Source of the DNA: Pseudoclavibacter sp. AY1F1
GTDB taxonomy: Bacteria; Actinomycetota; Actinomycetes; Actinomycetales; Microbacteriaceae
Direction: 5' to 3'
Assembly: GCF_002931075.1 (NCBI RefSeq)
Contig: NZ_PSTQ01000001.1
Span: 620,001 to 684,000, forward strand
DNA: 64,000 bases
In this document: piece after piece, positions 1 through 64,000 of the stretch
Numbering within the stretch: position 1 is the first letter of the stretch
Layout of the letters: every line of letters begins with the position of its first letter
Position numbers and translations under genes: made by a program
The notes under the pieces: model-generated
What the model was told of the DNA's origin: nothing
Database searches by the model: none
Seen by the model: only the letters and a program-made list of their open reading frames with translations

Positions 1-2423
<2,423 letters not shown>

Positions 2424-2591
2424 CGTCGACCTCATTTCGTTCCGGGTTCGTCACGTCTATGGCGCACGCCAGGTTATGACGCGCAGTCCATCCGCTAGCC
2501 TATCTATGGTTTGTGCGATGCACACGCAGGTTGGCGGGAATCCTTGTTGAACCGCGCACAACCGAACATCGTCGCCGGAGAGGGCCTGATC

Positions 2592-3086
2592 GTGAGCGAA
2601 TTCGCGCCGCCTCTCGATTCGATTTCACTTGTCGATCATCACGGTGGGATGCGCGCTGTTGCGGGTCCGTCGCACATGGAGCGGCTTGTTGTGTTCGTTC
2701 CGATGGCGTTCACGCCCGTGTGCGCTGACGAGATTGGCACGCTCGCGGAGCTGGTTGTCGAGGCTCGCGAAACGGGTTCGGCTGATGTCTTCTCGAGAAT
2801 CCCCGAGATTCTTGTGGTCTCGACCGACACCTCCGCGACGCTACGCGCCTGGCTGCACGAGCTCGGAGTCGCCTCCTCAGTCAGCGGATGCAGCGACTTC
2901 TGGCCGCACGGACATGCGGCTCGTGCATACGGGGCGTTCGACGAGGACGCCGGGACGGCGACAAGGAAATCGTTCCTCGTGCGACCCGACGGCTCCTATC
3001 GCCTCGTCGCATCCGCTCGGCCCGGCGAGGCGCGTGGTCGTTCGGAGCACGCGACCGCGCTACACTTGCTCGCCGAGGGCCTTTAG
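2592..3086 (+). CDS. AhpE-like 1-Cys peroxiredoxin
   Basis: This 164-residue thioredoxin-fold protein should reduce hydroperoxides in the cytoplasm. The peroxidatic cysteine is C44 in the context MAFTPVC, and the C-terminal half contains SDFWPHG and AYGAFDEDAG, which match mycobacterial AhpE rather than AhpC. A second cysteine just before SDFWPHG could act as resolving residue. The GTG start at 2592 follows GGAGAGGG; a longer reading from TTG at 2511 lacks a ribosome site and sits on a TATGGT -10-like box (2505-2510). The last codons and the TAG stop lie inside the tRNA-Val gene, so the mRNA 3' end must be shared with tRNA processing. Confidence 0.88.
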   Translation: MSEFAPPLDSISLVDHHGGMRAVAGPSHMERLVVFVPMAFTPVCADEIGTLAELVVEARETGSADVFSRIPEILVVSTDTSATLRAWLHELGVASSVSGCSDFWPHGHAARAYGAFDEDAGTATRKSFLVRPDGSYRLVASARPGEARGRSEHATALHLLAEGL

Positions 3087-3152
3087 CTCAGCTGGTAGAG
3101 CGCCACGTTTACACCGTGGATGTCGTCGGTTCGATCCCGGCAGGGCCCACCA
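3077..3152 (+). tRNA. tRNA-Val (anticodon TAC)
   Basis: A complete 76-base cloverleaf is readable: acceptor arms GGGCCTT/AGGGCCC, D stem GCTC/GAGC, anticodon stem CCACG/CGTGG with loop TTTACAC, and T stem GTCGG/CCGGC with loop TTCGATC. The anticodon TAC is at 3110-3112. The 3' CCA is encoded (3150-3152). The first ten bases are also the end of the peroxiredoxin reading frame. Confidence 0.97.
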
Positions 3153-3851
3153 CTCTCCACCCCTGGTCAGAGGCGCGTTCGCGCCGAGCGCCCGGATCCC
3201 GCGCGCTCTCCGTCGCAGTCAGCGATGCGGTGTTGCCAGTCGCGATTCTCGGTAGCTTTCGCTCGTTCCGGCGAGCCGACGCGTGTCGGCAATCGTCCGT
3301 AGGTAGTGGTCGCCCTGGGCCCCAAGCGACGACCGCGAGCTGGCACTCTTCGCCACTACGCCGGGTTCGCGCAGAGGAAGAGCAAGGGCGCCCACCTGGC
3401 AGCGAGGTCCACTGCCGTCCTCGACCCGGCTCTCCTCGTCAACCGACTCCGCATGCCGGGAGAGGACTCCAGCCCTGCTCCACACATGTGGGAAGTGTCG
3501 GCGGCGGACTATGTGTCGGGACTATTTAGGTGTGTCTTCGTCGTGATGTGACGGTTGAACAACCTGGTCTGTGTGACTGTTGTGTCCTAAGAATCTGAGC
3601 GATGGGCGCATGATTCGGTCAGACGACTCCCGTATTGGTGCGTCAGTTGGCGTGCCACGGGTCTACGTCGCTCATCTGAGTTTCTCTCCGATTACCAAGT
3701 GAACATGCGTGAAAAGAAGCTTGATTCGCGATGATTCTTCAACATCTTGTTCCGCCCATCGGATTCGGATCGTTCGGTTCTGACTTCACACGTGTCCCGC
3801 GGCTGCTTCGAACTGACGGAGCCAGGGCCTCGCCCCAGCCTGAGGAGATCT
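3153..3851. other. gene-free stretch downstream of tRNA-Val
   Basis: About 700 bases separate the tRNA from the next credible gene. Short open frames exist on both strands, but none has a recognisable product, a good ribosome site and codon use like the neighbours. Local base composition becomes more AT-rich after about 3510. The position 3' of a tRNA is a common site for element integration, but I see no integrase, no transposase and no repeat of the tRNA 3' end here. Confidence 0.5.
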
Positions 3852-4682
3852 ATGAAACAGCCACTATCGTCCGAGAATCAGAACAAGCCCACCAGGCGGA
3901 CCTTGCTCCAGGGGGCTGCGTGGACCATGCCCGTTCTTGCCGCAGCAGTCGCTGCGCCGATGTCTGCGGCCAGCGGTGTCAGCATGCGCGGCGTCGTCGG
4001 TGGCGACATGTACCACCTGGGCATCTGGAACATGGCTGCGCAGATCCCTATCGACTCACCCTTCACCCTTACCTACTCGGGTTCAGAACCCAATCGTTCG
4101 CCAAGCGATTTCGGCGTCGATGCCGATCCGGCGTCTCGCTGGGTCGGCAACGACGTGACTACTTCATGGGTCGTGCCGGCGGATGCCGGCTACCGTCTGA
4201 GCAACATCGTTGTCGTCTTTCCCTGGTGCGGAAACTCGCCGACGACCACACCGGTTCGGGAAGCGTACGCCGCTCAGTGGTCCGATACTGCGGGACGCTG
4301 GCTCAATGGCGACCCACGTCTTCTTCCGAACCTTCAGCGTCCCCCGGAAGGCAACCCGGAGTACGCGACGACACTCGTGAATCCGGGGACCTGGACCGCC
4401 AGCAGGTCACGCCTCGCAAGGACGCCGTTCTCCACGCACCGCCCCCTGCTCGGAAGCAACGACTTCGTCTTCACGCGGAGCGACGGCGTCTCGACAACAT
4501 CGACGACCAGCGACTCGGCCTCGATCTTCACCATCTCCGTTCCCATCGCCCAGCTGAACCCCGGCGAGGGGTTCACCGTGAACTACACGGCGCTCCGCGA
4601 GGTCGCGTTCATCAACGGGAACAGGTTCCACGGCTATGGGCTCCCGGCGTTCGTAATCGCGGATTACGAAGCGACCCCGTAA
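3852..4682 (+). CDS. Tat-exported protein of unknown function
   Basis: This 276-residue protein opens with a twin-arginine signal: TRRTLLQGAAW followed by a hydrophobic run TMPVLAAAVAAPMSAAS, suggesting folded export by the Tat pathway and cleavage near residue 40. The mature part is Ser/Thr/Pro-rich with predicted beta character and ends VIADYEATP; I recognise no catalytic motif and no C-terminal anchor or sortase signal. The ATG follows GAGGAG at ideal spacing. It stands alone between a gene-free gap and a convergent operon. Surface-protein families with a TRRTLLKGAAW-type leader are frequent in actinobacteria, which is the only basis for calling it a secreted surface protein. Confidence 0.72.
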   Translation: MKQPLSSENQNKPTRRTLLQGAAWTMPVLAAAVAAPMSAASGVSMRGVVGGDMYHLGIWNMAAQIPIDSPFTLTYSGSEPNRSPSDFGVDADPASRWVGNDVTTSWVVPADAGYRLSNIVVVFPWCGNSPTTTPVREAYAAQWSDTAGRWLNGDPRLLPNLQRPPEGNPEYATTLVNPGTWTASRSRLARTPFSTHRPLLGSNDFVFTRSDGVSTTSTTSDSASIFTISVPIAQLNPGEGFTVNYTALREVAFINGNRFHGYGLPAFVIADYEATP

Positions 4683-4992
4683 CCGCCGAGAAGGCACAGG
4701 GGGCAGGGGAGGGTGACGGTCTCCGTGCGACCGGCCCCATGCCCACGCTGCGCGGAGGCCCCGCCCAGTGCTGATGGGTCGTGAGGACCATCACTCTGCC
4801 GTGCGGATTGGTCCGTGCGGATTCGTCCGAGGGGATCGCGACCAACGGATGGCGCATCGCCCGAGGCGAGGGAGCGACCGCGGGCCGGCGTCACCCGCGC
4901 GCGTCCCGGCCAGTCCACCAGGAGGAAGATGGCCAGGGGGACCGTGAAGTGCGTTGGCAGGAGTCGGGTCCAAGCGGAGTGCCCGCCAGCCC
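4683..4992. other. convergent intergenic gap with short tandem repeat
   Basis: No gene is supported here. The stretch contains two adjacent near-identical 14-base units (GTGCGGATTGGTCC then GTGCGGATTCGTCC, about 4802-4829). Read on the minus strand, one frame gives a short hydrophobic stretch (HFTVPLAIFLLVDW) with no start or ribosome site, which could be a gene remnant but is too short to call. Confidence 0.4.
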
Positions 4993-5502
4993 TCAGCTGG
5001 CCTCCGCCCCGCCCACAGTCAACGCCTCCAGGTACCGGCGCGTCATCCGCGTCTGCACGGAGCGTGCGAGAGGCCCGCCGAGGCGTGTGAACCAGCGCCC
5101 CGGCTTGGAGAACGCGACGATGCTGAAGATGACGTCGCCGGAGTCGGCGAGCACGAGCTGGAATCGTTCTTCGCGTCGCTCCGGATGCCCCGGCAGGGTT
5201 CCGTAGGCGAAGCCGCACGTAGTGGGCGTCCGTTCGGCCCACACGACGCGGCAAGGGATTCTGAACTTCAGCGGACCGACACGCATCTGCATGATCACGA
5301 GTGAGCCCTTGCTGAGCGGAACGTCAGACAGCTCGATGGAGGCGCCCGCGCGACTCTGCGCGCGCCCGGCCAGGAGGTCGTCGGCTGCTCGCTCGAACGT
5401 GTCGCGCCCTCGCCCGATCACCAGCGATTCGCGCACGTGACGATAGCCGTCAGGCAGCTCGCCGGACGTCCATCCGACCTCCGCGTAGGTGAGCTCGGTC
5501 AT
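4993..5502 (-). CDS. DUF1990 family protein
   Basis: A 169-residue cytoplasmic protein matching the DUF1990 (UPF0548) family in length and motifs: TYAEVGWT at the N-terminus, IGRGRDTF, a central PCRVVW, and the family signature FAYGTLPGHPE followed by SIVAFSKPGRW. No biochemical role is established for the family. Its ATG overlaps the TGA of the upstream gene (ATGA at 5499-5502), so it is probably translationally coupled as the third gene of a small operon starting at 6651. Confidence 0.85.
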   Translation of the reverse strand: MTELTYAEVGWTSGELPDGYRHVRESLVIGRGRDTFERAADDLLAGRAQSRAGASIELSDVPLSKGSLVIMQMRVGPLKFRIPCRVVWAERTPTTCGFAYGTLPGHPERREERFQLVLADSGDVIFSIVAFSKPGRWFTRLGGPLARSVQTRMTRRYLEALTVGGAEAS

Positions 5503-6047
5503 GTACTGCTGGCCAGGGCTCGCATCATGTCGACGAGCTCGCGCGACACGACTTGCAGCTGACTTCGGCTGCCGATGATCGGCCGCGGGTAGGGCATGCG
5601 CGGGTCGGGGTCAGCTTGGCCGTGCAGTTGCAGGATGCGCCGCGCGACGGAGTGCAGCAGCTCCGCATCGTGCACGGGGTCACCGGAACTGAAAAGCCGG
5701 AGACTGCACTCCATTGAGTTCAGCCCGCGCCCGAGTTGCACGGCCAGGGCGCACTCGTCAGTCCCGACACCGACCTTTGCAGTGAAGGACCTGTTGCGCC
5801 CGCTCGAGAACCAGGAACCTTTGGAAACCGAAGCCCCGGCATCCCGGAACGCGGCCATGAACTCCGAGAGTGACAGCGCAGCGTAACCCCCGCCGGGGGT
5901 TGCGAGGTCATCGTCGTCGAAACGCCGCCGGGACTCGGCTGACCAGTCACGCTTGGCATCGCACCAGCGGTACCAGGCGTCTCCGAGACCCAGTCGCGCC
6001 AGGTCTACGATGAGGCGAGAGCCGCCGGAGGCAATGGAATCCGGCAT
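5499..6047 (-). CDS. hypothetical protein in DUF1990 operon
   Basis: A 182-residue soluble protein I do not recognise. It contains a conserved-looking centre (LQLGRGLNSMECSLRLFSSG-type strand region) and ends with a helical segment SRELVDMMRALASST. ATG at 6047 lies 4 bases after the upstream stop; another in-frame ATG at 6068 would overlap the upstream gene by 17 bases, so the exact start is uncertain. Context between an acidic unknown protein and a DUF1990 protein suggests a common, unknown function; the acidic, small, single-domain look resembles immunity-type proteins, but no toxin gene is near. Confidence 0.6.
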   Translation of the reverse strand: MPDSIASGGSRLIVDLARLGLGDAWYRWCDAKRDWSAESRRRFDDDDLATPGGGYAALSLSEFMAAFRDAGASVSKGSWFSSGRNRSFTAKVGVGTDECALAVQLGRGLNSMECSLRLFSSGDPVHDAELLHSVARRILQLHGQADPDPRMPYPRPIIGSRSQLQVVSRELVDMMRALASST

Positions 6048-6051
6048 GAGC

Positions 6052-6651
6052 TCAGATGTCCGTCTCATCGATGGCTGCGGGCTCCTCGTTCTTGACCTCA
6101 GCGACCCAGGCGTCGAAGGGGTCCGGTTCGCGAGTCTCCCAGCGCGCGGGCGCGTCGACGCCGAACTCTGCTTCGAGCCAGGCCCTGAACGGGGCGAGCG
6201 CCGCCACGGACTCCTCGTCCTCTTCAGATGGTTCCTCCACGACCACGTAGTCGTTCAGCTCCAGGTAGCCGATGGCGAGCAGGCGCAGAAAGTCGACGGC
6301 ATCGTCAGCGAGGTAGAGCCGCTCACCTTCTGAGCCGAGCACGACGAAGCGGATCGCGTCCGACGGATCCAGCCACAGCGCGGCGAAGCTGCCGCTCCCG
6401 TCTGTCTGTCCCAGCGGGAACAGGCGGTCGTAGCCGGGTTCGTCCGGCTCGAACCAGCCCGTCAGCGACTCGGTGGGGGAGAAGACGATACCGAGCTCGG
6501 CGGTGCCCGCGTACGGGGTGAGGAAGTACCCGTTGCGGTTCTCGAACCCCCAGCCCTGCGATTCCATCCACGACCAGGCCCGCTCGAGGGGTTCGGGGAT
6601 GCTGATGTCGTCTGGGAGCTTCGGCGCCAGGAGGTTCGTGAGGTGTGACAT
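6052..6651 (-). CDS. acidic hypothetical protein, first gene of operon
   Basis: This 199-residue, strongly acidic protein has an aromatic-rich N-terminal half (AWSWMESQGWGFENRNGYFL) and a middle segment IRFVVLGSEGERLYLADDAVDFL that resembles SUKH/SMI1-like folds, although I cannot confirm membership. The C-terminal third is Glu/Ala-rich. The start at 6651 was chosen because extending upstream would run through a terminator hairpin at 6702-6735. A weak CATGCT box 6 bases before the ATG hints at leaderless expression. Confidence 0.6.
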   Translation of the reverse strand: MSHLTNLLAPKLPDDISIPEPLERAWSWMESQGWGFENRNGYFLTPYAGTAELGIVFSPTESLTGWFEPDEPGYDRLFPLGQTDGSGSFAALWLDPSDAIRFVVLGSEGERLYLADDAVDFLRLLAIGYLELNDYVVVEEPSEEDEESVAALAPFRAWLEAEFGVDAPARWETREPDPFDAWVAEVKNEEPAAIDETDI

Positions 6652-6701
6652 GCGCCAAGCATGGTGCTCGGGGTTGAGTGGACCCAGGGAAAGAGACGCA
6701 G

Positions 6702-6735
6702 AACGCCCCTCCCTGATGAGCACGGGAGGGGCGTT
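6702..6735 (-). terminator. terminator of the ohrR-ohr-oxidoreductase operon
   Basis: A perfect 12-bp stem (AACGCCCCTCCC/GGGAGGGGCGTT) with a 10-base loop lies 30 bases beyond the stop of the gene ending at 6765. No long U-run follows, as is usual in actinobacteria. Confidence 0.7.
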
Positions 6736-6764
6736 GCATCCTGCGGGTTGTGCGACGGGACGGA

Positions 6765-7742
6765 CTACGGGCGGAGGAGCACCTTGCCAACTCGACCGGC
6801 GGTCATGCTCGCCTCGACGGCGTTCGTGATCTGCTCGAACGGGAACACGCCGGCCACGGGAAGCGTCAGCTGGCCCGAGCCGAGGTGCTGGAGCAGCTCA
6901 CCGAAGAGGCGCTGCTTGAGGCCGGCGTCGATGGACTGGCTGACCTTGCTGCCCCAGAAGCCGCGGACCGTCGCCTGCTTGAAGATGACGTCGCCGGACG
7001 ACAGCTCGAGTGTCGGCGATGCCATCGCACCGAACACGACGAGCTCGCCGTTCTCCGCGAGGAGCGACAGCACTTCGCCAGCCGACTTGCCGCCGACGGA
7101 TTCGATGCCGACCTTGATCGGCGCGCCACCGGTGATCGCCTTGACCTCATCGCGCCAGCCGTCGACGTTCGTCGCGACGATCCGCTCGATGCCCTGCTCG
7201 CGAAGCTCTTCGACTCCCTCGGCTCGGCGCACGAGGCCGACCACGTTGATGCCGCGGGCCGCTGCGATCTGCGCGATCATGCGGCCGACCGCGCCGTTCG
7301 CGGCGTTCTGCACGAGCCAGTCGCCGGACTCGAGGCCGAGCGACTCGAGCAGGCTGATGGCGCTGAACGGCATCGCCACGAGCTGCGCGGCCGATTCGTC
7401 CGGCAGGCTCTCCGGGACGGGGATGAGGCCGGCAGCTGGGGTCGTCACGTATTCGGCCCAGGCGCCGAACGATCCTCCGGTCGCGACCCGCTGGCCGACG
7501 CTCAGGCCCTCGACGTCGGCGCCGAGCGCATCCACCACTCCGACCGCCTCGGTGCCAGCTCGTGCGGGCAACTCCGGCTTGAAACCGTAGGTGCCGCGTA
7601 CGGTCCACAAGTCGTGGTTGTGGATGGGGGAGAGCAGGATACGCAGGCGCACCTGGCCTGCACCGGGTTGCGGCAGCTCGTGCTCTTCGACCGTCAGGAC
7701 GTCCTGTGGTTCGCCGAAAGTGGGGTGGGTGATGGTGCGCAT
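6765..7742 (-). CDS. zinc-independent MDR-family NAD(P)H oxidoreductase
   Basis: A 325-residue medium-chain dehydrogenase/reductase of the quinone-oxidoreductase/enoyl-reductase type. Visible parts are the GroES-like N-terminal fold with PGAGQVRLRI, PARAGTEAVG, and a Rossmann centre with QNAANGAVGRMIAQIA. The cysteine/histidine zinc ligands of true alcohol dehydrogenases are absent. It begins 2 bases after the ohr stop, with GGAGG at good spacing inside the end of ohr, so it is cotranscribed with ohrR-ohr and probably induced by organic peroxides. A role in detoxifying carbonyl or quinone products of lipid peroxidation is inference. Confidence 0.85.
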   Translation of the reverse strand: MRTITHPTFGEPQDVLTVEEHELPQPGAGQVRLRILLSPIHNHDLWTVRGTYGFKPELPARAGTEAVGVVDALGADVEGLSVGQRVATGGSFGAWAEYVTTPAAGLIPVPESLPDESAAQLVAMPFSAISLLESLGLESGDWLVQNAANGAVGRMIAQIAAARGINVVGLVRRAEGVEELREQGIERIVATNVDGWRDEVKAITGGAPIKVGIESVGGKSAGEVLSLLAENGELVVFGAMASPTLELSSGDVIFKQATVRGFWGSKVSQSIDAGLKQRLFGELLQHLGSGQLTLPVAGVFPFEQITNAVEASMTAGRVGKVLLRP

Positions 7743-7744
7743 GT

Positions 7745-8167
7745 TCAGTCCTCCGAGACCGTGATCGTGACGTCGATGTTGCCGCGGGTGGCGTTCGAGT
7801 AAGGGCAGACCTGGTGTGCGGCGTCTGCGAGTGCCTGAGCTTCGTCGTGCCCAAGGTTCGGGATGACGACCTCGAGGAGGACAGCGAGCTGGAAGCCGCC
7901 CTCGCCGTTCGGCCCGATCTGCACGCGCCCGCCGACACTGGAGTCGCCGACATCGACTTTCTGTGCCCGCGCCACGGCGTTGAGTGCCGAGTGGAAGCAG
8001 GCAGCGTAGCCAGCTGCGAAGAGCTGCTCGGGGTTTGCGCCTGCGCCGGACCCTCCCATCTCCTTCGGGATGGCCATCGTGAGGTCGAGAGTTCCGTCGC
8101 TCGTGACGACGCGACCGTCTCGTCCCTGGCCGGTCGAGAGAGCTTCCGCGGTGTAGAGAGCGTCCAC
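7745..8167 (-). CDS. ohr: organic hydroperoxide resistance protein (Ohr/OsmC family)
   Basis: A 140-residue thiol peroxidase that reduces organic hydroperoxides, acting as a cytoplasmic dimer and usually recycled by lipoylated proteins. Both reactive cysteines are present: C57 in AACFHSAL and C121 in VCPYSNATRGN, with the catalytic arginine R16 and E47 in place. Length matches Ohr rather than OsmC. GTG start at 8167 is preceded by AAGGA located in the end of ohrR, with only two bases between ohrR stop and ohr start. Regulation by the upstream OhrR is very likely. Confidence 0.94.
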   Translation of the reverse strand: MDALYTAEALSTGQGRDGRVVTSDGTLDLTMAIPKEMGGSGAGANPEQLFAAGYAACFHSALNAVARAQKVDVGDSSVGGRVQIGPNGEGGFQLAVLLEVVIPNLGHDEAQALADAAHQVCPYSNATRGNIDVTITVSED

Positions 8168-8169
8168 AG

Positions 8170-8628
8170 CTAGTCCTTCTTTCCTTGTGCATCCGCCTGT
8201 GCGGCGGTGGCTTGCATGGTCTCGGTCAAGTGCTGGAGGGTGCGCAGCAGTGCGGCACCCGACTCCTCACCGTCGAGGCCGGTTCCCGCTGCGATGCGGG
8301 ACGGGATGTGAGAGAGCTCAGTCCGGAGCGCGACGGCGCTCTCGGTGAGGGCGACATGGACGACCCTCTCGTCGCCCGTGCGGCGTTCGCGGACGATCAG
8401 GCCCGCTTCCTCCATGCGCTTCAGGAGCGGTGAGAGCGTGCCCGAATCGAGCTGCAGGAAGTCGCCAAGCGAGCGCACCGTCTGCTCGCCGTCGTTCCAG
8501 AGGACCACGAGAACGAGGTACTGCGGGTAGGTCAGGTCGAAAGGTTCGAGCAGCTTGCGGTAGGCCTGCGTCGTGGCTCGACTCGCCGCGTAGAGAGAGA
8601 AGCAGATCATGTCGTCGGTCACTGGCAC
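8170..8628 (-). CDS. ohrR: MarR-family organic peroxide sensor OhrR
   Basis: A winged-helix repressor whose reactive cysteine lies in the OhrR signature MICFSLYAASRA near the N-terminus; oxidation of this cysteine releases DNA. The recognition region is QLDSGTLSPLLKRMEEAGLI and the wing ERRTGDERVVHV. Three in-frame GTG codons (8646, 8628, 8622) could start translation; the first lies inside the operator, so I take 8628, giving 152 residues. No Shine-Dalgarno sequence precedes any of them, suggesting a leaderless or nearly leaderless mRNA. First gene of the ohrR-ohr-oxidoreductase operon, hence autoregulated. Confidence 0.9.
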   Translation of the reverse strand: MPVTDDMICFSLYAASRATTQAYRKLLEPFDLTYPQYLVLVVLWNDGEQTVRSLGDFLQLDSGTLSPLLKRMEEAGLIVRERRTGDERVVHVALTESAVALRTELSHIPSRIAAGTGLDGEESGAALLRTLQHLTETMQATAAQADAQGKKD

Positions 8629-8640
8629 AATCAAATACTT

Positions 8641-8664
8641 GCACACAATTCAGTTGTGCACAAT
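8641..8664 (-). promoter_or_regulatory. OhrR operator / ohrR promoter
   Basis: The inverted repeat CACAATTCAGTTGTG (8644-8658; arms CACAA/TTGTG) sits immediately before ohrR, within a wider TTGCACACAA...TTGTGCACAA arrangement. AT-rich CACAAT/ATTGTG half-sites are typical of OhrR boxes. A -10-like TATTTG (8637-8632 on the minus strand) follows directly, so bound repressor would block polymerase. Confidence 0.7.
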
Positions 8665-8675
8665 TTAAATCGGTG

Positions 8676-9338
8676 TCAGTCGTCTCCATCGAAGAGTCCG
8701 CCGTCGAGGAGCCAGTTGTATCGAAGCCGGAGCGCGCGCTCGCTGCTCGCGACCAGGCTCGCGACGATCAGGGAGATGTTCAGCCACGAGGGCAGATGGA
8801 TGGGTGACGTGAACGTGCCGACCCGCTCGGCCACCAGCGGGATGCTCGTTACCTGCTCGATGATCTGTGGAACGCCCAGCACAAGTGCGACCACGAGGAC
8901 GCTGACGGAGGCTACGCCGATGAGGCGGCTCAGCCCTGGCCGCGTGCGATGGAGGCGGGCCCGGCGCCCCTCGGCGGACGCGGAGTCAGGGACGAGTTGC
9001 TGTTCACGCCCATCGGCGGAGACGAAGTGGCATCGCTTGAGCCCGTAGCCGCTGTTGACCACATCGAAGCGACCGCCAGGGACCTCGAAGATCGCCGGCA
9101 GCTTCGACTGCGCCACATGCCGACCGTCCCGGTAGAGACCGGCGACGATCTCGCCGTCAGAGTCACCCCAGAGCTTCACATCTACCGACCAGAGGTGCTG
9201 GAGTCCGTCGTTCTCGACGAGGCGCAGATGGAAAAGAGCCCTCGAGAACGGCTGCCACCACCGGTAGCGTTTCAGTTCGTGGCCGTCGCCCGGCTTCACT
9301 CGTCGGGCGGCTCGCTTGCGCTTCCAGTCGGAGAACAT
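8676..9338 (-). CDS. hypothetical membrane protein
   Basis: A 220-residue protein with a basic N-terminus (FSDWKRKRAARRVK), a soluble domain containing RWWQPFSRALFHLRL and GLKRCHFVSADG, and two predicted membrane segments near the C-terminus (about residues 140-165 and 185-205), ending RLRYNWLLDGG. Similar proteins of unknown function are common in Microbacteriaceae; this is recalled similarity, not a search result. The chosen ATG is preceded by TAGCGT seven bases upstream and no ribosome site, so it appears leaderless. Confidence 0.65.
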   Translation of the reverse strand: MFSDWKRKRAARRVKPGDGHELKRYRWWQPFSRALFHLRLVENDGLQHLWSVDVKLWGDSDGEIVAGLYRDGRHVAQSKLPAIFEVPGGRFDVVNSGYGLKRCHFVSADGREQQLVPDSASAEGRRARLHRTRPGLSRLIGVASVSVLVVALVLGVPQIIEQVTSIPLVAERVGTFTSPIHLPSWLNISLIVASLVASSERALRLRYNWLLDGGLFDGDD

Positions 9339-9345
9339 CGTCGAC

Positions 9346-9351
9346 ACGCTA
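9346..9351 (-). promoter_or_regulatory. -10 box of leaderless gene at 9338
   Basis: TAGCGT (minus strand) ends 7 bases before the ATG, placing the transcription start at or next to the start codon. No Shine-Dalgarno sequence is present. Confidence 0.55.
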
Positions 9352-9453
9352 ACAATCGGCCCTGCGTAGCGCTCCAGAACGTGACCTGAACGTAGCCGTG
9401 CATCGGGTGTGCAACGGATAGATTTGGGGAACCCCGACCACGTAGGAGCGCCC

Positions 9454-9870
9454 GTGACTCGCCCGTCGCCCAAGAAGCGTCACAGCGCCAGTAAGAGCAA
9501 CGCGAGGCGCGCCGCGACGCGATCGAGTTCATCGAGTGCGCGGACACGGCCCGCTCGGCGGGCAACCGCGTCGGCCCCGGCCGGACGCCGGACCGCCGCG
9601 AAGAGGCCAGGTCGGACGGCTGCTCCGAGGCGTGCGCCTGACTGGTGGACGCAGGCGAAGCCGGTGACGTCATCGCTTCGCTATCCGCGACTCGCAGCGG
9701 CAGGGTTCCTTCTTGCCGTGTCGCTCGTGACGCTCGCTGCCACGCTCGGCATTCTGTGGCTCTTTGTCCCCGAGGTTGCTGCGCGGATTGTTGAACAGGT
9801 GGTCGTGATCGTTCAGCAGGTTGCCGATCTCACTCGGGCCTTTGCCTCGCGCCTCGGACCAGGACACTAA
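9454..9870 (+). CDS. small basic single-pass membrane protein
   Basis: A 138-residue protein with a low-complexity, Arg/Ala/Ser-rich cytoplasmic N-terminal half (about residues 1-65) and one or two hydrophobic segments (FLLAVSLVTLAATLGILWLF, then VEQVVVIVQQVADL). GTG at 9454 follows AGGAG. I recognise no family; the basic tail would suit nucleic-acid or phospholipid contact, but that is speculation. Confidence 0.6.
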   Translation: MTRPSPKKRHSASKSNARRAATRSSSSSARTRPARRATASAPAGRRTAAKRPGRTAAPRRAPDWWTQAKPVTSSLRYPRLAAAGFLLAVSLVTLAATLGILWLFVPEVAARIVEQVVVIVQQVADLTRAFASRLGPGH

Positions 9871-9911
9871 CTCGACCGAGGCCGGAACGGATGGATGAGA
9901 CCCGTGAGATC

Positions 9912-10553
9912 TCAGGCCAGCATGTACCCGCGGAACCGGCTCGCGCCCCACACGAGTGACGCCGCCGCGAGGAGCGCGGCGAGCAGGCCGAGCACGTGGA
10001 GCGAGAGCGAGAGCGCCCCGTTCTCTGGCAGCAGGAAGCCGTACGGCACCCAGCCATCCGTCGCACCTCGAGCCAGCACCACGAGCATCCACAACAGCGG
10101 ATACGGGAGGACCAGCCACAGCCGGCGCCACGCGAGCGGTCGCCGGTCTCCCACGAGAAGCCAGTCGAGGACGACGTAGGCGGGGAAGACGACGTGCAGG
10201 ATCGCACTCACCCAGGGCGGCGCGGAGCCGGTGCCTGGCACAAGCGTATTGTAGATGACACCGACGATGATCATGCAGCTCGTGGCGACGCCACGCAGGA
10301 CCGGGAGCCAGGCGGGTGCCGCGCGAGCACGAAGGGCGAAGGCACCGGATGCGATGAGGAGCACGCTCGTGATGAGGCTCGTCTGGTTCGTGAAGTAGCC
10401 GAAGAAATCGAAGGGGTTGCCGTCGCCGACGCCGACTCGTCCCGTATAGGTGACCCCGAGCAGCACGATGATGGTGAGCCCGATTCCGACGCGCAGCGCA
10501 CCAACTGTTCTGCCAGCCAGTGCAGTTGTCCGCTTCCTCGTCACGTCCATCAT
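9912..10553 (-). CDS. Pr6Pr-type six-helix membrane protein
   Basis: A 213-residue polytopic membrane protein with about six hydrophobic helices. The motifs FFGYFTNQTSLI, GVIYNTLVPG, ILHVVFPAYVVLDWLL and LPYPLLW are those of the bacterial Pr6Pr/FAR-17a-AIG1-like family, whose activity in bacteria is unknown (eukaryotic relatives hydrolyse fatty-acid esters). Two adjacent ATG codons start the frame; TAGGCT lies 7 bases before the first, so it is probably leaderless. Divergent from the HATPase gene with about 60 bases between starts. Confidence 0.78.
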   Translation of the reverse strand: MMDVTRKRTTALAGRTVGALRVGIGLTIIVLLGVTYTGRVGVGDGNPFDFFGYFTNQTSLITSVLLIASGAFALRARAAPAWLPVLRGVATSCMIIVGVIYNTLVPGTGSAPPWVSAILHVVFPAYVVLDWLLVGDRRPLAWRRLWLVLPYPLLWMLVVLARGATDGWVPYGFLLPENGALSLSLHVLGLLAALLAAASLVWGASRFRGYMLA

Positions 10554-10560
10554 CTGCGTC

Positions 10561-10566
10561 AGCCTA
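10561..10566 (-). promoter_or_regulatory. -10 box of leaderless gene at 10553
   Basis: TAGGCT (minus strand) is separated from the ATG by 7 bases; no ribosome-binding sequence is seen. Confidence 0.55.
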
Positions 10567-10604
10567 GGGCCGCGAGGCTGGCACCCGACTGCGACCGGCA
10601 CTCC

Positions 10605-10610
10605 TAGGAT
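10605..10610 (+). promoter_or_regulatory. -10 box of leaderless gene at 10618
   Basis: TAGGAT is followed by 7 bases and then the GTG start, so the mRNA probably begins at the start codon. Confidence 0.55.
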
Positions 10611-10617
10611 CGAGACC

Positions 10618-11658
10618 GTGACCGACGACTCCCTCCTTCGCGACCGCGCGCTCTCCTCGACCGAGTCCGGCCTGGCCGACGCCCTCGACGAGGTGGTCGA
10701 GGCAACCAGTGCGCTGCTGCTCGAACGCGGCGATGCCGCCATGGTCGATAGCGAACTCGACCCCGTCTTCCGTGCGCACGTTGTGGAGATCCTCACCGAG
10801 GCCTGGACCAGGCTCGCGGGCCTTCGCGACTATGGTCACCTGCAAGCACCGGCTGCACTCGATCTGGGACTCATGCGGGCGACGGCGGAGGTGCTCCTCG
10901 CGCAGGGGCTGCATCCAGCTCAACCCCTCGTCTCAGCCAACGTGCTCTTCGAAGTCGCACTTCCCGCGTTTGCCACTCGCATGCCCGTGCCGACCGTGAT
11001 TGTCGCGCAGGTCCTGCATGCGAGCGTCTTCGGCAGGTTCGTCCCTGGCGCGCTTGCGTACGCGGAGACGCTGCGCACACAGCTCGATGGCGTGGAGCGC
11101 GTTGCCGAGCTTCGACTCGCGCGGCGGCTCCGGGAGGCGGTCCTGCCCGAACTGACCGGAGAGCAGTCGGCGAGCGCCGCGGCGCTGGTTCGCGCACTCA
11201 GCTGGGATCTGGGGCAGCCGGCCCCTTCCGGCTTCCCCGAATCGCTGCTCGAATACGCCGGATGCACGCAGCAGGCTCTGACCCCTGTCGAAGTCACGGA
11301 GATCGGCGCCAGGGGGCAGGTCTCGCCGGCCGCGGCAGAGGCGCTCCACGCGCTCGCCATCGAAGCCATCCGGAATGCTCGCCGGCACGCCTTCGCGAGC
11401 CGGATCGACGTGGTCCTCCTCTGGCGACCTTCGACGCTCGTGCTCACCATCACGGACGACGGGCAGGGAGCCCCCGCTCCGCTCGAGGAGCTCGCATCGG
11501 GAAGCTACGGCATCTCCTCCATGCGCCAGCGGGCGGCCCTTGTGCACGCGCGCATTCGCTTCGAGACGAACAAGACCGGGACGACCGTGACGGTCACCTG
11601 CCCCACGGCCCGCGACGAGTGCCTGACGGCCGACACAGGCGAAGACGCCCGAGCCTGA
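10618..11658 (+). CDS. orphan HATPase-domain protein (histidine-kinase-like, no phospho-acceptor His)
   Basis: A 346-residue cytoplasmic protein. The C-terminal 100 residues form a GHKL ATPase domain like NarL-type sensor kinases: N box EAIRNARRHA, G1 box DDGQGAP and G2 box GSYGISSMRQRA. In HisKA_3 kinases the dimerisation helix carries LHD; here the equivalent segment reads RLARRLREAV, so the phospho-acceptor histidine is missing. The N-terminal 200 residues are helical without membrane segments. No response regulator is adjacent. It may act as a serine-type/anti-sigma-like kinase, a partner for another kinase, or a degenerate sensor. Confidence 0.7.
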   Translation: MTDDSLLRDRALSSTESGLADALDEVVEATSALLLERGDAAMVDSELDPVFRAHVVEILTEAWTRLAGLRDYGHLQAPAALDLGLMRATAEVLLAQGLHPAQPLVSANVLFEVALPAFATRMPVPTVIVAQVLHASVFGRFVPGALAYAETLRTQLDGVERVAELRLARRLREAVLPELTGEQSASAAALVRALSWDLGQPAPSGFPESLLEYAGCTQQALTPVEVTEIGARGQVSPAAAEALHALAIEAIRNARRHAFASRIDVVLLWRPSTLVLTITDDGQGAPAPLEELASGSYGISSMRQRAALVHARIRFETNKTGTTVTVTCPTARDECLTADTGEDARA

Positions 11659-11670
11659 GACTCGGGCGTC
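11644..11670. terminator. terminator between convergent genes at 11.65 kb
   Basis: A perfect 10-bp stem (GACGCCCGAG/CTCGGGCGTC) overlaps the stop codon at 11656 and faces the 3' end of the SDR gene, so it can serve both strands. Confidence 0.7.
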
Positions 11671-11693
11671 CTCATCAGCTCGCGCTGCGAACG

Positions 11694-12587
11694 CTATGGG
11701 GTGGGCATGCCACCGTTCACGTTGAGTGTCTCGCCGAGCACGTAGCTCGATTCAGGCGAGGCCAGGAAAACGTAGGCCGGTGCGAGCTCTGCGGGCTGCC
11801 CCATGCGACCAAGCGGCGTGTCCTCGCCGAACTCCTCGACCTTCTCCGGCGGCTGTCCATCCGTCACCTGCAGGGGAGTCCAGATGGGGCCGGGAGCAAC
11901 CGCGTTGACGCGGATGCCCTTCGGCGCGAGCTGCTGCGCGAGCCCCTTGGTGAAGGCGTTGATGGTCGCCTTCGTGGAGGCGTAGTCGACAAGGATCGCA
12001 GCGGGCGAGTACGCCTGGATCGACGTCGTGTTGATGATCGTCGACCCCGGCGGGAGGTGTGGGATCGCAGCCTTCGAGATCTCGAACATTGCGTACACGT
12101 TGACCTTGAAGGTCTCGTCGAACTGCTCGCTCGTGAGCGTCGTCAGGTCGTCGTTGTAGATCTGCTTGCCGGCGTTGTTGACGAGGATGTCGAGCCCGCC
12201 CAGCTTCGCGACGGCGGCATCCGCGAGGCCCTTGACGTACTTCTCGTCTGTCAGGTCACCGGGCAGCTGCACGACGTTGACGCCGGCGTCCTGCGCGATC
12301 GCGGTGATTCGATCGGCGTCTTCTTGCTCCTGTGGAAGATAGGCAATGGCGACATCGGCACCTTCGCGGGCGAACGCGATTGCCGTCGCGGCGCCGATTC
12401 CTGAGTCGCCGCCGGTGATGAGAGCTCGGCGGCCTTTGAGGCGCCCCGTTCCCTCGTAAGTGCTCTCGCCGAGGTCGGCGGTGTCGCGCAGCTTCGAGTC
12501 GAGACCGGGCTCGGTCTGGTCGTCGGAGTTCGGATCGATCTCGCTGTAGAGCTTCGTCGGGTCGGTGAAGGTGTACTGGTTTGCCAT
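11694..12587 (-). CDS. SDR-family oxidoreductase (YghA/general-stress-protein-39 type)
   Basis: A 297-residue classical short-chain dehydrogenase with the N-terminal extension of the YghA/Gsp39 group (TFTDPTKLYSEIDPN...LDSKLRDTADLGE). The NAD(P) motif TGGDSGIG is at residues 58-65, followed by NNAG, catalytic Ser-Tyr-Lys in TSIQAYS and VDYASTKAT, and PGPIWTPL. Substrate is not predictable; relatives are stress-induced aldehyde/ketone reductases. AGGAG precedes the ATG. It follows another SDR gene by 79 bases on the same strand. Confidence 0.88.
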   Translation of the reverse strand: MANQYTFTDPTKLYSEIDPNSDDQTEPGLDSKLRDTADLGESTYEGTGRLKGRRALITGGDSGIGAATAIAFAREGADVAIAYLPQEQEDADRITAIAQDAGVNVVQLPGDLTDEKYVKGLADAAVAKLGGLDILVNNAGKQIYNDDLTTLTSEQFDETFKVNVYAMFEISKAAIPHLPPGSTIINTTSIQAYSPAAILVDYASTKATINAFTKGLAQQLAPKGIRVNAVAPGPIWTPLQVTDGQPPEKVEEFGEDTPLGRMGQPAELAPAYVFLASPESSYVLGETLNVNGGMPTP

Positions 12588-12666
12588 GGTGAGACTCCTA
12601 GGGATGGGGTTTCGAGATGGGGATGAGGATGCGGGCAGCGGGGGACTACTCGCGGTTGGGTTGTGT

Positions 12667-13467
12667 CTAGATGGTCGCGACCGAGCCGGAGTCGACCCGG
12701 TAGTTCGAGCCGTTCACGAACGAGGCCCGGTCGGAGCAGAGGAACGCGATGACCGAGGCGACCTCGGTCGGCTCGCCACGACGGCCGAGCTCCATGTACG
12801 GTCGCTCCTCGTCGAGGAACGATTCGATGGCCTCGTCGACGCTTGTGCCGAGCTCCTGAGCGCGTTTCTTCATCATCGCGTCGGTCATGGGCGTGGAGAT
12901 GAACGCGGGTGAGACGGCGTTCACGAGCAGCCCCTCCGACGCGTAGCTGCGGGAGAGGCCCTTCGAGAGAGCGAGGATGCCCGCCTTCGCCGCGCAGTAC
13001 GGCAGCTCGTCGTCGTAGGGCTGGACCGCGTCCTCTGAGGCGAGGAACACGAGTCGCCCCCAACCTCCCCTACGAAGCGAGGGGAGGAACTGGCGAACCA
13101 GGCGAACCGGGCCGAGGAGGTCGATCTCGACGGTCTTGGTCCATCCTTCGTCGTCGATTTCGTGGAAGAGTCCCTGGGCGCCCGTGACGCCGGCGGACTG
13201 CACGAGGATGTCGATGTCGCCGACGTGCTCTTGCACGAAGCCGTGCAGCTCGGCGAGCTCGTCGAGTTTCGTGATGTCGGTGGCATGCGCGTAGAGCCTG
13301 CCCTCCGGCGCGTCGAGCTTGGCAGCCGCCTCCTCGAGCGAAGCCGCGTCCTTATCACTCAGGACGACGATGGCACCCTCCTCGAGGAGCTGTTTCGCGG
13401 TCTCCCAGCCGATGCCAGAGTCGCCGCCCGTGATGAGCGCTTTCTTGCCGGTGATGCCTAGATCCAT
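12667..13467 (-). CDS. SDR-family oxidoreductase
   Basis: A 266-residue short-chain dehydrogenase with TGGDSGIG near residue 13, a QSAG variant of the NNAG motif, catalytic SEDAVQPYDDELPYCAAKAG (Tyr and Lys spaced by three) and C-terminal GSNYRVDSGSV. Nucleotide specificity and substrate are unknown. ATG at 13467 has GGGAG at proper distance. It lies in the run GH15, SMP-30, SDR, SDR, a layout that suits oxidation of sugars or sugar lactones, which is inference from context. Confidence 0.87.
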   Translation of the reverse strand: MDLGITGKKALITGGDSGIGWETAKQLLEEGAIVVLSDKDAASLEEAAAKLDAPEGRLYAHATDITKLDELAELHGFVQEHVGDIDILVQSAGVTGAQGLFHEIDDEGWTKTVEIDLLGPVRLVRQFLPSLRRGGWGRLVFLASEDAVQPYDDELPYCAAKAGILALSKGLSRSYASEGLLVNAVSPAFISTPMTDAMMKKRAQELGTSVDEAIESFLDEERPYMELGRRGEPTEVASVIAFLCSDRASFVNGSNYRVDSGSVATI

Positions 13468-13531
13468 GTCTGTATCTCCCGTCTGGGTGGTTCGTGCGAT
13501 GGTGGTCTGGAAAGTCCGGGTGCCGCTCTGG

Positions 13532-14422
13532 TCACCTCGTTGCGGCACTCGACCCGAACTCGTAGGTGGCACGGCCTCGCCCGGCCGAGTCGAAAGCGAA
13601 GATTGAGCCGCTGAGCGGTGCGTCGACCAGGTCGTGCTCCGTGAGGTTCTCGCGTGCGGTGCCGACGAACAGGGTCGCGAGACCTTCGCCGCCGAACGCG
13701 ACAGAGGTCACGTTCGGCGTCGGGAGGCTCAGATCTCCGAGGGGACGGCCATCGGCATCCCAGTGAGCGACGCGTCCCGCGCCGTAGATGCCGTTCCAGA
13801 ACGTGCCGTCGACGGCACGAGCCAGCCCATCCGAATTCCGACCTGTGATGAAGGGCTCGAGCTCACCCAGGTCGTCTGGCCCGGGTCCGTAGCTCGCGCG
13901 GTAGATGGTCTGCGTTGAGGTGTCCGTCACATACATCGTGTCGCCTGACTCGCTCCACTCGAGGCCGTTCGTCGTGTGGAACCCACCGAGCAGCATCCGC
14001 ACCGTACCCTCGGCGTCGAACGTGTAGAGGGCCCCGTCGGCCGCTGGCGAGGTTGTGTTCATCGACCCCACGACGAAGCGTCCGAACGGGTCGATCTTTC
14101 CTTCGTTGAAGCGGATTCCGCCGTGTGAATGCTCAACGGAGGCGATGGTCTTCGTCAGTGTGCCGGCGGAGTCGAGTTCGACGATGCGGTCCTGCAGCGA
14201 CGCGACGAATCCGCCTCCCGCGGCGGGCTGGACGGCGCTGACCGGGGCTGGGAGAGCGGCCACGCGGTCTGCGCTGCCGTTCACGGGGCCGCCGAGCTCG
14301 GCGAGGTGGAACGTTCCTTCGGCAATGTCCACCCAGGCCAGTTCCTCCGTGCGTGCATCCCACCAGATGCTCTCGACGAGTATCGAGCGGAGTTCGCGGA
14401 AGATGCGCGGTTCAGCTGCCAT
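13532..14422 (-). CDS. SMP-30/gluconolactonase-family protein
   Basis: A 296-residue six-bladed beta-propeller of the SMP-30/gluconolactonase/LRE family: residues LVESIWWDARTEELAWVDI near the start, HGGIRFNEGKIDPFGRFVVGS (metal-binding N and D region), TNGLEWSESGDTMYVTDT and SDGLA. Enzymes of this family hydrolyse sugar lactones with a divalent metal. GAGGAG precedes the ATG. It overlaps the GH15 gene by 11 bases, so the two are co-translated. Confidence 0.88.
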   Translation of the reverse strand: MAAEPRIFRELRSILVESIWWDARTEELAWVDIAEGTFHLAELGGPVNGSADRVAALPAPVSAVQPAAGGGFVASLQDRIVELDSAGTLTKTIASVEHSHGGIRFNEGKIDPFGRFVVGSMNTTSPAADGALYTFDAEGTVRMLLGGFHTTNGLEWSESGDTMYVTDTSTQTIYRASYGPGPDDLGELEPFITGRNSDGLARAVDGTFWNGIYGAGRVAHWDADGRPLGDLSLPTPNVTSVAFGGEGLATLFVGTARENLTEHDLVDAPLSGSIFAFDSAGRGRATYEFGSSAATR

Positions 14423-16217
14423 GGTGCTCCTCCTCTTGGGCCAGTTCCTTGATCATGAGGGCTGCGTTGATGAGGGCGAGGTGACTGAGCCCCTGGGGGA
14501 GATTGCCCCAGAAGGCGCCGTCGCCGGCGGCGATCATCTCCGCGAGCAGGCCGACGTCGTTCGTCTGCGTCACCAGTGCTTCCATGGCTGCGACCGCCTC
14601 GTCGTGCCTGCCGACGCACGCGAGCGCGGAGACGCGCCAGAATGCGCAGGCCACGAACGTGTGCTCCTCGGCGTCGACGCCGGAGTAGCGATAGAGCAAG
14701 TGTCCCGAGCCGAGTTCCTCTGTCAGGGCATCGATGGTGGATGACATTCGCTCGCCCCGGTCGAAGCCGCTCGGAGCGTGCAGCAGCACCGAGGCGTCGA
14801 GACGATCGGACCCGGGATGCATGACGTAGCTCTTGAGGTCGTCTGACCAGCAGTGCTCGATTGTCCATTCCCGGATGCGGTCGCGTTCCGCCCGCCACCG
14901 ATCCACGTCGCCCTCGATGTGCAAGCCTTCCGCGAGCGCGACGGCATCGGTGAGTGCCTGCCAGCAGCCCATTTTGGAGGACGCGTAGTGCTGCTCATCG
15001 CCGAGCTCCCACATGCCTGCGTCTCGCTTGCGCCAGTCGTCGCAGGCCTTGTCGGCGACTTTCGCGAGCAATCGTGCCGTCTCGACATCCAGCAGGTTGC
15101 CGTCATCGACGTACGTGCGGCTGATCGCGATGAGGTCGCCGTAGATGCCGAGCTGGAGCTGCCCTTGTGCGGGGTTGCCTGTGACGACGGGGGAGTTGCC
15201 TCGCCAACCGGGCACGTCGTAGTTCTCGACGCCGGCGCACGTCGCCCCGTCCAACGTGTACATGACGTAGATGTCGGGGCTCTGCTCCCGGATCGTCCGA
15301 AGCAGCCAGGAGATCGCGGCGTGCGTCTCCTCGCGAAGCCCGAACCACGTCAAGGAGTGAGCGGTGTAGGCGAGATCGCGGATCCAGGCGAAGCGGTAGT
15401 CCCAGTTCTTGCCGCCGGCGGGGTTCTCGGGGAGCGAGGTCGTCGCAGCCGCGGCGATGGCACCCGTCGGGCTGAAGATGAGGAGCTTCAGGGCGAGCGC
15501 GCTGCGCTGCACCTGGTCCGCCCACGGACCGTCGTAGGAGAATTCCTCTGACCACCTGAGCCAGCTCCTGACGGTTCGGTCTATGCCCTCGTCAACCTTC
15601 TCCGGGTCCGGCACGCGGAGGGGTTCGCCCTCCGTGGCGGTGAGGACAAGCAAGTGGCGAGAATCGACAGAGGCGGTGAAGCTGCCGTGCAGCTCGGCGG
15701 GCTCTGGGCTTGCCGCGTCGGCAATCGCGGCCCCGTGCTCAGTTCCGACGACGGCCATCGACAGGTCCCCGCAGCGGATGACCGTGTGCTCGCCCACTCG
15801 GTCCAGCCACGGAGACCTCGTGCCGAGCATCGTTCCGGGAGTGACTTGCCAGGTGAACTCGACCGAGCCCTTGATGCCGTCGACTCGACGCGCGAGTTCG
15901 GCCCAGGGGAGCCGACCTGCAACACCCGTGACCATCGCGTCCGTCACTCGGGCGACGCCATTCGCGGTCGTGAAGGTGGTCTCGAGCACGTTCGTGCGCT
16001 CGATGTAGCGCCTCGTCGAAGTGAACTCGCTCTCTGGCACCAGCTCGATAAATCCGCCGGTCTCCTCGTCGAGAATTCGAGCGAAGACGGGGAGCGAGTC
16101 GAGGTTGGGCAGGGGCAACCAGTCGACGCGGCCGTTCGGCGCGACGAGGGCAACGGTGCGACCATCGCCGATGGCGGCGTAGTCGCGAAGGGGAAGTCCG
16201 GGGGGAGTCTTCGTCAT
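14412..16217 (-). CDS. glycoside hydrolase family 15 protein
   Basis: A 601-residue GH15 protein of the glucoamylase/trehalase-like bacterial type: N-terminal beta-sandwich domain (RDYAAIGDGRTVALV) and (alpha/alpha)6 barrel with KNWDYRFAWIRDLAYT and the first catalytic-acid region DAGMWELGDEQHY. C-terminal part contains GNLPQGLSHLALINAAL. No signal peptide, so it acts in the cytoplasm, possibly on trehalose or alpha-glucosides. Actinobacterial trehalases belong to this group, but glucoamylase and dextranase relatives prevent a firm substrate call. First gene of the run to 11694; a TAGCGT box lies 10 bases before the ATG. Confidence 0.87.
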   Translation of the reverse strand: MTKTPPGLPLRDYAAIGDGRTVALVAPNGRVDWLPLPNLDSLPVFARILDEETGGFIELVPESEFTSTRRYIERTNVLETTFTTANGVARVTDAMVTGVAGRLPWAELARRVDGIKGSVEFTWQVTPGTMLGTRSPWLDRVGEHTVIRCGDLSMAVVGTEHGAAIADAASPEPAELHGSFTASVDSRHLLVLTATEGEPLRVPDPEKVDEGIDRTVRSWLRWSEEFSYDGPWADQVQRSALALKLLIFSPTGAIAAAATTSLPENPAGGKNWDYRFAWIRDLAYTAHSLTWFGLREETHAAISWLLRTIREQSPDIYVMYTLDGATCAGVENYDVPGWRGNSPVVTGNPAQGQLQLGIYGDLIAISRTYVDDGNLLDVETARLLAKVADKACDDWRKRDAGMWELGDEQHYASSKMGCWQALTDAVALAEGLHIEGDVDRWRAERDRIREWTIEHCWSDDLKSYVMHPGSDRLDASVLLHAPSGFDRGERMSSTIDALTEELGSGHLLYRYSGVDAEEHTFVACAFWRVSALACVGRHDEAVAAMEALVTQTNDVGLLAEMIAAGDGAFWGNLPQGLSHLALINAALMIKELAQEEEHHGS

Positions 16218-16330
16218 GAGGGTGACGACGCTACGTGACGGCGCGGTCGACTCCGTGGGAGTTTCCTCCGCGTGCCTGAACGTCAGCCGCTACTCGTGAG
16301 CGCGCGCAGTTAGTGGGTCGCTCAGCCCCT

Positions 16331-16359
16331 GTCAACCCTTCCGGTGCCTCCCGGTTGAC
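16331..16359. promoter_or_regulatory. inverted repeat upstream of the 16.4 kb operon
   Basis: GTCAACC (16331-16337) and GGTTGAC (16353-16359) form a 7-bp inverted repeat with a 15-base spacer in the divergent promoter region. The right arm includes TTGAC, which could be a -35 box. It is a candidate operator only. Confidence 0.3.
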
Positions 16360-16427
16360 GTGCGTAGCGTGCTGAGATCGGTGCAGTTGGCGTCCCGCGT
16401 ATGTCCGGCGTTCGAAAAGGAGATCAC

Positions 16428-17492
16428 GTGCCTGAACTCTCTGACCCGACAGACGTCGAGGTCGACTTCTGGGATGGCACCGGTCGCGTCCTCGAGGCCG
16501 CCGCGACCTGCGACGGTGACGCTGAGACGATGCTCAAGATCCTGCGTGAAGTACCCGCGCCACCCGTTCCCGGAGCGGGGAGGACTCGCGCGCTCTTCCG
16601 GCTCCTCGCGTCTCTCGGCGGTCTCGACCTCACCGCTGCCCGTGTCGTCGAACCGCACTTCGACGCGGCGGCGATCCTCGGCCAGTCAGGCGCTTCCATG
16701 GAGGATGGGCAGGCTTGGGGCGTTTTCGCCTCGGCGTCGCCCGTCGCGATCCAATGGCAATCTGCGCGCGATCCGCTCGCGAGCGGTCCCGACGCGGTGC
16801 TGACGGGCAGAAAGCGTTGGTGCTCCCTCGCAGCGCACCTCGATTTCGCCCTCGTGACGGCCTCGGACGCGCAGGGTGAGTGGATGTTCGTGCTTGATCT
16901 CAGACAGGACGAAGTCGCACCGAGCGAGGGCGGCACGCCGCTCACGGGTCTCCGCGGGGTTCCGAGCGGGCCGCTCGACCTGAGCGGAGCCGGCGTGAGA
17001 GTCATCGGCGACGGACCTGACTGGTACACCTCGCGGCCCGGCTTCGCGTGGGGCGGCATCGGTGTCGCGGCCGTGTGGTTCGGTGCGGCCGTCTCCCTCG
17101 GGCGGACCTTGTTGGATGCGGCCGAGACGCGTGAACCGGACCAGCTCGGGTTTGCGTGGCTCGGCGAGGCAGACCGTCTGCTGCACGGTCTGCGGGTCCA
17201 GCTCGATGACGCGGCCGACCGGGTCGACGCCGGAACCGCCGATTGGGCGCTCGCGCAGCGCGTTCGGGGCAACACGGCCAGCGCGTGCTGGCGTCTGCTC
17301 GAGATCTGCGGCGAAGCGCTCGGCCCGGGACCGTTGGCCTTCGATGCCGATCACGCGCGACGCGTCGCCGACCTCACCATGTATCTCAGGCAGCACCACG
17401 GTGCACGAGACGACGCAGCTCACGGCACGGATCTCCTCGCCGCGGCGCGTGTCGCCCACCCACTGCCAAGTCGCGAGGATGGAGACGCATGA
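16428..17492 (+). CDS. acyl-CoA dehydrogenase-like flavoprotein
   Basis: A 354-residue protein with the layout of the acyl-CoA dehydrogenase fold: an N-terminal helical part, a central beta region with WGVFASASPV and LTGRKRWCSLAAHLDFALV, and a helical C-terminal part ending LTMYLRQHHGARDDAAHG. It is shorter than the usual 380-400 residues and I cannot identify the catalytic Glu with confidence. AGGAG precedes GTG at 16428. It overlaps the next gene by ATGA, so it belongs to a tightly coupled operon with a deacetylase-methyltransferase and a glycosyltransferase. A role in oxidising an acyl or aminoacyl group of the product is inferred. Confidence 0.78.
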   Translation: MPELSDPTDVEVDFWDGTGRVLEAAATCDGDAETMLKILREVPAPPVPGAGRTRALFRLLASLGGLDLTAARVVEPHFDAAAILGQSGASMEDGQAWGVFASASPVAIQWQSARDPLASGPDAVLTGRKRWCSLAAHLDFALVTASDAQGEWMFVLDLRQDEVAPSEGGTPLTGLRGVPSGPLDLSGAGVRVIGDGPDWYTSRPGFAWGGIGVAAVWFGAAVSLGRTLLDAAETREPDQLGFAWLGEADRLLHGLRVQLDDAADRVDAGTADWALAQRVRGNTASACWRLLEICGEALGPGPLAFDADHARRVADLTMYLRQHHGARDDAAHGTDLLAAARVAHPLPSREDGDA

Positions 17493-19030
17493 TCGGTGCG
17501 GCGCATCCCGAATTCACGCACCTGCAGACGGGAACGGCCGAGGCGGTCTGGCGACGCGTGGACCTCGACAACTTGCCCGTCCTGGACGCCGAGGCGCCGG
17601 GAATCGATTTCGGTCCTGGCACGATGCTCCTGGTCGGTGCCGCCCATCCCGACGACGAGTGCCTTGGCGCCGCAGGCCTCATCGTGACCGCACTCGCTGC
17701 GGGCGCCAACGTGACGGTGCTGCTGTGCACCCGGGGTGAGGCATCGCATCCGGCGTCGCCCAGTGTCAGCGCCGAGCAGCTGGCGGTGACCCGCCGAGCC
17801 GAGTTCGACGCTGCTCTGCGAGAGCTGCGCAGCAGCGCGCGACGGATCGCCGGCCCGGCAGGCGTCCAACCCGGGCGCGCTGACGCCATGGAGCTGGGGC
17901 TTCGGGATGGTTCGCTCGCGGATTCCGTCGCCGAGATCACCGCAGCGGCAGACAAGCTGATCCGGGATTCTGACAACAAACGAGTGATAGTCGCCGCCCC
18001 GTATCGGCGTGACGGCCACCCCGACCACGCGGCCGTCGGCGAGGCGCTCGCTCGCTCAGCGCTCGACGCGGGCGCCCTCCTGCTCGAGTTCCCAATCTGG
18101 TTCTGGCATTGGGCCGAGCCGGACGTCGACACCGAATGGCGACATTGGAGGCGACTGCCTCTCTCCTCAGCGGCCGTCATGAGTAAGTCGGATGCGCTCG
18201 GAGCGCACGTTTCACAGCTCACGCCACTCACGGATGCCGCGGGCGACGAGCCGGTACTGGGCAAGGCTCAGCTCGAGCACTTCCAGCGAGACTTCGAGGT
18301 CTTTCGGGTGACGGCTCCTGCGACGCGCGACTCCACTTCCGCGAACAGCGAGTTCGATGGCGTCCACACAGACGCCGACGACCCGTGGGGCCTCCGAACC
18401 AGCTGGTACGAGCGACGAAAGCTCGCCCTGATGCTGGCCATGCTGCCGGACACACACGCATCGATCGCTCTCGAGATCGGCTGCTCGATTGGCGAGAGCA
18501 CCGCGGCGCTGGCTGAGAGATCCTCCCGCCTCATCGCTGTTGATGCCAGCGCGGCCGCGCTCCGACTCGCCGAAGCCCGGATCGCGGGCACCGCGTCCGT
18601 CCAGCTGGTGCTCGCGACGCTCCCGCACGAGTGGGACCGGCTCGAAGTCCCAGACGGGACGCTGAACCTCGTGGTGCTCTCCGAGACGGGCTACTACCTC
18701 GCCGAGGATGAGCTCTGCGAGCTCCTCACCCGGTCGCGACGGGCGCTCGCGCCGACGGGCGCGCTTGTGCTGTGCCATTGGCGTGGGCCCATCGTCGGAT
18801 GGCCCCTCGACGGCGACCGCGTGCACGCTCTCGCGGCGAGGCTGGGGATGCGCCGCCTCGCCGCGTTCGCGCAAGACGACACGCTCATCGACGTCTACGA
18901 GAACGGAGAGCCGGGGTCCGGCCGAAGCTGCTTCGCGCAGTGGCGCGGGGATCCAAGCCAAGACCCCACGGCGCAGCACATGCCGTCGCCGCGACCGGCA
19001 CCACGGGCAGAACGGGCGGTGCGATCGTGA
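17489..19030 (+). CDS. bifunctional PIG-L-type deacetylase / NodS-like SAM methyltransferase
   Basis: A 513-residue fusion. Residues about 45-270 form a PIG-L/LmbE deacetylase: zinc motif AHPDDE at 52-57 and distal YRRDGHPDHAAVG. Residues about 310-500 form a class I SAM methyltransferase with LEIGCSIGESTAALA, IAVDASAAAL and VVLSETGYYLAEDEL; the GC-G-xT-LA and SE-YYL pattern is that of NodS. PIG-L enzymes remove N-acetyl groups from GlcNAc and NodS methylates the freed amine of chitin oligomers, so the fusion would deacetylate and N-methylate an amino sugar. Overlaps neighbours by ATGA and GTGA. Confidence 0.88.
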   Translation: MIGAAHPEFTHLQTGTAEAVWRRVDLDNLPVLDAEAPGIDFGPGTMLLVGAAHPDDECLGAAGLIVTALAAGANVTVLLCTRGEASHPASPSVSAEQLAVTRRAEFDAALRELRSSARRIAGPAGVQPGRADAMELGLRDGSLADSVAEITAAADKLIRDSDNKRVIVAAPYRRDGHPDHAAVGEALARSALDAGALLLEFPIWFWHWAEPDVDTEWRHWRRLPLSSAAVMSKSDALGAHVSQLTPLTDAAGDEPVLGKAQLEHFQRDFEVFRVTAPATRDSTSANSEFDGVHTDADDPWGLRTSWYERRKLALMLAMLPDTHASIALEIGCSIGESTAALAERSSRLIAVDASAAALRLAEARIAGTASVQLVLATLPHEWDRLEVPDGTLNLVVLSETGYYLAEDELCELLTRSRRALAPTGALVLCHWRGPIVGWPLDGDRVHALAARLGMRRLAAFAQDDTLIDVYENGEPGSGRSCFAQWRGDPSQDPTAQHMPSPRPAPRAERAVRS

Positions 19031-19836
19031 CTGAGCCGCTGATGCGACGACCGCCCATCCGAGATGTGCGGGTCGTGGTGCCGGTTCGCGACGAAGAGCA
19101 GACGCTCGGCGCCTGTCTCAGCGCCCTCACCGACGCTATGAACACCCTTCAGCGCGCTGACGAGGCCTCGTGCAGGAACGTCCGTGTCAGCACATTCCTG
19201 GTGCTCGACACCTGTCGTGACACAAGCGCGCGCATCGCCGCGGACGCAGCGGCCCGCGACGCGCGCATCCACGTGATCGAGCGCACGCACGGCTCCGTCG
19301 GCATGGCCAGGCGCGACGGCGTCCGTGTCGCGCTCTCGCTCGAAGCTCCTCACGATGCGCATGCCCTCGACATCGGTGCGACCTGGATCGCCTCGACCGA
19401 CGCCGACTCGACGGTGCCCGCAGACTGGCTCACCAAGCACCTCGAGTTCGCCAACGACGGGGTCGACCTGCTCCTCGGCACAGTCCTTCTCGCGCCGGAC
19501 CCCGAGAACCCGGCGATGAGCGCGAGGTGGTTCGAGGGATACGAAAGCGTCGAGGGCCACCCGCACGTGCACGGCGCGAATCTCGGGATCCGAGCATCCA
19601 CGTACGTGAAGGCCGGGGAATTCCCCGCATCGCGAGAACACGAGGACGTCGGCCTCGTTGCGGCGGTGGCCGCCACCGGTGCGATCATCCGCTCGAGCGC
19701 GCGGCTCCCCATCGTGACTTCCGCGCGACGGGTCGGCCGCACCCCGGGAGGCTTTGCGAGCTTCCTCAGCGACCTTTGTGGTCCGGGACTTCGGCCGCGA
19801 GACAATCGGGATACGACAATCGTCAGGAGCTTTTGA
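19027..19836 (+). CDS. family 2-type glycosyltransferase
   Basis: A 269-residue GT-A glycosyltransferase: VVVPVRDEEQTLGACLSAL at the N-terminus, TCRDTS, the nucleotide/metal motif STDADST (DxD), and an acceptor-side region GANLGIRASTY followed by EHEDVGL (catalytic ED). No membrane segment, so it works in the cytoplasm on a soluble or membrane-associated acceptor. GTG at 19027 overlaps the previous stop (GTGA); an ATG at 19042 is an alternative start. Third gene of the operon; it would transfer the sugar that the fused deacetylase/methyltransferase modifies, or the reverse order. Confidence 0.87.
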   Translation: MTEPLMRRPPIRDVRVVVPVRDEEQTLGACLSALTDAMNTLQRADEASCRNVRVSTFLVLDTCRDTSARIAADAAARDARIHVIERTHGSVGMARRDGVRVALSLEAPHDAHALDIGATWIASTDADSTVPADWLTKHLEFANDGVDLLLGTVLLAPDPENPAMSARWFEGYESVEGHPHVHGANLGIRASTYVKAGEFPASREHEDVGLVAAVAATGAIIRSSARLPIVTSARRVGRTPGGFASFLSDLCGPGLRPRDNRDTTIVRSF

Positions 19837-20363
19837 TGACATCGGCACGAGGATTCGACCACGAGGTCTACGCGGGATACCTCAATGCGCACCTCCTGGC
19901 GTCTGAGGCCGGGCTTCGGGCGTTCAAGTCGGCGACGGCGACCTGGGAGGGCACCCCGCACGCGAAGACGATGCGGTTGCTCGTCCTGCACATCGCCGCA
20001 GACCGAAGAGACCTGCTGGCCCTCATCGAGGCGCTCGGCTACCGGGAGTCCGCCCTGAAGCTGTGGCTCACGAACGCGGCCCGTATCGCGGGCACCTTCA
20101 ACCCCGTGAACATCCTGCGCCTCCGCGAGAGGCCGAGCACGCAGCTCGAACTCGACACGCTCACCGGCATGGTGCGCGCCAAGCTCTCGATGTGGGAGGC
20201 GCTCATCGCGATACAGCCGCGCGACCCGCGCTTGGTGCTCGCTGGGCTCGAAGAGCTCGAGGCTCGCGCACAGACGCAGATCGACCTCATCCAGAGCATC
20301 AGCCAGGACTCCGTTGAGGAGCGGTTCCTCGCACAGGAGCCGCGGGCCGGCGCCGCGTCGTGA
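19836..20363 (+). CDS. helical protein of unknown function
   Basis: A 175-residue protein predicted to be nearly all alpha-helical, with FDHEVYAGYLNAHLLASEAG, an HIAADRRDLLALIEALGY segment and a final repeat-like helix EELEARAQTQIDLIQSIS. Ferritin-like or four-helix-bundle folding is possible but no metal-binding ExxH pair is clear. AGGAG precedes the ATG, which shares one base with the glycosyltransferase stop. It overlaps the next gene by GTGA, so it is an integral part of the operon and may be a scaffold or partner of the flavoprotein. Confidence 0.7.
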   Translation: MTSARGFDHEVYAGYLNAHLLASEAGLRAFKSATATWEGTPHAKTMRLLVLHIAADRRDLLALIEALGYRESALKLWLTNAARIAGTFNPVNILRLRERPSTQLELDTLTGMVRAKLSMWEALIAIQPRDPRLVLAGLEELEARAQTQIDLIQSISQDSVEERFLAQEPRAGAAS

Positions 20364-21787
20364 GTCGCAGCGCGATCGTCGTCGGGGCGGGACCGAACGG
20401 ACTCACCGCCGCGGCACTGCTCGCCAAGCAAGGGGTCGAGGTCACCGTCTACGAGCGTGACACACAGGTCGGGGGAGCATCCAGGTCAGCCGAGCTCTTC
20501 GGCGAGGGATACGTGAGCGACCTCGGCGCCGCGGCTCACCCGTTCGGTATCGCCAGCCCGGCCTTCCGTGAGCTTGAGCTCGAGCGGAACGGGCTCGAAT
20601 GGGTTCACCCCGTCGTCCCGATGGCGCACCCACTCCCGGGCGGGCGCGCCGCGATGCTCCACCGGGACATCGAGCAGACCGCGCGGGAACTCGGCATCGA
20701 TGGCCCGGCGTGGCGGCGGCTCCACGAGCACTTTTCGCGCCGCCCAGTCGAGACGGTCGAGAACGCCATGGGGCCGCTCCTGCGCATCCCGCCGCATCCG
20801 ATCGACATGGTTCGGCTTGGCCTGCCCGGCGCACTACCGGCGGCTACGCTGGCTGGCCTCCTCTTCAGGAGCGGTGCGGCTAAAGCCCTCTTCGCAGGCT
20901 CCTCAGCGCACCCGACCCTGCCGTTGACCCGGCCGCTGACGGCCGCGTTCGGCATCGTTTTCGGTGCGCTTGGACACAGCACGGGCTGGCCCGTCGCCCG
21001 GGGAGGCTCGGTCAGCATCACGGATGCGCTCGCGAGGGTCCTCATCGCCAACGGTGGCCGCATCGAGACCACGTCCGAGGTCACCGATCTTCGCGACCTT
21101 CCGGAAGCCGACGCGGTGCTCCTCGACCTCACGCCCAAGCAAATCCTGCGGGTAGCGCCCGACCAGCTGGAGTCTCGCTACGCGGCTCACCTGGCGCGGT
21201 GGAAGTACGGGGTCGGCGTCCACAAGATCGACTACCTGCTCGACGGCTCCGTGCCGTGGGCGGATGCCCGCGTCTCCGGCGCGGGAACGGTGCACGTCGG
21301 CGGAACGATGGGGGAGATCGTTGCCGCCGAGCGGTCCGTCAACCGTGGCGAGATGCCAGATCGTCCGTTTGTCATGGTGACGCAGCAGTCCAACGCGGAC
21401 CCGAGTCGCACACGAGGCGGCAAGCAGGTGCTCTGGACGTACGCGCACGTGCCGAACGGAGCCTCACTCGACGTACGCCCCCGGCTCGAGGCGCAGATCG
21501 AGCGCTTCGCCCCCGGGTTCGGAGACGTCATCCTCGATCGCCGGGAGTGGTCGCCGAGCGCCCTCGAAGCGTGGAACCCGAACCTCGTCGGCGGCGACAT
21601 CGGGGGAGGGACCCTCGCAGGCACGCAGCAGCTGTTCAGGCCAGCACCAACGCTCCACCCGTACCGAGCCGGACGACGCGGGTTGTACGTGTGCTCCTCG
21701 TCGACCCCGCCTGGCGGCGGAGTGCACGGCATGCCGGGGATGCACGCCGCGCGCGCGGTGCTGCGCGACTGGGCCAGCGGCGCGTGA
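20360..21787 (+). CDS. phytoene-dehydrogenase-like FAD oxidoreductase
   Basis: A 475-residue CrtI/COG1233-type amine-oxidase fold enzyme. The dinucleotide motif IVVGAGPNGLTAAALLAKQG starts at residue 6, followed by YERDTQVGGASRS, and the C-terminal FAD motif YVCSSSTPPGGGVHGMPGMH. The sequence is closer to the general COG1233 group than to carotenoid desaturases, and no crtB or crtE is near, so a carotenoid role is unlikely. Last gene of the five-gene operon; it would oxidise a lipid or isoprenoid part of the product. Confidence 0.83.
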   Translation: MSRSAIVVGAGPNGLTAAALLAKQGVEVTVYERDTQVGGASRSAELFGEGYVSDLGAAAHPFGIASPAFRELELERNGLEWVHPVVPMAHPLPGGRAAMLHRDIEQTARELGIDGPAWRRLHEHFSRRPVETVENAMGPLLRIPPHPIDMVRLGLPGALPAATLAGLLFRSGAAKALFAGSSAHPTLPLTRPLTAAFGIVFGALGHSTGWPVARGGSVSITDALARVLIANGGRIETTSEVTDLRDLPEADAVLLDLTPKQILRVAPDQLESRYAAHLARWKYGVGVHKIDYLLDGSVPWADARVSGAGTVHVGGTMGEIVAAERSVNRGEMPDRPFVMVTQQSNADPSRTRGGKQVLWTYAHVPNGASLDVRPRLEAQIERFAPGFGDVILDRREWSPSALEAWNPNLVGGDIGGGTLAGTQQLFRPAPTLHPYRAGRRGLYVCSSSTPPGGGVHGMPGMHAARAVLRDWASGA

Positions 21788-21804
21788 GGCACGCCGGTGG
21801 CCGC

Positions 21805-21810
21805 TACGGT
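21805..21810 (+). promoter_or_regulatory. -10 box of leaderless gene at 21817
   Basis: TACGGT followed by 6 bases and ATG, without a ribosome site. It shows that the epimerase gene has its own promoter despite following the operon by only 29 bases. Confidence 0.5.
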
Positions 21811-21816
21811 TGAGCC

Positions 21817-22791
21817 ATGCATCCACCCGTCACCGGAACCAGGCATGATCTCGAGAACGATCGGGTCCGCGTCGAGGTCGGCACGGTAGCCGCCGTCCTG
21901 CGCTCCCTCGAGGTTAACGGCACCCAACTCGTCGAGGACTTCGGCGACGGTGTCCTCCCGCCGTTCGGCGCCGGCATCACGCTCTTCCCCTGGCCCAATC
22001 GGGTGCGCGACGGCAAATGGCTCCTGGACGGCAGGCCTCAGCAGCTCGACCTCACTGAGCCGAGCAAGGGCAACGCCTCGCACGGGCTGCTCCGCAACAC
22101 GGAGTACGCGGTGGCCCAGAAGGACGGCTCGACCATCGAGCTCGGCGCGACTGTCTTCCCACAGCACGGATGGCCCTTCACGCTCCGCCACTGCGTGCGG
22201 TACCGGGCCACCGAGAGCGGCCTCGAGGTCACTCACACCGTCACCAACCTCGGGGCCCGAGACGCCGTCTTCGCGGTCGGCGCGCATCCGTATTTCCGGA
22301 TCGGCGAGGAGCCCATCGCGGATCTCGTCGTGACGTCGGACCTGGTCGAGCGTGTCCTTCTCGACGACCGCCTGCTCCCCATCGGCACGGAGCCCGTCCA
22401 GCGCGGCGGAGAGTTCGACCTGACTCGCGGACGGGAGGTCGGTCAGCTCGACCTCAACTATGCATTCCGGGTTCGCCCGACAGGTGACCGGGTTCTGCTG
22501 ACGCTCAGTTCGCGAACCGGCGCGCACCTCGAGCTGTGGGGAGACGAAGCCTTCCGTCATCTCCAGCTCTACACGCCAAGCGACTTCCCGCGTCCAGACG
22601 GGCACCACGGCGGCACAGGGCTCGCCTTCGCGGCAGAGCCCATGACCTCGCCGCCAGACGCCCTCAACTCGGGCACTGACCTCATCGGCATCGAGGCCGG
22701 CCAGACATGGAGCGCCGCCTGGGGCGTCAGGTTCACCAGCTCGGAGTCCGCTGGGGCCGCAGCGAGGCCGTTCGGGTCGAGGAGGTCTTGA
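21817..22791 (+). CDS. aldose 1-epimerase family protein
   Basis: A 324-residue galactose-mutarotase-fold enzyme that interconverts alpha and beta anomers of hexoses. Visible are FPWPNRVRDGKW, NASHGLLRN (binding His), the catalytic HPYF in VGAHPYFRIG, and the late acid in LQLYTPSDFPRPDG, followed by FAAEPMTSPPDALNSG. It matches the YihR-like bacterial subgroup. Its stop is one base from the stop of the convergent lacI-type gene. Confidence 0.9.
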   Translation: MHPPVTGTRHDLENDRVRVEVGTVAAVLRSLEVNGTQLVEDFGDGVLPPFGAGITLFPWPNRVRDGKWLLDGRPQQLDLTEPSKGNASHGLLRNTEYAVAQKDGSTIELGATVFPQHGWPFTLRHCVRYRATESGLEVTHTVTNLGARDAVFAVGAHPYFRIGEEPIADLVVTSDLVERVLLDDRLLPIGTEPVQRGGEFDLTRGREVGQLDLNYAFRVRPTGDRVLLTLSSRTGAHLELWGDEAFRHLQLYTPSDFPRPDGHHGGTGLAFAAEPMTSPPDALNSGTDLIGIEAGQTWSAAWGVRFTSSESAGAAARPFGSRRS

Positions 22792-22792
22792 C

Positions 22793-23839
22793 TCAGATGC
22801 CCTTGCCGGAGGAGCGCCGGACCACGAGACGCGGTTCCACCAGCAACTCGCTTGGCAGGGAGTCCTTGCCGGCCTCTGCTTCGATGAGCCAGCGCGCGGC
22901 CTCGCGGCCGATGACTGCGTTGTGCGGGTCGACGGATGTCAGCGAGACTCCCGCGATCGACGCGAGGAACGAGTTGTCGTAGCCGGTGAGCGCGACGTCG
23001 TCCGGCGTGAGCCCGCGCTCATCGAGTGCGCGCTGCACACCGAGGGCGGCGAGGTCGTTGGATGCGATGATCGCGGTCGGCCGAGTTGCCCGCGCCAGCA
23101 CGCTTGTTGCGGCCATGTAGCCGCCGAGTTCCGTGAAGTCGCTGTCCTGGACGTGCACGTGGCTGCCGAGGCCGTGCTTCGTCATGGCCTCCTCGTACGC
23201 GTCAGCCCTGCTCCGGCCGACGGCGGTCAATCCGCCGAGATGCACGATGTCGCTGTGCCCGAGCGAGGTGAGGTGCTCGACCAGGAGCGCGAGCCCCTTC
23301 CGGTCGTCGGTGCGCACGCTACCGGCATTCGGCAGGCCCTCCGACAGGCCGGACGCGACGACGACGGGACGATCCTCGGCGAGTGAGCCGAGCGAGGCGA
23401 CGTCCGGAAGCGAGCCCGCGATGAGGACGCTCCTGGGGCGAAGATCGCTGAGGGTGGCGATGGTTCCCTCGTTGAGACGACGCACGGTTCCGCTCTGCGG
23501 GAGCACAGCCGTCGTCATCAGACCGCGGCGACCTGCCCGGTCGAACTCGAGGCTCGCGGCGTCGATGATCTCGGCGAACACTGGGTTAACGGGGTCGGCG
23601 ACGAGGATGCCGATGAAGTCGCTCATGTTGGTGGCGAGCGAGCGGGCGAGCAGGTTTGGCCGGAAGCCCAGCTCCTCTGCAGCCGCGAGCACGCGACTCT
23701 TCCTGGCCTCGCTGACCTTCTCCGGGTCGCTGTAGACGAGCGAGACAAGAGATTTGGACACGCCAGCCACCGCCGCCACGTCGCGAATAGTTGGACGCTT
23801 TGCGGAATTCCGTACAGCAGTGCGCTGATGTTCTGACAA
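22793..23839 (-). CDS. LacI-family transcriptional regulator
   Basis: A 348-residue LacI/GalR repressor: helix-turn-helix PTIRDVAAVAGVSKSLVSLVYS with hinge LLARSLATN, then a periplasmic-binding-fold effector domain including IGILVADPVNPVFAEII and IIASNDLAALGVQRAL. The effector is probably a sugar. The start codon is TTG at 23839 with AGGAG five bases upstream. Two copies of a 13-base repeat lie in its leader. The target genes are not evident; the convergent epimerase and the sugar transporter at 25.8-30.7 kb are candidates. Confidence 0.9.
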   Translation of the reverse strand: MSEHQRTAVRNSAKRPTIRDVAAVAGVSKSLVSLVYSDPEKVSEARKSRVLAAAEELGFRPNLLARSLATNMSDFIGILVADPVNPVFAEIIDAASLEFDRAGRRGLMTTAVLPQSGTVRRLNEGTIATLSDLRPRSVLIAGSLPDVASLGSLAEDRPVVVASGLSEGLPNAGSVRTDDRKGLALLVEHLTSLGHSDIVHLGGLTAVGRSRADAYEEAMTKHGLGSHVHVQDSDFTELGGYMAATSVLARATRPTAIIASNDLAALGVQRALDERGLTPDDVALTGYDNSFLASIAGVSLTSVDPHNAVIGREAARWLIEAEAGKDSLPSELLVEPRLVVRRSSGKGI

Positions 23840-23844
23840 GAGGT

Positions 23845-23884
23845 CTCCTGGGGGAAACTCTAAGAGAAGGACTCCTGGGGGAAA
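23845..23884. repeat. two 13-bp direct repeats upstream of lacI-type gene
   Basis: CTCCTGGGGGAAA occurs at 23845-23857 and again at 23872-23884, 27 bases apart. On the minus strand each copy reads TTTCCCCCAGGAG, so the proximal copy supplies the ribosome site for the TTG start and the distal copy would be a duplicate of it. Confidence 0.7.
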
Positions 23885-23943
23885 GGAGCGGTGAACTGCC
23901 CACTCTACGGGGTAAGTCCGCCGAATTCCCCGAACGTCGCGGC

Positions 23944-23949
23944 TAGGAT
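23944..23949 (+). promoter_or_regulatory. -10 box of leaderless gene at 23956
   Basis: TAGGAT, 6 bases, then ATG; no Shine-Dalgarno sequence. Confidence 0.55.
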
Positions 23950-23955
23950 CAGCCT

Positions 23956-24780
23956 ATGGTGACCCGACTTCGCGACGTGCTCGATTTTGTAGAGAGAAAG
24001 TGGCCATCCTCGGGGGCGGAGTCCTGGGATTCGGTCGGGCTAGTCTCTGGCGCGCTCGACGCTGAGATTCGCAGAATTCTCCTTGCGGTGGATGCTGCGC
24101 AGCTCACCGTCCAGGAGGCTGTGGACACCTCAGCGGACCTTCTCCTCATCCACCACCCGCTGCTTCTGCGTGGGGTCACCACGGTGGCAGAGACGACCGC
24201 GAAGGGCTCACTGCTCGCGCAGCTCATCCGGGCGGATGTCGCACTCATCGCCGCCCACACCAACGCCGATGTCGTCCAGACGGGCACTTCAGCTGCGCTG
24301 GCCGCTGCGCTCGACCTCGAAGGCTCGAAGCCGATCGTCCCTGCAGCCAGCGACCCTGAGCGAGGACTCGGCCGCATCGGCGTCCTCCGGGAGCCGACGA
24401 CGCTCGGGGCGCTCGCGCGAAAGCTCGCGGGCATCCTTCCCTCGACAGCGACGGGCATCCGTGCCGCTGGCTCGTTTGAACGAGTCGTCGAGACCATCGC
24501 ACTGTGCGGGGGAGCGGGCGACTCGCTCCTCAACGATCCCGCCGTCCTTGGCGCCGACGTCTACATCACCAGCGATCTCCGCCACCACCCGGCCTCGGAG
24601 TCGCTTGAGCAGTCGATCGCCCGTGGAACCGGACCTGCCCTCATCGACACCTCGCACTGGGCGAGCGAATGGCTGTGGCTGGACTACGCCGCCCGGGAGC
24701 TTCAGGAGGAATTCCCGCAGCTCCAGGTCGAGGTGTCGGAGCTCCGGACGGATCCGTGGGATTTCGCCATTCCCCAGTGA
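23956..24780 (+). CDS. Nif3-like dinuclear metal center protein
   Basis: A 274-residue member of the NIF3/YbgI family, toroidal hexamers with a two-metal site. Expected ligands are present: SWDSVGL near residue 20, LLIHHPLLLRG, AAHTNADV, and the C-terminal DTSHWASEWLWLDYAA (His and Glu). Proposed activities include GTP cyclohydrolase I type 2-like hydrolysis and DNA-related roles, none firmly established. It precedes the coiled-coil gene at 24879, the usual actinobacterial order. Confidence 0.92.
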   Translation: MVTRLRDVLDFVERKWPSSGAESWDSVGLVSGALDAEIRRILLAVDAAQLTVQEAVDTSADLLLIHHPLLLRGVTTVAETTAKGSLLAQLIRADVALIAAHTNADVVQTGTSAALAAALDLEGSKPIVPAASDPERGLGRIGVLREPTTLGALARKLAGILPSTATGIRAAGSFERVVETIALCGGAGDSLLNDPAVLGADVYITSDLRHHPASESLEQSIARGTGPALIDTSHWASEWLWLDYAARELQEEFPQLQVEVSELRTDPWDFAIPQ

Positions 24781-24843
24781 CGCCCCGCGCCGGCGCGCGC
24801 CCTGTGCAGGCAGCACACGACTTCACGACAGAATAAGGACATT

Positions 24844-24882
24844 ATGAACGCCATCCAAGACATGAACGTGGGCCGAGCATGA
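24844..24882 (+). CDS. 12-codon leader ORF coupled to the coiled-coil gene
   Basis: ATG at 24844 follows AAGGA at good spacing and encodes MNAIQDMNVGRA, stopping at TGA 24880-24882. That stop overlaps the ATG of the following gene (24879) in an ATGA junction, and the following gene has no strong ribosome site of its own. The mini-ORF therefore probably delivers ribosomes to it by termination-reinitiation. Whether the peptide itself matters is unknown. Confidence 0.5.
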   Translation: MNAIQDMNVGRA

Positions 24883-25613
24883 AGGCCAGCGAGGCAGACC
24901 AGCGTCGTCTGCTGGAGCTCGCCGAGATCGACACGAAACGGCGCCGAGTGCAGCACGTCGCGAAGAACCTGCCGGAGCAGCACCACCTGAACGCCCTCGA
25001 CGAGGAACGAACGCAGCACCGCGCTGAGGTCGTCCAGCTGCTCGGGCAGCTGGAGGATTCACGCAGCGAACTCAAGAAAATCGAGTCAGACGTGGAGACG
25101 GTCGAGGCCCGCCTCAAGCGCGACAACGACCGCTTGCAGGGCGCGTCGAGCCGCAAGGACATCGAAGCCCTGCAACGTGAGATTGAGGTGCTGCAGCGCC
25201 GCCGAACGATCCTCGAGGACGGTGAGCTGGAAGTCATGCAGCGCGTCGAAGAGCAGACGGCCGCCCACGAGGGTGCGCTCGAGTCTCAGCGTGGCGTGGA
25301 GGATCGCGCAACCGAGCTGGCGGTGCTCCGCGACGCCGCGCGCGACAACTTGAAGGGCGAGTACCGCGTGCTCGCTGAGCAGCGCGCAAGCGTACTCGGG
25401 TCGCTGCCGGCCGACCTCGTCGCGCTCTACGAGAAGCAACGCGAACGCTACGGAGTCGGAGCCGCCGAGCTCATCGGCATCATCACTACCGGCACCAACG
25501 TCGCGCTCGACCGTCCCGAGCTCGAGAAGATCCGCCGAGCTGCGCCGGACGACGTCGTCATCTGCCCGGATTCCGGGGCGATTCTCGTGCGCACGGAGAA
25601 ATCTTCACTCTGA
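24879..25613 (+). CDS. CdsZ/DUF164-type coiled-coil protein with degenerate zinc ribbon
   Basis: A 244-residue protein: residues about 5-180 form a long helical hairpin coiled coil (QRRLLELAEIDTKRRRVQHV ... SSRKDIEALQREIEVLQRRR), and the C-terminal 60 residues match the C4 zinc-ribbon module of this family. In relatives the module has two CxxC pairs; here the first pair reads TTGT (T203, T206) and the second CPDS (C229, S232), so three of four zinc ligands are lost. Family members bind nucleic acid and act in RNA metabolism or gene regulation. Follows the Nif3-like gene, presumably one operon. Confidence 0.85.
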   Translation: MKASEADQRRLLELAEIDTKRRRVQHVAKNLPEQHHLNALDEERTQHRAEVVQLLGQLEDSRSELKKIESDVETVEARLKRDNDRLQGASSRKDIEALQREIEVLQRRRTILEDGELEVMQRVEEQTAAHEGALESQRGVEDRATELAVLRDAARDNLKGEYRVLAEQRASVLGSLPADLVALYEKQRERYGVGAAELIGIITTGTNVALDRPELEKIRRAAPDDVVICPDSGAILVRTEKSSL

Positions 25614-25630
25614 GGCGAAAGAAGTCGCGC

Positions 25631-25667
25631 GCTCGCCGCTGAGTTCTGACATACTCAGTGGCGGAGC
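25631..25667 (+). terminator. possible terminator after the coiled-coil gene
   Basis: GCTCGCCGCTGAG and CTCAGTGGCGGAGC can pair with one bulge and one G-U pair around a 10-base loop, 17 bases past the stop at 25613. There is no U-run. Confidence 0.4.
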
Positions 25668-25763
25668 GCCGACGGCGTCGCTTGAAGTGAAACGCATCGT
25701 TGCTCCTCACCTATTACTACGGATCGTCCGGCACGTACCTGCCGGTAATGAGGGAGTACTCCT

Positions 25764-26912
25764 ATGGCAACTGTGACCTTTGAAAGCGCATCGCGCATCT
25801 ACACCGAGGGCGCTCGCCCAGCGGTTGACAGCTTGGACCTCGAGATCGACGATGGAGAATTCCTTGTCCTCGTCGGCCCGTCCGGCTGCGGCAAGTCCAC
25901 GTCGCTCCGCATGCTCGCGGGCCTCGAAGAGGTCAATCGCGGACGAATCCTCATCGGCGACCGCGACGTCACGCACCTCCCACCCAAGGACCGCGACATC
26001 GCCATGGTGTTCCAGAGCTACGCGCTCTACCCGCACATGACGGTCGGCGAGAACATGGGCTTCGCGCTCAAGATCGCCGGCATCAACAAGGAAGAGCGCG
26101 CGAAGCGCGTCCTCGAGGCCGCCAAGATCCTCGACCTCGAGCCCTACCTCGACCGCAAGCCGAAGGCGCTCTCGGGTGGTCAGCGTCAGCGTGTCGCCAT
26201 GGGCCGCGCCATCGTCCGCAGCCCCCAGGTCTTCCTCATGGATGAGCCGCTCTCGAACCTCGACGCCAAGCTGCGCGTGCAGACGCGTACGCAGATCGCG
26301 AGCCTCACCCGTCGTCTCGGTGTCACCACCGTCTACGTCACACACGACCAGACCGAGGCCCTGACGATGGGCGACCGTATCGCTGTCCTCAAGGACGGCG
26401 TCCTGCAGCAGGTCGGAACCCCGCGTGAGCTGTACGCCAAGCCCAAGAACGTCTTCGTCGCAGGCTTCATCGGCAGCCCGTCGATGAACATCTTCGGCGC
26501 CGACCTCACCTCAGAGGGTGTGCGCTTCGGCACCGACGTCATCCCACTCGAGCGTGCGACGCTGGCGAAGCTCAAGACGGGCACCGCCACGGTCGGCGTC
26601 CGCCCCGACGACATCATCATCTCGCGCGAGGAGAAGCCTGGCCTCAAGGTCGAGGTCGACCTGGTCGAGGAGCTCGGCGCCGAGGGGTATCTCTACGGCC
26701 ACTCGATGATCGACGGCAAGCGCACGGACATCGTCGCCCGCGTCGACGGTCGCAGCCACCCGGAGGTCGGAGAGACGATCTACGTCACGACCGACAACGA
26801 CCACATCCACATCTTCGACCCGGAGACCGAGCAGCGCATCAGCGGTGCCCTCACTGAGGCCATCCGCCTGCAGGAGGCGAACGACGCTCTCGCGAGCGGC
26901 GCAGCTAGCTAG
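25764..26912 (+). CDS. sugar ABC transporter ATP-binding protein (MsmX/UgpC type)
   Basis: A 382-residue CUT1-family ATPase: Walker A GPSGCGKST, Q-loop MVFQSYALYPHMTVGENM, signature LSGGQRQRVAMGRA, Walker B FLMDEPLSNLDAKLR, switch HDQTEALTMGD, and a C-terminal OB/TOBE regulatory domain (VGVRPDDI, LVEELGAEGYLYG). GGGAG precedes the ATG. It is encoded on the opposite strand and convergent to the permease/binding-protein operon at 27157-30671, which lacks its own ATPase; such MsmX-like proteins often energise several sugar importers, so it may serve others too. Confidence 0.93.
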   Translation: MATVTFESASRIYTEGARPAVDSLDLEIDDGEFLVLVGPSGCGKSTSLRMLAGLEEVNRGRILIGDRDVTHLPPKDRDIAMVFQSYALYPHMTVGENMGFALKIAGINKEERAKRVLEAAKILDLEPYLDRKPKALSGGQRQRVAMGRAIVRSPQVFLMDEPLSNLDAKLRVQTRTQIASLTRRLGVTTVYVTHDQTEALTMGDRIAVLKDGVLQQVGTPRELYAKPKNVFVAGFIGSPSMNIFGADLTSEGVRFGTDVIPLERATLAKLKTGTATVGVRPDDIIISREEKPGLKVEVDLVEELGAEGYLYGHSMIDGKRTDIVARVDGRSHPEVGETIYVTTDNDHIHIFDPETEQRISGALTEAIRLQEANDALASGAAS

Positions 26913-26932
26913 GAACTCCTCAGAGGAGATCG

Positions 26933-26972
26933 GAACGCCCTCCGCAGATCACACGATCTGCGGAGGGCGTTC
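26933..26972 (+). terminator. strong terminator of ABC ATPase gene
   Basis: A perfect 18-bp stem (GAACGCCCTCCGCAGATC and its complement) closes over a 4-base loop ACAC, 20 bases beyond the stop codon. Confidence 0.85.
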
Positions 26973-27090
26973 TGCTGTCCGCTCTGTCGACGATCTGTCC
27001 GCCTTCCCGTTCGCTCCTCCCGCGCCTGCGAAAGGCTTCTCACGGCGCGGGCGTGTGGCGCCGTGTGGACGCAGCGAGCAGAGACACGAA

Positions 27091-27118
27091 TGAGGGGGAG
27101 CCTTTCGGCTCCCCCTCA
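27091..27118 (-). terminator. terminator of sugar ABC permease operon
   Basis: TGAGGGGGAGCC and GGCTCCCCCTCA form a 12-bp stem with a TTTC loop, about 40 bases past the stop at 27157 on the minus strand. Confidence 0.8.
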
Positions 27119-27156
27119 TCTGATGGTTGCTGGCACGCGGTGGTGCCGGCAGGTGA

Positions 27157-28119
27157 CTAGCCCTTCGTGGAACCTGCCAGGAGGCCACGCACGAAGTACC
27201 GCTGCAGCGAGAAGAACACGATGAGCGGGACCAAAATGGAAAGGAACGCGCCTGCTGTGAGCAGCGGCCATTCCTGACCACGGGAGCCCGTGATCTCAGC
27301 GAGCAGCTTCGTCATCGGCGCAACCGCACCGTCAGCGAACACAAGCGCGACGAGCAGGTCGTTCCAGACCCAGAGGAACTGGAAGATGCCAAACGATGCC
27401 ACGGCGGGAAGCGTCAGCGGGACGATGATGCGGAAGAAGATCTGGCCGTGGCTTGCGCCGTCGACCCGAGCAGCTTCGATGACCTCGCGCGGGATCTCCG
27501 CGATGAAGTTGTGCAGCAGGAAGATCGCCAGTGGCATGGCGAAGATCGAGTGAGCGATCCACACCTGCGCGAACCCAGCGTCGGCGCCGAAGGCGGCGAT
27601 GACGGGCACACCGAAGATCTCGCCACGGGCGAAGAGCTGGAGCAGCGGAACGAGCGCCATCTGGATCGGCACGACCTGCAGTGCGAAGACCAGGATGAAC
27701 AGCCAGTTCTTTCCCTTGAAGTCCATCCACGCGAACCCGTAGGCGGCGAGGAGGGCGATCGCGAGCGGGATGACCGTCGCGGGGAGGGCGATCACGATCG
27801 AGTTGAGGAAGGCCTGCGCCATCGTCAGCTGCGTGTTGCCAGACGCGAGCACCTCGACGTAGTTGTCGAAGGTGAAGCCCCAGTTCTCGAAGATCGTCCA
27901 CCAACCGGTGCTGACGACCTCCGCCTTGGGGCGGAACGAGGAGACGAAGAGGCCGAAGGTCGGAATGGTCCACACGACGGCGATCGCGATCGCCGCGACC
28001 GTGGCCCAACGGCTGGTGAGGTTCTTCTTCACCTTGCCGCTTGTGGTCTTCTCGCCTCGTGCGAGCTGCTCCGCCGTCTTCTTGTCGACGGGAAGTTCAA
28101 CTGGAACGATGGCGCTCAT
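27157..28119 (-). CDS. sugar ABC transporter permease (second, MalG/AglG-like)
   Basis: A 320-residue inner-membrane permease with about six membrane helices and the EAA loop EAARVDGASHGQIFFRIIVPL that docks the ATPase. A 40-residue cytoplasmic N-terminal tail precedes the first helix. It carries the MalG-type ending YFVRGLLAGSTKG. ATG at 28119 with GGGAG overlaps the stop of the first permease by ATGA. Together with the first permease and binding protein it resembles alpha-glucoside (Agl) importers; substrate remains inferred. Confidence 0.92.
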   Translation of the reverse strand: MSAIVPVELPVDKKTAEQLARGEKTTSGKVKKNLTSRWATVAAIAIAVVWTIPTFGLFVSSFRPKAEVVSTGWWTIFENWGFTFDNYVEVLASGNTQLTMAQAFLNSIVIALPATVIPLAIALLAAYGFAWMDFKGKNWLFILVFALQVVPIQMALVPLLQLFARGEIFGVPVIAAFGADAGFAQVWIAHSIFAMPLAIFLLHNFIAEIPREVIEAARVDGASHGQIFFRIIVPLTLPAVASFGIFQFLWVWNDLLVALVFADGAVAPMTKLLAEITGSRGQEWPLLTAGAFLSILVPLIVFFSLQRYFVRGLLAGSTKG

Positions 28120-29246
28120 CGGATCTCCCTCTGCTTCTTCATCTGGTTCGCGTTGTAGATGATGATCGGCAGCACGAGGATGAACAGCACAACCGCGAAG
28201 GCGGCCGATCGTCCGGTCTCGAAGGTCTTGAACTGCGTGTACATCTCGTTGGCGATGACGCTCGTGTCGTTGGCGCCTGCGGTCATCGTGCGAACGATGT
28301 CGAAGACCTTCAGCGACGCGATCGAGATCGTCGTCACGACGACGACGAGCGACGAGCGGATGCCGGGAACCGTCACGTTGATGAAGCGCTGCCATGGGTT
28401 AGCGCCGTCAAGCGATGCCGCCTCGATCTGGTCCATCGGCACGCCCTTGATGGCCGCGGAGAGCACGACCATGGCGAAACCGGTCTGCACCCAGATGAGC
28501 ACGATGATGAGGAAGAACGTGTTGAGCGGCGACTCCGCCAGGAAGTCGTACGGCTGCCCACCGAACCAGACGATGATCTGGTTGAGGAGGCCGATCTGGT
28601 CCTGGTCGGCAGGGCGCGCCGTGTACATGAACCTGAAGATGATCGACGCACCGACGAACGAGATAGCCATCGGCATGAAGACAAGCGCCTTGAGGAACTT
28701 CTCGCCGCGCGACTTGTCGATGAACACGGCGTAGGCGAGGCCTGCGACGGTGGACAGGATCGGCGTGACGACGACCCAGATAATCGTGTTGAGGACTGTC
28801 CGGATGCCGCTTGGCTGCGTGAAGATCCAGATGAAGTTCTCGAGACCGACAAAGTCGCCGGCCTTGTTCGTGAACGCCTGGCCGGTGGTCTGGATGCTCG
28901 GCACGATGAGCCCGATGATCACGAGGACCAGCGCCGGAGCCAGGAAGCCGATGAGGCCGATCAGGTAGCCGGCACCTTCGCGCGACCTGTGATCGAGCCA
29001 AAAGAGGAGGGCGCCGAGCACGATGGCGACGATGGCCGCCCACGTGTAGGTGCCGAGGATGAAGACGAGCGCGACCGGGACTGCGATGCAGACCACGAGG
29101 CGGAGGACCGTGTACTTGGTACCGGGCCTTGGCGCGAGCTCAACGAAGTAGACGATGAGCGCAACCACCGCGAGAAACGCGATGATGACGATCGGGACCT
29201 GCAGAAGTGGCGGCAGTTGAGCCAGCCACGTGAAGAAGCTTGCCAT
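28116..29246 (-). CDS. sugar ABC transporter permease (first, AglF-like)
   Basis: A 376-residue permease with two extra N-terminal membrane helices before the conserved six-helix core, as in AglF-type and some MalF-type subunits. The EAA loop is EAASLDGANPWQRFINVTVPG. GGAAGG precedes the ATG at 29246. It is coupled to the downstream permease by ATGA and separated from the binding-protein gene by 108 bases containing a large stem-loop. Confidence 0.91.
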   Translation of the reverse strand: MASFFTWLAQLPPLLQVPIVIIAFLAVVALIVYFVELAPRPGTKYTVLRLVVCIAVPVALVFILGTYTWAAIVAIVLGALLFWLDHRSREGAGYLIGLIGFLAPALVLVIIGLIVPSIQTTGQAFTNKAGDFVGLENFIWIFTQPSGIRTVLNTIIWVVVTPILSTVAGLAYAVFIDKSRGEKFLKALVFMPMAISFVGASIIFRFMYTARPADQDQIGLLNQIIVWFGGQPYDFLAESPLNTFFLIIVLIWVQTGFAMVVLSAAIKGVPMDQIEAASLDGANPWQRFINVTVPGIRSSLVVVVTTISIASLKVFDIVRTMTAGANDTSVIANEMYTQFKTFETGRSAAFAVVLFILVLPIIIYNANQMKKQREIR

Positions 29247-29312
29247 TGTGACCTTCCGGGGTGGCAGAAAAGCACGTTCGCGGGGGACGACGTCGTCCGT
29301 GCGGTGGAATGC

Positions 29313-29348
29313 GTGTGGAGCATCCGGCAACTGCCGGATGCTCCACAC
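29313..29348 (-). terminator. intergenic stem-loop between binding-protein and permease genes
   Basis: GTGTGGAGCATCCGGCA and its exact complement form a 17-bp hairpin 6 bases after the stop of the binding-protein gene. In sugar importers such hairpins partly terminate or protect the upstream mRNA, giving more binding protein than permease; that role is inferred here. Confidence 0.65.
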
Positions 29349-29354
29349 GGGTGC

Positions 29355-30671
29355 TTAGCTGGACGGCCAGCCGGATTCGATCTGGGTCGTCACGGTGTTG
29401 ACGTCCGTGCCGTTGATCCAGTCGATGATGCCCTTCCAGAACGTGCCTGCGCCCACTGCCGAAGGCATGAGGTCAGAGCCGTCGAAGCGGAAGGTCGTCT
29501 CGGGGTCCTGGAGGATCTGAATGGACTCCTGCAGGATCGGGCTCTTTGCGTTGGCCGGGTCGAGACCCGTGTTCGCGCTGATGACGCCGCCGAGTGCGAC
29601 GCGGCTGTTCGCCCACTCCGGACTGGAGAGGTACTCGAGCACCTTGACCGTGTCTTCGTCCGAGTTGAACGAGCCGACGATCTCGCCGCCGCCGGTGACA
29701 GCCTGTTCCTTACCCTCAGCAGGAGGGGTCATGAAGGCCCAGACGTCGCCGTCTTCGCCGACGGTGCCGCCGGCTTCGGTGATGAAGCCGTCGTAGAAGG
29801 ATGCCTGGTGGTGCAGCGCGCACGTGCCGTCGACGAGCTTGGGGGCTACGTCGCCGAATGCGGTTGAGTTGATCGAGCGAACGTCGCCGAAGCCTGCGTT
29901 GACGTAGTCAGGGTTCGTGAGGATCTTGCCTGCCTCTTCGAACGAAGCCTGGATGCGCTCGTCGGTGAAGGGGATCTCGTTGGCAACCCACTGGTCGTAG
30001 ACCTCTGGGCCGTGCATGCGGATCACGAGGTCTTCAATCCAGTCGGTTCCCGGCCAGCCGGTTGCCGCATCCGAGCCGAAGCCTGCGCACCAGGGCGCGG
30101 TTCCGGTCTTGCTCTGGATCTCGCCCGTCAGGGTGACCAGCTCTTCCCAGGTCTTGGGCACTTCGTAGCCGTTGTCCTTGAAGAACTGCGGGGAGTACCA
30201 GACGAAGCCCTTGAGGTTCGCCATGAGTGGCGCGCCGTACACGGTTCCGTCGTAGGAGGAGTATGTCTTCCAGTCTTCCGACCAGTACTCTTCCAGGTTG
30301 CTGACGACGCCCTCGGGCGCTTCGGTGAGAAGGCCGGTGCTGGCGAGGTCGCCCATGAGCCCAGGCTGCGGGAAGATCGCGACATCGGGTGGGGTGCCAC
30401 CCTGCGCGCGAACCGAGATCTGCGTCTCGAACTCCTTGGAGCCCTCGTAGACGATCTCGATGCCGTTCTCCTCGGCCCAGCCGGCCCACGACTGCTCGAG
30501 CAGCTCTGCCTCGGCGTCGACGATGGTGCCGTAGATGGTGACCTTGTTATCGCTGGGGCCGCCCTCGTTGTTTTGCACACCGGGTCCACCGGAACAGGCT
30601 GTCAGCCCGAGGCCGGCGACTGCGAGTGCGGCAACCGCTGTTGCGGCGCGCCGCTTCGTGGATGTTGTCAT
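29355..30671 (-). CDS. sugar ABC transporter substrate-binding lipoprotein
   Basis: A 438-residue extracellular solute-binding protein (family 1). The signal peptide TKRRAATAVAALAVAGLG ends in the lipobox LTAC with lipidated C26. The mature protein has the MalE-like cluster B fold with ISVRAQGGTPPDVAIFPQPG and WCAGFGSDAATGWPGTDWIED; overall closest in feel to AglE alpha-glucoside binders. AAGGAGGAG directly upstream gives a very strong ribosome site. First gene of the operon; regulation likely by a LacI-type protein, perhaps the one at 22.8-23.8 kb. Confidence 0.93.
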   Translation of the reverse strand: MTTSTKRRAATAVAALAVAGLGLTACSGGPGVQNNEGGPSDNKVTIYGTIVDAEAELLEQSWAGWAEENGIEIVYEGSKEFETQISVRAQGGTPPDVAIFPQPGLMGDLASTGLLTEAPEGVVSNLEEYWSEDWKTYSSYDGTVYGAPLMANLKGFVWYSPQFFKDNGYEVPKTWEELVTLTGEIQSKTGTAPWCAGFGSDAATGWPGTDWIEDLVIRMHGPEVYDQWVANEIPFTDERIQASFEEAGKILTNPDYVNAGFGDVRSINSTAFGDVAPKLVDGTCALHHQASFYDGFITEAGGTVGEDGDVWAFMTPPAEGKEQAVTGGGEIVGSFNSDEDTVKVLEYLSSPEWANSRVALGGVISANTGLDPANAKSPILQESIQILQDPETTFRFDGSDLMPSAVGAGTFWKGIIDWINGTDVNTVTTQIESGWPSS

Positions 30672-30995
30672 TGAACTCCTCCTTAAGTCCTTGACTGCGA
30701 GCGAACCGTCGTTCCGGGCAGTCATTGCCCGCAAATCGCTGCTGGAGCGCAACGGTTCGAGCACTGCATTCCTGAGATCTGCGTGTGGAAATGCCGTGCG
30801 CTTTTGGAGCGTACACGAACATATGAGTTCATCCACGCCGTTCACTAAGTCGTTATCAATCGACGTCCCGCGCGGTGGGAAGCCCCTAGACCTTGGCCGA
30901 ATATGTTGTTTCGCAGGACAGCGGGGGAGCGCCTCGAGTTGGTCCTGCTGTCATCACAAACAGAAGGCTGCGTCGATCGCGATAGCATTGACGAA
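30672..30995. promoter_or_regulatory. promoter region between sugar importer and rnpB
   Basis: This divergent 324-base region holds no gene. On the importer side it contains nested inverted repeats, CGGGCA/TGCCCG (30715-30731) inside CGAACCGT/ACGGTTCG (30702-30759), which could fold in the leader mRNA or bind a regulator, and the imperfect palindrome GAACATATGAGTTC near 30818. On the rnpB side, TAGCAT at 30983-30988 ends 7 bases before the mapped rnpB 5' end and is a good -10 box. Confidence 0.5.
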
Positions 30996-31384
30996 GAGCA
31001 GGTCGACTAGGCGGTCGCGTCATGGGAAACCATGCCGAGGAACGTCCGGGCTCCATAGGGCAGGACGGTGGGTAACGCCCACCCGGGGAAACCCGCGAGA
31101 CAGTGCCACAGAAAGCAGACCGCCCTGCCGTCTCTCTCGAGAGACGGCAGCACCCTTCGGGGTGCATGGGTAAGGGTGAAAGGGTGGGGTAAGAGCCCAC
31201 CGGGCGCCTGGTGACAGACGCCGCACGGTAAACCTCGTCCGGAGCAAGGCCATACAGGGGATGTTGACGCGGCTCGCCGAGTCCCCGGGTAGGCCGCTAG
31301 ATTCGCGCGGCAACGTGCGAGCGAGAGAGATGGCCGCCCCCGACCCAGGTCGGGACAGAACCCGGCGTATCGGTCGGCCTGCTC
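30996..31384 (+). ncRNA. rnpB: RNase P RNA (bacterial class A)
   Basis: The catalytic RNA of RNase P, which matures tRNA 5' ends. The universally conserved cores are present: GGAACGTCCGGGCTCCATAG (CR-I region), ACAGAAAGCAGACCGCC and GGTAAGGGTGAAAGGGTG, AGAGCCCACCG, and the 3' GACAGAACCCGGCGTATCGG. The ends pair as P1: GAGCAGGTCGAC with GTCGGCCTGCTC, one G-U pair. A -10 box 7 bases before 30996 supports this 5' end. Confidence 0.95.
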
Positions 31385-31400
31385 GCCTTCGTGGGAAAAC

Positions 31401-31439
31401 GCCGGGGGCCGGGAGCGAGTGAAGCTCCCGGCCCCCGGC
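31401..31439. terminator. terminator shared by rnpB and ppgK
   Basis: A perfect 16-bp stem (GCCGGGGGCCGGGAGC and its complement) with loop GAGTGAA lies 16 bases after rnpB and 18 bases beyond the ppgK stop on the other strand. Confidence 0.85.
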
Positions 31440-31457
31440 GTTGTGCTGTGCGAGTGG

Positions 31458-32240
31458 CTAGACCCAGTGCTCTGCTGCGAGACAGGCGGACCCGACGATG
31501 CCAGCATTGTTCATGAACTCCGCGACGACGATTGGCGTCTCCACATCGATGTAGTGAAGGAACTCATCGGCCTGCTTGGAGATTCCCCCGGAGACGATGA
31601 ACACATCGGGGGAGAAGAGGGCTTCGAGCTGCCGGTAGTACGGCGTGAGTCTCGCACCCCACTCTGCGAACGCGAGTTCTTCGCGTTCGCGCACTTTCGA
31701 GGACGCGAACTTCTCGTAGTCGCTGTGCTCTCCGATGCTGATGTGGCCGAGCTCGCTGTTCGGGAACAGGTGACCGCCGTAGAACATTGCGGTGCCGATG
31801 CCGGTTCCGAGCGTGGTCATGATGACACTGTCGAGCCGTCCATGGGCGACACCGAAGCGAACCTCTGCGATCCCGGCGGCGTCGGCGTCGTTCGCGAGCG
31901 CCACCTCTCGGCCAACTGCCTCCGAGAACGCGGCGCGCGCGGCGAAATCGATCCAGAGCGGGGAGATGTTCGCGGCGGACCGTGTGACGCCGTGCTTGAC
32001 GATGGCGGGAACGCTGATGCCGACGGGCACGTCGGTGTCGCCGTCGAGGTCCTTGTCCCAGATCTTGCGGACGATCTCCATGGTCGCCTCGATGACCTCG
32101 CGCGGGTCGCCGCCGACGGGCGTCGGCACCTTCCGTCGCTTGGAGAGCAGCTCTCCGGTGCGCAGGTCGACAAGTGCTCCCTTGATGCCGGTTCCGCCGA
32201 TGTCGATGCCGATGGCCTTAGTGGCTCTGCTCTTCCCCAT
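31458..32240 (-). CDS. ppgK: polyphosphate glucokinase
   Basis: A 260-residue ROK-family kinase that phosphorylates glucose with polyphosphate (and usually ATP). The phosphate motif AIGIDIGGTGIKGALVDL is at the N-terminus, VPAIVKHGV and NDADAAGIAE (catalytic Asp) follow, and TTLGTGIGTA and ELGHISIG complete the pattern; no C-x-C-G-x2-C ROK zinc motif, as expected for PpgK. I chose ATG at 32240 because TATGCT lies 7 bases upstream; an ATG four codons earlier overlaps that box. It would phosphorylate glucose released from imported glucosides. Confidence 0.92.
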   Translation of the reverse strand: MGKSRATKAIGIDIGGTGIKGALVDLRTGELLSKRRKVPTPVGGDPREVIEATMEIVRKIWDKDLDGDTDVPVGISVPAIVKHGVTRSAANISPLWIDFAARAAFSEAVGREVALANDADAAGIAEVRFGVAHGRLDSVIMTTLGTGIGTAMFYGGHLFPNSELGHISIGEHSDYEKFASSKVREREELAFAEWGARLTPYYRQLEALFSPDVFIVSGGISKQADEFLHYIDVETPIVVAEFMNNAGIVGSACLAAEHWV

Positions 32241-32247
32241 GCGAGTG

Positions 32248-32253
32248 AGCATA
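32248..32253 (-). promoter_or_regulatory. -10 box of leaderless ppgK
   Basis: TATGCT (minus strand) followed by 7 bases and ATG at 32240. Confidence 0.55.
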
Positions 32254-32288
32254 TCCGGCAGGAGGTCCTGCTCGATTCGATGAGGGGC

Positions 32289-33161
32289 TCAGGTCGTCGG
32301 AACGGTGAGGAGCTCAGCACCATCCGCGGTCACGACGACGGTGTGCTCCCACTGCGCGCAGCGGGAGCCGTCAGCCGTGACCACCGTCCACCCGTCCTCC
32401 CAGAGACGCCAGTCCGAGGTCCCGAGTGTGAGCATCGGCTCCACCGTGAACACCATGCCCTCCTCGATGACCGTGCTGTATTGCGGCGCGTCGTAGTGGG
32501 GGATGATCAGGCCGGAGTGGAAGGCTCCGCCAACACCGTGCCCCGTGTAGTCGCGCACAACTCCGTAGCCGAATCGACCCGCGTACTTCTCGATGACCCT
32601 GCCGATGATGTTCACCTGGCGCCCGGGCTTGGCCGCTGCTATCCCCCTCATCATCGCCTCGTGCGTACGCTCGACAAGCAGCCGAGACTCATCGGCGACG
32701 TCACCGACCAGGTACATGCGGTTCGTGTCGCCGTGCATCCCCTCGAAGTAGGCAGTGATGTCGACATTGAGGATGTCGCCGGATTCGAGCACCGTGCTGT
32801 CGGGGATGCCGTGGCAGATGACCTCGTTGAGCGAGGTGCAGCTCGCCTTCGGGAAACCGCGATAGCCGAGCGTTGACGGGTATGCGCCTCTGGCAGTCAC
32901 GAAGTCGTGTGCAATGCCGTCGAGCTCGTCCGTCGTGACGCCGGAAACCGCGTACTGCTCGAGGTGCTGGAGGGCGTCCGCTGCGATCGCGGATGCTCGA
33001 GCGATGCGCTCGACCTCGTCCGGCGAGTAGACGTCCCCGCCCGTCCATTTGTCCGGCGCTGACTTGCCGACATAAGGCGGCCGGGTGATCGTACTTGCGA
33101 CGGGTCGGAGCGGAGCGCTTTGTCCGGGCGTGAGGAGTCCGGTTCTCGGGTCTTTCGGCAT
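32289..33161 (-). CDS. map: type I methionine aminopeptidase
   Basis: A 290-residue metalloprotease that removes N-terminal Met from nascent proteins. The five metal ligands are readable in NVDITAYFEGMHGDT (two Asp), YTGHGVGGAFH (His), FTVEPML (Glu) and WEHTVVV (Glu). A 40-residue N-terminal extension (PKDPRTGLLTPGQSAPLRPV, TRPPYVGK) is typical of the actinobacterial SH3-motif type. ATG at 33161 is leaderless: TAGGCT lies 7 bases upstream and overlaps the start of the divergent gene. Confidence 0.95.
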   Translation of the reverse strand: MPKDPRTGLLTPGQSAPLRPVASTITRPPYVGKSAPDKWTGGDVYSPDEVERIARASAIAADALQHLEQYAVSGVTTDELDGIAHDFVTARGAYPSTLGYRGFPKASCTSLNEVICHGIPDSTVLESGDILNVDITAYFEGMHGDTNRMYLVGDVADESRLLVERTHEAMMRGIAAAKPGRQVNIIGRVIEKYAGRFGYGVVRDYTGHGVGGAFHSGLIIPHYDAPQYSTVIEEGMVFTVEPMLTLGTSDWRLWEDGWTVVTADGSRCAQWEHTVVVTADGAELLTVPTT

Positions 33162-33176
33162 ACGCTTGAGCCTATG
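33159..33176. promoter_or_regulatory. overlapping divergent leaderless promoters of map and the 62-residue protein
   Basis: The two start codons face away from each other across 12 bases: CAT-ACGCTTGAGCCT-ATG. TACGCT (33161-33166) is the -10 box 7 bases before the plus-strand ATG at 33174, and TAGGCT (33174-33169, minus strand) is the -10 box 7 bases before the minus-strand ATG at 33161. Each box includes a base of the other gene's start codon, so each promoter core lies in the other gene. Confidence 0.65.
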
Positions 33177-33362
33177 ACCGATACGCATGCACAGGAATTC
33201 TGGTACAACTCCCGCACGGGAGAGGTCGAGGTTGGAAAGCAGTCCCTCGCTTCCGAGCTCGTCGGCCCATTCTCATCGGAAGCAGAAGCGAAGCGCGCCC
33301 CCGAGAAGCTTCAGGAGCGCGCAAAGGCGTGGGCTGAGGAAGAGGCAGAAGAGGACCGCTAA
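33174..33362 (+). CDS. small SPOR-like protein
   Basis: A 62-residue acidic protein: EFWYNSRTGEVEVGKQSLAS, then GPFSSEAEAKRAPEKLQERA and an acidic tail. The pattern of an aromatic-rich strand, GPF, and an alternating helix is seen in small actinobacterial proteins with SPOR-like character, otherwise uncharacterised. Start set by the leaderless promoter described at 33159-33176. Confidence 0.75.
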   Translation: MTDTHAQEFWYNSRTGEVEVGKQSLASELVGPFSSEAEAKRAPEKLQERAKAWAEEEAEEDR

Positions 33363-33403
33363 CCTCTCGATCCTCTCGGTCCTCTCGGAGCTTCGTCGCC
33401 TAG

Positions 33404-34231
33404 TCAGCTGGTCTGGTCTTCAAAGCTCTCTGCCGCGGAGGGGAACGCGCCTGACTTGACCTCGTCGCGGTAGGTGGAGGCCGCGTCGAGGAGGGTCGTG
33501 CGCAGATCTGCGTACTTGCGGACGAAGCGAGGCACTCGCCCGGTGCCGAGGCCCATGGCGTCAGTCCACACAAGGATCTGGCCGTCGCACTCGGCGCCGG
33601 CGCCGATGCCGATCGTGGGGATCATGAGCTCGCGCGTGATCTCGGCCGCGAGAACAGCGGGCACCATCTCGAGGACAACACTGAAGGCTCCGGCTTCCTG
33701 CACGGCCCGTGCATCTGCTCGCACGCGATCGGCCGAGTCGCCCCTGCCCTGCACGACGTGACCGCCGAGCCCGTGCTCGCTCTGCGGCGTGTAGCCGATG
33801 TGCGCCATGACGGGGATGCCCGCCTCGACGATGCGCTTGATGGTCGCCTGCGATCGCACGCCTCCCTCGAGCTTCACCGCCTGCACGCCTGCTTCCTTCA
33901 TGAAGCGCACGGCGGTGTCGAGCGCCTGTTCCGGCCCGCGCTCGTAGCTGCCGAAGGGCAGATCGGCGACCACGAGGGCTCGCGACACGCCGCGCGCGAC
34001 AGAGCGGGCCATGGGAATCAGCTCGTCGACCGTGACGGGGAGTGTCGACGTCTCTCCGAGCACCGTGGTGGCCGCTGAGTCGCCGACGAGGAGGACGTCG
34101 ATGCCGGCCTCGTCAAACACCGCAGCGGTCATGGCGTCATAGCTCGTGAGAGCGGTGATGCGCTCACCGGCGGCCTTGGCCGTCTGAAAGTGTCGAATTC
34201 GGACTCGCTTCGGTGCACTGGCCTGAGACAT
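33404..34231 (-). CDS. panB: 3-methyl-2-oxobutanoate hydroxymethyltransferase
   Basis: A 275-residue TIM-barrel enzyme that makes ketopantoate from 2-oxoisovalerate and methylene-THF in pantothenate synthesis. Motifs: [59 protein letters not shown] and [19 protein letters not shown] at 34231 is preceded by TATGAT and 7 bases, so leaderless; upstream ATG codons fall inside that box. Other pan genes are not in the window. Confidence 0.95.
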
Positions 34232-34238
34232 GCTGGCC

Positions 34239-34244
34239 ATCATA
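34239..34244 (-). promoter_or_regulatory. -10 box of leaderless panB
   Basis: TATGAT (minus strand), near consensus, followed by 7 bases and ATG. Confidence 0.6.
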
Positions 34245-34306
34245 CGGCGGGGCGGCCTCAGGCCCAGTAGCCTAGGGGGAGGCGCACAACAAGAATTGGA
34301 GCCCGA

Positions 34307-35644
34307 GTGGACAAGCAGCAGGACTTCGTACTCCGCCAGATTGAAGAGCGCGGGATCAAGTTCATCCGCCTGTGGTTCACGGACGTTCTCGGAACACTGA
34401 AGTCCGTGGCGATCGCACCGGCGGAGGTGGAGGGTGCGTTCAACGAGGGCATCGGCCTCGATGGCTCGGCCGTCGAGGGCTTCACGAGGCGTTCTGAAGC
34501 CGACATGCTCCTTCACCCGGACCCCTCGACATTCCAGATGCTTCCGTGGCGCGGTGACATCGACCCGACGGCGCGCATGTTCTGCGACATCTCGACTCCG
34601 GATGGGCAGCCCTCCGTGACCGACCCTCGTCGCGTGCTCCGTCGAGCCCTCGACGTCGCATCGGCGCAGGGCTTCACGTTCTACGTGCACCCCGAGATCG
34701 AGTTCTACCTGCTCAAGTCCGACGAGGCGCTCGGCGGCGAGCCGGTACCCGCCGACAACGCCGGCTACTTCGACAACGTCCCAGGTGGCACCGCGCACGA
34801 CTTCCGTCGCCGCGCGGTGCGCATCCTGGAAGATCTCGGCATCTCCGTGGAGTACAGCCACCACGAGGCTGGCCCGGGCCAGAACGAGATCGACCTCCGC
34901 TTCTCCGACGCGCTCAACACGGCGGATAACGTCATGACGTTCCGCACGGTCGTCAAAGAGGTCGCCATCGAGCAGGGCGTCTACGCGACGTTCATGCCGA
35001 AGCCCATGTGGCAGCACCCCGGCAGCGGAATGCACACGCACGTCTCGCTCTTCGAAGGCGACACCAACGTCTTCCACGAGCCAGGCGCCGAGTACCAGCT
35101 CTCGAAGATCGGCAGGCACTTCGTCGCCGGTCTGCTCAAGCACGCACCGGAGATCACCGCGGTGACCAACCAGTTCGTGAACTCCTACAAGCGCATCTGG
35201 GGCGGAGATGAGGCCCCGAGCTACGCTTGCTGGGGCCACAACAACAGCTCGGCGCTCGTCCGCATCCCGACCTACAAGCCCAACAAGGGCGGATCGGCGC
35301 GTGTCGAGTACCGCGGCATCGACTCCGCCGCGAACCCGTACCTCGCCTATGCAGTCCTGCTGTCGGCCGGGCTCAAGGGGGTCGCTGAGGAGTACGAGCT
35401 TCCCGCCGAGATCGAGGGCGACATCTGGGAGATGTCTCCTCGAGAACGAAGCGTGCTTGGCTTTGACCCACTGCCTTCCAGCCTCAACGAGGCCATCTCC
35501 ATCATGGAGAACTCGGAGCTGGTCGCTGAGACGCTCGGCGAGCAGGTCTTCGCCTACTTCCTGGCGAACAAGCGCGCCGAGTGGAAGCAGTACCGGGCCC
35601 AGGTCACGCCGTTCGAGCTGGCCTCGAACCTGCACGCTTTGTAG
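34307..35644 (+). CDS. glnA2: type I glutamine synthetase, GlnA2 type
   Basis: A 445-residue glutamine synthetase family enzyme. It has [19 protein letters not shown], the ATP-binding [18 protein letters not shown], the glutamate-side [15 protein letters not shown] and [18 protein letters not shown]. It lacks the adenylylation tyrosine motif present in GlnA1 and has the shorter length of GlnA2. GGAG precedes GTG at 34307. glnE follows 4 bases after its stop, so the two are cotranscribed. Confidence 0.93.
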
Positions 35645-35647
35645 ACC

Positions 35648-38600
35648 GTGCGCTCAGACGGACTCCGGACCCGCCTCGCGAGGGCTGGCTTTGCCGCACC
35701 GAGCGAGGCCGAGCCGCGTCTCGCGGAGCTCGCCGAGCTGACCGGCGTGCGGGCCGACGACGTCTTCTCGGTGGTCGACGAGCGTGTCGCCGACCCCGAC
35801 CAGGCATTGCAGTGGCTGGTCTACCTCGCGAGGCAGCATCCCAGCGCCGTCGACTCGCTCTTCGCCGAACGACCGAATGCCAAGACCGTGGTGAGACTTC
35901 TGGGAGCCTCGACGGGGCTCGCCGAGTTCTTCCTCAGGCACCCGCGCACGATGGAGGTCGTGCAGTCCGGCGAAGCCGAGCTGCCGACCCGAGACGAGCT
36001 GCAACGCCGCATGGCCGCGAGTGTCGGCGTCGATGCCGAACGAGCTGACGCTGATGGCGGTTTCGGCATGGCGGTCGCTCAGCTGACAGGTTCGGAGGCG
36101 GCCCGTTCGCTGCGCATCCGCTACCGCACGGAGCTGGCACGCATCACGGCGTTCGACCTCGCGCAGGACGATCAGCGCGGCTGTGTCCGGGAGGTGAGCC
36201 GCGCGTTGGCGGATCTCGCAGGGGAGACGCTGGATGCGGCGATCATGGTCGCGCGCGCCGAGACCCAGGCCCCGCCGAGCGGCTTCGGGCGCTTCCCCGC
36301 CGAGCAGGTCGAGTGCGTTCGTCTCGCGGTCATCGGCATGGGCAAGGCCGGGGCCGAGGAGCTCAACTACATCAGCGACGTCGACATCATGTTCGTCGCG
36401 GAGTCGTCCGATCCTGAGTGCGTCGCAGTTCCGAGAGCTGTCGAGATCGGCACGAGGCTCGCGAGCCTCACGATGCGGGTCATCGACTCGACCGACGTCG
36501 AACCTGCACTCTGGGAAGTGGACGCCAACCTCCGGCCGGAGGGCAAGGACGGCGCCCTCGTCCGCACGATCGACTCGTACGCAAGGTATTACGAACGATG
36601 GGCTAAGAACTGGGAGTTCCAGGCGCTCATCAAGTCGCGGGCTATGGCGGGCGATCTGCGGCTCGGGGCGGAGTTCGAGCGCCGCGTCGAGCCGTTCATC
36701 TGGGCGAGCGCGAGCCGGGCTGACTTCGTCGACCAGGTCCGGGCCATGCGCGAACGCGTCACCGACCACATCCCTGCCGAGGAAGTCGACCTGCAGATCA
36801 AGCTCGGCCCAGGAGGGCTGCGCGACATCGAGTTCACGGTCCAGCTGCTCCAGCTGGTGCACGGCCAGCACGACGAGACCGTTCGCGAGCGATCGACGCT
36901 CGCCGCGCTCGAGGCGCTCAGCGAGCGCGGATACATCGGGCGTGACGACGCGAACCAGTTCTCCTCCGACTATGAGTTCCTGAGGCTGCTGGAGCACCGC
37001 ATTCAGCTGCGCGCCCTGCGACGTACGCACCTCATGCCGACGAGCGACATCGAGCGCGCCGTGCTTGCCCGCTCCGCCAGCTTCGCGAACTCGCGTGAGC
37101 TCGTCGACGAGTGGCAGCGAGTGAAGCTCCGGGTCAGGGGGCTCCACGAGAAGGTCTTCTACCGTCCGCTGCTCTCAGCGGTCGCCGCCCTGCCAACCGA
37201 GGGCTTCGCCCTCAGCTCCGACCAGGCCGAGGCTCGTCTGCGAGCCATCGGCTTCCTCGACCCGAAGGGCGCGCTTGCTCACATCACCGCGCTCGTGAAG
37301 GGCGTGTCGAGGCGCGCCATCATGCAGCGAACGCTGCTTCCGGTGCTCATCGACTGGTTCTCGCAGGGGAGCGACCCCGACAGCGGTTTCCTCGCGTTCC
37401 GCAAGCTGTCTGAGCGCCTGGGTGACACCGCCTGGTACCTGCGCCTGCTGCGGGACAGTTCGGCCGCGGCGAAGCGACTGACGCAGCTGCTCTCCGGCTC
37501 CAAGTTCGCCGCCGAGTTTTTTGAGCTCTACCCCGAGGCCGTCAAGTGGCTCGACGACGACGCGCAGCTGAAGCCCCGCTCGCTCAGTGCTCTGCTCGAC
37601 GAGGTCGCGACGACCATCCGCCGCCATGACGACGAGGTTGCGCTGAGGCGTGCGCTCCGCACGTTCCGCCGGCGAGAGGTGCTTCGTCTCGCGATCGGCG
37701 GGCTGCTGAGCCTCATCGACATCAAGCAGACGGGTGCCGGGCTCTCTGACATCGCGACGGCCACCCTTCAGGGTGCCTATGACGCGGTCCGCCGCATCGA
37801 CAAGGTCGAGTACCCACCTTTCGCGATCATCGCGATGGGTCGCTACGGCGGCCGTGAGCTGGGGTTCGGTTCAGACCTCGACGTGCTCTACGTCTTCGAG
37901 CCGGGCGACTTCTCGAACCCCGACCTCGCGAGCAGGCGTGCGCTTGCACTGGTCCACCGCATCGTCGAGTTCACGGCTGACCCGCGCATGCCCATCGACC
38001 TGGATGCCGGCCTCCGTCCCGAGGGCAAGTCCGGCCCGCTGGTGCGCTCTCTCTCCGCCTACCGCAGCTACTACGCACGGTGGTCGCTCGGGTGGGAGAC
38101 TCAGGCGCTGCTCCGCGCGGACGATGTCGTTGGCGACCCGAACGTGCGTGACCGCTTCATGGACTTGGTCGACGATGTCCGCTACGGCAAGGAGCTGTCG
38201 GAGGACGGGCTGCGCGAGGTGCGTCGCATCAAGGCGCGCGTCGAGAACGAGCGTCTGCCGCAGGGTGCAGATCCGAAGCGACACCTGAAGCTCGGGCGAG
38301 GTTCGCTGAGCGACGTCGAGTGGCTCGCACAGACGCTGCAGCTGCAGCACGCTATGCACAGCGCTTCGCTGCGTACGACGTCGACGCTCGGAACGCTCGA
38401 TGCTGCGCAGGCTGAGGAGCTGCTTACTCCTGCAGACGCGAACCAGCTGCGCGATGCCTGGCTTCTGGCGTCGCGTGTGCGCTCGGCGCTGTACCTTGCG
38501 ACGAACAAGCAGTCCGACCTGCTGCCGCAGGACGGCCCGACGCTCGACGCGGTCGCGCGCGCGCTCGGCTACGCGCCGGGCTCGGGCCCCCACCTCGAGG

Positions 38601-38665
38601 ATGACTACCTCGGGGAGACGCGGCGCTCACGTCGCGTCTTCGAGCGCCTCTTCTACGGCGAGTAG
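35648..38665 (+). CDS. glnE: bifunctional glutamine-synthetase adenylyltransferase/deadenylase
   Basis: A 1005-residue enzyme with two nucleotidyltransferase domains that add and remove AMP on a tyrosine of GlnA. The N-terminal (deadenylase) domain has [21 protein letters not shown] and [11 protein letters not shown]; the C-terminal (adenylylase) domain has [20 protein letters not shown] and [12 protein letters not shown]. Both keep the GS-D-x-D metal pattern, so both should be active. GTG start lies 4 bases after glnA2, and the substrate GlnA is encoded 0.5 kb away on the other strand. Confidence 0.96.
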
Positions 38666-38708
38666 CTCGGCGACTGCCGTGGGACCCTGCTGGTTGCAGG
38701 CCGGAGGG

Positions 38709-39035
38709 TCACGCTTCGGTCGACTGCTGGTCCAGGATGGCGCGTTCAAGGCTATCGGCGATCAGCACCGCGTCGAGGCCTGACTGCCTGCCGATGCCGA
38801 CGGCGTGCTGAGCCTCGTGCGAGGCGAGCGCCTGCAGCGCGGACTTCGGCGTCGTGAACTCGTGGCCGAGCAACTCGTCGATGGAGTGATCGAGGTCTAC
38901 GTTGTGCTGGTGCCATTCCTCGCTCTGCGGCTCCGACGAGAGCCGCCGGACGGCCGCGGCGTGGATACTCGCGGCAAGGCGCTTGTGGTGGTCGACGGCG
39001 GCCAGGGCCTGCGCGCGGAGCTCTGCTTCTTCCAT
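38709..39035 (-). CDS. small helical hypothetical protein
   Basis: A 108-residue soluble protein, mostly helical, with EEWHQHNVDLDHSIDELLGH and SHEAQHAVGIGRQSGLD. The histidine-rich helices might bind metal, but no known signature is present. It lies convergent to glnE and upstream of nothing on its strand except the glnA terminator region. A CAGGCT box 6 bases before ATG at 39035 may be its -10. Confidence 0.6.
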   Translation of the reverse strand: MEEAELRAQALAAVDHHKRLAASIHAAAVRRLSSEPQSEEWHQHNVDLDHSIDELLGHEFTTPKSALQALASHEAQHAVGIGRQSGLDAVLIADSLERAILDQQSTEA

Positions 39036-39082
39036 CCACCCAGCCTGGCACGGCGCGGACGGCATACCTGGGAGGAACAGAA

Positions 39083-39126
39083 GAGCCCGCCTGGTCTTCC
39101 TCGAGCGAGGAAGTCCAGGCGGGCTC
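39083..39126 (-). terminator. terminator of glnA
   Basis: A long hairpin: outer stem GAGCCCGCCTGG/CCAGGCGGGCTC and inner stem CTTCCTCG/CGAGGAAG, separated by single T mismatches, 43 bases beyond the glnA stop. Confidence 0.85.
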
Positions 39127-39169
39127 AGCGTCAGTCGTTGCGGTCTACCAGCAGAGACCCAGCGTCCGA

Positions 39170-40594
39170 TTACACCCCGTAGTAGAGCTCGAACTCGTAC
39201 GGGTGCGGGCGCTGCGCGAGCGGCTGCACTTCGTTGATCGTCTTGTAGTTGATCCAGTTCTCGATGAGCTCCGGCGTGAAGACGTTGCCCTTCGTCAGGT
39301 ACTCGTGGTCAGCCTCGAGCGCTGCGAGCGCCTCGGGCAGCGAGGTCGCGAGCTGCGGGATGGTCTTCGCCTCTTCCGGGGGAAGCTCGTAGAGGTCCTT
39401 GTCGACGGGTTCGTGCGGCTCGATACGGTTCTGGATACCGTCGAGGCCAGCCATGAGCTGAGCAGCGAAGGCGAGGTACGGGTTCGCCGAAGCGTCCGGA
39501 GCGCGGAACTCGATGCGCTTCGCCTTCGGGTTGGAACCGGTGATCGGGATGCGGATCGCAGCCGAGCGGTTACCTGCCGAGTAGACGAGGTTGATGGGAG
39601 CCTCGAAGCCCTTCACCAGACGGTGGTAGGAGTTCGTCGTGGGGTTCGTGAACGCCGCGAGAGAGTTGGCGTGCGCGAGCAGGCCGCCGATGTACCAGCG
39701 GGCCGTGTCGGAGAGCGATCCGTAGCCGGCCTCGTCGTAGAAGAGCGGCTCGCCGTCCTTCCAGAGCGACTGGTGCGTGTGCATGCCAGAGCCGTTGTCG
39801 TTGTAGAGCGGCTTCGGCATGAACGTCGCCGACTTGCCCCACTGCTCTGCAGTGTTCTTGACGATGTACTTGAACTTCAGGATGTCGTCCGCCGCGCTGA
39901 CCATCGTGTCGAAGCGGTAGTTGATCTCCTGCTGGCCACCCGTGCCGACCTCGTGATGCGAGCGCTCGAGGATGAAACCAGCCTCGATGAGCTTGAGCGT
40001 GATGTCGTCACGCAGATCAGCCGTCTTGTCGACGGGGGAGACGGGGAAGTAGCCGCCCTTGAACGGCGTCTTGTTGCCGAGGTTGCCGCCCTCTTCTTCG
40101 CGGCCCGAGTTCCAGGCGCCTTCTTCGGAGTCGACCGAGTAGAAGCTCTGGTTCGACGTCACGGAGTAGCGCACGTCGTCGAAGATGTAGAACTCTGCCT
40201 CGGGGGCGAAGAACGCGGTGTCGGCGATTCCGGTCGAGGACAGGTAGTCGACGGCCTTCTTAGCAACCTGGCGGGGGTCGCGGTGGTAGATCTCACCCGT
40301 ACGCGGGTTGTAGATGTCGAAGACCATGATCAGGGTCTTCGCGTCGCGGAACGGGTCGAGGTACGCCGTCGTGACGTCGGGGATGAGCTGCATGTCGGAC
40401 TCGTGGATCGACGCGAAGCCGCGGATCGAGGATCCATCGAAGAGCTGGCCGACGGAGAAGAACTCCTCGTCGACGGTCGACGCGGGGATGTTGAAGTGCT
40501 GCTGCACACCCGGGAGGTCGGTGAAGCGGATGTCGAGGAACTTGACATCGTTATCGGCGATATAGGCGAGGACTTCAGACGGTTCTTTGAACAT
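39170..40594 (-). CDS. glnA: type I glutamine synthetase
   Basis: A 474-residue dodecameric GSI-beta enzyme that makes glutamine from glutamate, ammonia and ATP. Visible: [57 protein letters not shown] and [18 protein letters not shown]. The segment [12 protein letters not shown] carries the tyrosine that GlnE adenylylates. GGAGAAG precedes the ATG. It is the main assimilatory enzyme and is regulated by the neighbouring GlnE. Confidence 0.97.
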
Positions 40595-40750
40595 GGCTTC
40601 TCCGGGTCGTGTCGAAGGTGTTGGCGGACGGGGTCCTGTCACAAGCTAACCACTCGCTGTTGCCCCGTGGTCACTGTTATGTTTCGCGCACGTTACGCCG
40701 AGCGTGATATTCGCGCGCGGCTGGCCCAAGCTCCGGTGTTTCGCCGACGG

Positions 40751-40756
40751 TAAGCT
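40751..40756 (+). promoter_or_regulatory. -10 box of leaderless gene at 40763
   Basis: TAAGCT, 6 bases, ATG; no ribosome site. Confidence 0.55.
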
Positions 40757-40762
40757 TTCCGG

Positions 40763-41188
40763 ATGCCCGCACAGTCAAGCAGCCCGGAGTTCGCAAAGCC
40801 GGAGAACAACCGCTACCCGGGCTACCGCCTCGGCTACCCAGAAGAGGGCCGCGGTTCGATGGCACCAATGCGGCGTCGCATCCCCGCCCTCATCGCCGAC
40901 TACGCGGTGGCGGCAGGGCTCGCCTTCCTCTTCTTCGACTATGACTCGATTGCCATCCTGCTGTTGTTCTTCGCGATGACCACGGTGGGGATCATGCTGT
41001 TCGGCGGCTCCCTCGGACACCTGTTGTTCCGGATGCGCGTGACGAAACTGGATGGCTCCGCTCCCGGCTACATCCGACCTCTCGTCCGGCAGCTGCTCGT
41101 CACGCTCGTGCTCCCCATGCTCGTCTGGGACAGCGATCAGCGCGGCGGCCACGACATCATGACAAAACTCGCCCTGCGGCTCGTATAG
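40763..41188 (+). CDS. RDD-family membrane protein
   Basis: A 141-residue membrane protein with RRRIPALIADYAVAAGLAFLF (the RDD helix with its Arg and Asp), two further hydrophobic segments and the conserved GHLLFRMRVTKLDG linker before a final helix. RDD proteins are of uncertain function; some are Na+/H+ antiporters. It sits between glnA and DUF4191, a common actinobacterial order. Confidence 0.88.
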   Translation: MPAQSSSPEFAKPENNRYPGYRLGYPEEGRGSMAPMRRRIPALIADYAVAAGLAFLFFDYDSIAILLLFFAMTTVGIMLFGGSLGHLLFRMRVTKLDGSAPGYIRPLVRQLLVTLVLPMLVWDSDQRGGHDIMTKLALRLV

Positions 41189-41224
41189 AGCAACAGGGCG
41201 AGTCTGTGGCGGGGATGCTGCAGG

Positions 41225-41944
41225 TCAGCGCATCTGCGAACGCGACGAGCGCATCCGCATCGGGTCAATGCCCTTGGGAATCGGCAGTGCGTTGCTGCCA
41301 AGCGCCTTGAGTCGGCTCGTCACAGCGACGATCTCCGGCTTGGTGAGCTTCTTCGGGAGCTTGTTGAGGGTCTTTCGGATCTTGACGAGCTTCACGTCGT
41401 CAGCGCCGGTTCCCACATGGAAGTGGTGGATCGGGACGTTCGGCAGGATTCGAGCGGTCTTGCGGCGCTCGTCGTCGAGCAGTCGCTTCGTGCCTGCCTT
41501 GCTGCCCTCCGTGAGGATGACAACACCGGGCTTGCCGATCGCGCGGTAGACCGCGTCCTGCGTCTTCGCGTTGAAGGCCACTGGCATCTCGCTCGTCTGC
41601 CAGGTTCCGCGCAGGGCACTGGTGAGTACCTGCCCTGCCGCCCCGGCACGACCTTCGAGCTGCCCGAAAGCGACCCGCTCAGCACGCCAGTTCAGCGTGA
41701 ACATGAAGAGGAGCACACCGACCATGAGGCCGAGGATCATCGTGAGGATCCAGGTGAGCGCGTTCGATCCGGGCAGGAAGATGCTCACGAGCGCTGCGAT
41801 GATCAGGGGGACGAGCACGGCAGCGGCCATGATCCAAGGTGCGGTCTTGTCGTACTTGACCGTCATCTTGAGGACTTGCCAGATCTGCTTGAAGCGACCC
41901 GGTTCTTTTTCCGCTGCTGCGCCGGCTTGTGGAGAGTTCGCCAT
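41225..41944 (-). CDS. DUF4191 membrane protein
   Basis: A 239-residue protein with two membrane helices (about residues 37-55 and 63-82) and a cytoplasmic C-terminal domain: GQLEGRAGAAGQVLTSALRGTW, VILTEGSKAGTKRLLDDERRK and PNVPIHHFHVG, all characteristic of DUF4191. In many actinobacteria this gene neighbours lipoate synthesis genes; none is present here, though sucB and lpdA are close. Function unknown. Confidence 0.88.
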   Translation of the reverse strand: MANSPQAGAAAEKEPGRFKQIWQVLKMTVKYDKTAPWIMAAAVLVPLIIAALVSIFLPGSNALTWILTMILGLMVGVLLFMFTLNWRAERVAFGQLEGRAGAAGQVLTSALRGTWQTSEMPVAFNAKTQDAVYRAIGKPGVVILTEGSKAGTKRLLDDERRKTARILPNVPIHHFHVGTGADDVKLVKIRKTLNKLPKKLTKPEIVAVTSRLKALGSNALPIPKGIDPMRMRSSRSQMR

Positions 41945-42060
41945 AGTGCACCCAGAATACCGGTACTTCACCCGGTATTCACATTCGGACTCGTGACGAC
42001 TTCTCCACAGACGATGAAGCTCGTCCGTTCGAGCAGCCGCGGGGCCCTCAGACTCGCGGT

Positions 42061-43686
42061 GTGCAAGCCAGAAATCATCGAAGAAGCGAACACCAAGACC
42101 GGCCCGAGTACCTCGACATCGTCGGTTGGCGGGTCGTTGAATTGCTCGCAGACACAGGCCCGTGGCACCGGTACCTCGCCGTTGCGCGTGAGCGGGCAGT
42201 GCTCGACGAGGGGGAGTGGCTGGCGGGTTCACCGCGTGTGCCCTCGCGCGCTGCATCGCTGTCGGCCCCGGAAGGGGCGGTCGAGCTGCTCGTGGAGGCC
42301 GCCCCTGGGCCAGGCCTCCCGCTTTCGGACCTCTGCGAGCTCTTCGACGAGATCGAAGCGCCGAGCCTGCCCGAGATTCTCGACGTGGGAATGACGGAAC
42401 AACGGGAGGCGGTGGCTGTGCTCGAGGCCACGCTCGGGTCCAGCGTCGAGGAACTCCTTGACCGACCGAACCCACTCACTGCAGGCGAGATCGTCACGAT
42501 TCTGGCCCCGCTCGTGGAGACGCTCGCCGAGCTCCACGCTCAGGGGGTGTCGCTTGGCGCGCTGAGCTGCGACGATGTGCGGCTTACCTCGGCGGGGCGT
42601 CCCGTTCTCAAAAACTGGCACGCGGCTGCTCGCCTGCCCGAAGCTGATATTCGCGCGCACGTGAGCATCGTCCGAGATTGGAAGGCCCTCGAATCCGTGG
42701 CCGATCTTGTGCTGGCTCAGCTGCCGAGCCAGACGGAGCTCCCGGCCGCGCTCGAGCGGGAACTCGACCGATGCCTCTCGGGCGAAGTGGATGCTGAGCT
42801 CGGCCACCGCTTGCTCGATGCGCTCTTCTCCTGGCAGGACGCGAGGGAAGTGCACGACCCGTCGACCGGTCAACAGGTTCCGCGAACCGCGGTCCTTGCG
42901 GAGTCGGCAGCCGAGACTGCCGCATCCCGACGGATCGAGCTCCCTGAGCGCGAGGGCGGCCAAATCAACGCCGGTTCCCTGCTCGCGGGCGACTCGGACA
43001 ACCTAGGCGATGACATCGCCGGCTCCGGCCGGGCCGGTACTCCACGCAGTACGACGAGCAGAAGGGCGCAACGTGCTCAGCGGCTATCCGGCACCAGACA
43101 GGGTTTCCTGTCTGGGATCAGGATTCCGTACCGCATAGCTGCTGCCGCAGCCGTTGTCATGTGCGTCTGCGCCGTGAGCATCGGCCTACTCGGCCGTGAG
43201 CCGGGCGAGGGCGCGCAGGGCACAGGAGGGCTGGCGGAGAGCGGCGTGTCCCAGGACAGTGCGAGTGCGCCAGAGACGGTGACGTCGCCGAGCCATGCCC
43301 TGCCTATAGCTGAGGAGGCTGCGGCTTCGCCAGAGGAGCCAGCGCCCGATTGGCGGGCAGCCGCTGCTGCCGAAGATCCGACTGCGGCGGCAACGGCCCT
43401 TCTCGAACGGAGAGCTGAGTGCCTCGCCAGCTCACCTGACGGCTGCCTCGAGGAGGTGTACCAGAGTGACGCCCCTGGTCTCCACGCTGACCTCGCACGC
43501 GGAGAAGGACCAGCCGTCGAGCTTGCTGGCCTCACCACGGCAACGCTCCGAGACCGCTACGGAGACTTCGCCGTCGTCGACCTCTGGCCTGCGGAGGCTG
43601 TGCAAACCGCGGAAACACCACCGGCCTCCCTCACGATCGCTCGTGGGGAGGCCGGATGGCGTCTGCGTGATGTGCGAGTGACCTAA
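42061..43686 (+). CDS. membrane-anchored degenerate protein-kinase-like protein
   Basis: A 541-residue protein. Residues about 15-240 follow the layout of a Ser/Thr kinase (GWRVVELL..., ETLAELHAQGVSLGALSCDDVRLTSAGRPVLKNW where kinases have HRD and DFG), but the catalytic Asp, Lys and glycine loop are not recognisable, so it is a probable pseudokinase. A low-complexity linker leads to one membrane helix (IAAAAAVVMCVCAVSIGLLG, about residue 360) and an extracytoplasmic Ala/Glu/Pro-rich domain with a late beta fold. GTG start at 42061 lacks a clear ribosome site. It may be a cell-envelope signalling scaffold. Confidence 0.6.
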   Translation: MQARNHRRSEHQDRPEYLDIVGWRVVELLADTGPWHRYLAVARERAVLDEGEWLAGSPRVPSRAASLSAPEGAVELLVEAAPGPGLPLSDLCELFDEIEAPSLPEILDVGMTEQREAVAVLEATLGSSVEELLDRPNPLTAGEIVTILAPLVETLAELHAQGVSLGALSCDDVRLTSAGRPVLKNWHAAARLPEADIRAHVSIVRDWKALESVADLVLAQLPSQTELPAALERELDRCLSGEVDAELGHRLLDALFSWQDAREVHDPSTGQQVPRTAVLAESAAETAASRRIELPEREGGQINAGSLLAGDSDNLGDDIAGSGRAGTPRSTTSRRAQRAQRLSGTRQGFLSGIRIPYRIAAAAAVVMCVCAVSIGLLGREPGEGAQGTGGLAESGVSQDSASAPETVTSPSHALPIAEEAAASPEEPAPDWRAAAAAEDPTAAATALLERRAECLASSPDGCLEEVYQSDAPGLHADLARGEGPAVELAGLTTATLRDRYGDFAVVDLWPAEAVQTAETPPASLTIARGEAGWRLRDVRVT

Positions 43687-43704
43687 GCCGATCGCGAGGA
43701 CCTG

Positions 43705-45186
43705 CTACAGGCCGAGGTTGCCCTCGAACGCACCCTCTTCGAGGCGGTTCTTGACCTGCGAGAGGAAGCGAGCTGCATCCGCACCGTCGATGATGCGGTG
43801 GTCGTAGCTGAGCGCCAGGAAGACCAGCGAACGAATCGCGATGGACTCCTGTCCGTCAGCCGTCTTCACGACCGCGGGACGCTTGGCGACGATTCCGGTG
43901 CCGAGGATCGCGCTCTGCGGGAGGAACACGACGGGCGTGTCGAACAAGGCACCGCGTGAACCGGTGTTGGTGACGGTGAACGTGCCACCAGCCAGCTCAT
44001 CCGGGAGGAGCTTGTTGTCGCGCGTGCGCTCGGCGAGATCGGCGATCTGACCAGCGAGACCAGCGATGTCGAGCTCAGACGCCTTCTTGATGACCGGCGT
44101 GAGCAGACCGCGCTCCGTGTCGACCGCCATGGCGATGTTCTCGGACTCGGGGTAGACGATGGAATCTCCGTCGACCGTCGAGTTGATGATCGGGAAGCTC
44201 TGGAGAGCCTCGGCAGCGGCGAGCGTGAAGAACGGCAGGAACGAGAGCTTGTTGCCCGTCTTCGCGTGGAAGTCGCCCTTGACACGATCGCGCAGCTGCG
44301 CAATGCGGGTCACGTCGACCTCGACGACCGTGGTGAGCTGAGCCGTCGAGTTCATCGATGCGACTGCGCGCTCTGCGACGACCTTGCGGAGACGTGACAT
44401 CTTCGCCGTCGTGCCGCGGAGCTCCGAGACCTCGAACGGAGTCGGCTCGCCGGGCGTGCCAGAAGAGGCAGCCTGCGCGGGAGCTGCGCTCTTGCTCGAC
44501 TCGGCGAAGGCGACGACGTCTTCCTTGCGGATGCGGCCGCCGACTCCGGTGCCCTGGACCTTCGTCAGGTCGACACCAGCGTCAGCCGCGAGCTTGCGCA
44601 CGAGCGGCGTCACGTAGCGGGGGTCAGAGCTCGAGGCGGCCTGCGCCGACTCTCCAGCCTGTTTCGGCTGCGACGGCTGCTTGGGCTGGGCCGGGGGCTT
44701 CGGAGCGGAAGCCGACTGCTGAGCGGTCTGAGCGGCCGGAGTTGCAGCCTCCTTCGCAGGCGCCTCGGAGGTCGTCTCCTTCTCGGGAGCCGGCTTCGCG
44801 TAGCCCTCGTCTTCCTTCTCAGCGGGAGCCTCTTCGGCCTCGGGGGCCGCGGCGGGCTGCGAGGTGGACTCGGCAGCTTCCTCGACCTCAGGCTCAGCCG
44901 CGGCTTCTTCCTCGGCCGGGGCGCTGTCGCCAGACGAGGCGGCACCGGAGCCGTCGCCGAGGCGTGCGAGAACTGCGCCGACCTCGACGGTCTCGTCTTC
45001 GCCGACGAGGATCTCCTCGAGCACGCCCGCGATAGGCGACGGGATCTCGGTGTCGACCTTGTCGGTCGAGACCTCGAGCAGCGGCTCGTCGACCTCGACG
45101 GTGTCGCCGACGCTCTTCAACCAGCGGGTGACGGTTCCTTCGGTGACACTCTCGCCGAGTGCCGGGAGCGTTACGTCTTCGCTCAT
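43705..45186 (-). CDS. sucB: 2-oxoacid dehydrogenase E2 (dihydrolipoamide acyltransferase)
   Basis: A 493-residue E2 subunit with one lipoyl domain (EVSTDKVDTEIPS, lipoyl Lys K43), a long Ala/Pro/Glu linker, a peripheral-subunit-binding domain (YVTPLVRKLAADAGVDLTKVQGTGVGGRIRKEDV) and a catalytic domain with the active-site DHRIIDGADAARF. In actinobacteria this SucB-type E2 serves as the E2 of pyruvate dehydrogenase with AceE. AAGGAG precedes the ATG; lpdA ends 32 bases upstream, so the order is lpdA-sucB in one operon. Confidence 0.94.
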   Translation of the reverse strand: MSEDVTLPALGESVTEGTVTRWLKSVGDTVEVDEPLLEVSTDKVDTEIPSPIAGVLEEILVGEDETVEVGAVLARLGDGSGAASSGDSAPAEEEAAAEPEVEEAAESTSQPAAAPEAEEAPAEKEDEGYAKPAPEKETTSEAPAKEAATPAAQTAQQSASAPKPPAQPKQPSQPKQAGESAQAASSSDPRYVTPLVRKLAADAGVDLTKVQGTGVGGRIRKEDVVAFAESSKSAAPAQAASSGTPGEPTPFEVSELRGTTAKMSRLRKVVAERAVASMNSTAQLTTVVEVDVTRIAQLRDRVKGDFHAKTGNKLSFLPFFTLAAAEALQSFPIINSTVDGDSIVYPESENIAMAVDTERGLLTPVIKKASELDIAGLAGQIADLAERTRDNKLLPDELAGGTFTVTNTGSRGALFDTPVVFLPQSAILGTGIVAKRPAVVKTADGQESIAIRSLVFLALSYDHRIIDGADAARFLSQVKNRLEEGAFEGNLGL

Positions 45187-45218
45187 GATGTGGGTTCTCC
45201 TTGAGTGGTTCTGGCGGG

Positions 45219-46592
45219 TCAGAGTGCGTGCAGCGGGACGCCGGCGAGCAGACGTGCTGCCTCGCCGATCGTCTCACCCTGCGTCGGGTGGGCGTGGATG
45301 AGGTGTGCGACGTCCTCTGGGTAAGCCTCCCAGTTGACGATGAGCTGAGCTTCGCTGACGAGCTCGCCGACGCGGCCGCCGATCATGTGGACACCCACGA
45401 TCGGGCCGTCGTTGACGCGCACGAGCTTGACGGTTCCGCTCGTGCCGAGGATCGAGCTCTTCGCGTTGCCAGCGAGGTTGTACTCAGCGGTGGAGATGGC
45501 GTCAGCGCCGAACTTCTCCTTGGCCTTGACTTCTGAGTAGCCGACCGAGGCGATCTCGGGATCGGAGTACGTGATCTTCGGAATGTTGATGTCCTCGACC
45601 TGCACGGGGTTGAGGCCGGCGATCTGCTCCGCGACAAAGATGCCGTGCTGGTAACTGCGGTGAGCGAGCTGGAGGCCGGGAACGATGTCACCGATCGCGT
45701 ACACGCCGGGCACGTTCGTCTGGAGGCTCTCGTCGACGGGGACGAATCCACGGTCGGTCGTGACGCCGACCTCTTCCAGGCCGATGCCATCGGTCACCGG
45801 GCCACGGCCCACCGCGACGAGCAGCAGGTCCGCATCCAGCACTTCGCCGGACTCGAGTTCGACGTGCACGCCGTAGTCGTCCTGCGTGACGCCCTTGAAG
45901 CGCACGCCGAGCTTGAAGTCGATGCCGCGCTTCTTGTATGCGCGCTCGAGCTGCTTGGAGACGGACTCCTCTTCGGCGGGAGCGAGGTGCTTGAGGCCCT
46001 CGACGATCGTGACCTCGACACCGAACGAGCGCCAGACGCTGGCGAACTCCAGACCGATGACGCCGCCGCCCAGGATGACGACGCGGTTCGGGAGCCACTC
46101 GAGCTCAAGCGCCTGCTCGCTGGTGATGACGTTGCCCGAGATCTCGAGGCCGGGCAGCGAGCGGGAGAACGACCCCGTCGCGAGGACGACGTTCTTGCCC
46201 GTGAGCGTGTCGTCGCCCACCTGAACGGTAGTGGGGGAGACGAGCTTGCCCTCACCCTGGAAGACGGTGACGCCCTTGGCCTTCAGGAGGCCCTGCAGCC
46301 CCTTGAATTTGCTGGCGACGATGCCCTCACGGAAGGCATTGACCTTGACGATGTCGACGCCCTGGAACTCGGTCATCACACCGACGGATGCGGCTTCATG
46401 TGCATTGTCCGCAAGCTCAGCCGCATGAAGCATGGCCTTTGTAGGCACGCAGCCACGGTGGAGGCACGTGCCTCCGAGCTTGTCCTTCTCAACCAGAGCG
46501 ACGGTTGAGCCCAGCTGAACGGCGCGGATAGCTGCGGCGTATCCCGCACTTCCTCCGCCAAGGACGACGAGGTCGAAATTGTGTTCTGACAC
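45219..46592 (-). CDS. lpdA: dihydrolipoyl dehydrogenase
   Basis: A 457-residue E3 flavoprotein that reoxidises dihydrolipoamide with NAD+. FAD motif LVVLGGGSAGYAAAIRA, redox pair C43/C48 in GGTCLHRGCVPTK, NAD motif VVILGGGVIGLEFASVW, and C-terminal active-site His-Glu in HLIHAHPTQGE. I chose GTG at 46592, which has GGAG ten bases upstream; an ATG at 46619 has no ribosome site. A TAGGCT box at 46681-46676 on the minus strand may be the promoter. Confidence 0.95.
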   Translation of the reverse strand: MSEHNFDLVVLGGGSAGYAAAIRAVQLGSTVALVEKDKLGGTCLHRGCVPTKAMLHAAELADNAHEAASVGVMTEFQGVDIVKVNAFREGIVASKFKGLQGLLKAKGVTVFQGEGKLVSPTTVQVGDDTLTGKNVVLATGSFSRSLPGLEISGNVITSEQALELEWLPNRVVILGGGVIGLEFASVWRSFGVEVTIVEGLKHLAPAEEESVSKQLERAYKKRGIDFKLGVRFKGVTQDDYGVHVELESGEVLDADLLLVAVGRGPVTDGIGLEEVGVTTDRGFVPVDESLQTNVPGVYAIGDIVPGLQLAHRSYQHGIFVAEQIAGLNPVQVEDINIPKITYSDPEIASVGYSEVKAKEKFGADAISTAEYNLAGNAKSSILGTSGTVKLVRVNDGPIVGVHMIGGRVGELVSEAQLIVNWEAYPEDVAHLIHAHPTQGETIGEAARLLAGVPLHAL

Positions 46593-46710
46593 CCGGAAAA
46601 CTCCCTCAATGGAATTCATAGAGAAGCGGCGGCCGGTTTGTGGTCGCCACGCGCGGCGAAATTACCCCTCAGGGAAGCCTACACGCGTCGAACTGGCAGG
46701 AATAACCAGC

Positions 46711-48177
46711 TCAGGAGCGTGATTCGAGAAGCGCGATGAGCGTTCGCACCATCACGCCCGTCGCACCCTTGGGCACGTACCCGTACGGAGCCGACTCGTT
46801 GTTGGACGGGCCGGCGATATCGAGGTGCACCCACGGAATCGCTCCGTTGCCGTCGGCGCGCTCTCCGACGAATCGTTCGAGGAACGCCGCGGCGACGAGC
46901 ATCCCGGCCGAGCGGTTGCCGGAGCGCATGTTGGCGAGGTCCGCGACCGGGGACTTGAGCGTGTCGCCGACCTCCTCGGGAATTGGCATAGCCCACGACG
47001 GTTCGCCGATGGACTTGGAAGCGTCGACGACGCTGGTGATCCATGCGTCGTCGTTGCCCATGACCGCGGTGGTGCGGTCCCCGAGCGCGACGACCTGCGC
47101 GCCCGTGAGTGTCGCGATGTCGATGATCAAGTCGGGGTGCTCTTCGCTCGCGGCGGCGATGCCGTCCGCCATGACGATTCGCCCCTCAGCGTCGGTGTTC
47201 GTGATCTCTACGGTCTTGCCGCCGTAGATGGTCACAACGTCGTCGGGCCGGGTAGCGGTGCTCGATGGCATGTTCTCTGCGATGCAGAGCCATCCTGTGA
47301 TCGCAACCTTGATCCCGAGCTCGGCAGCGGCCTGCAGGACGCCGACGATCGTCGCGGCGCCCGCCATGTCGAACTTCATGCCGACCATCGACCCCGCGGG
47401 CTTGAGCGAGAGGCCACCCGTGTCGAACGTGATGCCCTTGCCCACCAGCGCGATGTGCAGCTCTGCCCCCTCCGGGCGGTAGTCGAGGCGCACCAGGCGA
47501 GGGCCGCGGGATGACCCCTGGCCCACAGCGGTCAGGCCGCCGAAGCCTCCCTCGCGGAGCTCGGTGTCGTCCCAGACGCGGGCCTCGATGCCGTTCTCCT
47601 TGGCGACCCGCAGTGCGACGTCGGCAAGGGCTGCAGGAGGAAGGTCGTTCGGGGGCGTGTTCACCGCATCCTGCACGAGGGCGACCGCCTGGGCGATGGT
47701 CGTCGCCCTGGCATTCTCCGCGGTTGCGCGAGCCGTGTCCGACGTCACGACGGTGATCTTGGTGAGCGCCGAGTCGTCGGCCTCCGACTTGTACTCGGTG
47801 AAGCGGTAGCTGGCGAGGAGCGCGCCGAGCAAGACGGCCTGGCGAACGTCGGCGTCAAGCGCGTCAGCGTCCATCGCGACCGCTGACGTTCCCGCGGCGC
47901 GAGCGAGCGAGCCGCCCGCGCGACGCGCCTGCTCCTCGTCGGTCCCGTCACCGAGACCGAGCGCGATGACGGCTCGCACGCCGCCGTCGAGCGGGATCGC
48001 GATCTTCTGCGTCTCGCCGCTCTTCCCGCGGAAGCCGGTCGCCTCGAGGTACGGCTCGAGATCCGGGAACCCCGGAGGCGCCGAGATCGTGAGCGACTCC
48101 TCGCGTCGGAGCACGGGGAGCACCAGGAGCTGTGCGTCGGGGGCGGATTCGGCGAGTTCCAAGATGGCGAGCGTCAT
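46711..48177 (-). CDS. pepA: leucyl aminopeptidase (M17)
   Basis: A 488-residue hexameric cytosol aminopeptidase that removes N-terminal residues from peptides. The C-terminal domain has the two-zinc site: VGKGITFDTGGLSLKP (Lys, Asp), MKFDMAGAA and the NTDAEGRIVMAD signature. The ATG at 48177 is leaderless, with TATGCT seven bases upstream. Divergent from the PAC2 gene. Confidence 0.95.
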   Translation of the reverse strand: MTLAILELAESAPDAQLLVLPVLRREESLTISAPPGFPDLEPYLEATGFRGKSGETQKIAIPLDGGVRAVIALGLGDGTDEEQARRAGGSLARAAGTSAVAMDADALDADVRQAVLLGALLASYRFTEYKSEADDSALTKITVVTSDTARATAENARATTIAQAVALVQDAVNTPPNDLPPAALADVALRVAKENGIEARVWDDTELREGGFGGLTAVGQGSSRGPRLVRLDYRPEGAELHIALVGKGITFDTGGLSLKPAGSMVGMKFDMAGAATIVGVLQAAAELGIKVAITGWLCIAENMPSSTATRPDDVVTIYGGKTVEITNTDAEGRIVMADGIAAASEEHPDLIIDIATLTGAQVVALGDRTTAVMGNDDAWITSVVDASKSIGEPSWAMPIPEEVGDTLKSPVADLANMRSGNRSAGMLVAAAFLERFVGERADGNGAIPWVHLDIAGPSNNESAPYGYVPKGATGVMVRTLIALLESRS

Positions 48178-48184
48178 GCATGCC

Positions 48185-48190
48185 AGCATA
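48185..48190 (-). promoter_or_regulatory. -10 box of leaderless pepA
   Basis: TATGCT (minus strand), 7 bases, ATG at 48177. Confidence 0.55.
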
Positions 48191-48266
48191 TTGCGGCCGT
48201 GCCGGGCCGAGCTGGCGAGCTCGTGCGCCAAGCGCGAACGCCCGCTCGAACGCCAGCCTTCGGACC

Positions 48267-48272
48267 TAGCAT
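48267..48272 (+). promoter_or_regulatory. -10 box of leaderless gene at 48280
   Basis: TAGCAT, 7 bases (TGAGCCT), ATG. The sequence TGAGCCTATG recurs exactly before the gene at 33174. Confidence 0.55.
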
Positions 48273-48279
48273 TGAGCCT

Positions 48280-49194
48280 ATGAGCGAGACTGAGCGCATC
48301 TTCCGAGTGGCTGCCGCCTGGCATGACGTCCCTGCCGGCCTGCCCCTCATTGTGGCGCTGCGCGGTGGCCACGACGCGGGGGCCGTCGCCGCGCAGGTCT
48401 CCGACGAGATCGTCGACCTCGACGCGGACGCGCGAATCGTCGCGGAGTTCGACGCCGATGAGCTGTACGACTACCGGGCGCGTCGTCCGATCGTGTCCGT
48501 CTCCAACGGCCGCGTGAAGTCCGTGTCGGAGCCGAGGCTCGATCTCCGCCTCGTCACCGACGAACTCGGTCAGGAGTTCCTGTTCCTGTCCGGCTTCGAG
48601 CCCGACTACCGCTGGCGGGTCTTCAGCGAGGCGCTCGTGAGTGCTGTCGACGCGCTCGAGGTGTCCTCGACGACGTGGATCCACGCCGTGCCGATGCCCG
48701 TTCCGCACACGCGCCCGATCCGCATCGCAGCCACGGGTAACCGGGAAGAGCTCGTCGACACGCTCTCCGTCTGGAACCCGACGACCGAGGCGCCCGCCCA
48801 CGTCATGCAGTACTTCCAGGTCAGGGCCGAGGAGCTGGGGCACCCCGTGCTGAGCCTCGCGATGCTCATCCCGCACTATGTCGCAGACTCCTCGGTTCCG
48901 GCCGGAGCCGTCGCCGCACTCTCAGCGCTCGGCAGCGCGACGGGCCGCATGATCGCGACCGAGGCGCTGCGCGAGCGCGACCGCACGTTCCGAGCAGGCG
49001 TCGACGCCGAACTCGAGTCGAACCCGGACGGGCAGAAGCTCATCCATGCCCTCGAGACTCAGCACGACGCGTACCTGCAGAATCTGTCGGTGACCAACGA
49101 CTTCGAAGATGCCGCAGGCGAGCTCCCCTCGGCAGACCAGCTGGCCGCTGAGATCGAGCGGTACCTGGCGCTGGGTCGCGACGACGACGCCTGA
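48280..49194 (+). CDS. PAC2 family (proteasome-assembly-chaperone-like) protein
   Basis: A 304-residue protein of the PAC2 family: GLPLIVALRGGHDAGAVAAQ, FDADELYDYRARRP, FEPDYRWRVFSEAL, WIHAVPMPVPHTRP and HYVADSSVPAGAVAALSAL. Actinobacterial members associate with proteasome-type systems by inference only; no prc genes are in the window. Start fixed by a leaderless promoter. Confidence 0.88.
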   Translation: MSETERIFRVAAAWHDVPAGLPLIVALRGGHDAGAVAAQVSDEIVDLDADARIVAEFDADELYDYRARRPIVSVSNGRVKSVSEPRLDLRLVTDELGQEFLFLSGFEPDYRWRVFSEALVSAVDALEVSSTTWIHAVPMPVPHTRPIRIAATGNREELVDTLSVWNPTTEAPAHVMQYFQVRAEELGHPVLSLAMLIPHYVADSSVPAGAVAALSALGSATGRMIATEALRERDRTFRAGVDAELESNPDGQKLIHALETQHDAYLQNLSVTNDFEDAAGELPSADQLAAEIERYLALGRDDDA

Positions 49195-49245
49195 GTCGTC
49201 GGGGCCGAGCAGGCCCGTCTCCACAGGTAGGGGACAATAGCCGGA

Positions 49246-50562
49246 ATGAATCGTCGTCTTGCCCCCGCGATGTTCGCCATCACGGCGATCGCTTACATGG
49301 TCGCCGTTACGCAGCGCTCCTCGCTCGGGGTCGCCGGCGTGCTGGCGAGCGAGCGCTTCGAGGTGGGGGCGACGGCACTCTCGACGTTGGCGGTCGCACA
49401 GCTGGCGGTCTACGCGGCACTGCAGATCCCTGTCGGAATGCTCCTCGACAGGTTCGGCCCCGCGCGGCTCATCCTCGTGGGCGCGCTGCTCATGTCCGGC
49501 GGGCAGCTGATCGTCGCGCTCGCGCCCGAGCTCAGCGTCGCTGTGATGGGCCGGATGCTCGTGGGAGCTGGCGACGCGACGACCTTCGTCTCTGGGCTGC
49601 GCATCATCGCCGCATGGTTCCCACCGCGCCGCGTACCGATCTTTGTGCAGTGGTACGGGAACCTCGGTCAGCTTGGCCAGGTGCTCTCCGCCGTGCCGTT
49701 CGGGTTCCTGCTTCGCTCGACGTCGTGGACTCCGGCCTTCCTCTCCGTCGCGAGTCTTGCCTTCATCACCGCGATCGCAGTCGCCGTCTTCCTCCGCGAC
49801 AGTCCGGATCTTCGTCGCGCCGGGGAAGCGATCAGCGTCCGCGGAGTGCTCGCCAAGGTCGGTCAGGCCGCACGGCGCCCCGGGACTCGGCTCGGGTTCT
49901 GGGCTCACTTCACGACGCAGTTCCCCGGCACGATCTTCGGGCTGCTCTGGGGCTACCCGCTCATGACCCAGGGGCTTGGCCTCGAACCTGCTGTCGCGTC
50001 GTCGCTGCTGCCGGTCATCGTCCTCGCGGGGATGGTGCTCGGTCCGTTCCTCGGCGTCCTCACCGGCAGGTATCCGCTGCGCCGCTCGAACCTGGTGCTC
50101 ATCTGCGCGCTCCTGATCCTGTCCGTCTGGGTTGCGATGCTCCTATGGCCTGGTCAACCGCCACTCTGGCTGCTGATCGTTCTCCTGGTCGTCATGGGCA
50201 TCGGCGGCTCTGGCTCGGCTATCGGATTCGACTACGCGCGAACCTTCAACCCTGCCTCGAGCCTCGGCTCCGCCTCCGGCATCGTCAACGTCGGTGGCTT
50301 CGTGGCCAGCTTCACCACGATGTTCCTCATCGGCATCTCGCTCGACGCTCTCGGAATCGGGGTGGCCGGGGCTGTGGACTGGCAGCAGTACAAGCTCGCA
50401 TTCTGGGTCATCCCGGCGATCATGCTCGTCGGGCTCAGCGGTCTGCTGCTCAGTCGTCGGCGCACACGAGGTCGAATGGCGCGCGACGAGGGAATAATCA
50501 TCGACCCGATCTGGGTTGCAATAGGCAGGAAATGGTTCGGGTCGGGCAGACACGGGATGTGA
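49246..50562 (+). CDS. MFS transporter
   Basis: A 438-residue polytopic protein with about twelve membrane helices. The loop after helix 2 reads GMLLDRFGPARLILVGALL, the MFS motif A, and helix 5 region shows WYGNLGQLGQVLSAVP. The type resembles nitrate/nitrite-like or YjhB-like permeases, but the substrate cannot be deduced. GACAAT seven bases before the ATG may be a leaderless -10. A basic cytoplasmic tail RRRTRGRMARDEG ends the protein. Confidence 0.86.
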   Translation: MNRRLAPAMFAITAIAYMVAVTQRSSLGVAGVLASERFEVGATALSTLAVAQLAVYAALQIPVGMLLDRFGPARLILVGALLMSGGQLIVALAPELSVAVMGRMLVGAGDATTFVSGLRIIAAWFPPRRVPIFVQWYGNLGQLGQVLSAVPFGFLLRSTSWTPAFLSVASLAFITAIAVAVFLRDSPDLRRAGEAISVRGVLAKVGQAARRPGTRLGFWAHFTTQFPGTIFGLLWGYPLMTQGLGLEPAVASSLLPVIVLAGMVLGPFLGVLTGRYPLRRSNLVLICALLILSVWVAMLLWPGQPPLWLLIVLLVVMGIGGSGSAIGFDYARTFNPASSLGSASGIVNVGGFVASFTTMFLIGISLDALGIGVAGAVDWQQYKLAFWVIPAIMLVGLSGLLLSRRRTRGRMARDEGIIIDPIWVAIGRKWFGSGRHGM

Positions 50563-50581
50563 ATCCACGGCGTCAATCCAG

Positions 50582-50607
50582 GGTTTCGTCTGAAACCGTG
50601 CCATAAT
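50582..50607 (+). promoter_or_regulatory. putative promoter of the primary sigma factor gene with palindrome
   Basis: CATAAT (50602-50607) looks like a -10 box and would start a leader of about 80 bases. A perfect inverted repeat GGTTTC-GTCT-GAAACC (50582-50597) occupies the spacer just upstream, a good position for an operator. Confidence 0.4.
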
Positions 50608-50693
50608 CAACGGATGGACCCTGCGGGTCTGCCTTCGTGCAGACTTGACAAGGGCCTTCCTTATGCCCGCACCGTGACGAGAGGGGTCTGAAC

Positions 50694-52097
50694 ATGGCGA
50701 CACGCACGGGAGCTACCACGGCTACTGCAGAAGCAACCGAGGAAACCAAGAAGGCGCCGGCGCGCAAGCGCGCGACGCCGGTGAAGAAGGCGAGCGCAGA
50801 CACTGTCGCAGCCGTCGACACCGAGAGCACAGCAGACGAAACGGCGGCGAAGAAGCCCGCTGCGAAGCGCGCACCTGCGAAGCGTAAGACCGCAACTGCG
50901 GCCGAGGGGACGACCGCGAAGGCCGCACCCCGCAAGCGCGCTGCAGCGAAGAAGAAGGTCGAGGGTGACGAGCCCGAAGACGGCGCAGAAGAGGGCGAGA
51001 TCGAAGAGGTCGATGTCGACGCGGATGCGTCCGACAACGCAGACTCCGACGACGACTCGGTCAAGCCGGCCGACCCGAAGGACGCAAAGGCAGACACAGA
51101 GAAGGCGCGCGTTCAGGGCGCCATCGTTCTCACGCCAAGCGACGACGAGGAAGAGACTCCGGTCTACTCCGCGGCCATCACCGGTGCGACGGCTGACCCG
51201 GTCAAGGACTACCTGAAGCAGATCGGAAAGGTCGCACTGCTGAACGCGGCCGAAGAGGTTGACCTCGCCATGCGCATCGAGGCTGGCCTGTTCGCCGCCG
51301 AGAAGCTCAAGGAGCAGGAAGGTGAGCTCGACAAGCAGCTCGTCCGCGAGCTCAAGTGGGTCTCCCGAGACGGCGACCGGGCTAAGAGCCACCTCCTCGG
51401 AGCAAACCTCCGCCTGGTCGTGAGCCTCGCCAAGCGCTACACGGGTCGAGGAATGCAGTTCCTTGACCTCATCCAGGAGGGCAACATGGGCCTCATCCGT
51501 GCAGTCGAGAAGTTCGACTACACGAAGGGCTTCAAATTCTCCACTTACGCGACCTGGTGGATCCGCCAGGCCATCACGCGTGCAATGGCGGACCAGGCAC
51601 GCACGATCCGCATCCCGGTGCACATGGTCGAGGTCATCAACAAGCTCGCCCGCGTCCAGCGTCAGATGCTGCAGGACCTCGGTCGCGAGCCCACGCCGGA
51701 GGAGCTCGCCAAGGAGCTCGACATGACCCCTGAAAAGGTCGTCGAGGTGCAGAAGTATGGCCGCGAACCCATCTCGCTGCACACGCCGCTCGGTGAAGAC
51801 GGAGACAGCGAGTTCGGTGACCTCATCGAGGACACCGAGGCCGTAGTCCCCGCAGACGCGGTGAGCTTTACGATGCTGCAGCGCCAGCTCGAATCGCTGC
51901 TCGACTCGCTTGCCGAGCGCGAAGCTGGTGTCATTCGCATGCGCTTCGGCCTCGGAGACGGCATGCCGAAGACGCTCGATCAGATCGGCGACACGTTCGG
52001 TGTGACTCGAGAGCGCATCCGCCAGATCGAGTCCAAGACGATGGCCAAGCTGCGCCACCCGTCGCGCTCGCAGTCGCTGCGCGACTACCTCGAGTAG
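50694..52097 (+). CDS. rpoD: primary RNA polymerase sigma factor
   Basis: A 467-residue sigma-70 group 1 factor (SigA/HrdB type). The N-terminal 160 residues are a Lys/Ala/Asp/Glu-rich tail found in actinobacterial housekeeping sigmas. Region 1.2 starts at [21 protein letters not shown], region 2 has [26 protein letters not shown] and [17 protein letters not shown], and region 4 has [29 protein letters not shown] precedes the ATG. Confidence 0.96.
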
Positions 52098-52108
52098 CGA
52101 GACCTGTC

Positions 52109-52145
52109 GAGTGGGCGCTATCTGAGGACGAGATCGCGCCCACTC
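52109..52145 (+). terminator. first hairpin after rpoD
   Basis: GAGTGGGCGC and GCGCCCACTC form a 10-bp stem with a 17-base loop, 12 bases after the stop codon. Confidence 0.6.
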
Positions 52146-52210
52146 GGCCAGAGCGCTCAGGTCTACTCGGCACGCTCAGGCCCACTCGGCACGCTTAGGC
52201 CCGCTCGGCA
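52142..52210. repeat. 19-bp degenerate tandem repeat
   Basis: ACTCGGCACGCTCAGGCCC at 52165-52183 is repeated with one change at 52184-52202, with a longer variant before (52142-52164) and a partial copy after (52203-52210). It fills the space between the two rpoD hairpins. Confidence 0.65.
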
Positions 52211-52240
52211 AGTGCGCACGGCAGGACTCAGTTCACGATA

Positions 52241-52270
52241 AAGGCCCGGATGCAATCGCATCCGGGCCTT
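52241..52270. terminator. bidirectional terminator between rpoD and DUF7455 gene
   Basis: AAGGCCCGGATGC and GCATCCGGGCCTT form a perfect 13-bp stem over a 4-base loop, flanked by A and T residues that suit termination on both strands. Confidence 0.8.
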
Positions 52271-52311
52271 CGTCGTTCGCGGCGTGTGCCGTGACGGGAT
52301 TCGTCGGTGGG

Positions 52312-52551
52312 TTACTCTGCGGGCTGTCCGGCTGCAGCCTTCTCGCCGTGCAGGCGGGAAGTCTCGTCGTGCCAGGCGACCGCCTGCTGGCGGAGCTTCT
52401 CTTCGTGGCGTGTCGCGTGGTGGGCGCAGAAGAGGAGTTCTCCCGCACTCAGCTGCACGCGGACGTACGCCTGAGCTCCGCACGCGTCGCAACGGTCTGT
52501 TGCGGCGATGGGCGCCGAGTCGGTGCGCAGGGCCGTTGTGCTCTCCGTCAT
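52312..52551 (-). CDS. DUF7455 small zinc-finger-like protein
   Basis: A 79-residue protein with DRCDACGAQAYVRVQLSAGE and LLFCAHHATRHEEKL: a CxxC plus C-x-H-H set of likely zinc ligands, as in the actinobacterial DUF7455 family usually found next to the primary sigma gene. GGAGG precedes the ATG. A regulatory role linked to RNA polymerase is plausible but untested. Confidence 0.86.
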   Translation of the reverse strand: MTESTTALRTDSAPIAATDRCDACGAQAYVRVQLSAGELLFCAHHATRHEEKLRQQAVAWHDETSRLHGEKAAAGQPAE

Positions 52552-52778
52552 GATGCCTCCAAAGCTTCGGTGATCTTGCGATCACGACAATTAGAGCACG
52601 GGCATTGGAATCCCGGGTGATTTGAGGGGTCAGGTTCGCCCTGCGCGTAGCAGCGGCGCCACCGCGTGACGTCCGTGGTCCCGACACGGGCCCGTGAGAT
52701 ACTGGCGGCGGTCGGCGAGGCGGGGGTCTCTCGCCGTTTCGACGGATGCGCAGACACTGCGCGGAAACGGGAGTGTGC

Positions 52779-54062
52779 ATGGGTGGCAAGCTGCGGCGAA
52801 TGATCGCCGTCGGTCTCGGACGGAGCGCGCGCGGAGCCATGCGTCTCCGCGGAGGTGGCTCCGCGGTGCCGGGGAGGGTGGCACTCGCCATCTCTCCGGA
52901 CTTCCTCGAGACGGCAGTGGCGAAACTTCCGCTCGGCGTCATCTTCGTCTCCGGGTCCAACGGCAAGTCCACGACCACGCACTTCCTCACCAGGATGCTG
53001 CGCCGCCACGGGCTGCGCGTCTTCACGAACTCCTCTGGTGGCAACCTCCCGCAGGGCATCGCTTCTTCGATGCTCCCTGACGTCGACGTCAACGGCAATC
53101 TTCGAGCTGACATCGCGGTACTGGAGGTCGACGAGGCCTACGGCCCGCGCCTCCTTGGGCACCTCCACCCTCGTGGAGTGCTCCTGCTCAACGTGCAGGT
53201 CGATCAGCTCAACCGCTTCTACGACCCGTCTCGGGTGACGGAGTTCCTCCGCACCATTGCCGGGGCCTGCGGCGACTTTAGCGTGCTGAACGCTGACGAC
53301 GCCTCGCTCCGGAGCCTTCCGCCGTCACTCGACGCGCCTGTGACGTGGTTCGGAGTCACCCCCGAACTCATCGAGCAGTCGCCGAACGGCCTCTCGAACT
53401 TCGATGACATCTCGGCCGCGAGCGTCGAGGTTGCTGCTGGTGATCGAGCTGTGCAAGTCGTCTCGCTGAACGGGCGGGACGCGACCCTCCGCTTCGGCGA
53501 TGAAGAGATCGCCATCCGCCTCCCTGCCCGCGGCCTGCACTACGCACTCGACGCCGCTGGCGCTGCCGCCACCGCTCAGCGCATCCTCGGCGACTCGTTT
53601 GTGCCCGCGCTCGTCGCGGAAGCGCTTGGCGAGTCGCAGACGGTCTACGGTCGTGGCGAAGTCATGAGCGTGCGTGGTGAGGAGATCGAGATCATCATGA
53701 TGAAGAACCCTCCGAGCCTGCAGATGAACCTGGATGCCCTCGAAGAGGCTCCCGAGCAGGTCTTCGTCTCCGTCGACGAGGGCACCCCGGACCCGTCGTG
53801 GATCTTCGGCGCCGACCTGAGCCGACTCGACCACGTCGACGTGGTCTCCGGCACAAAGGCGTGGCAGATCGCGACCAGGCTCGGCTACGGCGATATCCCC
53901 GTTGGCCTTGTTGAGCCCAGCCTCGGTGATGCACTGGACAAGTTCCTCGCTCTGCCGAAGCCAAGCAAGGGTATGAAGACGATGATCGTGAACTACGAGC
54001 AGATGATGTCGATCCGCCGCCGACTTGGGCAGTCCGGCATCGAGGGGAAGGCCAACTCATGA
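52779..54062 (+). CDS. MurT-like Mur ligase lacking the zinc ribbon
   Basis: A 427-residue Mur-ligase-family protein closest to MurT, which with GatD amidates the alpha-carboxyl of D-Glu in lipid II. ATP motif GSNGKSTTTHFL at residues 59-70, GGNLPQGIASSM, VDEAYGPRLL and LLNVQVDQLNRFYDP, then the DUF1727 domain with MMKNPPSLQMN. MurT normally has a Cys4 zinc ribbon inserted in the central domain; the equivalent stretch (about residues 165-260) contains no cysteine. GGGAG precedes ATG at 52779. Overlaps the GatD-like gene by ATGA. Confidence 0.85.
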   Translation: MGGKLRRMIAVGLGRSARGAMRLRGGGSAVPGRVALAISPDFLETAVAKLPLGVIFVSGSNGKSTTTHFLTRMLRRHGLRVFTNSSGGNLPQGIASSMLPDVDVNGNLRADIAVLEVDEAYGPRLLGHLHPRGVLLLNVQVDQLNRFYDPSRVTEFLRTIAGACGDFSVLNADDASLRSLPPSLDAPVTWFGVTPELIEQSPNGLSNFDDISAASVEVAAGDRAVQVVSLNGRDATLRFGDEEIAIRLPARGLHYALDAAGAAATAQRILGDSFVPALVAEALGESQTVYGRGEVMSVRGEEIEIIMMKNPPSLQMNLDALEEAPEQVFVSVDEGTPDPSWIFGADLSRLDHVDVVSGTKAWQIATRLGYGDIPVGLVEPSLGDALDKFLALPKPSKGMKTMIVNYEQMMSIRRRLGQSGIEGKANS

Positions 54063-54817
54063 TGTTGCGAATCGCGCACCTCTACCCGGTCGAGCTCGGG
54101 ATCAACGGCGACGTCGGCAACGTGACCGTGCTCGCCAAGCGCGCCAGAGCCCGCGGCCTCGAGGTCGAAGTTGTCAACGTCGGCCGTGGTGCCGTCGCGT
54201 TGCCAGACGCCGTCGACCTCCTCCACATCGGCTCCGGCCCGCTTGCAGCGGTGCAGACGGTCCAGTCGGATGCACTTCGGCACGCGATGCAGCTCCGCGA
54301 ACTCGTCACTGCCGGCATGCCGCTTCTCGCGGTCGGCGGCGGCTGGGAGCTGCTCGGCTCGAGCATCATCCACGACGACGGAGAGCTCGACGGCCTCGGC
54401 GTGTTCGCCTCGAAAGCCGTTCGCGAGCAGTCCCAGAGCGTCGCAGAAACTGTCGTACGTACCGACGGCGGCCTCCTCGCAGGGTTCGCCAACCACAACG
54501 CGGTGACGACACTCGATGCCGGCGCGAAAGCGCTCGGCGAGATCGTGCGCGGGTTCGGCAACGGCGGAGCGGCGGCGGAGAACGAAGGGTCGGAAGGCGC
54601 CAGACAGCTCAACGCGATCGGCACGCACCTGCACGGCCCGATTCTCGCCCTGAACCCTTCGCTGGCAGACCAGCTCCTCGAGCAGGCAGTTCAGCGCCGC
54701 GATGCCGACCACAGCCTCGGGGACGGCGGCGAGGAACTTGCCCGCCTTGACCTCTGGTCCAGGAACGCACGCCTCGCGCTCATGCGGCGGATCGGCCTGA
54801 CCGCTCCAGCTTCCTGA
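54059..54817 (+). CDS. GatD-like glutamine amidotransferase without catalytic Cys
   Basis: A 252-residue class I glutamine-amidotransferase-like protein (CobB/CobQ type) corresponding to GatD. The nucleophile elbow, CGGYQ in GatD, reads AVGGGWELLG here: Gly93 replaces the cysteine and the following Tyr-Gln is Trp-Glu. The partner region GTHLHGPILALNP retains the catalytic His. Without the cysteine it cannot release ammonia from glutamine by the known mechanism. It is coupled to the MurT-like gene by ATGA. Possible roles: structural partner of MurT, or a ligase using a different amine. Confidence 0.85.
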   Translation: MMLRIAHLYPVELGINGDVGNVTVLAKRARARGLEVEVVNVGRGAVALPDAVDLLHIGSGPLAAVQTVQSDALRHAMQLRELVTAGMPLLAVGGGWELLGSSIIHDDGELDGLGVFASKAVREQSQSVAETVVRTDGGLLAGFANHNAVTTLDAGAKALGEIVRGFGNGGAAAENEGSEGARQLNAIGTHLHGPILALNPSLADQLLEQAVQRRDADHSLGDGGEELARLDLWSRNARLALMRRIGLTAPAS

Positions 54818-54825
54818 CTCCGCCG

Positions 54826-54852
54826 CTGGGGGCGGGAAAGTCACGCCCCCAG
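54826..54852. terminator. terminator between gatD-like and racemase-like genes
   Basis: CTGGGGGCG and CGCCCCCAG pair in a 9-bp stem between the two convergent genes. Confidence 0.7.
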
Positions 54853-54875
54853 AGCTGAGGCTCGAGCGGGTTCGG

Positions 54876-55928
54876 TCAGGCCGCGGCGAAGTCGCGGAGT
54901 ACGCGCTTGGTGAGCCCGGTCACGATCTCGTCGCCGACCGTCTCGCCCCAGACGGCCCACTGCTCTGCCGTCGCCTCGCCGTGGGTGCCATCGCCGAACA
55001 CGATGCACTCGCTGCCGGCGGCAACCTGGCCGGCACCCGAGGGAAGTGCAACGACGGTCTCGTCGACGCCAACCTCGACGACCGGTGCCACGTGGCCGTC
55101 GACGAGAACAAACGCACCTCCGTCCGGGTCGGACTGGATGCCGTCGCCGAAGCCGACCGCGATGCTGGCCAGCCCGTGGCGCGCATCCAGCACCGGAGCT
55201 CGGAGCTGCATCGCCGGTCGCAGTCCGAGGTCGGCAGCGCTGCGGTCGCCGAACGGCGAGATGCCGTAGGCAGCTATGCCAACGCGCACGAGGTCAAAGT
55301 GGGCCTCCGGGAGGTCGATGACGGCTGCGCTCGCCCCGAGATGCAGCAGCTCGAATTGCGCGCCGAGCGACCTGGCCTCTTCTACGGCCGAGCGGAACAG
55401 CGCGGTCGATTCGAGGTCGGCACTGTGCGAGGTATCGGACAGGTGGCTCCAGGCCGCTACAACTTCGACCTTGCCAAGGGCCTGCAAGCGCAGTGCCTCG
55501 GTCACGAACTCGGTCCAGCGTGGCTGGTCAGCGCCACCGCGATGCAACCCCGTGTCGATCTTCAGGTGCACGCGCGGGACAACCCCAGCACCGCTCGCGG
55601 CGATCGCCTCGAGCTGCCAGAATGTCTGCACGCCGAGATCGATGCGTGCCTCAGCTGCCGCTGCGAAGTCGGTGTCCCGGCCGTGCATCCAAGCGAAGAG
55701 AGGGACGTCGACGCCCGAGCTGCGAAGCTCGAGTCCAGCGGTCGACTCCAGGACGCCGAAGGAAGTCACACCAGCGTCAAGTGCTGTGCGCACAACCTCG
55801 TGGAGGCCGTGGCCGTAGGCGTTGGACTTCACGGCGAGCATGAACTGCGACTGTGGGGCGAGGGCTTCGAGTGTCTGGATGTTGTGGCGGATAGCCCCGA
55901 GATCGACGTGCGCGGTGGCCCGGTTCAT
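54876..55928 (-). CDS. alanine-racemase-like protein with PLP lysine but no catalytic Tyr
   Basis: A 350-residue fold-type III PLP protein. The TIM barrel is complete: DLGAIRHNI, the PLP lysine K34 in AVKSNAYGHG, KIDTGLHRGG, SHLSDTSHSAD, and VRVGIAAYGISPFGD. The C-terminal beta domain is altered: the catalytic Tyr of VGYADG is Phe (VGF260GDG), the Arg-Ser-Asn that follows is missing, and SMDQ is replaced by GVDET. Alone it should not racemise alanine by the two-base mechanism. Its ATG overlaps the stop of the upstream racemase-like gene (ATGA), strongly suggesting a complex with that protein. Confidence 0.88.
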   Translation of the reverse strand: MNRATAHVDLGAIRHNIQTLEALAPQSQFMLAVKSNAYGHGLHEVVRTALDAGVTSFGVLESTAGLELRSSGVDVPLFAWMHGRDTDFAAAAEARIDLGVQTFWQLEAIAASGAGVVPRVHLKIDTGLHRGGADQPRWTEFVTEALRLQALGKVEVVAAWSHLSDTSHSADLESTALFRSAVEEARSLGAQFELLHLGASAAVIDLPEAHFDLVRVGIAAYGISPFGDRSAADLGLRPAMQLRAPVLDARHGLASIAVGFGDGIQSDPDGGAFVLVDGHVAPVVEVGVDETVVALPSGAGQVAAGSECIVFGDGTHGEATAEQWAVWGETVGDEIVTGLTKRVLRDFAAA

Positions 55929-56623
55929 GTGTAGCTCCGTTCGAATCGCGGACTCATCCGGCTTGCGATCGCCGCGGCCCTCAGACCCGTCGCGTGCTGC
56001 CAGTCGAGGATGCTCGGCTCGCCGAGAGCCGGATCGCCGAACAGGATCGCCAGATCACCCGGGGCGACCTCGGCGCCAAGCAGGTCTACCGAGAACTGGT
56101 CCATGGAGATCGCCCCGACGATGGTTCGAGTCTGGCCACCGAGGAGAACGGGTGCCGTGTTGGATGCCCGCCGGACGACGCCGTGCGCGTAGCCGACGCC
56201 GACAAGCGCCAGCTGGGTCTGCCTCGTCGTGACATAGCTGTAGCCATAGGAGACACCTTCGCCAGGCCCGATGTCCTTGACGGCGAGCACCTCAGCGCTC
56301 ACCCGCATCGCCGGGCGGTATGCGCGGTCGGTGAGCCCGAAGAGGGAGCCTCCAGTGATCTTGTCCGAGTTGACCGAGTCGGCGTCCAGCAGCTTTGTGC
56401 GCAGGTGCGAGAGGGAGCCTCGGTCGAGCTCGGGGGACACGATGAAGCCCTCGTAGCCTTCACCGTCGAGCGCCTCGGCCACGCGGAGCGCGCCATGGCC
56501 GTATGCGTCGGCTCGGAGGTCGGCGTAGCTGGCGGTCTCGGATCCCAAGAGTCTGGTGGAGTTCTCGCGGATCGCGCGAAGGTCGATGTGGATGCGTCTG
56601 CGCACCGGCTCGGGAGTCTGCAC
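55925..56623 (-). CDS. truncated alanine-racemase-like protein with catalytic Tyr but Arg for PLP Lys
   Basis: A 232-residue protein: residues 11-60 resemble the start of the racemase barrel, but the PLP lysine is Arg37 (DLRADAYGHG), about 100-130 residues of barrel are missing, and residues 90-232 form an intact C-terminal domain with VSYGYSYVTT, catalytic Y145 in VGYAHGVVRRASN and SMDQ (173-176). Because racemase active sites combine Lys of one subunit with Tyr of the other, this protein could complement the next gene's product. GTG start with GAGGG. Intact frame and tight coupling argue against a pseudogene. Confidence 0.87.
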   Translation of the reverse strand: MQTPEPVRRRIHIDLRAIRENSTRLLGSETASYADLRADAYGHGALRVAEALDGEGYEGFIVSPELDRGSLSHLRTKLLDADSVNSDKITGGSLFGLTDRAYRPAMRVSAEVLAVKDIGPGEGVSYGYSYVTTRQTQLALVGVGYAHGVVRRASNTAPVLLGGQTRTIVGAISMDQFSVDLLGAEVAPGDLAILFGDPALGEPSILDWQHATGLRAAAIASRMSPRFERSYT

Positions 56624-56825
56624 GTTGTGCCCTCTCTTGTCGTCGCTGGGCTTGGTCAGGCTAGCACCGGCGCTTCAAGGCCCGGCTGAGGCGCGCGTGG
56701 GGCCACCGTGGTGTGGGAGGCCCCCGAATGCGCGCATCCGGTCTACGCTCGAAGGTGGCCTGCCGCTGTCTGCGGCTGTGCTGAGATCGAACGCAAGGCA
56801 ACCCAGAAGAAGGACGTGGACCTCG

Positions 56826-58925
56826 GTGGCGAATTCCGGAGACGCATACTCAGCCAGACACCTCTCGGTGCTCGACGGGCTCGATGCGGTTCGGAAGAGG
56901 CCCGGCATGTACATCGGGTCAACGGATTCCCGCGGGCTCATGCACTGCCTCTGGGAGATCATCGACAACTCGGTTGACGAGGCGCTCGCCGGCCACGGCT
57001 CGCGCATCCGGGTTCAGTTGCACAGCGATGGATCCGTCAGCGTTGACGATGACGGGCGAGGAGTCCCCGTCGACATCGAGCCCAAGACTGGCCTGAGCGG
57101 CGTCGAGGTGGTCTTCACGAAGCTGCATGCCGGCGGAAAGTTCGGCGCGAGCAACTACGGCTCCGCCGGTGGACTGCACGGCGTGGGCGCCTCCGTCGTC
57201 AACGCGCTCTCCGCCCGTCTCGACGTCGAGGTTGACCGCGGCGGCAAGACCTACGCCATGAGCTTCCGCCGAGGCGAGCCCGGCATCTTCGAGGACGGGT
57301 CAGGCGGACCGAGCCCGACGTCGAACTTCGTTCCGTTCATCAAGACGAGCGAGCTCCGTGTCGTTGGCAAGGCGAAGCGCGGCGTCACCGGGACGCGCGT
57401 GCGCTACTGGGCTGACCCGCAGGTCTTCATCAAGGAGGCGAGCTTCCAGACCAACGACCTCGCCGAGCGGGCGAGGCAGACGGCGTTCCTCGTGCCTGGG
57501 CTCGAGATGGTGATCGAGGACGCCAGGGACGAGTCGTCGCAGCCGACGACACAGCAGTTCCGCTTCGACGGCGGCATCACCGAGTTCGCCGACTTCCTGG
57601 CTCCAGATGCGCCCACTACCGACACCTGGCGGATCGAGGGGAGCGGGGAGTTCACCGAGACCATCCCAGTGCTGGATGACGAGGGCCTCCAGCTCGTCAC
57701 GAAAGAGGTCGCGCGCACGATGCACGTCGATCTCGCTCTCCGCTGGGGTACCGGTTATGAGACGAACGTCAAGAGCTTCGTCAACATCATCTCGACACCG
57801 AAGGGCGGCTCTCACCTCGCCGGTTTCGAACAGGGGATGCTCCGGTTCTTCCGAGCAGAGGTCGAGAAGAACGCCAGGCGGCTCAAGGTGGGCAACGACA
57901 AGCTCGACAAGGACGATGTCCTCGCCGGGCTCACCGCGGTCGTGACCGTCCGCATCCCAGAGCCGCAATTCGAGGGACAGACGAAGGAAGTGCTCGGCAC
58001 GCCCGCTGCGCGCGCGATCGTCCAGAAGGCCGTCACCGCCGGACTGACGGAGAAGTTCGCCTCGACGAAGCGTCAGGACAAGGCGGAATCCAATCTCCTC
58101 CTCGACAAGGTCGTGCAGGAGATGAAGTCGCGGCTCTCCGCCCGCGCCCACAAGGAGACCCAGCGCCGCAAGAACGCGCTCGAGAGCTCTTCGCTACCCA
58201 CGAAGCTCGTCGACTGCCGCTCGAACGACGTCGCGCAGAGCGAGCTCTTCATCGTCGAGGGAGACTCCGCGCTCGGAACGGCGAAGCCTGCCCGCAACTC
58301 GGAGTTCCAGGCGCTCCTCCCGATCCGCGGCAAGATCCTCAACGTGCAGAAGGCGTCCATCTCGGACATGCTCTCCAACTCGGAGTGCGCATCGATCATC
58401 CAAGTCGTCGGGGCGGGCTCCGGTCGCAGCTTCGACATCGGCCAGGCACGCTACGGCAAGGTGATCCTGATGAGCGACGCTGATGTCGACGGCGCGCACA
58501 TCCGCACTCTGCTCCTCACCCTGTTCTTCCGCTACATGCGTCCCATGCTCGACGCGGGGCGCGTCTACGCGGCGGTGCCGCCTCTGCACCGGGTGGTCAT
58601 CATGCATGCCGGCCGCAAGCCGAACGAAACCGTGTACACCTATTCCGAGAAGGAGTTGCACACGTTGCTGTCGAAGCTCGACAAGCAGGGCAAGCGCTAC
58701 CAGGACCCCATCCAGCGGTATAAGGGCCTCGGCGAGATGGACGAGGACCAGCTCTGGAACACGACGATGGACCCGAGCGCGCGTCTGCTCCGGCGGGTCA
58801 CCAACGCTGACGCGCACAACGCTGAGCGCGTCTTCGACCTGCTGATGGGCAGCGACGTGGCGCCTCGCAAGGAGTTCATCATCGAGGGATCAGAGCAGAT
58901 CGCGCGGGCAGACATCGACGTCTAG
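56826..58925 (+). CDS. parE: DNA topoisomerase IV subunit B (type IIA ATPase subunit)
   Basis: A 699-residue GHKL ATPase/TOPRIM subunit: RKRPGMYIGSTDSRGLMHCL, IIDNSVDEALAG, VDDDGRGVPVDIEPKTG, GSAGGLHGVGASVVNAL, then EGDSALGTAKPARNSEFQA and SDADVDGAHIRTLLL. It pairs with the ParC-type subunit encoded convergently. GTG at 56826 is preceded by AAGGA eleven bases upstream. Could be called gyrB-like; the GL-G-EVVFTKLHAGGKF spelling and partner gene favour ParE. Confidence 0.93.
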   Translation: MANSGDAYSARHLSVLDGLDAVRKRPGMYIGSTDSRGLMHCLWEIIDNSVDEALAGHGSRIRVQLHSDGSVSVDDDGRGVPVDIEPKTGLSGVEVVFTKLHAGGKFGASNYGSAGGLHGVGASVVNALSARLDVEVDRGGKTYAMSFRRGEPGIFEDGSGGPSPTSNFVPFIKTSELRVVGKAKRGVTGTRVRYWADPQVFIKEASFQTNDLAERARQTAFLVPGLEMVIEDARDESSQPTTQQFRFDGGITEFADFLAPDAPTTDTWRIEGSGEFTETIPVLDDEGLQLVTKEVARTMHVDLALRWGTGYETNVKSFVNIISTPKGGSHLAGFEQGMLRFFRAEVEKNARRLKVGNDKLDKDDVLAGLTAVVTVRIPEPQFEGQTKEVLGTPAARAIVQKAVTAGLTEKFASTKRQDKAESNLLLDKVVQEMKSRLSARAHKETQRRKNALESSSLPTKLVDCRSNDVAQSELFIVEGDSALGTAKPARNSEFQALLPIRGKILNVQKASISDMLSNSECASIIQVVGAGSGRSFDIGQARYGKVILMSDADVDGAHIRTLLLTLFFRYMRPMLDAGRVYAAVPPLHRVVIMHAGRKPNETVYTYSEKELHTLLSKLDKQGKRYQDPIQRYKGLGEMDEDQLWNTTMDPSARLLRRVTNADAHNAERVFDLLMGSDVAPRKEFIIEGSEQIARADIDV

Positions 58926-58943
58926 CCCCGCTCGACTCGCAGC

Positions 58944-58989
58944 AGAACGAAGAGGGCAGGCTCCCAAGGAAGCCTGCCCTCTTCGTTCT
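58944..58989. terminator. bidirectional terminator between parE and parC
   Basis: A perfect 19-bp stem (AGAACGAAGAGGGCAGGCT and complement) with an 8-base loop, lying between two convergent stops. Confidence 0.85.
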
Positions 58990-59004
58990 GACGGGACTGA
59001 TCGA

Positions 59005-61551
59005 TCAGTCGGCGACGGATGCGGCCGTCGAGTCGCCGGAGCCCGGCGCGGCACCCTCAGCCCCGACACCGGGCAACGGCGTCGGATCGCCGATTCCGCG
59101 GCCGATGAAGTCCACGACCTGCTCAAGCGGGGTTCCGGACGCGTCACGCTTCGCGCCACCGGTGGGCAGCGCGCGCACGGCGCCGTCACGGGCGTTTCCG
59201 AACGGGGCACCGGGCCCGACCCAGGCCGTGCTGAGGCGACGCTCTCCGCGAAGGAGACGCTGGGCCCTGACCCCACCCGTCGCGCGGCCCTTCGCGGGGA
59301 ACTCGCTGAGGCTCGACACCTTGGCCGTCCCCGAGTCCGTTCCCTCCAGCGCGTCCTCGTTGCGGGCGACGCTCGCGACCTCGGCGATCTCGATGTTCGC
59401 CGCTGCCACGACGGCGAACGTCAGCACGGCTGCCCCGTCCGACAGCTTCATGCCGGCCATTCCCGCGGCTGAGCGGCCCTGCGGCCGCACAAGGTTGCCA
59501 GAGAAGCGAAGCAGCTGGGCGTCGTCCGTGACGAAGACGAGCTCATCTTCGTCCGAGGCGAGCGCGGCGCCAACAACCTCGTCGCCGGCCTTGAGCGTCA
59601 TGATCTCGAGCTCGCGGTTCTTCCCGAAGTCGATGCCCGTCACGCGCTTCACGACGCCGAGCTTGGTGCCGAGCGCGATCGGGGTCTCCTGATCGATGGG
59701 TACCAGGGCGACAACCTGCTCCTTGGGATTCGTCAGGCCGACGAAGTCGTGCGCCTTTACTCCGGCCGAGAGCAGCACAGAGCCCTGGGGGCTCGAGGGG
59801 AGCGCCACGACGGGGACCCGGAGCAGCCGACCGAGGTTGGTGACGGCCCCGAGCTCGCCCTGCACGGTCGTGGTCACGTGCGATCTCACGGCGTCGTGCT
59901 TGCTGCGCCTGGATGGCTGCTGCAGGCGCGCATCCGCCTCCAGGGTGTCGATTCGGAGCAGGCGGCCCGTCGTCGAGAGCAGCACCTGCGTCGGGGAGTC
60001 GGCGAGCTGCAGCTGCGTCGTCTCGATCGCCTTGCCGCGCTTCGGGGGAGTCCCCTGACCCTCCGTGAGGAGGGTGCGTCTGGGAGTGGCGAAGCGGTCG
60101 CTCGTCTCCCGGAGCTCGGCACCGACGCGGGCTCGCAGCAGCTGCTCGTCGCCGAGCAGTCGCTCGAGCTCGGCGATCTCCTGCTTGAGCTGGTCGCGCT
60201 CCGACTCGAGCTCGATCCGCGAGAACTTCGTGAGGCGCCGCAGACGGAGCTCGAGGATGTACTCGGACTGCAGCTCCGACAGGTCGAACACGATGCGCAG
60301 ACGCTCGCCGGCGGCCGACGCGTCATCGCTCGAGCGGATGATCTGGATGACCTCGTCGATGTCGAGGATCGCGACAAGGAGTCCCTCGACGAGGTGAAGA
60401 CGCTCGAGCCTCCGCGCGAGACGGAAGGCGCTCCGCCTGCGCACCACCAGGATCCGGTGGTCGAGGTACACGCGGAGCAACTCGATGAGTCCGAGGGTCT
60501 GCGGTCCGCCGTTGACCAGCGCCACATTGTTGATGTGGAACATGTCCTCGAGCGGCGTGTGTCTGTAGAGCTGCTCGAGTACCGCTTCCGGATCGAACCC
60601 GGTCTTGATCTCGATGACAAGGCGCAGGCCATGCTTGCGATCGGTGAGATCGGCGACGTCGCTGATACCGGCGAGCTTCTTCGCCTGCACGCCGTCCTTG
60701 ATCTTCTCGATGACCTTTTCGGGGCCAACCATATAGGGCAGCTCGGTGACGACGATGCCGGACTTGCGTGCGGTCACCCGCTCGACGCTCGCCGTGGCAC
60801 GGGTGCGGAACGAGCCGCGCCCACCAGCGTATGCATCTCTGATGCCGTCGAGCCCAGTGATTCGCGCTCCGGACGGCAGGTCGGGCCCAGGGATGAACTG
60901 CATGATCTCTTCGAGGGTCGCACCCGGGTTCTCGAGGAGGTGCAGGGCACCGGCGATCACCTCGCCGAGGTTGTGCGGCGCCATGTTCGTGGCCATGCCG
61001 ACGGCGATCCCGCTCGCTCCGTTGACGAGCAGGTGCGGCCAGGCCGCTGGAAGCACTTCCGGCTGGGTCGTCGAGTTGTCGTAGTTGGGCACGAAGTCGA
61101 CGACGTCCTCGTCGAGCTCGGCCGTGAGCGCCAGGGCGGCGGCGTCGAGTCTGGCCTCCGTGTAGCGAGGGGCCGCGGGGCCGTCGTCAAGCGACCCGAA
61201 GTTGCCGTGGCCGTCGATCGTGGGCACACGCTGCACGAACCCCTGCGCCATGCGGACAAGCGCGTCGTAGATCGCGGTGTCGCCGTGCGGGTGGAGGCGC
61301 CCCATCACCTCTCCGACGACACGCGCCGACTTCACGTGCCCTCGGTCAGGTCGAAGCCCCATCTCCGCCATCTGGTAGAGGATGCGGCGCTGCACCGGCT
61401 TCAGGCCGTCGCGTGCGTCGGGAAGGGCCCTCGCGTAGATGACCGAGTAGGCGTACTCGAGGAATGAAGACTGCATCTCGGTCGAGACGTCGATGTCCTC
61501 GATGCGCTGTTCGCTCATCGAGGAGGAGTCGTCGTTGCGTGTTGTGCTCAT
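59005..61551 (-). CDS. parC: DNA topoisomerase IV subunit A
   Basis: An 848-residue breakage-reunion subunit: SYAYSVIYARALPDARDGLKPVQRR-type entry with LEYAYSVIYARALPDARDG, HPHGDTAIYDALVRMAQ (quinolone region), catalytic Y130 in APRYTEARL, then the tower and coiled coil, and a beta-pinwheel C-terminal domain with a degenerate blade repeat. No GyrA box QRRGG is seen, which favours ParC over GyrA. The C-terminal 50 residues are Gly/Ala/Pro-rich. AGGTGA precedes ATG at 61551. Confidence 0.92.
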   Translation of the reverse strand: MSTTRNDDSSSMSEQRIEDIDVSTEMQSSFLEYAYSVIYARALPDARDGLKPVQRRILYQMAEMGLRPDRGHVKSARVVGEVMGRLHPHGDTAIYDALVRMAQGFVQRVPTIDGHGNFGSLDDGPAAPRYTEARLDAAALALTAELDEDVVDFVPNYDNSTTQPEVLPAAWPHLLVNGASGIAVGMATNMAPHNLGEVIAGALHLLENPGATLEEIMQFIPGPDLPSGARITGLDGIRDAYAGGRGSFRTRATASVERVTARKSGIVVTELPYMVGPEKVIEKIKDGVQAKKLAGISDVADLTDRKHGLRLVIEIKTGFDPEAVLEQLYRHTPLEDMFHINNVALVNGGPQTLGLIELLRVYLDHRILVVRRRSAFRLARRLERLHLVEGLLVAILDIDEVIQIIRSSDDASAAGERLRIVFDLSELQSEYILELRLRRLTKFSRIELESERDQLKQEIAELERLLGDEQLLRARVGAELRETSDRFATPRRTLLTEGQGTPPKRGKAIETTQLQLADSPTQVLLSTTGRLLRIDTLEADARLQQPSRRSKHDAVRSHVTTTVQGELGAVTNLGRLLRVPVVALPSSPQGSVLLSAGVKAHDFVGLTNPKEQVVALVPIDQETPIALGTKLGVVKRVTGIDFGKNRELEIMTLKAGDEVVGAALASDEDELVFVTDDAQLLRFSGNLVRPQGRSAAGMAGMKLSDGAAVLTFAVVAAANIEIAEVASVARNEDALEGTDSGTAKVSSLSEFPAKGRATGGVRAQRLLRGERRLSTAWVGPGAPFGNARDGAVRALPTGGAKRDASGTPLEQVVDFIGRGIGDPTPLPGVGAEGAAPGSGDSTAASVAD

Positions 61552-61622
61552 GTCACCTGTCGGAAGGCCGTGTTCGAGTTGAAAGTCCAGCGCGTAGGCG
61601 CCCCTGTGGGAGACTGGGACGG

Positions 61623-62771
61623 ATGTCGTCCATGCTATTCAGCGCGGCGAGCGGTCGCCCGACGCTCTCCGACGTGTTGCCGAATTCGCTCACCTCTCTG
61701 CGGGGTGAAACCGGTGCGCTTGGCCTCCCTGAGGCACGATCCGTCGTCGTCATGCTCGTCGACGGGCTCGGAGCGTCGATGCTGCGCTCCAGAACCGGTC
61801 ACGCCAGGCACCTCACCGCTGACTGGCGCAAGAAGGACACCGCCTTCTCGTTCCCGTCGACGACGGTCGCTGGCATCACGTCGCTCACCACCGCCACGCG
61901 GGCGGGCGAACACGGGCTCATGGGCTATTCGCTCTTTGACCGCGACGCCGGGATCATCCGCAACCAGCTTTCGGGCTGGGGGGATGGCATGGACCCGGCG
62001 ACCTGGCAGCTCCAGCGCACGGTCTTCGAGGAACTGCGAGACGGGGGGTCCGAGGTGCAGAGCATCGTCGTCGGCATGCCCCAGTACCGTGACTCTGGCC
62101 TCACTCACGCTTCGCTCCGCGGGGCGATCTACCTCGAGGGCGCGACCATGCGGGAGCGAGTCGACGTGACGCTGGCCGCCCTCGACGAGTATCCGCGTGC
62201 ACTCATCTACCTCTACAACGCGGAGCTCGACCAGGCGGGTCACGCTCACGGCTGGGAATCGGACGCCTGGCTGGCTCGCCTCGAGGAACTCGACGCGGCC
62301 TTCGACTCACTCAACCGAGGCGTGGATGCGGGGACTGGCATTCTCGTGACGGCAGACCACGGCATGATCGACATCCCTCGGCATCGGCAGATCGACGTCG
62401 ACGATGACGACCCGCTGTTCGACGGGGTCGTCGCGATGGCGGGGGAGCCGCGGCTTCGGCATCTGTACCTCGAGGCGGACGCGGGGGACCAGGCCGCGGA
62501 GGAGCTGCGGGACCGGTGGCTGGAGTCGCAGGGAGCCCGCGCGAGCGTCCTCACGCGCGCTGAAGCCGTCTCGAATGGCTGGTACGGGCCGAACGTCGCG
62601 CTCGCCGCGGCAGAGCGCATCGGCGATGTCATCGTGGCCGCGACGAAGGGCGTCACGTACTACGCCTCGTCCATGCAGTCCGGAGCTCGACTTGTTGTCG
62701 GCCAGCATGGTTCGATCACGCCGGAGGAGACCATCGTCCCGCTCATTCGCGCGGGCGCGTTCACGCACTGA
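61623..62771 (+). CDS. alkaline-phosphatase-superfamily phosphodiesterase-like protein
   Basis: A 382-residue enzyme of the nucleotide pyrophosphatase/phosphodiesterase type: VVVMLVDGLGASML (metal Asp), nucleophile Thr in SFPSTTVAGITSL, HGLMGYSL, LYNAELDQAGHAHGW (Asp and His ligands), TADHGMIDIP and GQHGSITPEE. No signal peptide or anchor, so probably cytoplasmic. It is the member usually found beside parC/sepH-type genes in actinobacteria. GAGACT seven bases before the ATG may be a weak leaderless -10. Confidence 0.88.
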   Translation: MSSMLFSAASGRPTLSDVLPNSLTSLRGETGALGLPEARSVVVMLVDGLGASMLRSRTGHARHLTADWRKKDTAFSFPSTTVAGITSLTTATRAGEHGLMGYSLFDRDAGIIRNQLSGWGDGMDPATWQLQRTVFEELRDGGSEVQSIVVGMPQYRDSGLTHASLRGAIYLEGATMRERVDVTLAALDEYPRALIYLYNAELDQAGHAHGWESDAWLARLEELDAAFDSLNRGVDAGTGILVTADHGMIDIPRHRQIDVDDDDPLFDGVVAMAGEPRLRHLYLEADAGDQAAEELRDRWLESQGARASVLTRAEAVSNGWYGPNVALAAAERIGDVIVAATKGVTYYASSMQSGARLVVGQHGSITPEETIVPLIRAGAFTH

Positions 62772-62810
62772 GGCACGCGGGACGCTCCCCGACGTCGCCG
62801 GGTGTCGTTC

Positions 62811-62860
62811 GTCGACGCTATTCGACGCTATTCGACGCTATTCGTCGCTATTCGTCGCTA
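62811..62860. repeat. five 10-bp tandem units at the sepH 3' end
   Basis: GTCGACGCTA, TTCGACGCTA (twice) and TTCGTCGCTA (twice) run head to tail. The sepH stop codon (62848-62850, minus strand) is formed by the fourth unit and the fifth encodes its last residues. Confidence 0.85.
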
Positions 62861-63951
62861 CGAGTGCCGAAGACGATCTCGTCCCAGCTCGGCATCGCGG
62901 CGCGACCAGATCGCTTCGGCGAGTTCTTCGACTGGGAAGGCTCGTCGGCTTCGCGCTTCGGCTCGTCGAGTCCGTCGAGGGGCACGTCAACTGCTCGGAC
63001 TCCGCCTGTCCCCAAGTCGCTCGGCTCGATCGTCTCGGTCTCGAAGCGATCCTCGTCGCGGGTGCGCGGCGTGAAGAGCTTGACGGGTGAGGGCTCGACC
63101 TCTGATGCTCTGGACTCGTCTTCAGCATCCGCCGAAGCGTCTTCGCTCCCCTCACCGTCGCCGTCCTCCTCGAAGGACTGCGGAACTCGCTCGCCGCGGC
63201 GCCGGCGCAGCGCCTCAAGCAGGTCGGCGGTTTCGTGATGCTGCTGCTCGGTCGCACGTTCCAAGCGCGACGCCGCCGCGCCGATCCAGGAGACGGGCTC
63301 CTTCGTGGCCGGCTCGACATGAGTCGCCGCCTGCACGTCCCGCTTGGGTGCCTCGACGACCGCTCGGAGGCGCGGACTGCCGAGTGGCGTCGGTTCTCCC
63401 TGCTGCGAGAGCATCGTCGCCGTCGGGTTTAACGGCGTGAGCGCCTGGGTCTTGGGCTCGAAACCCCAGAGGGCTTCACGAGAGATCTCGTCCACCGCGA
63501 ACGACAGGCCAACGCGCCAGCCCTCTTCCTCGTCCTTCCAAGCGTCCCAGATGACGGCCGTGGCGGCGGAGGCGTCGAGACGGTCGTCGATGACCTCTCC
63601 GAAGCTCGTGCCGTCTTGTCCGAGCGGGTCGGTGTCGGTCTTCAGCCGAACGGTGACGGCACGGGCCTGGCGGACCACATAGTCGCGCTCGGCGCGCACC
63701 GGTCCCTCGAAGCGCACGACGTCCTCGCGCGCGGCACCGGTGAGTTCGATGACTTCGTCGATCGTCTTGCCGGCGCGGATGAGTTGCTGGATGGCGCGCG
63801 GTGGCACCTTCGGTGCTTCCACGCGCGTGGAGATGCGCGGCCGCAGGGCATCGCGGAGCGCTTCGTCGATCGTGACTCGGAAGCGCTGGCCGTCATCTCC
63901 GGACACGACGAGGGCACCTTCATCCAGGTCGATGAATCTGAGCTCTTGCAT
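62848..63951 (-). CDS. sepH: septation protein SepH
   Basis: A 367-residue actinobacterial cell-division protein that stimulates FtsZ assembly. The N-terminal DUF3071 domain (LRFIDLDEGALVVSGDDG, PRISTRVEAPKVPPRAIQQL helix-turn-helix region, RAERDYVVRQA, WDAWKDEEEGW and FAVDEISREALWGFEP) spans about 180 residues; a disordered acidic linker leads to a conserved C-terminal motif GRAAMPSWDEIVFGT. AAGGAG precedes ATG at 63951. Confidence 0.94.
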   Translation of the reverse strand: MQELRFIDLDEGALVVSGDDGQRFRVTIDEALRDALRPRISTRVEAPKVPPRAIQQLIRAGKTIDEVIELTGAAREDVVRFEGPVRAERDYVVRQARAVTVRLKTDTDPLGQDGTSFGEVIDDRLDASAATAVIWDAWKDEEEGWRVGLSFAVDEISREALWGFEPKTQALTPLNPTATMLSQQGEPTPLGSPRLRAVVEAPKRDVQAATHVEPATKEPVSWIGAAASRLERATEQQHHETADLLEALRRRRGERVPQSFEEDGDGEGSEDASADAEDESRASEVEPSPVKLFTPRTRDEDRFETETIEPSDLGTGGVRAVDVPLDGLDEPKREADEPSQSKNSPKRSGRAAMPSWDEIVFGTRSDE

Positions 63952-64000
63952 GCTCGTACTCCTTGGCGTTGCCGATTCCTGGGGCACAGCATCACACGCA

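Follow-up and report, generated by a model that had tools for sequence, protein, structure and literature searches.

A candidate group B peptidoglycan cross-bridge locus in Pseudoclavibacter, with a cysteine-less MurT–GatD pair facing a split racemase

We propose that four genes of Pseudoclavibacter sp. AY1F1 form a locus that makes the cross-bridge of group B peptidoglycan, and we consider it likely that its MurT-like ligase activates the alpha-carboxyl of D-Glu and adds an amino acid there instead of ammonia. With somewhat less confidence, we favor a broader account of how group B peptidoglycan is genetically encoded: In one chromosomal slot behind rpoD, amide ligases unrelated to each other (MurT–GatD with its glutaminase dead, a CofE-like enzyme, and an ATP-grasp enzyme) would interchange even within a genus and so decide which amino acid goes onto the D-Glu alpha-carboxyl, fed by a racemase built from two half-dead subunits that complement each other. 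Group B walls are cross-linked at D-Glu-2, not residue 3, and have been a taxonomic marker for half a century; other group B lineages include Erysipelothrix and Eubacterium/Acetobacterium. A search of openly licensed (CC) literature found no paper naming the enzymes of the group B cross-bridge, and a short list of swappable ligases plus a racemase makes the question testable. If the account is true, wall type could be read from genome sequence, and the locus would show an amidotransferase turning into an amino acid ligase.

The four genes lie at 52779–56623 of the window (the whole 64,000-nucleotide stretch analyzed), where the earlier note had placed a MurT/GatD pair facing a two-subunit racemase; all four are real, at the positions first given for them. 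The slot's conserved upstream border is rpoD (sigA; 50694–52097, forward strand; NCBIfam match and adjacency survey), and its downstream border, which recurs in other loci, is a gyrB/parE-type topoisomerase subunit gene (56556–58925, forward; NCBIfam), for which the start given is taken from the listed frame, the true one probably lying later. The MurT-like Mur ligase (52779–54062, forward), of a family-specific type that we call type II, was assigned from Pfam and NCBIfam matches, its position in the tree, and its P-loop and loop motifs. Its ATG-started frame spans 52746–54062, and an alternative ATG at 52779 is preceded by a purine-rich stretch. The GatD-like glutaminase subunit (54059–54817, forward; Pfam and alignments) follows, with the gene ends overlapping by four bases, ATGA.

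In gene order and in its Mur ligase middle and C-terminal domains, the pair resembles the MurT–GatD amidases of Staphylococcus aureus (6GS2) and Streptococcus pneumoniae (6FQB). The ligase matches Pfam Mur_ligase_M (E 3.1e-8) and is the genome's only MurT_C match, at 26.9 bits in the whole-genome search and 23.5 bits (cut-off 25) as a single protein; it retains the P-loop (GSNGKSTT) and, within PDPSW, the triad Asp349. GatD matches GATase_3 (E 5.9e-16), aligns to S. aureus GatD of 6GS2 (E 7.3e-28), and keeps both the fold and the His of the HGP loop (His189, in HLHGP; residue numbering was counted along the 6GS2 alignment). Unlike the amidases, however, the pair sits behind rpoD and beside a racemase, the ligase carries a rewired loop (DEGTPDPSW) where DNAAD stands, and GatD has Gly at the position of the catalytic Cys94 (AVGGGWELLG), in line with the Cys-less GatD of the earlier note. 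Scores likewise fall far below the NCBIfam equivalog cut-offs (93.5 bits against 800 for MurT; 113.2 against 450 and 86.5 against 400 for GatD).

This cysteine loss is shared. In a Microbacteriaceae-specific MurT clade that is supported in the tree, GatD lacks the Cys in every readable member, and types III and IV, which form a second MurT clade, have lost it too; the residues standing in its place in relatives are Gly, Ala, Ser, Asn, Thr, or His. Outside Microbacteriaceae, the Cys is present in 30 of 30 GatD loci read, a set that leans toward canonical pairs because it comprises the best-scoring 30 of about 168 genomes matching a canonical GatD model. The taxonomic distribution of Cys-less GatD and of the split racemase, the check proposed with the original reading, came out in its favor. 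Loss of the MurT zinc ribbon was rejected as a mark of the clade, since the CxxC motifs are also missing from the Cys-bearing Micrococcales MurT sequences displayed.

Measured against two Pseudoclavibacter genomes, dN/dS is about 0.04 for MurT, 0.15–0.16 for GatD, 0.10–0.13 and 0.09–0.10 for the racemase subunits AlrA and AlrB, and 0.05–0.06 for RpoD, our yardstick; these low values, together with a Cys loss common to a large supported clade, argue that the genes are more than chance. The faster divergence of GatD relative to MurT (about 0.15 versus 0.04), along with one locus (L164) in which a MurT-like gene was found and no GatD, could point to decay of the Cys-less GatD and to a ligase that functions on its own. 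We consider this highly unlikely, as every other MurT locus surveyed contains a GatD-model match (a few of them weak, and that of L143 unreadable as GatD), GatD persists even in a 0.93-Mb genome (L151 of G308), the murT and gatD ends overlap in the window, and selection is purifying.

The pair lies directly behind rpoD in 32 of 32 type I, 59 of 59 type II, and 8 of 8 separate type III loci, compared with none of the 11 Cys-bearing Microbacteriaceae pairs; within the clade, the Cys-less pairs L132 and L137 stand away from rpoD, as does, outside it, the type IV pair in G344. MurT-less Microbacteriaceae genomes at first look like counter-evidence, but most have a CofE-like ligase (PF01996) in their slot: 21 of the 27 sampled carry one, visibly behind rpoD in 20, accompanied by an ATP-grasp protein in 19 and by the split racemase in 12. 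The MurT search scored the best 11–12 first-look candidates per genome and could therefore have passed over a highly diverged MurT. No strong CofE-like match occurs among 122 genomes with MurT (Fisher 1.5e-20, with relatives counted as independent; related genomes inflate the locus and genome counts generally). Although they belong to the same Pfam family as the F420-0:gamma-glutamyl ligase CofE, the slot proteins differ from it, with one (L318) scoring 32.6 bits where the equivalog cut-off is 180.65 and another (L167) lacking any NCBIfam match; the CofE-like profile found nothing among PDB sequences at E 0.01. The slot of G429 contains a frame of 520 residues with a weak match to a MurT model; it proved MurE-like and was set aside.

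Slot contents differ within a single genus in 12 genera. In three genomes (L314, L172, and L197, one of which has MurT–GatD), the locus also includes an EctB-type diaminobutyrate transaminase (590.6–603 bits, above the curated cut-off of 552.2); this enzyme and a racemase occur beside either ligase. No recognized type B ligase is present in the slot of 14 of 17 Microbacteriaceae genomes with a Cys-bearing pair, nor in 6 genomes without one; if these also make group B walls, another enzyme would be responsible.

The swaps within the slot bear on whether the pair might still be an amidase, with MurT using free ammonia, GatD a mere scaffold, and D-Glu amidated as in group A. S. aureus MurT/GatD does accept ammonia at pH 8.5, with GatD still required (excerpt of PMC6085368), MurT Asp349 is retained in all sequences displayed, and the GatD His is kept in many members, the window's included. 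We nevertheless regard continued amidation as unlikely: The His has been lost in many other members, most MurT-less genomes carry in the slot a CofE-like protein that is related to an amino acid ligase, diaminobutyrate transaminase and racemase accompany either ligase, and the D-Glu alpha-carboxyl itself takes part in the group B cross-link (PMC9603630, in the portion available). Replacement of the Cys by Gly or Ser, both of which occur naturally here, abolishes S. aureus amidation (partial texts of PMC6113224 and PMC6085368).

We therefore return to amino acid ligation. By analogy with its amidating relatives, MurT would bind the lipid-linked precursor and ATP and convert the D-Glu alpha-carboxyl to an acyl phosphate. 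GatD, which has presumably lost glutamine hydrolysis since its catalytic Cys is missing, may persist as a structural half of the enzyme whose role is now to fit the site to an amino acid, in place of ammonia, as nucleophile. The product would be D-Glu with the first residue of the bridge attached, and a transpeptidase would then link that residue to the neighbor's D-Ala-4. Elsewhere in the family, the slot ligase would be the CofE-like enzyme, usually with the ATP-grasp enzyme.

The racemase is encoded on the reverse strand by alrA (54876–55928) and alrB (55925–56623), which overlap by four bases, ATGA. AlrA (Pfam and alignments) contains the barrel and PLP-lysine motif, with the trans-acting Tyr replaced by Phe and Met-Asp by VD. 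AlrB (Pfam, alignments, AlphaFold2, and Foldseek) lacks most of the barrel and has Arg at the lysine position, retaining Tyr and Met-Asp-Gln; its AlphaFold2 model, from a 22-sequence alignment (pLDDT 92.5), resembles S. lavendulae Alr 1VFH (TM 0.85 by query length). The barrel and the C-terminal Tyr/Met-Asp domain, which define an alanine racemase when in one chain, are thus divided between two. Like Alr (1VFH, TIGR00492), AlrA and AlrB jointly hold one full catalytic residue set; unlike the Alr homodimer, they are two genes with one of the two active sites erased, through deletion of the AlrB barrel and loss of the AlrA Met-Asp. The same complementary loss in 59 distinct pairs suggests an obligate heterodimer with a single active site, to which AlrA would contribute the barrel and PLP-lysine and AlrB the Met-Asp and usually the Tyr. 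The AlrB Tyr is Phe in 14 of the 59, and some pairs have no Tyr in either subunit, which makes a standard two-base racemase doubtful there. If this reading is true, AlrAB would be a clear-cut example of a dimeric enzyme that kept one of its two active sites; a narrow literature search found no earlier description of a split alanine racemase.

AlrAB would supply the D-amino acid, for which diamino acids such as ornithine and diaminobutyrate are the most likely candidates. The alternative, that AlrAB is a plain alanine racemase and MurT–GatD acts elsewhere in the wall, the two being unrelated neighbors, could draw on the absence of AlrAB from all 33 type I entries of the Microbacteriaceae sample, and from view beside MurT in L166, L168, and L169 (two of the three on short contigs). 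It strikes us as quite unlikely, because the genome has a separate Alr in an alr-tsaE-tsaB operon (L351), the share of genomes with at least two Alr-family matches is 49 of 58 for type II versus 5 of 31 for type I, and AlrAB accompanies MurT types II and IV as well as CofE-like ligases at one chromosomal place. The type I loci show that the racemase is not obligatory. AlrAB is also absent from the 34 named loci nearest type I (Agromyces, Cryobacterium, Rathayibacter, Plantibacter, and others). At least some of Agromyces, Rathayibacter, and Cryobacterium, which are type I genera, have diaminobutyrate walls, which means that a bridge of this kind does not always require AlrAB.

Nor do types I and II correspond in any simple way to the bridge residue, an idea rejected because genera with diaminobutyrate walls fall in both; Clavibacter carries a pair of type II, as the window does (L173). 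In Clavibacter, D-diaminobutyrate bridges D-Glu and D-Ala (PMC9603630, partial text), which, with the slot swaps and the transaminase, supports the earlier note's idea of a ligase adding an amino acid at the D-Glu carboxyl. Its suggestion of Gly was not supported: The residue need not be Gly, and Clavibacter's would be D-diaminobutyrate. In Microbacterium, the diamino acid depends on the strain (L-Lys, D-Orn, or diaminobutyrate, according to an excerpt of PMC10757982), which parallels the variation of the slot within a Microbacterium-like genus (g3).

In the window, a MurT–GatD pair resembling the lipid II amidase (MurT, 52779–54062; GatD, 54059–54817; both forward strand) follows rpoD (50694–52097) on the same strand, and 3' of it, on the opposite strand, lie the two genes of a split alanine-racemase-like pair, AlrA (54876–55928) and AlrB (55925–56623), with a gyrB/parE-type gene beyond. 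An ATGA overlap joins MurT to GatD and likewise AlrB to AlrA, which suggests that the partners of each pair are made in equal amounts. The genome has one MurT_C match and six Ala_racemase_N matches. Aligned with Staphylococcus aureus GatD (E 7.3e-28), the window's GatD carries Gly at the position of the catalytic Cys94, and it looks like a dead glutaminase; excerpts of two reports on the S. aureus enzyme state that C94G or C94S abolishes amidation (PMC6113224, PMC6085368). Across 157 GatD rows (8 of them repeats, from loci fetched twice), the nucleophile column holds Cys in 43 and another residue in 113, and is unreadable in 1 (L143). Cys is kept in 30/30 rows from outside Microbacteriaceae, a sample that leans to canonical pairs (the best-scoring 30 among about 168 matching genomes outside the family, from 296 genomes of the class searched), and is present in 13 rows of the family. 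The GatD His is also missing in many family members, which agrees with a dead glutaminase and disagrees with a GatD retained for ammonia handling. Among the best 80 of 341 named loci from one public genome scan, 77 have another residue, 2 are unreadable (L238, L246) and only L247, from a bin under the label Saccharibacteria, has Cys. Actinobacterial MurT genes occur both there and in L187, titled Planococcus, which points to wrong labels or mixed bins.

In a FastTree phylogeny of 150 MurT sequences, 96 Cys-less Microbacteriaceae members (33 of type I, 60 of type II, to which the window belongs, and L132, L136 and L137) form one clade (support 0.99), sister to a Cys-bearing Micrococcales clade (joint support 0.992), and types III and IV together with L164 form a separate one (0.957). 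Since the MurT sequences of Cys-less pairs thus fall into two separate clades, the GatD Cys was, by this tree, lost at least twice, both times within Microbacteriaceae as far as sampled. Among named loci, Clavibacter, Agreia, Leifsonia, Microbacterium, Subtercola, Herbiconiux, Curtobacterium, Frigoribacterium, Mycetocola, Okibacterium and Pseudoclavibacter are nearest to type II, and Agromyces, Cryobacterium (except bin L199, nearest to type II), Rathayibacter, Plantibacter, Naasia and Galbitalea to type I. In type III loci (L154–L161) the GatD Cys is replaced by His and MurT has a Zn ribbon; an ATP-grasp protein lies near 4/8 of them (L156–L159). The type IV MurT–GatD (L162, L163, L367; genomes G344 and G404) also has a Zn ribbon, and a weak CofE-like gene adjoins; AlrAB adjoins the pair in G404, and in G344 the rpoD slot (the interval between rpoD and the gyrB/parE-type gene) holds AlrAB alone. 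In G403 and G436, each of which has a type I pair, a second Cys-less copy (L132 and L137, respectively) lies away from rpoD. G308 (L151/L343), a 0.93-Mb genome on a single contig of 927303 bases, keeps rpoD–MurT–GatD (Cys to Ser)–AlrAB, and on this basis its wall would be expected to be group B.

Among loci where over 1.1 kb of sequence precedes MurT, it lies directly behind rpoD in 32/32 type I, 59/59 type II and 8/8 type III loci, and in 0/11 Cys-bearing pairs of the family; the Cys-less pairs away from rpoD are L132, L137 and, in G344, the type IV pair. Some MurT is found in 122 of the 149 Microbacteriaceae genomes, and 21 of the 27 MurT-less genomes carry a CofE-like protein (PF01996), a candidate ligase, located inside the rpoD slot in 20 of these 21. 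In L314 a transaminase comes first, and in G335 the CofE-like gene is on another contig because rpoD is close to the contig end. A search for such a protein across the full set of 149 genomes gave 24 positive genomes, with 21 strong matches (at least 374.9 bits), all MurT-less, and 3 weak ones, all in MurT genomes (G344, G404, G425); strong matches thus stand at 21/27 MurT-less versus 0/122 MurT genomes (Fisher 1.5e-20, genomes taken as unrelated). Of the 21 genomes, 19 also have ATP-grasp (PF14397) and 12 AlrAB, and one slot (L331) holds a MurJ-type flippase. Six MurT-less genomes have no CofE-like protein: in G312, G342 and G402 the rpoD and gyrB/parE matches are only 522–539 bases apart, G340 and G400 have a 3.0-kb gap with other genes (a solute-binding protein in G400), and the slot of G352 is cut by a contig end. 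Slot content varies within 12 genera (g2, g3, g112, g114, g140, g144, g150, g159, g160, g167, g175, g180); g3 (Microbacterium-like) has either type II MurT–GatD or CofE-like, and g2 (Agromyces-like) either type I or CofE-like, the genus names being taken from the nearest named MurT.

A Cys-bearing pair is present in 17/149 family genomes (Cys read directly in 13; G405, G409, G414 and G435 judged by genus-mates). Three of these (G345, G355, G405) have a type II pair in the slot; the slots of the other 14 gave no match to MurT, CofE-like, ATP-grasp or Alr, save for the murE-like gene of G429 (L368, 6640–8199, reverse strand), whose Cys-bearing MurT–GatD lies elsewhere, and in the remaining 13 the rpoD and gyrB/parE matches lie 20–712 bases apart. 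Genomes lacking a Cys-bearing pair have 124 filled slots (by subtraction, with MurT genomes G378, G380, G396 and G434 counted as filled, their loci not fetched) and 6 unfilled (G300, G312, G340, G342, G400, G402; G344 and G352 left out), versus 3 filled and 14 not (Fisher 1.7e-12). For the 14 we predict amidated, non-B walls; should they prove to have group B walls, this locus would not be the sole route.

AlrAB is found at the locus in 28/60 type II entries (the window and 27 others, L077 showing only AlrA before its contig end) and 0/33 type I entries, many with only 1.5 kb of flank. Both subunits occur in 24/45 named loci nearest to type II, and AlrAB is absent from 34/34 nearest to type I within the best 80 of 341. 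At least two Alr-family matches occur in 49/58 type II versus 5/31 type I genomes (Fisher 2.7e-10, genomes taken as unrelated). Several named type II genera lacking AlrAB (Clavibacter, Herbiconiux, Subtercola, Curtobacterium, Frondihabitans) carry a tandem of two full-length Alr genes at another site. One copy has Phe for Tyr in L270 (Clavibacter), and one has Met-Asn-Ala instead of Met-Asp-Gln in L277 and L280 (Curtobacterium), changes that suggest an altered substrate. At least some type I genera have diaminobutyrate walls, and the lack of an extra racemase at their loci limits the claim.

An EctB-type diaminobutyrate transaminase, scoring over the 552.2-bit equivalog cut-off, occurs in three loci: L314 (601.8 bits, with CofE-like and ATP-grasp), L172 (603 bits, where AlrAB accompanies CofE-like and ATP-grasp) and L197 (590.6 bits, with type II MurT–GatD and, where the contig ends, a racemase fragment). 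The MurT of the known amidase activates the alpha-carboxyl of D-Glu, and an amino acid joined at that carboxyl is what defines group B walls. Glutamine hydrolysis is lost while both subunits stay under selection, unrelated amide ligases occur in the same slot when MurT is missing, and a racemase lies nearby, as does a diaminobutyrate transaminase in some genomes; taken together, these features are best explained if MurT–GatD ligates an amino acid to this carboxyl. Sequence loss, conservation, position, replacement and neighbours are what the data show, and we infer from them the reaction, the residue added and the role in the wall. In Clavibacter (L173) a type II MurT–GatD stands behind rpoD, and Gly replaces the GatD Cys. 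An excerpt on C. michiganensis gives the stem as Gly-D-Glu-L-diaminobutyrate-D-Ala, with D-diaminobutyrate linking D-Glu to D-Ala (type B2gamma; PMC9603630), and one on Microbacterium gives the diamino acid of the wall as L-Lys, D-Orn or diaminobutyrate by strain (PMC10757982).

We collected 59 distinct AlrA/AlrB pairs, selected for an AlrA with Lys and barrel and an AlrB with the Met column and no barrel, features that are not evidence. The PLP-lysine is found in 0/59 AlrB (Arg 35, other residues 5, column not aligned 19), Met is followed by Asp or Asn in 59/59, and the Tyr position holds Tyr in 45 and Phe in 14. Of the 59 AlrA, 1 retains Met-Asp and 11 retain the Tyr, while 9 are not aligned in these columns. 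Each active site of the Alr homodimer is built from both chains, one giving Lys and its partner Tyr and Met-Asp, so the complementary residues indicate that each pair keeps exactly one active site, and we infer an AlrA–AlrB heterodimer. The Phe in these 14 pairs, some of which have no Tyr in either subunit, argues against the standard racemase mechanism there. In four more pairs (L107, L117, L118 and L126) the AlrB-type partner has a full-length barrel and Thr, Ser or Asp for Lys, possibly an earlier stage of the split. An AlphaFold2 model of AlrB (22 sequences; pLDDT 92.5, pTM 0.88) has Streptomyces lavendulae alanine racemase (1VFH) as its top PDB match, with TM 0.85 by query length. Another alanine racemase of the window's genome (L351, 3848–6235, reverse strand, contig G000:C27), in an alr–tsaE–tsaB operon, is a single open frame whose first half is AlrA-like and whose second is AlrB-like, the split design in fused form.
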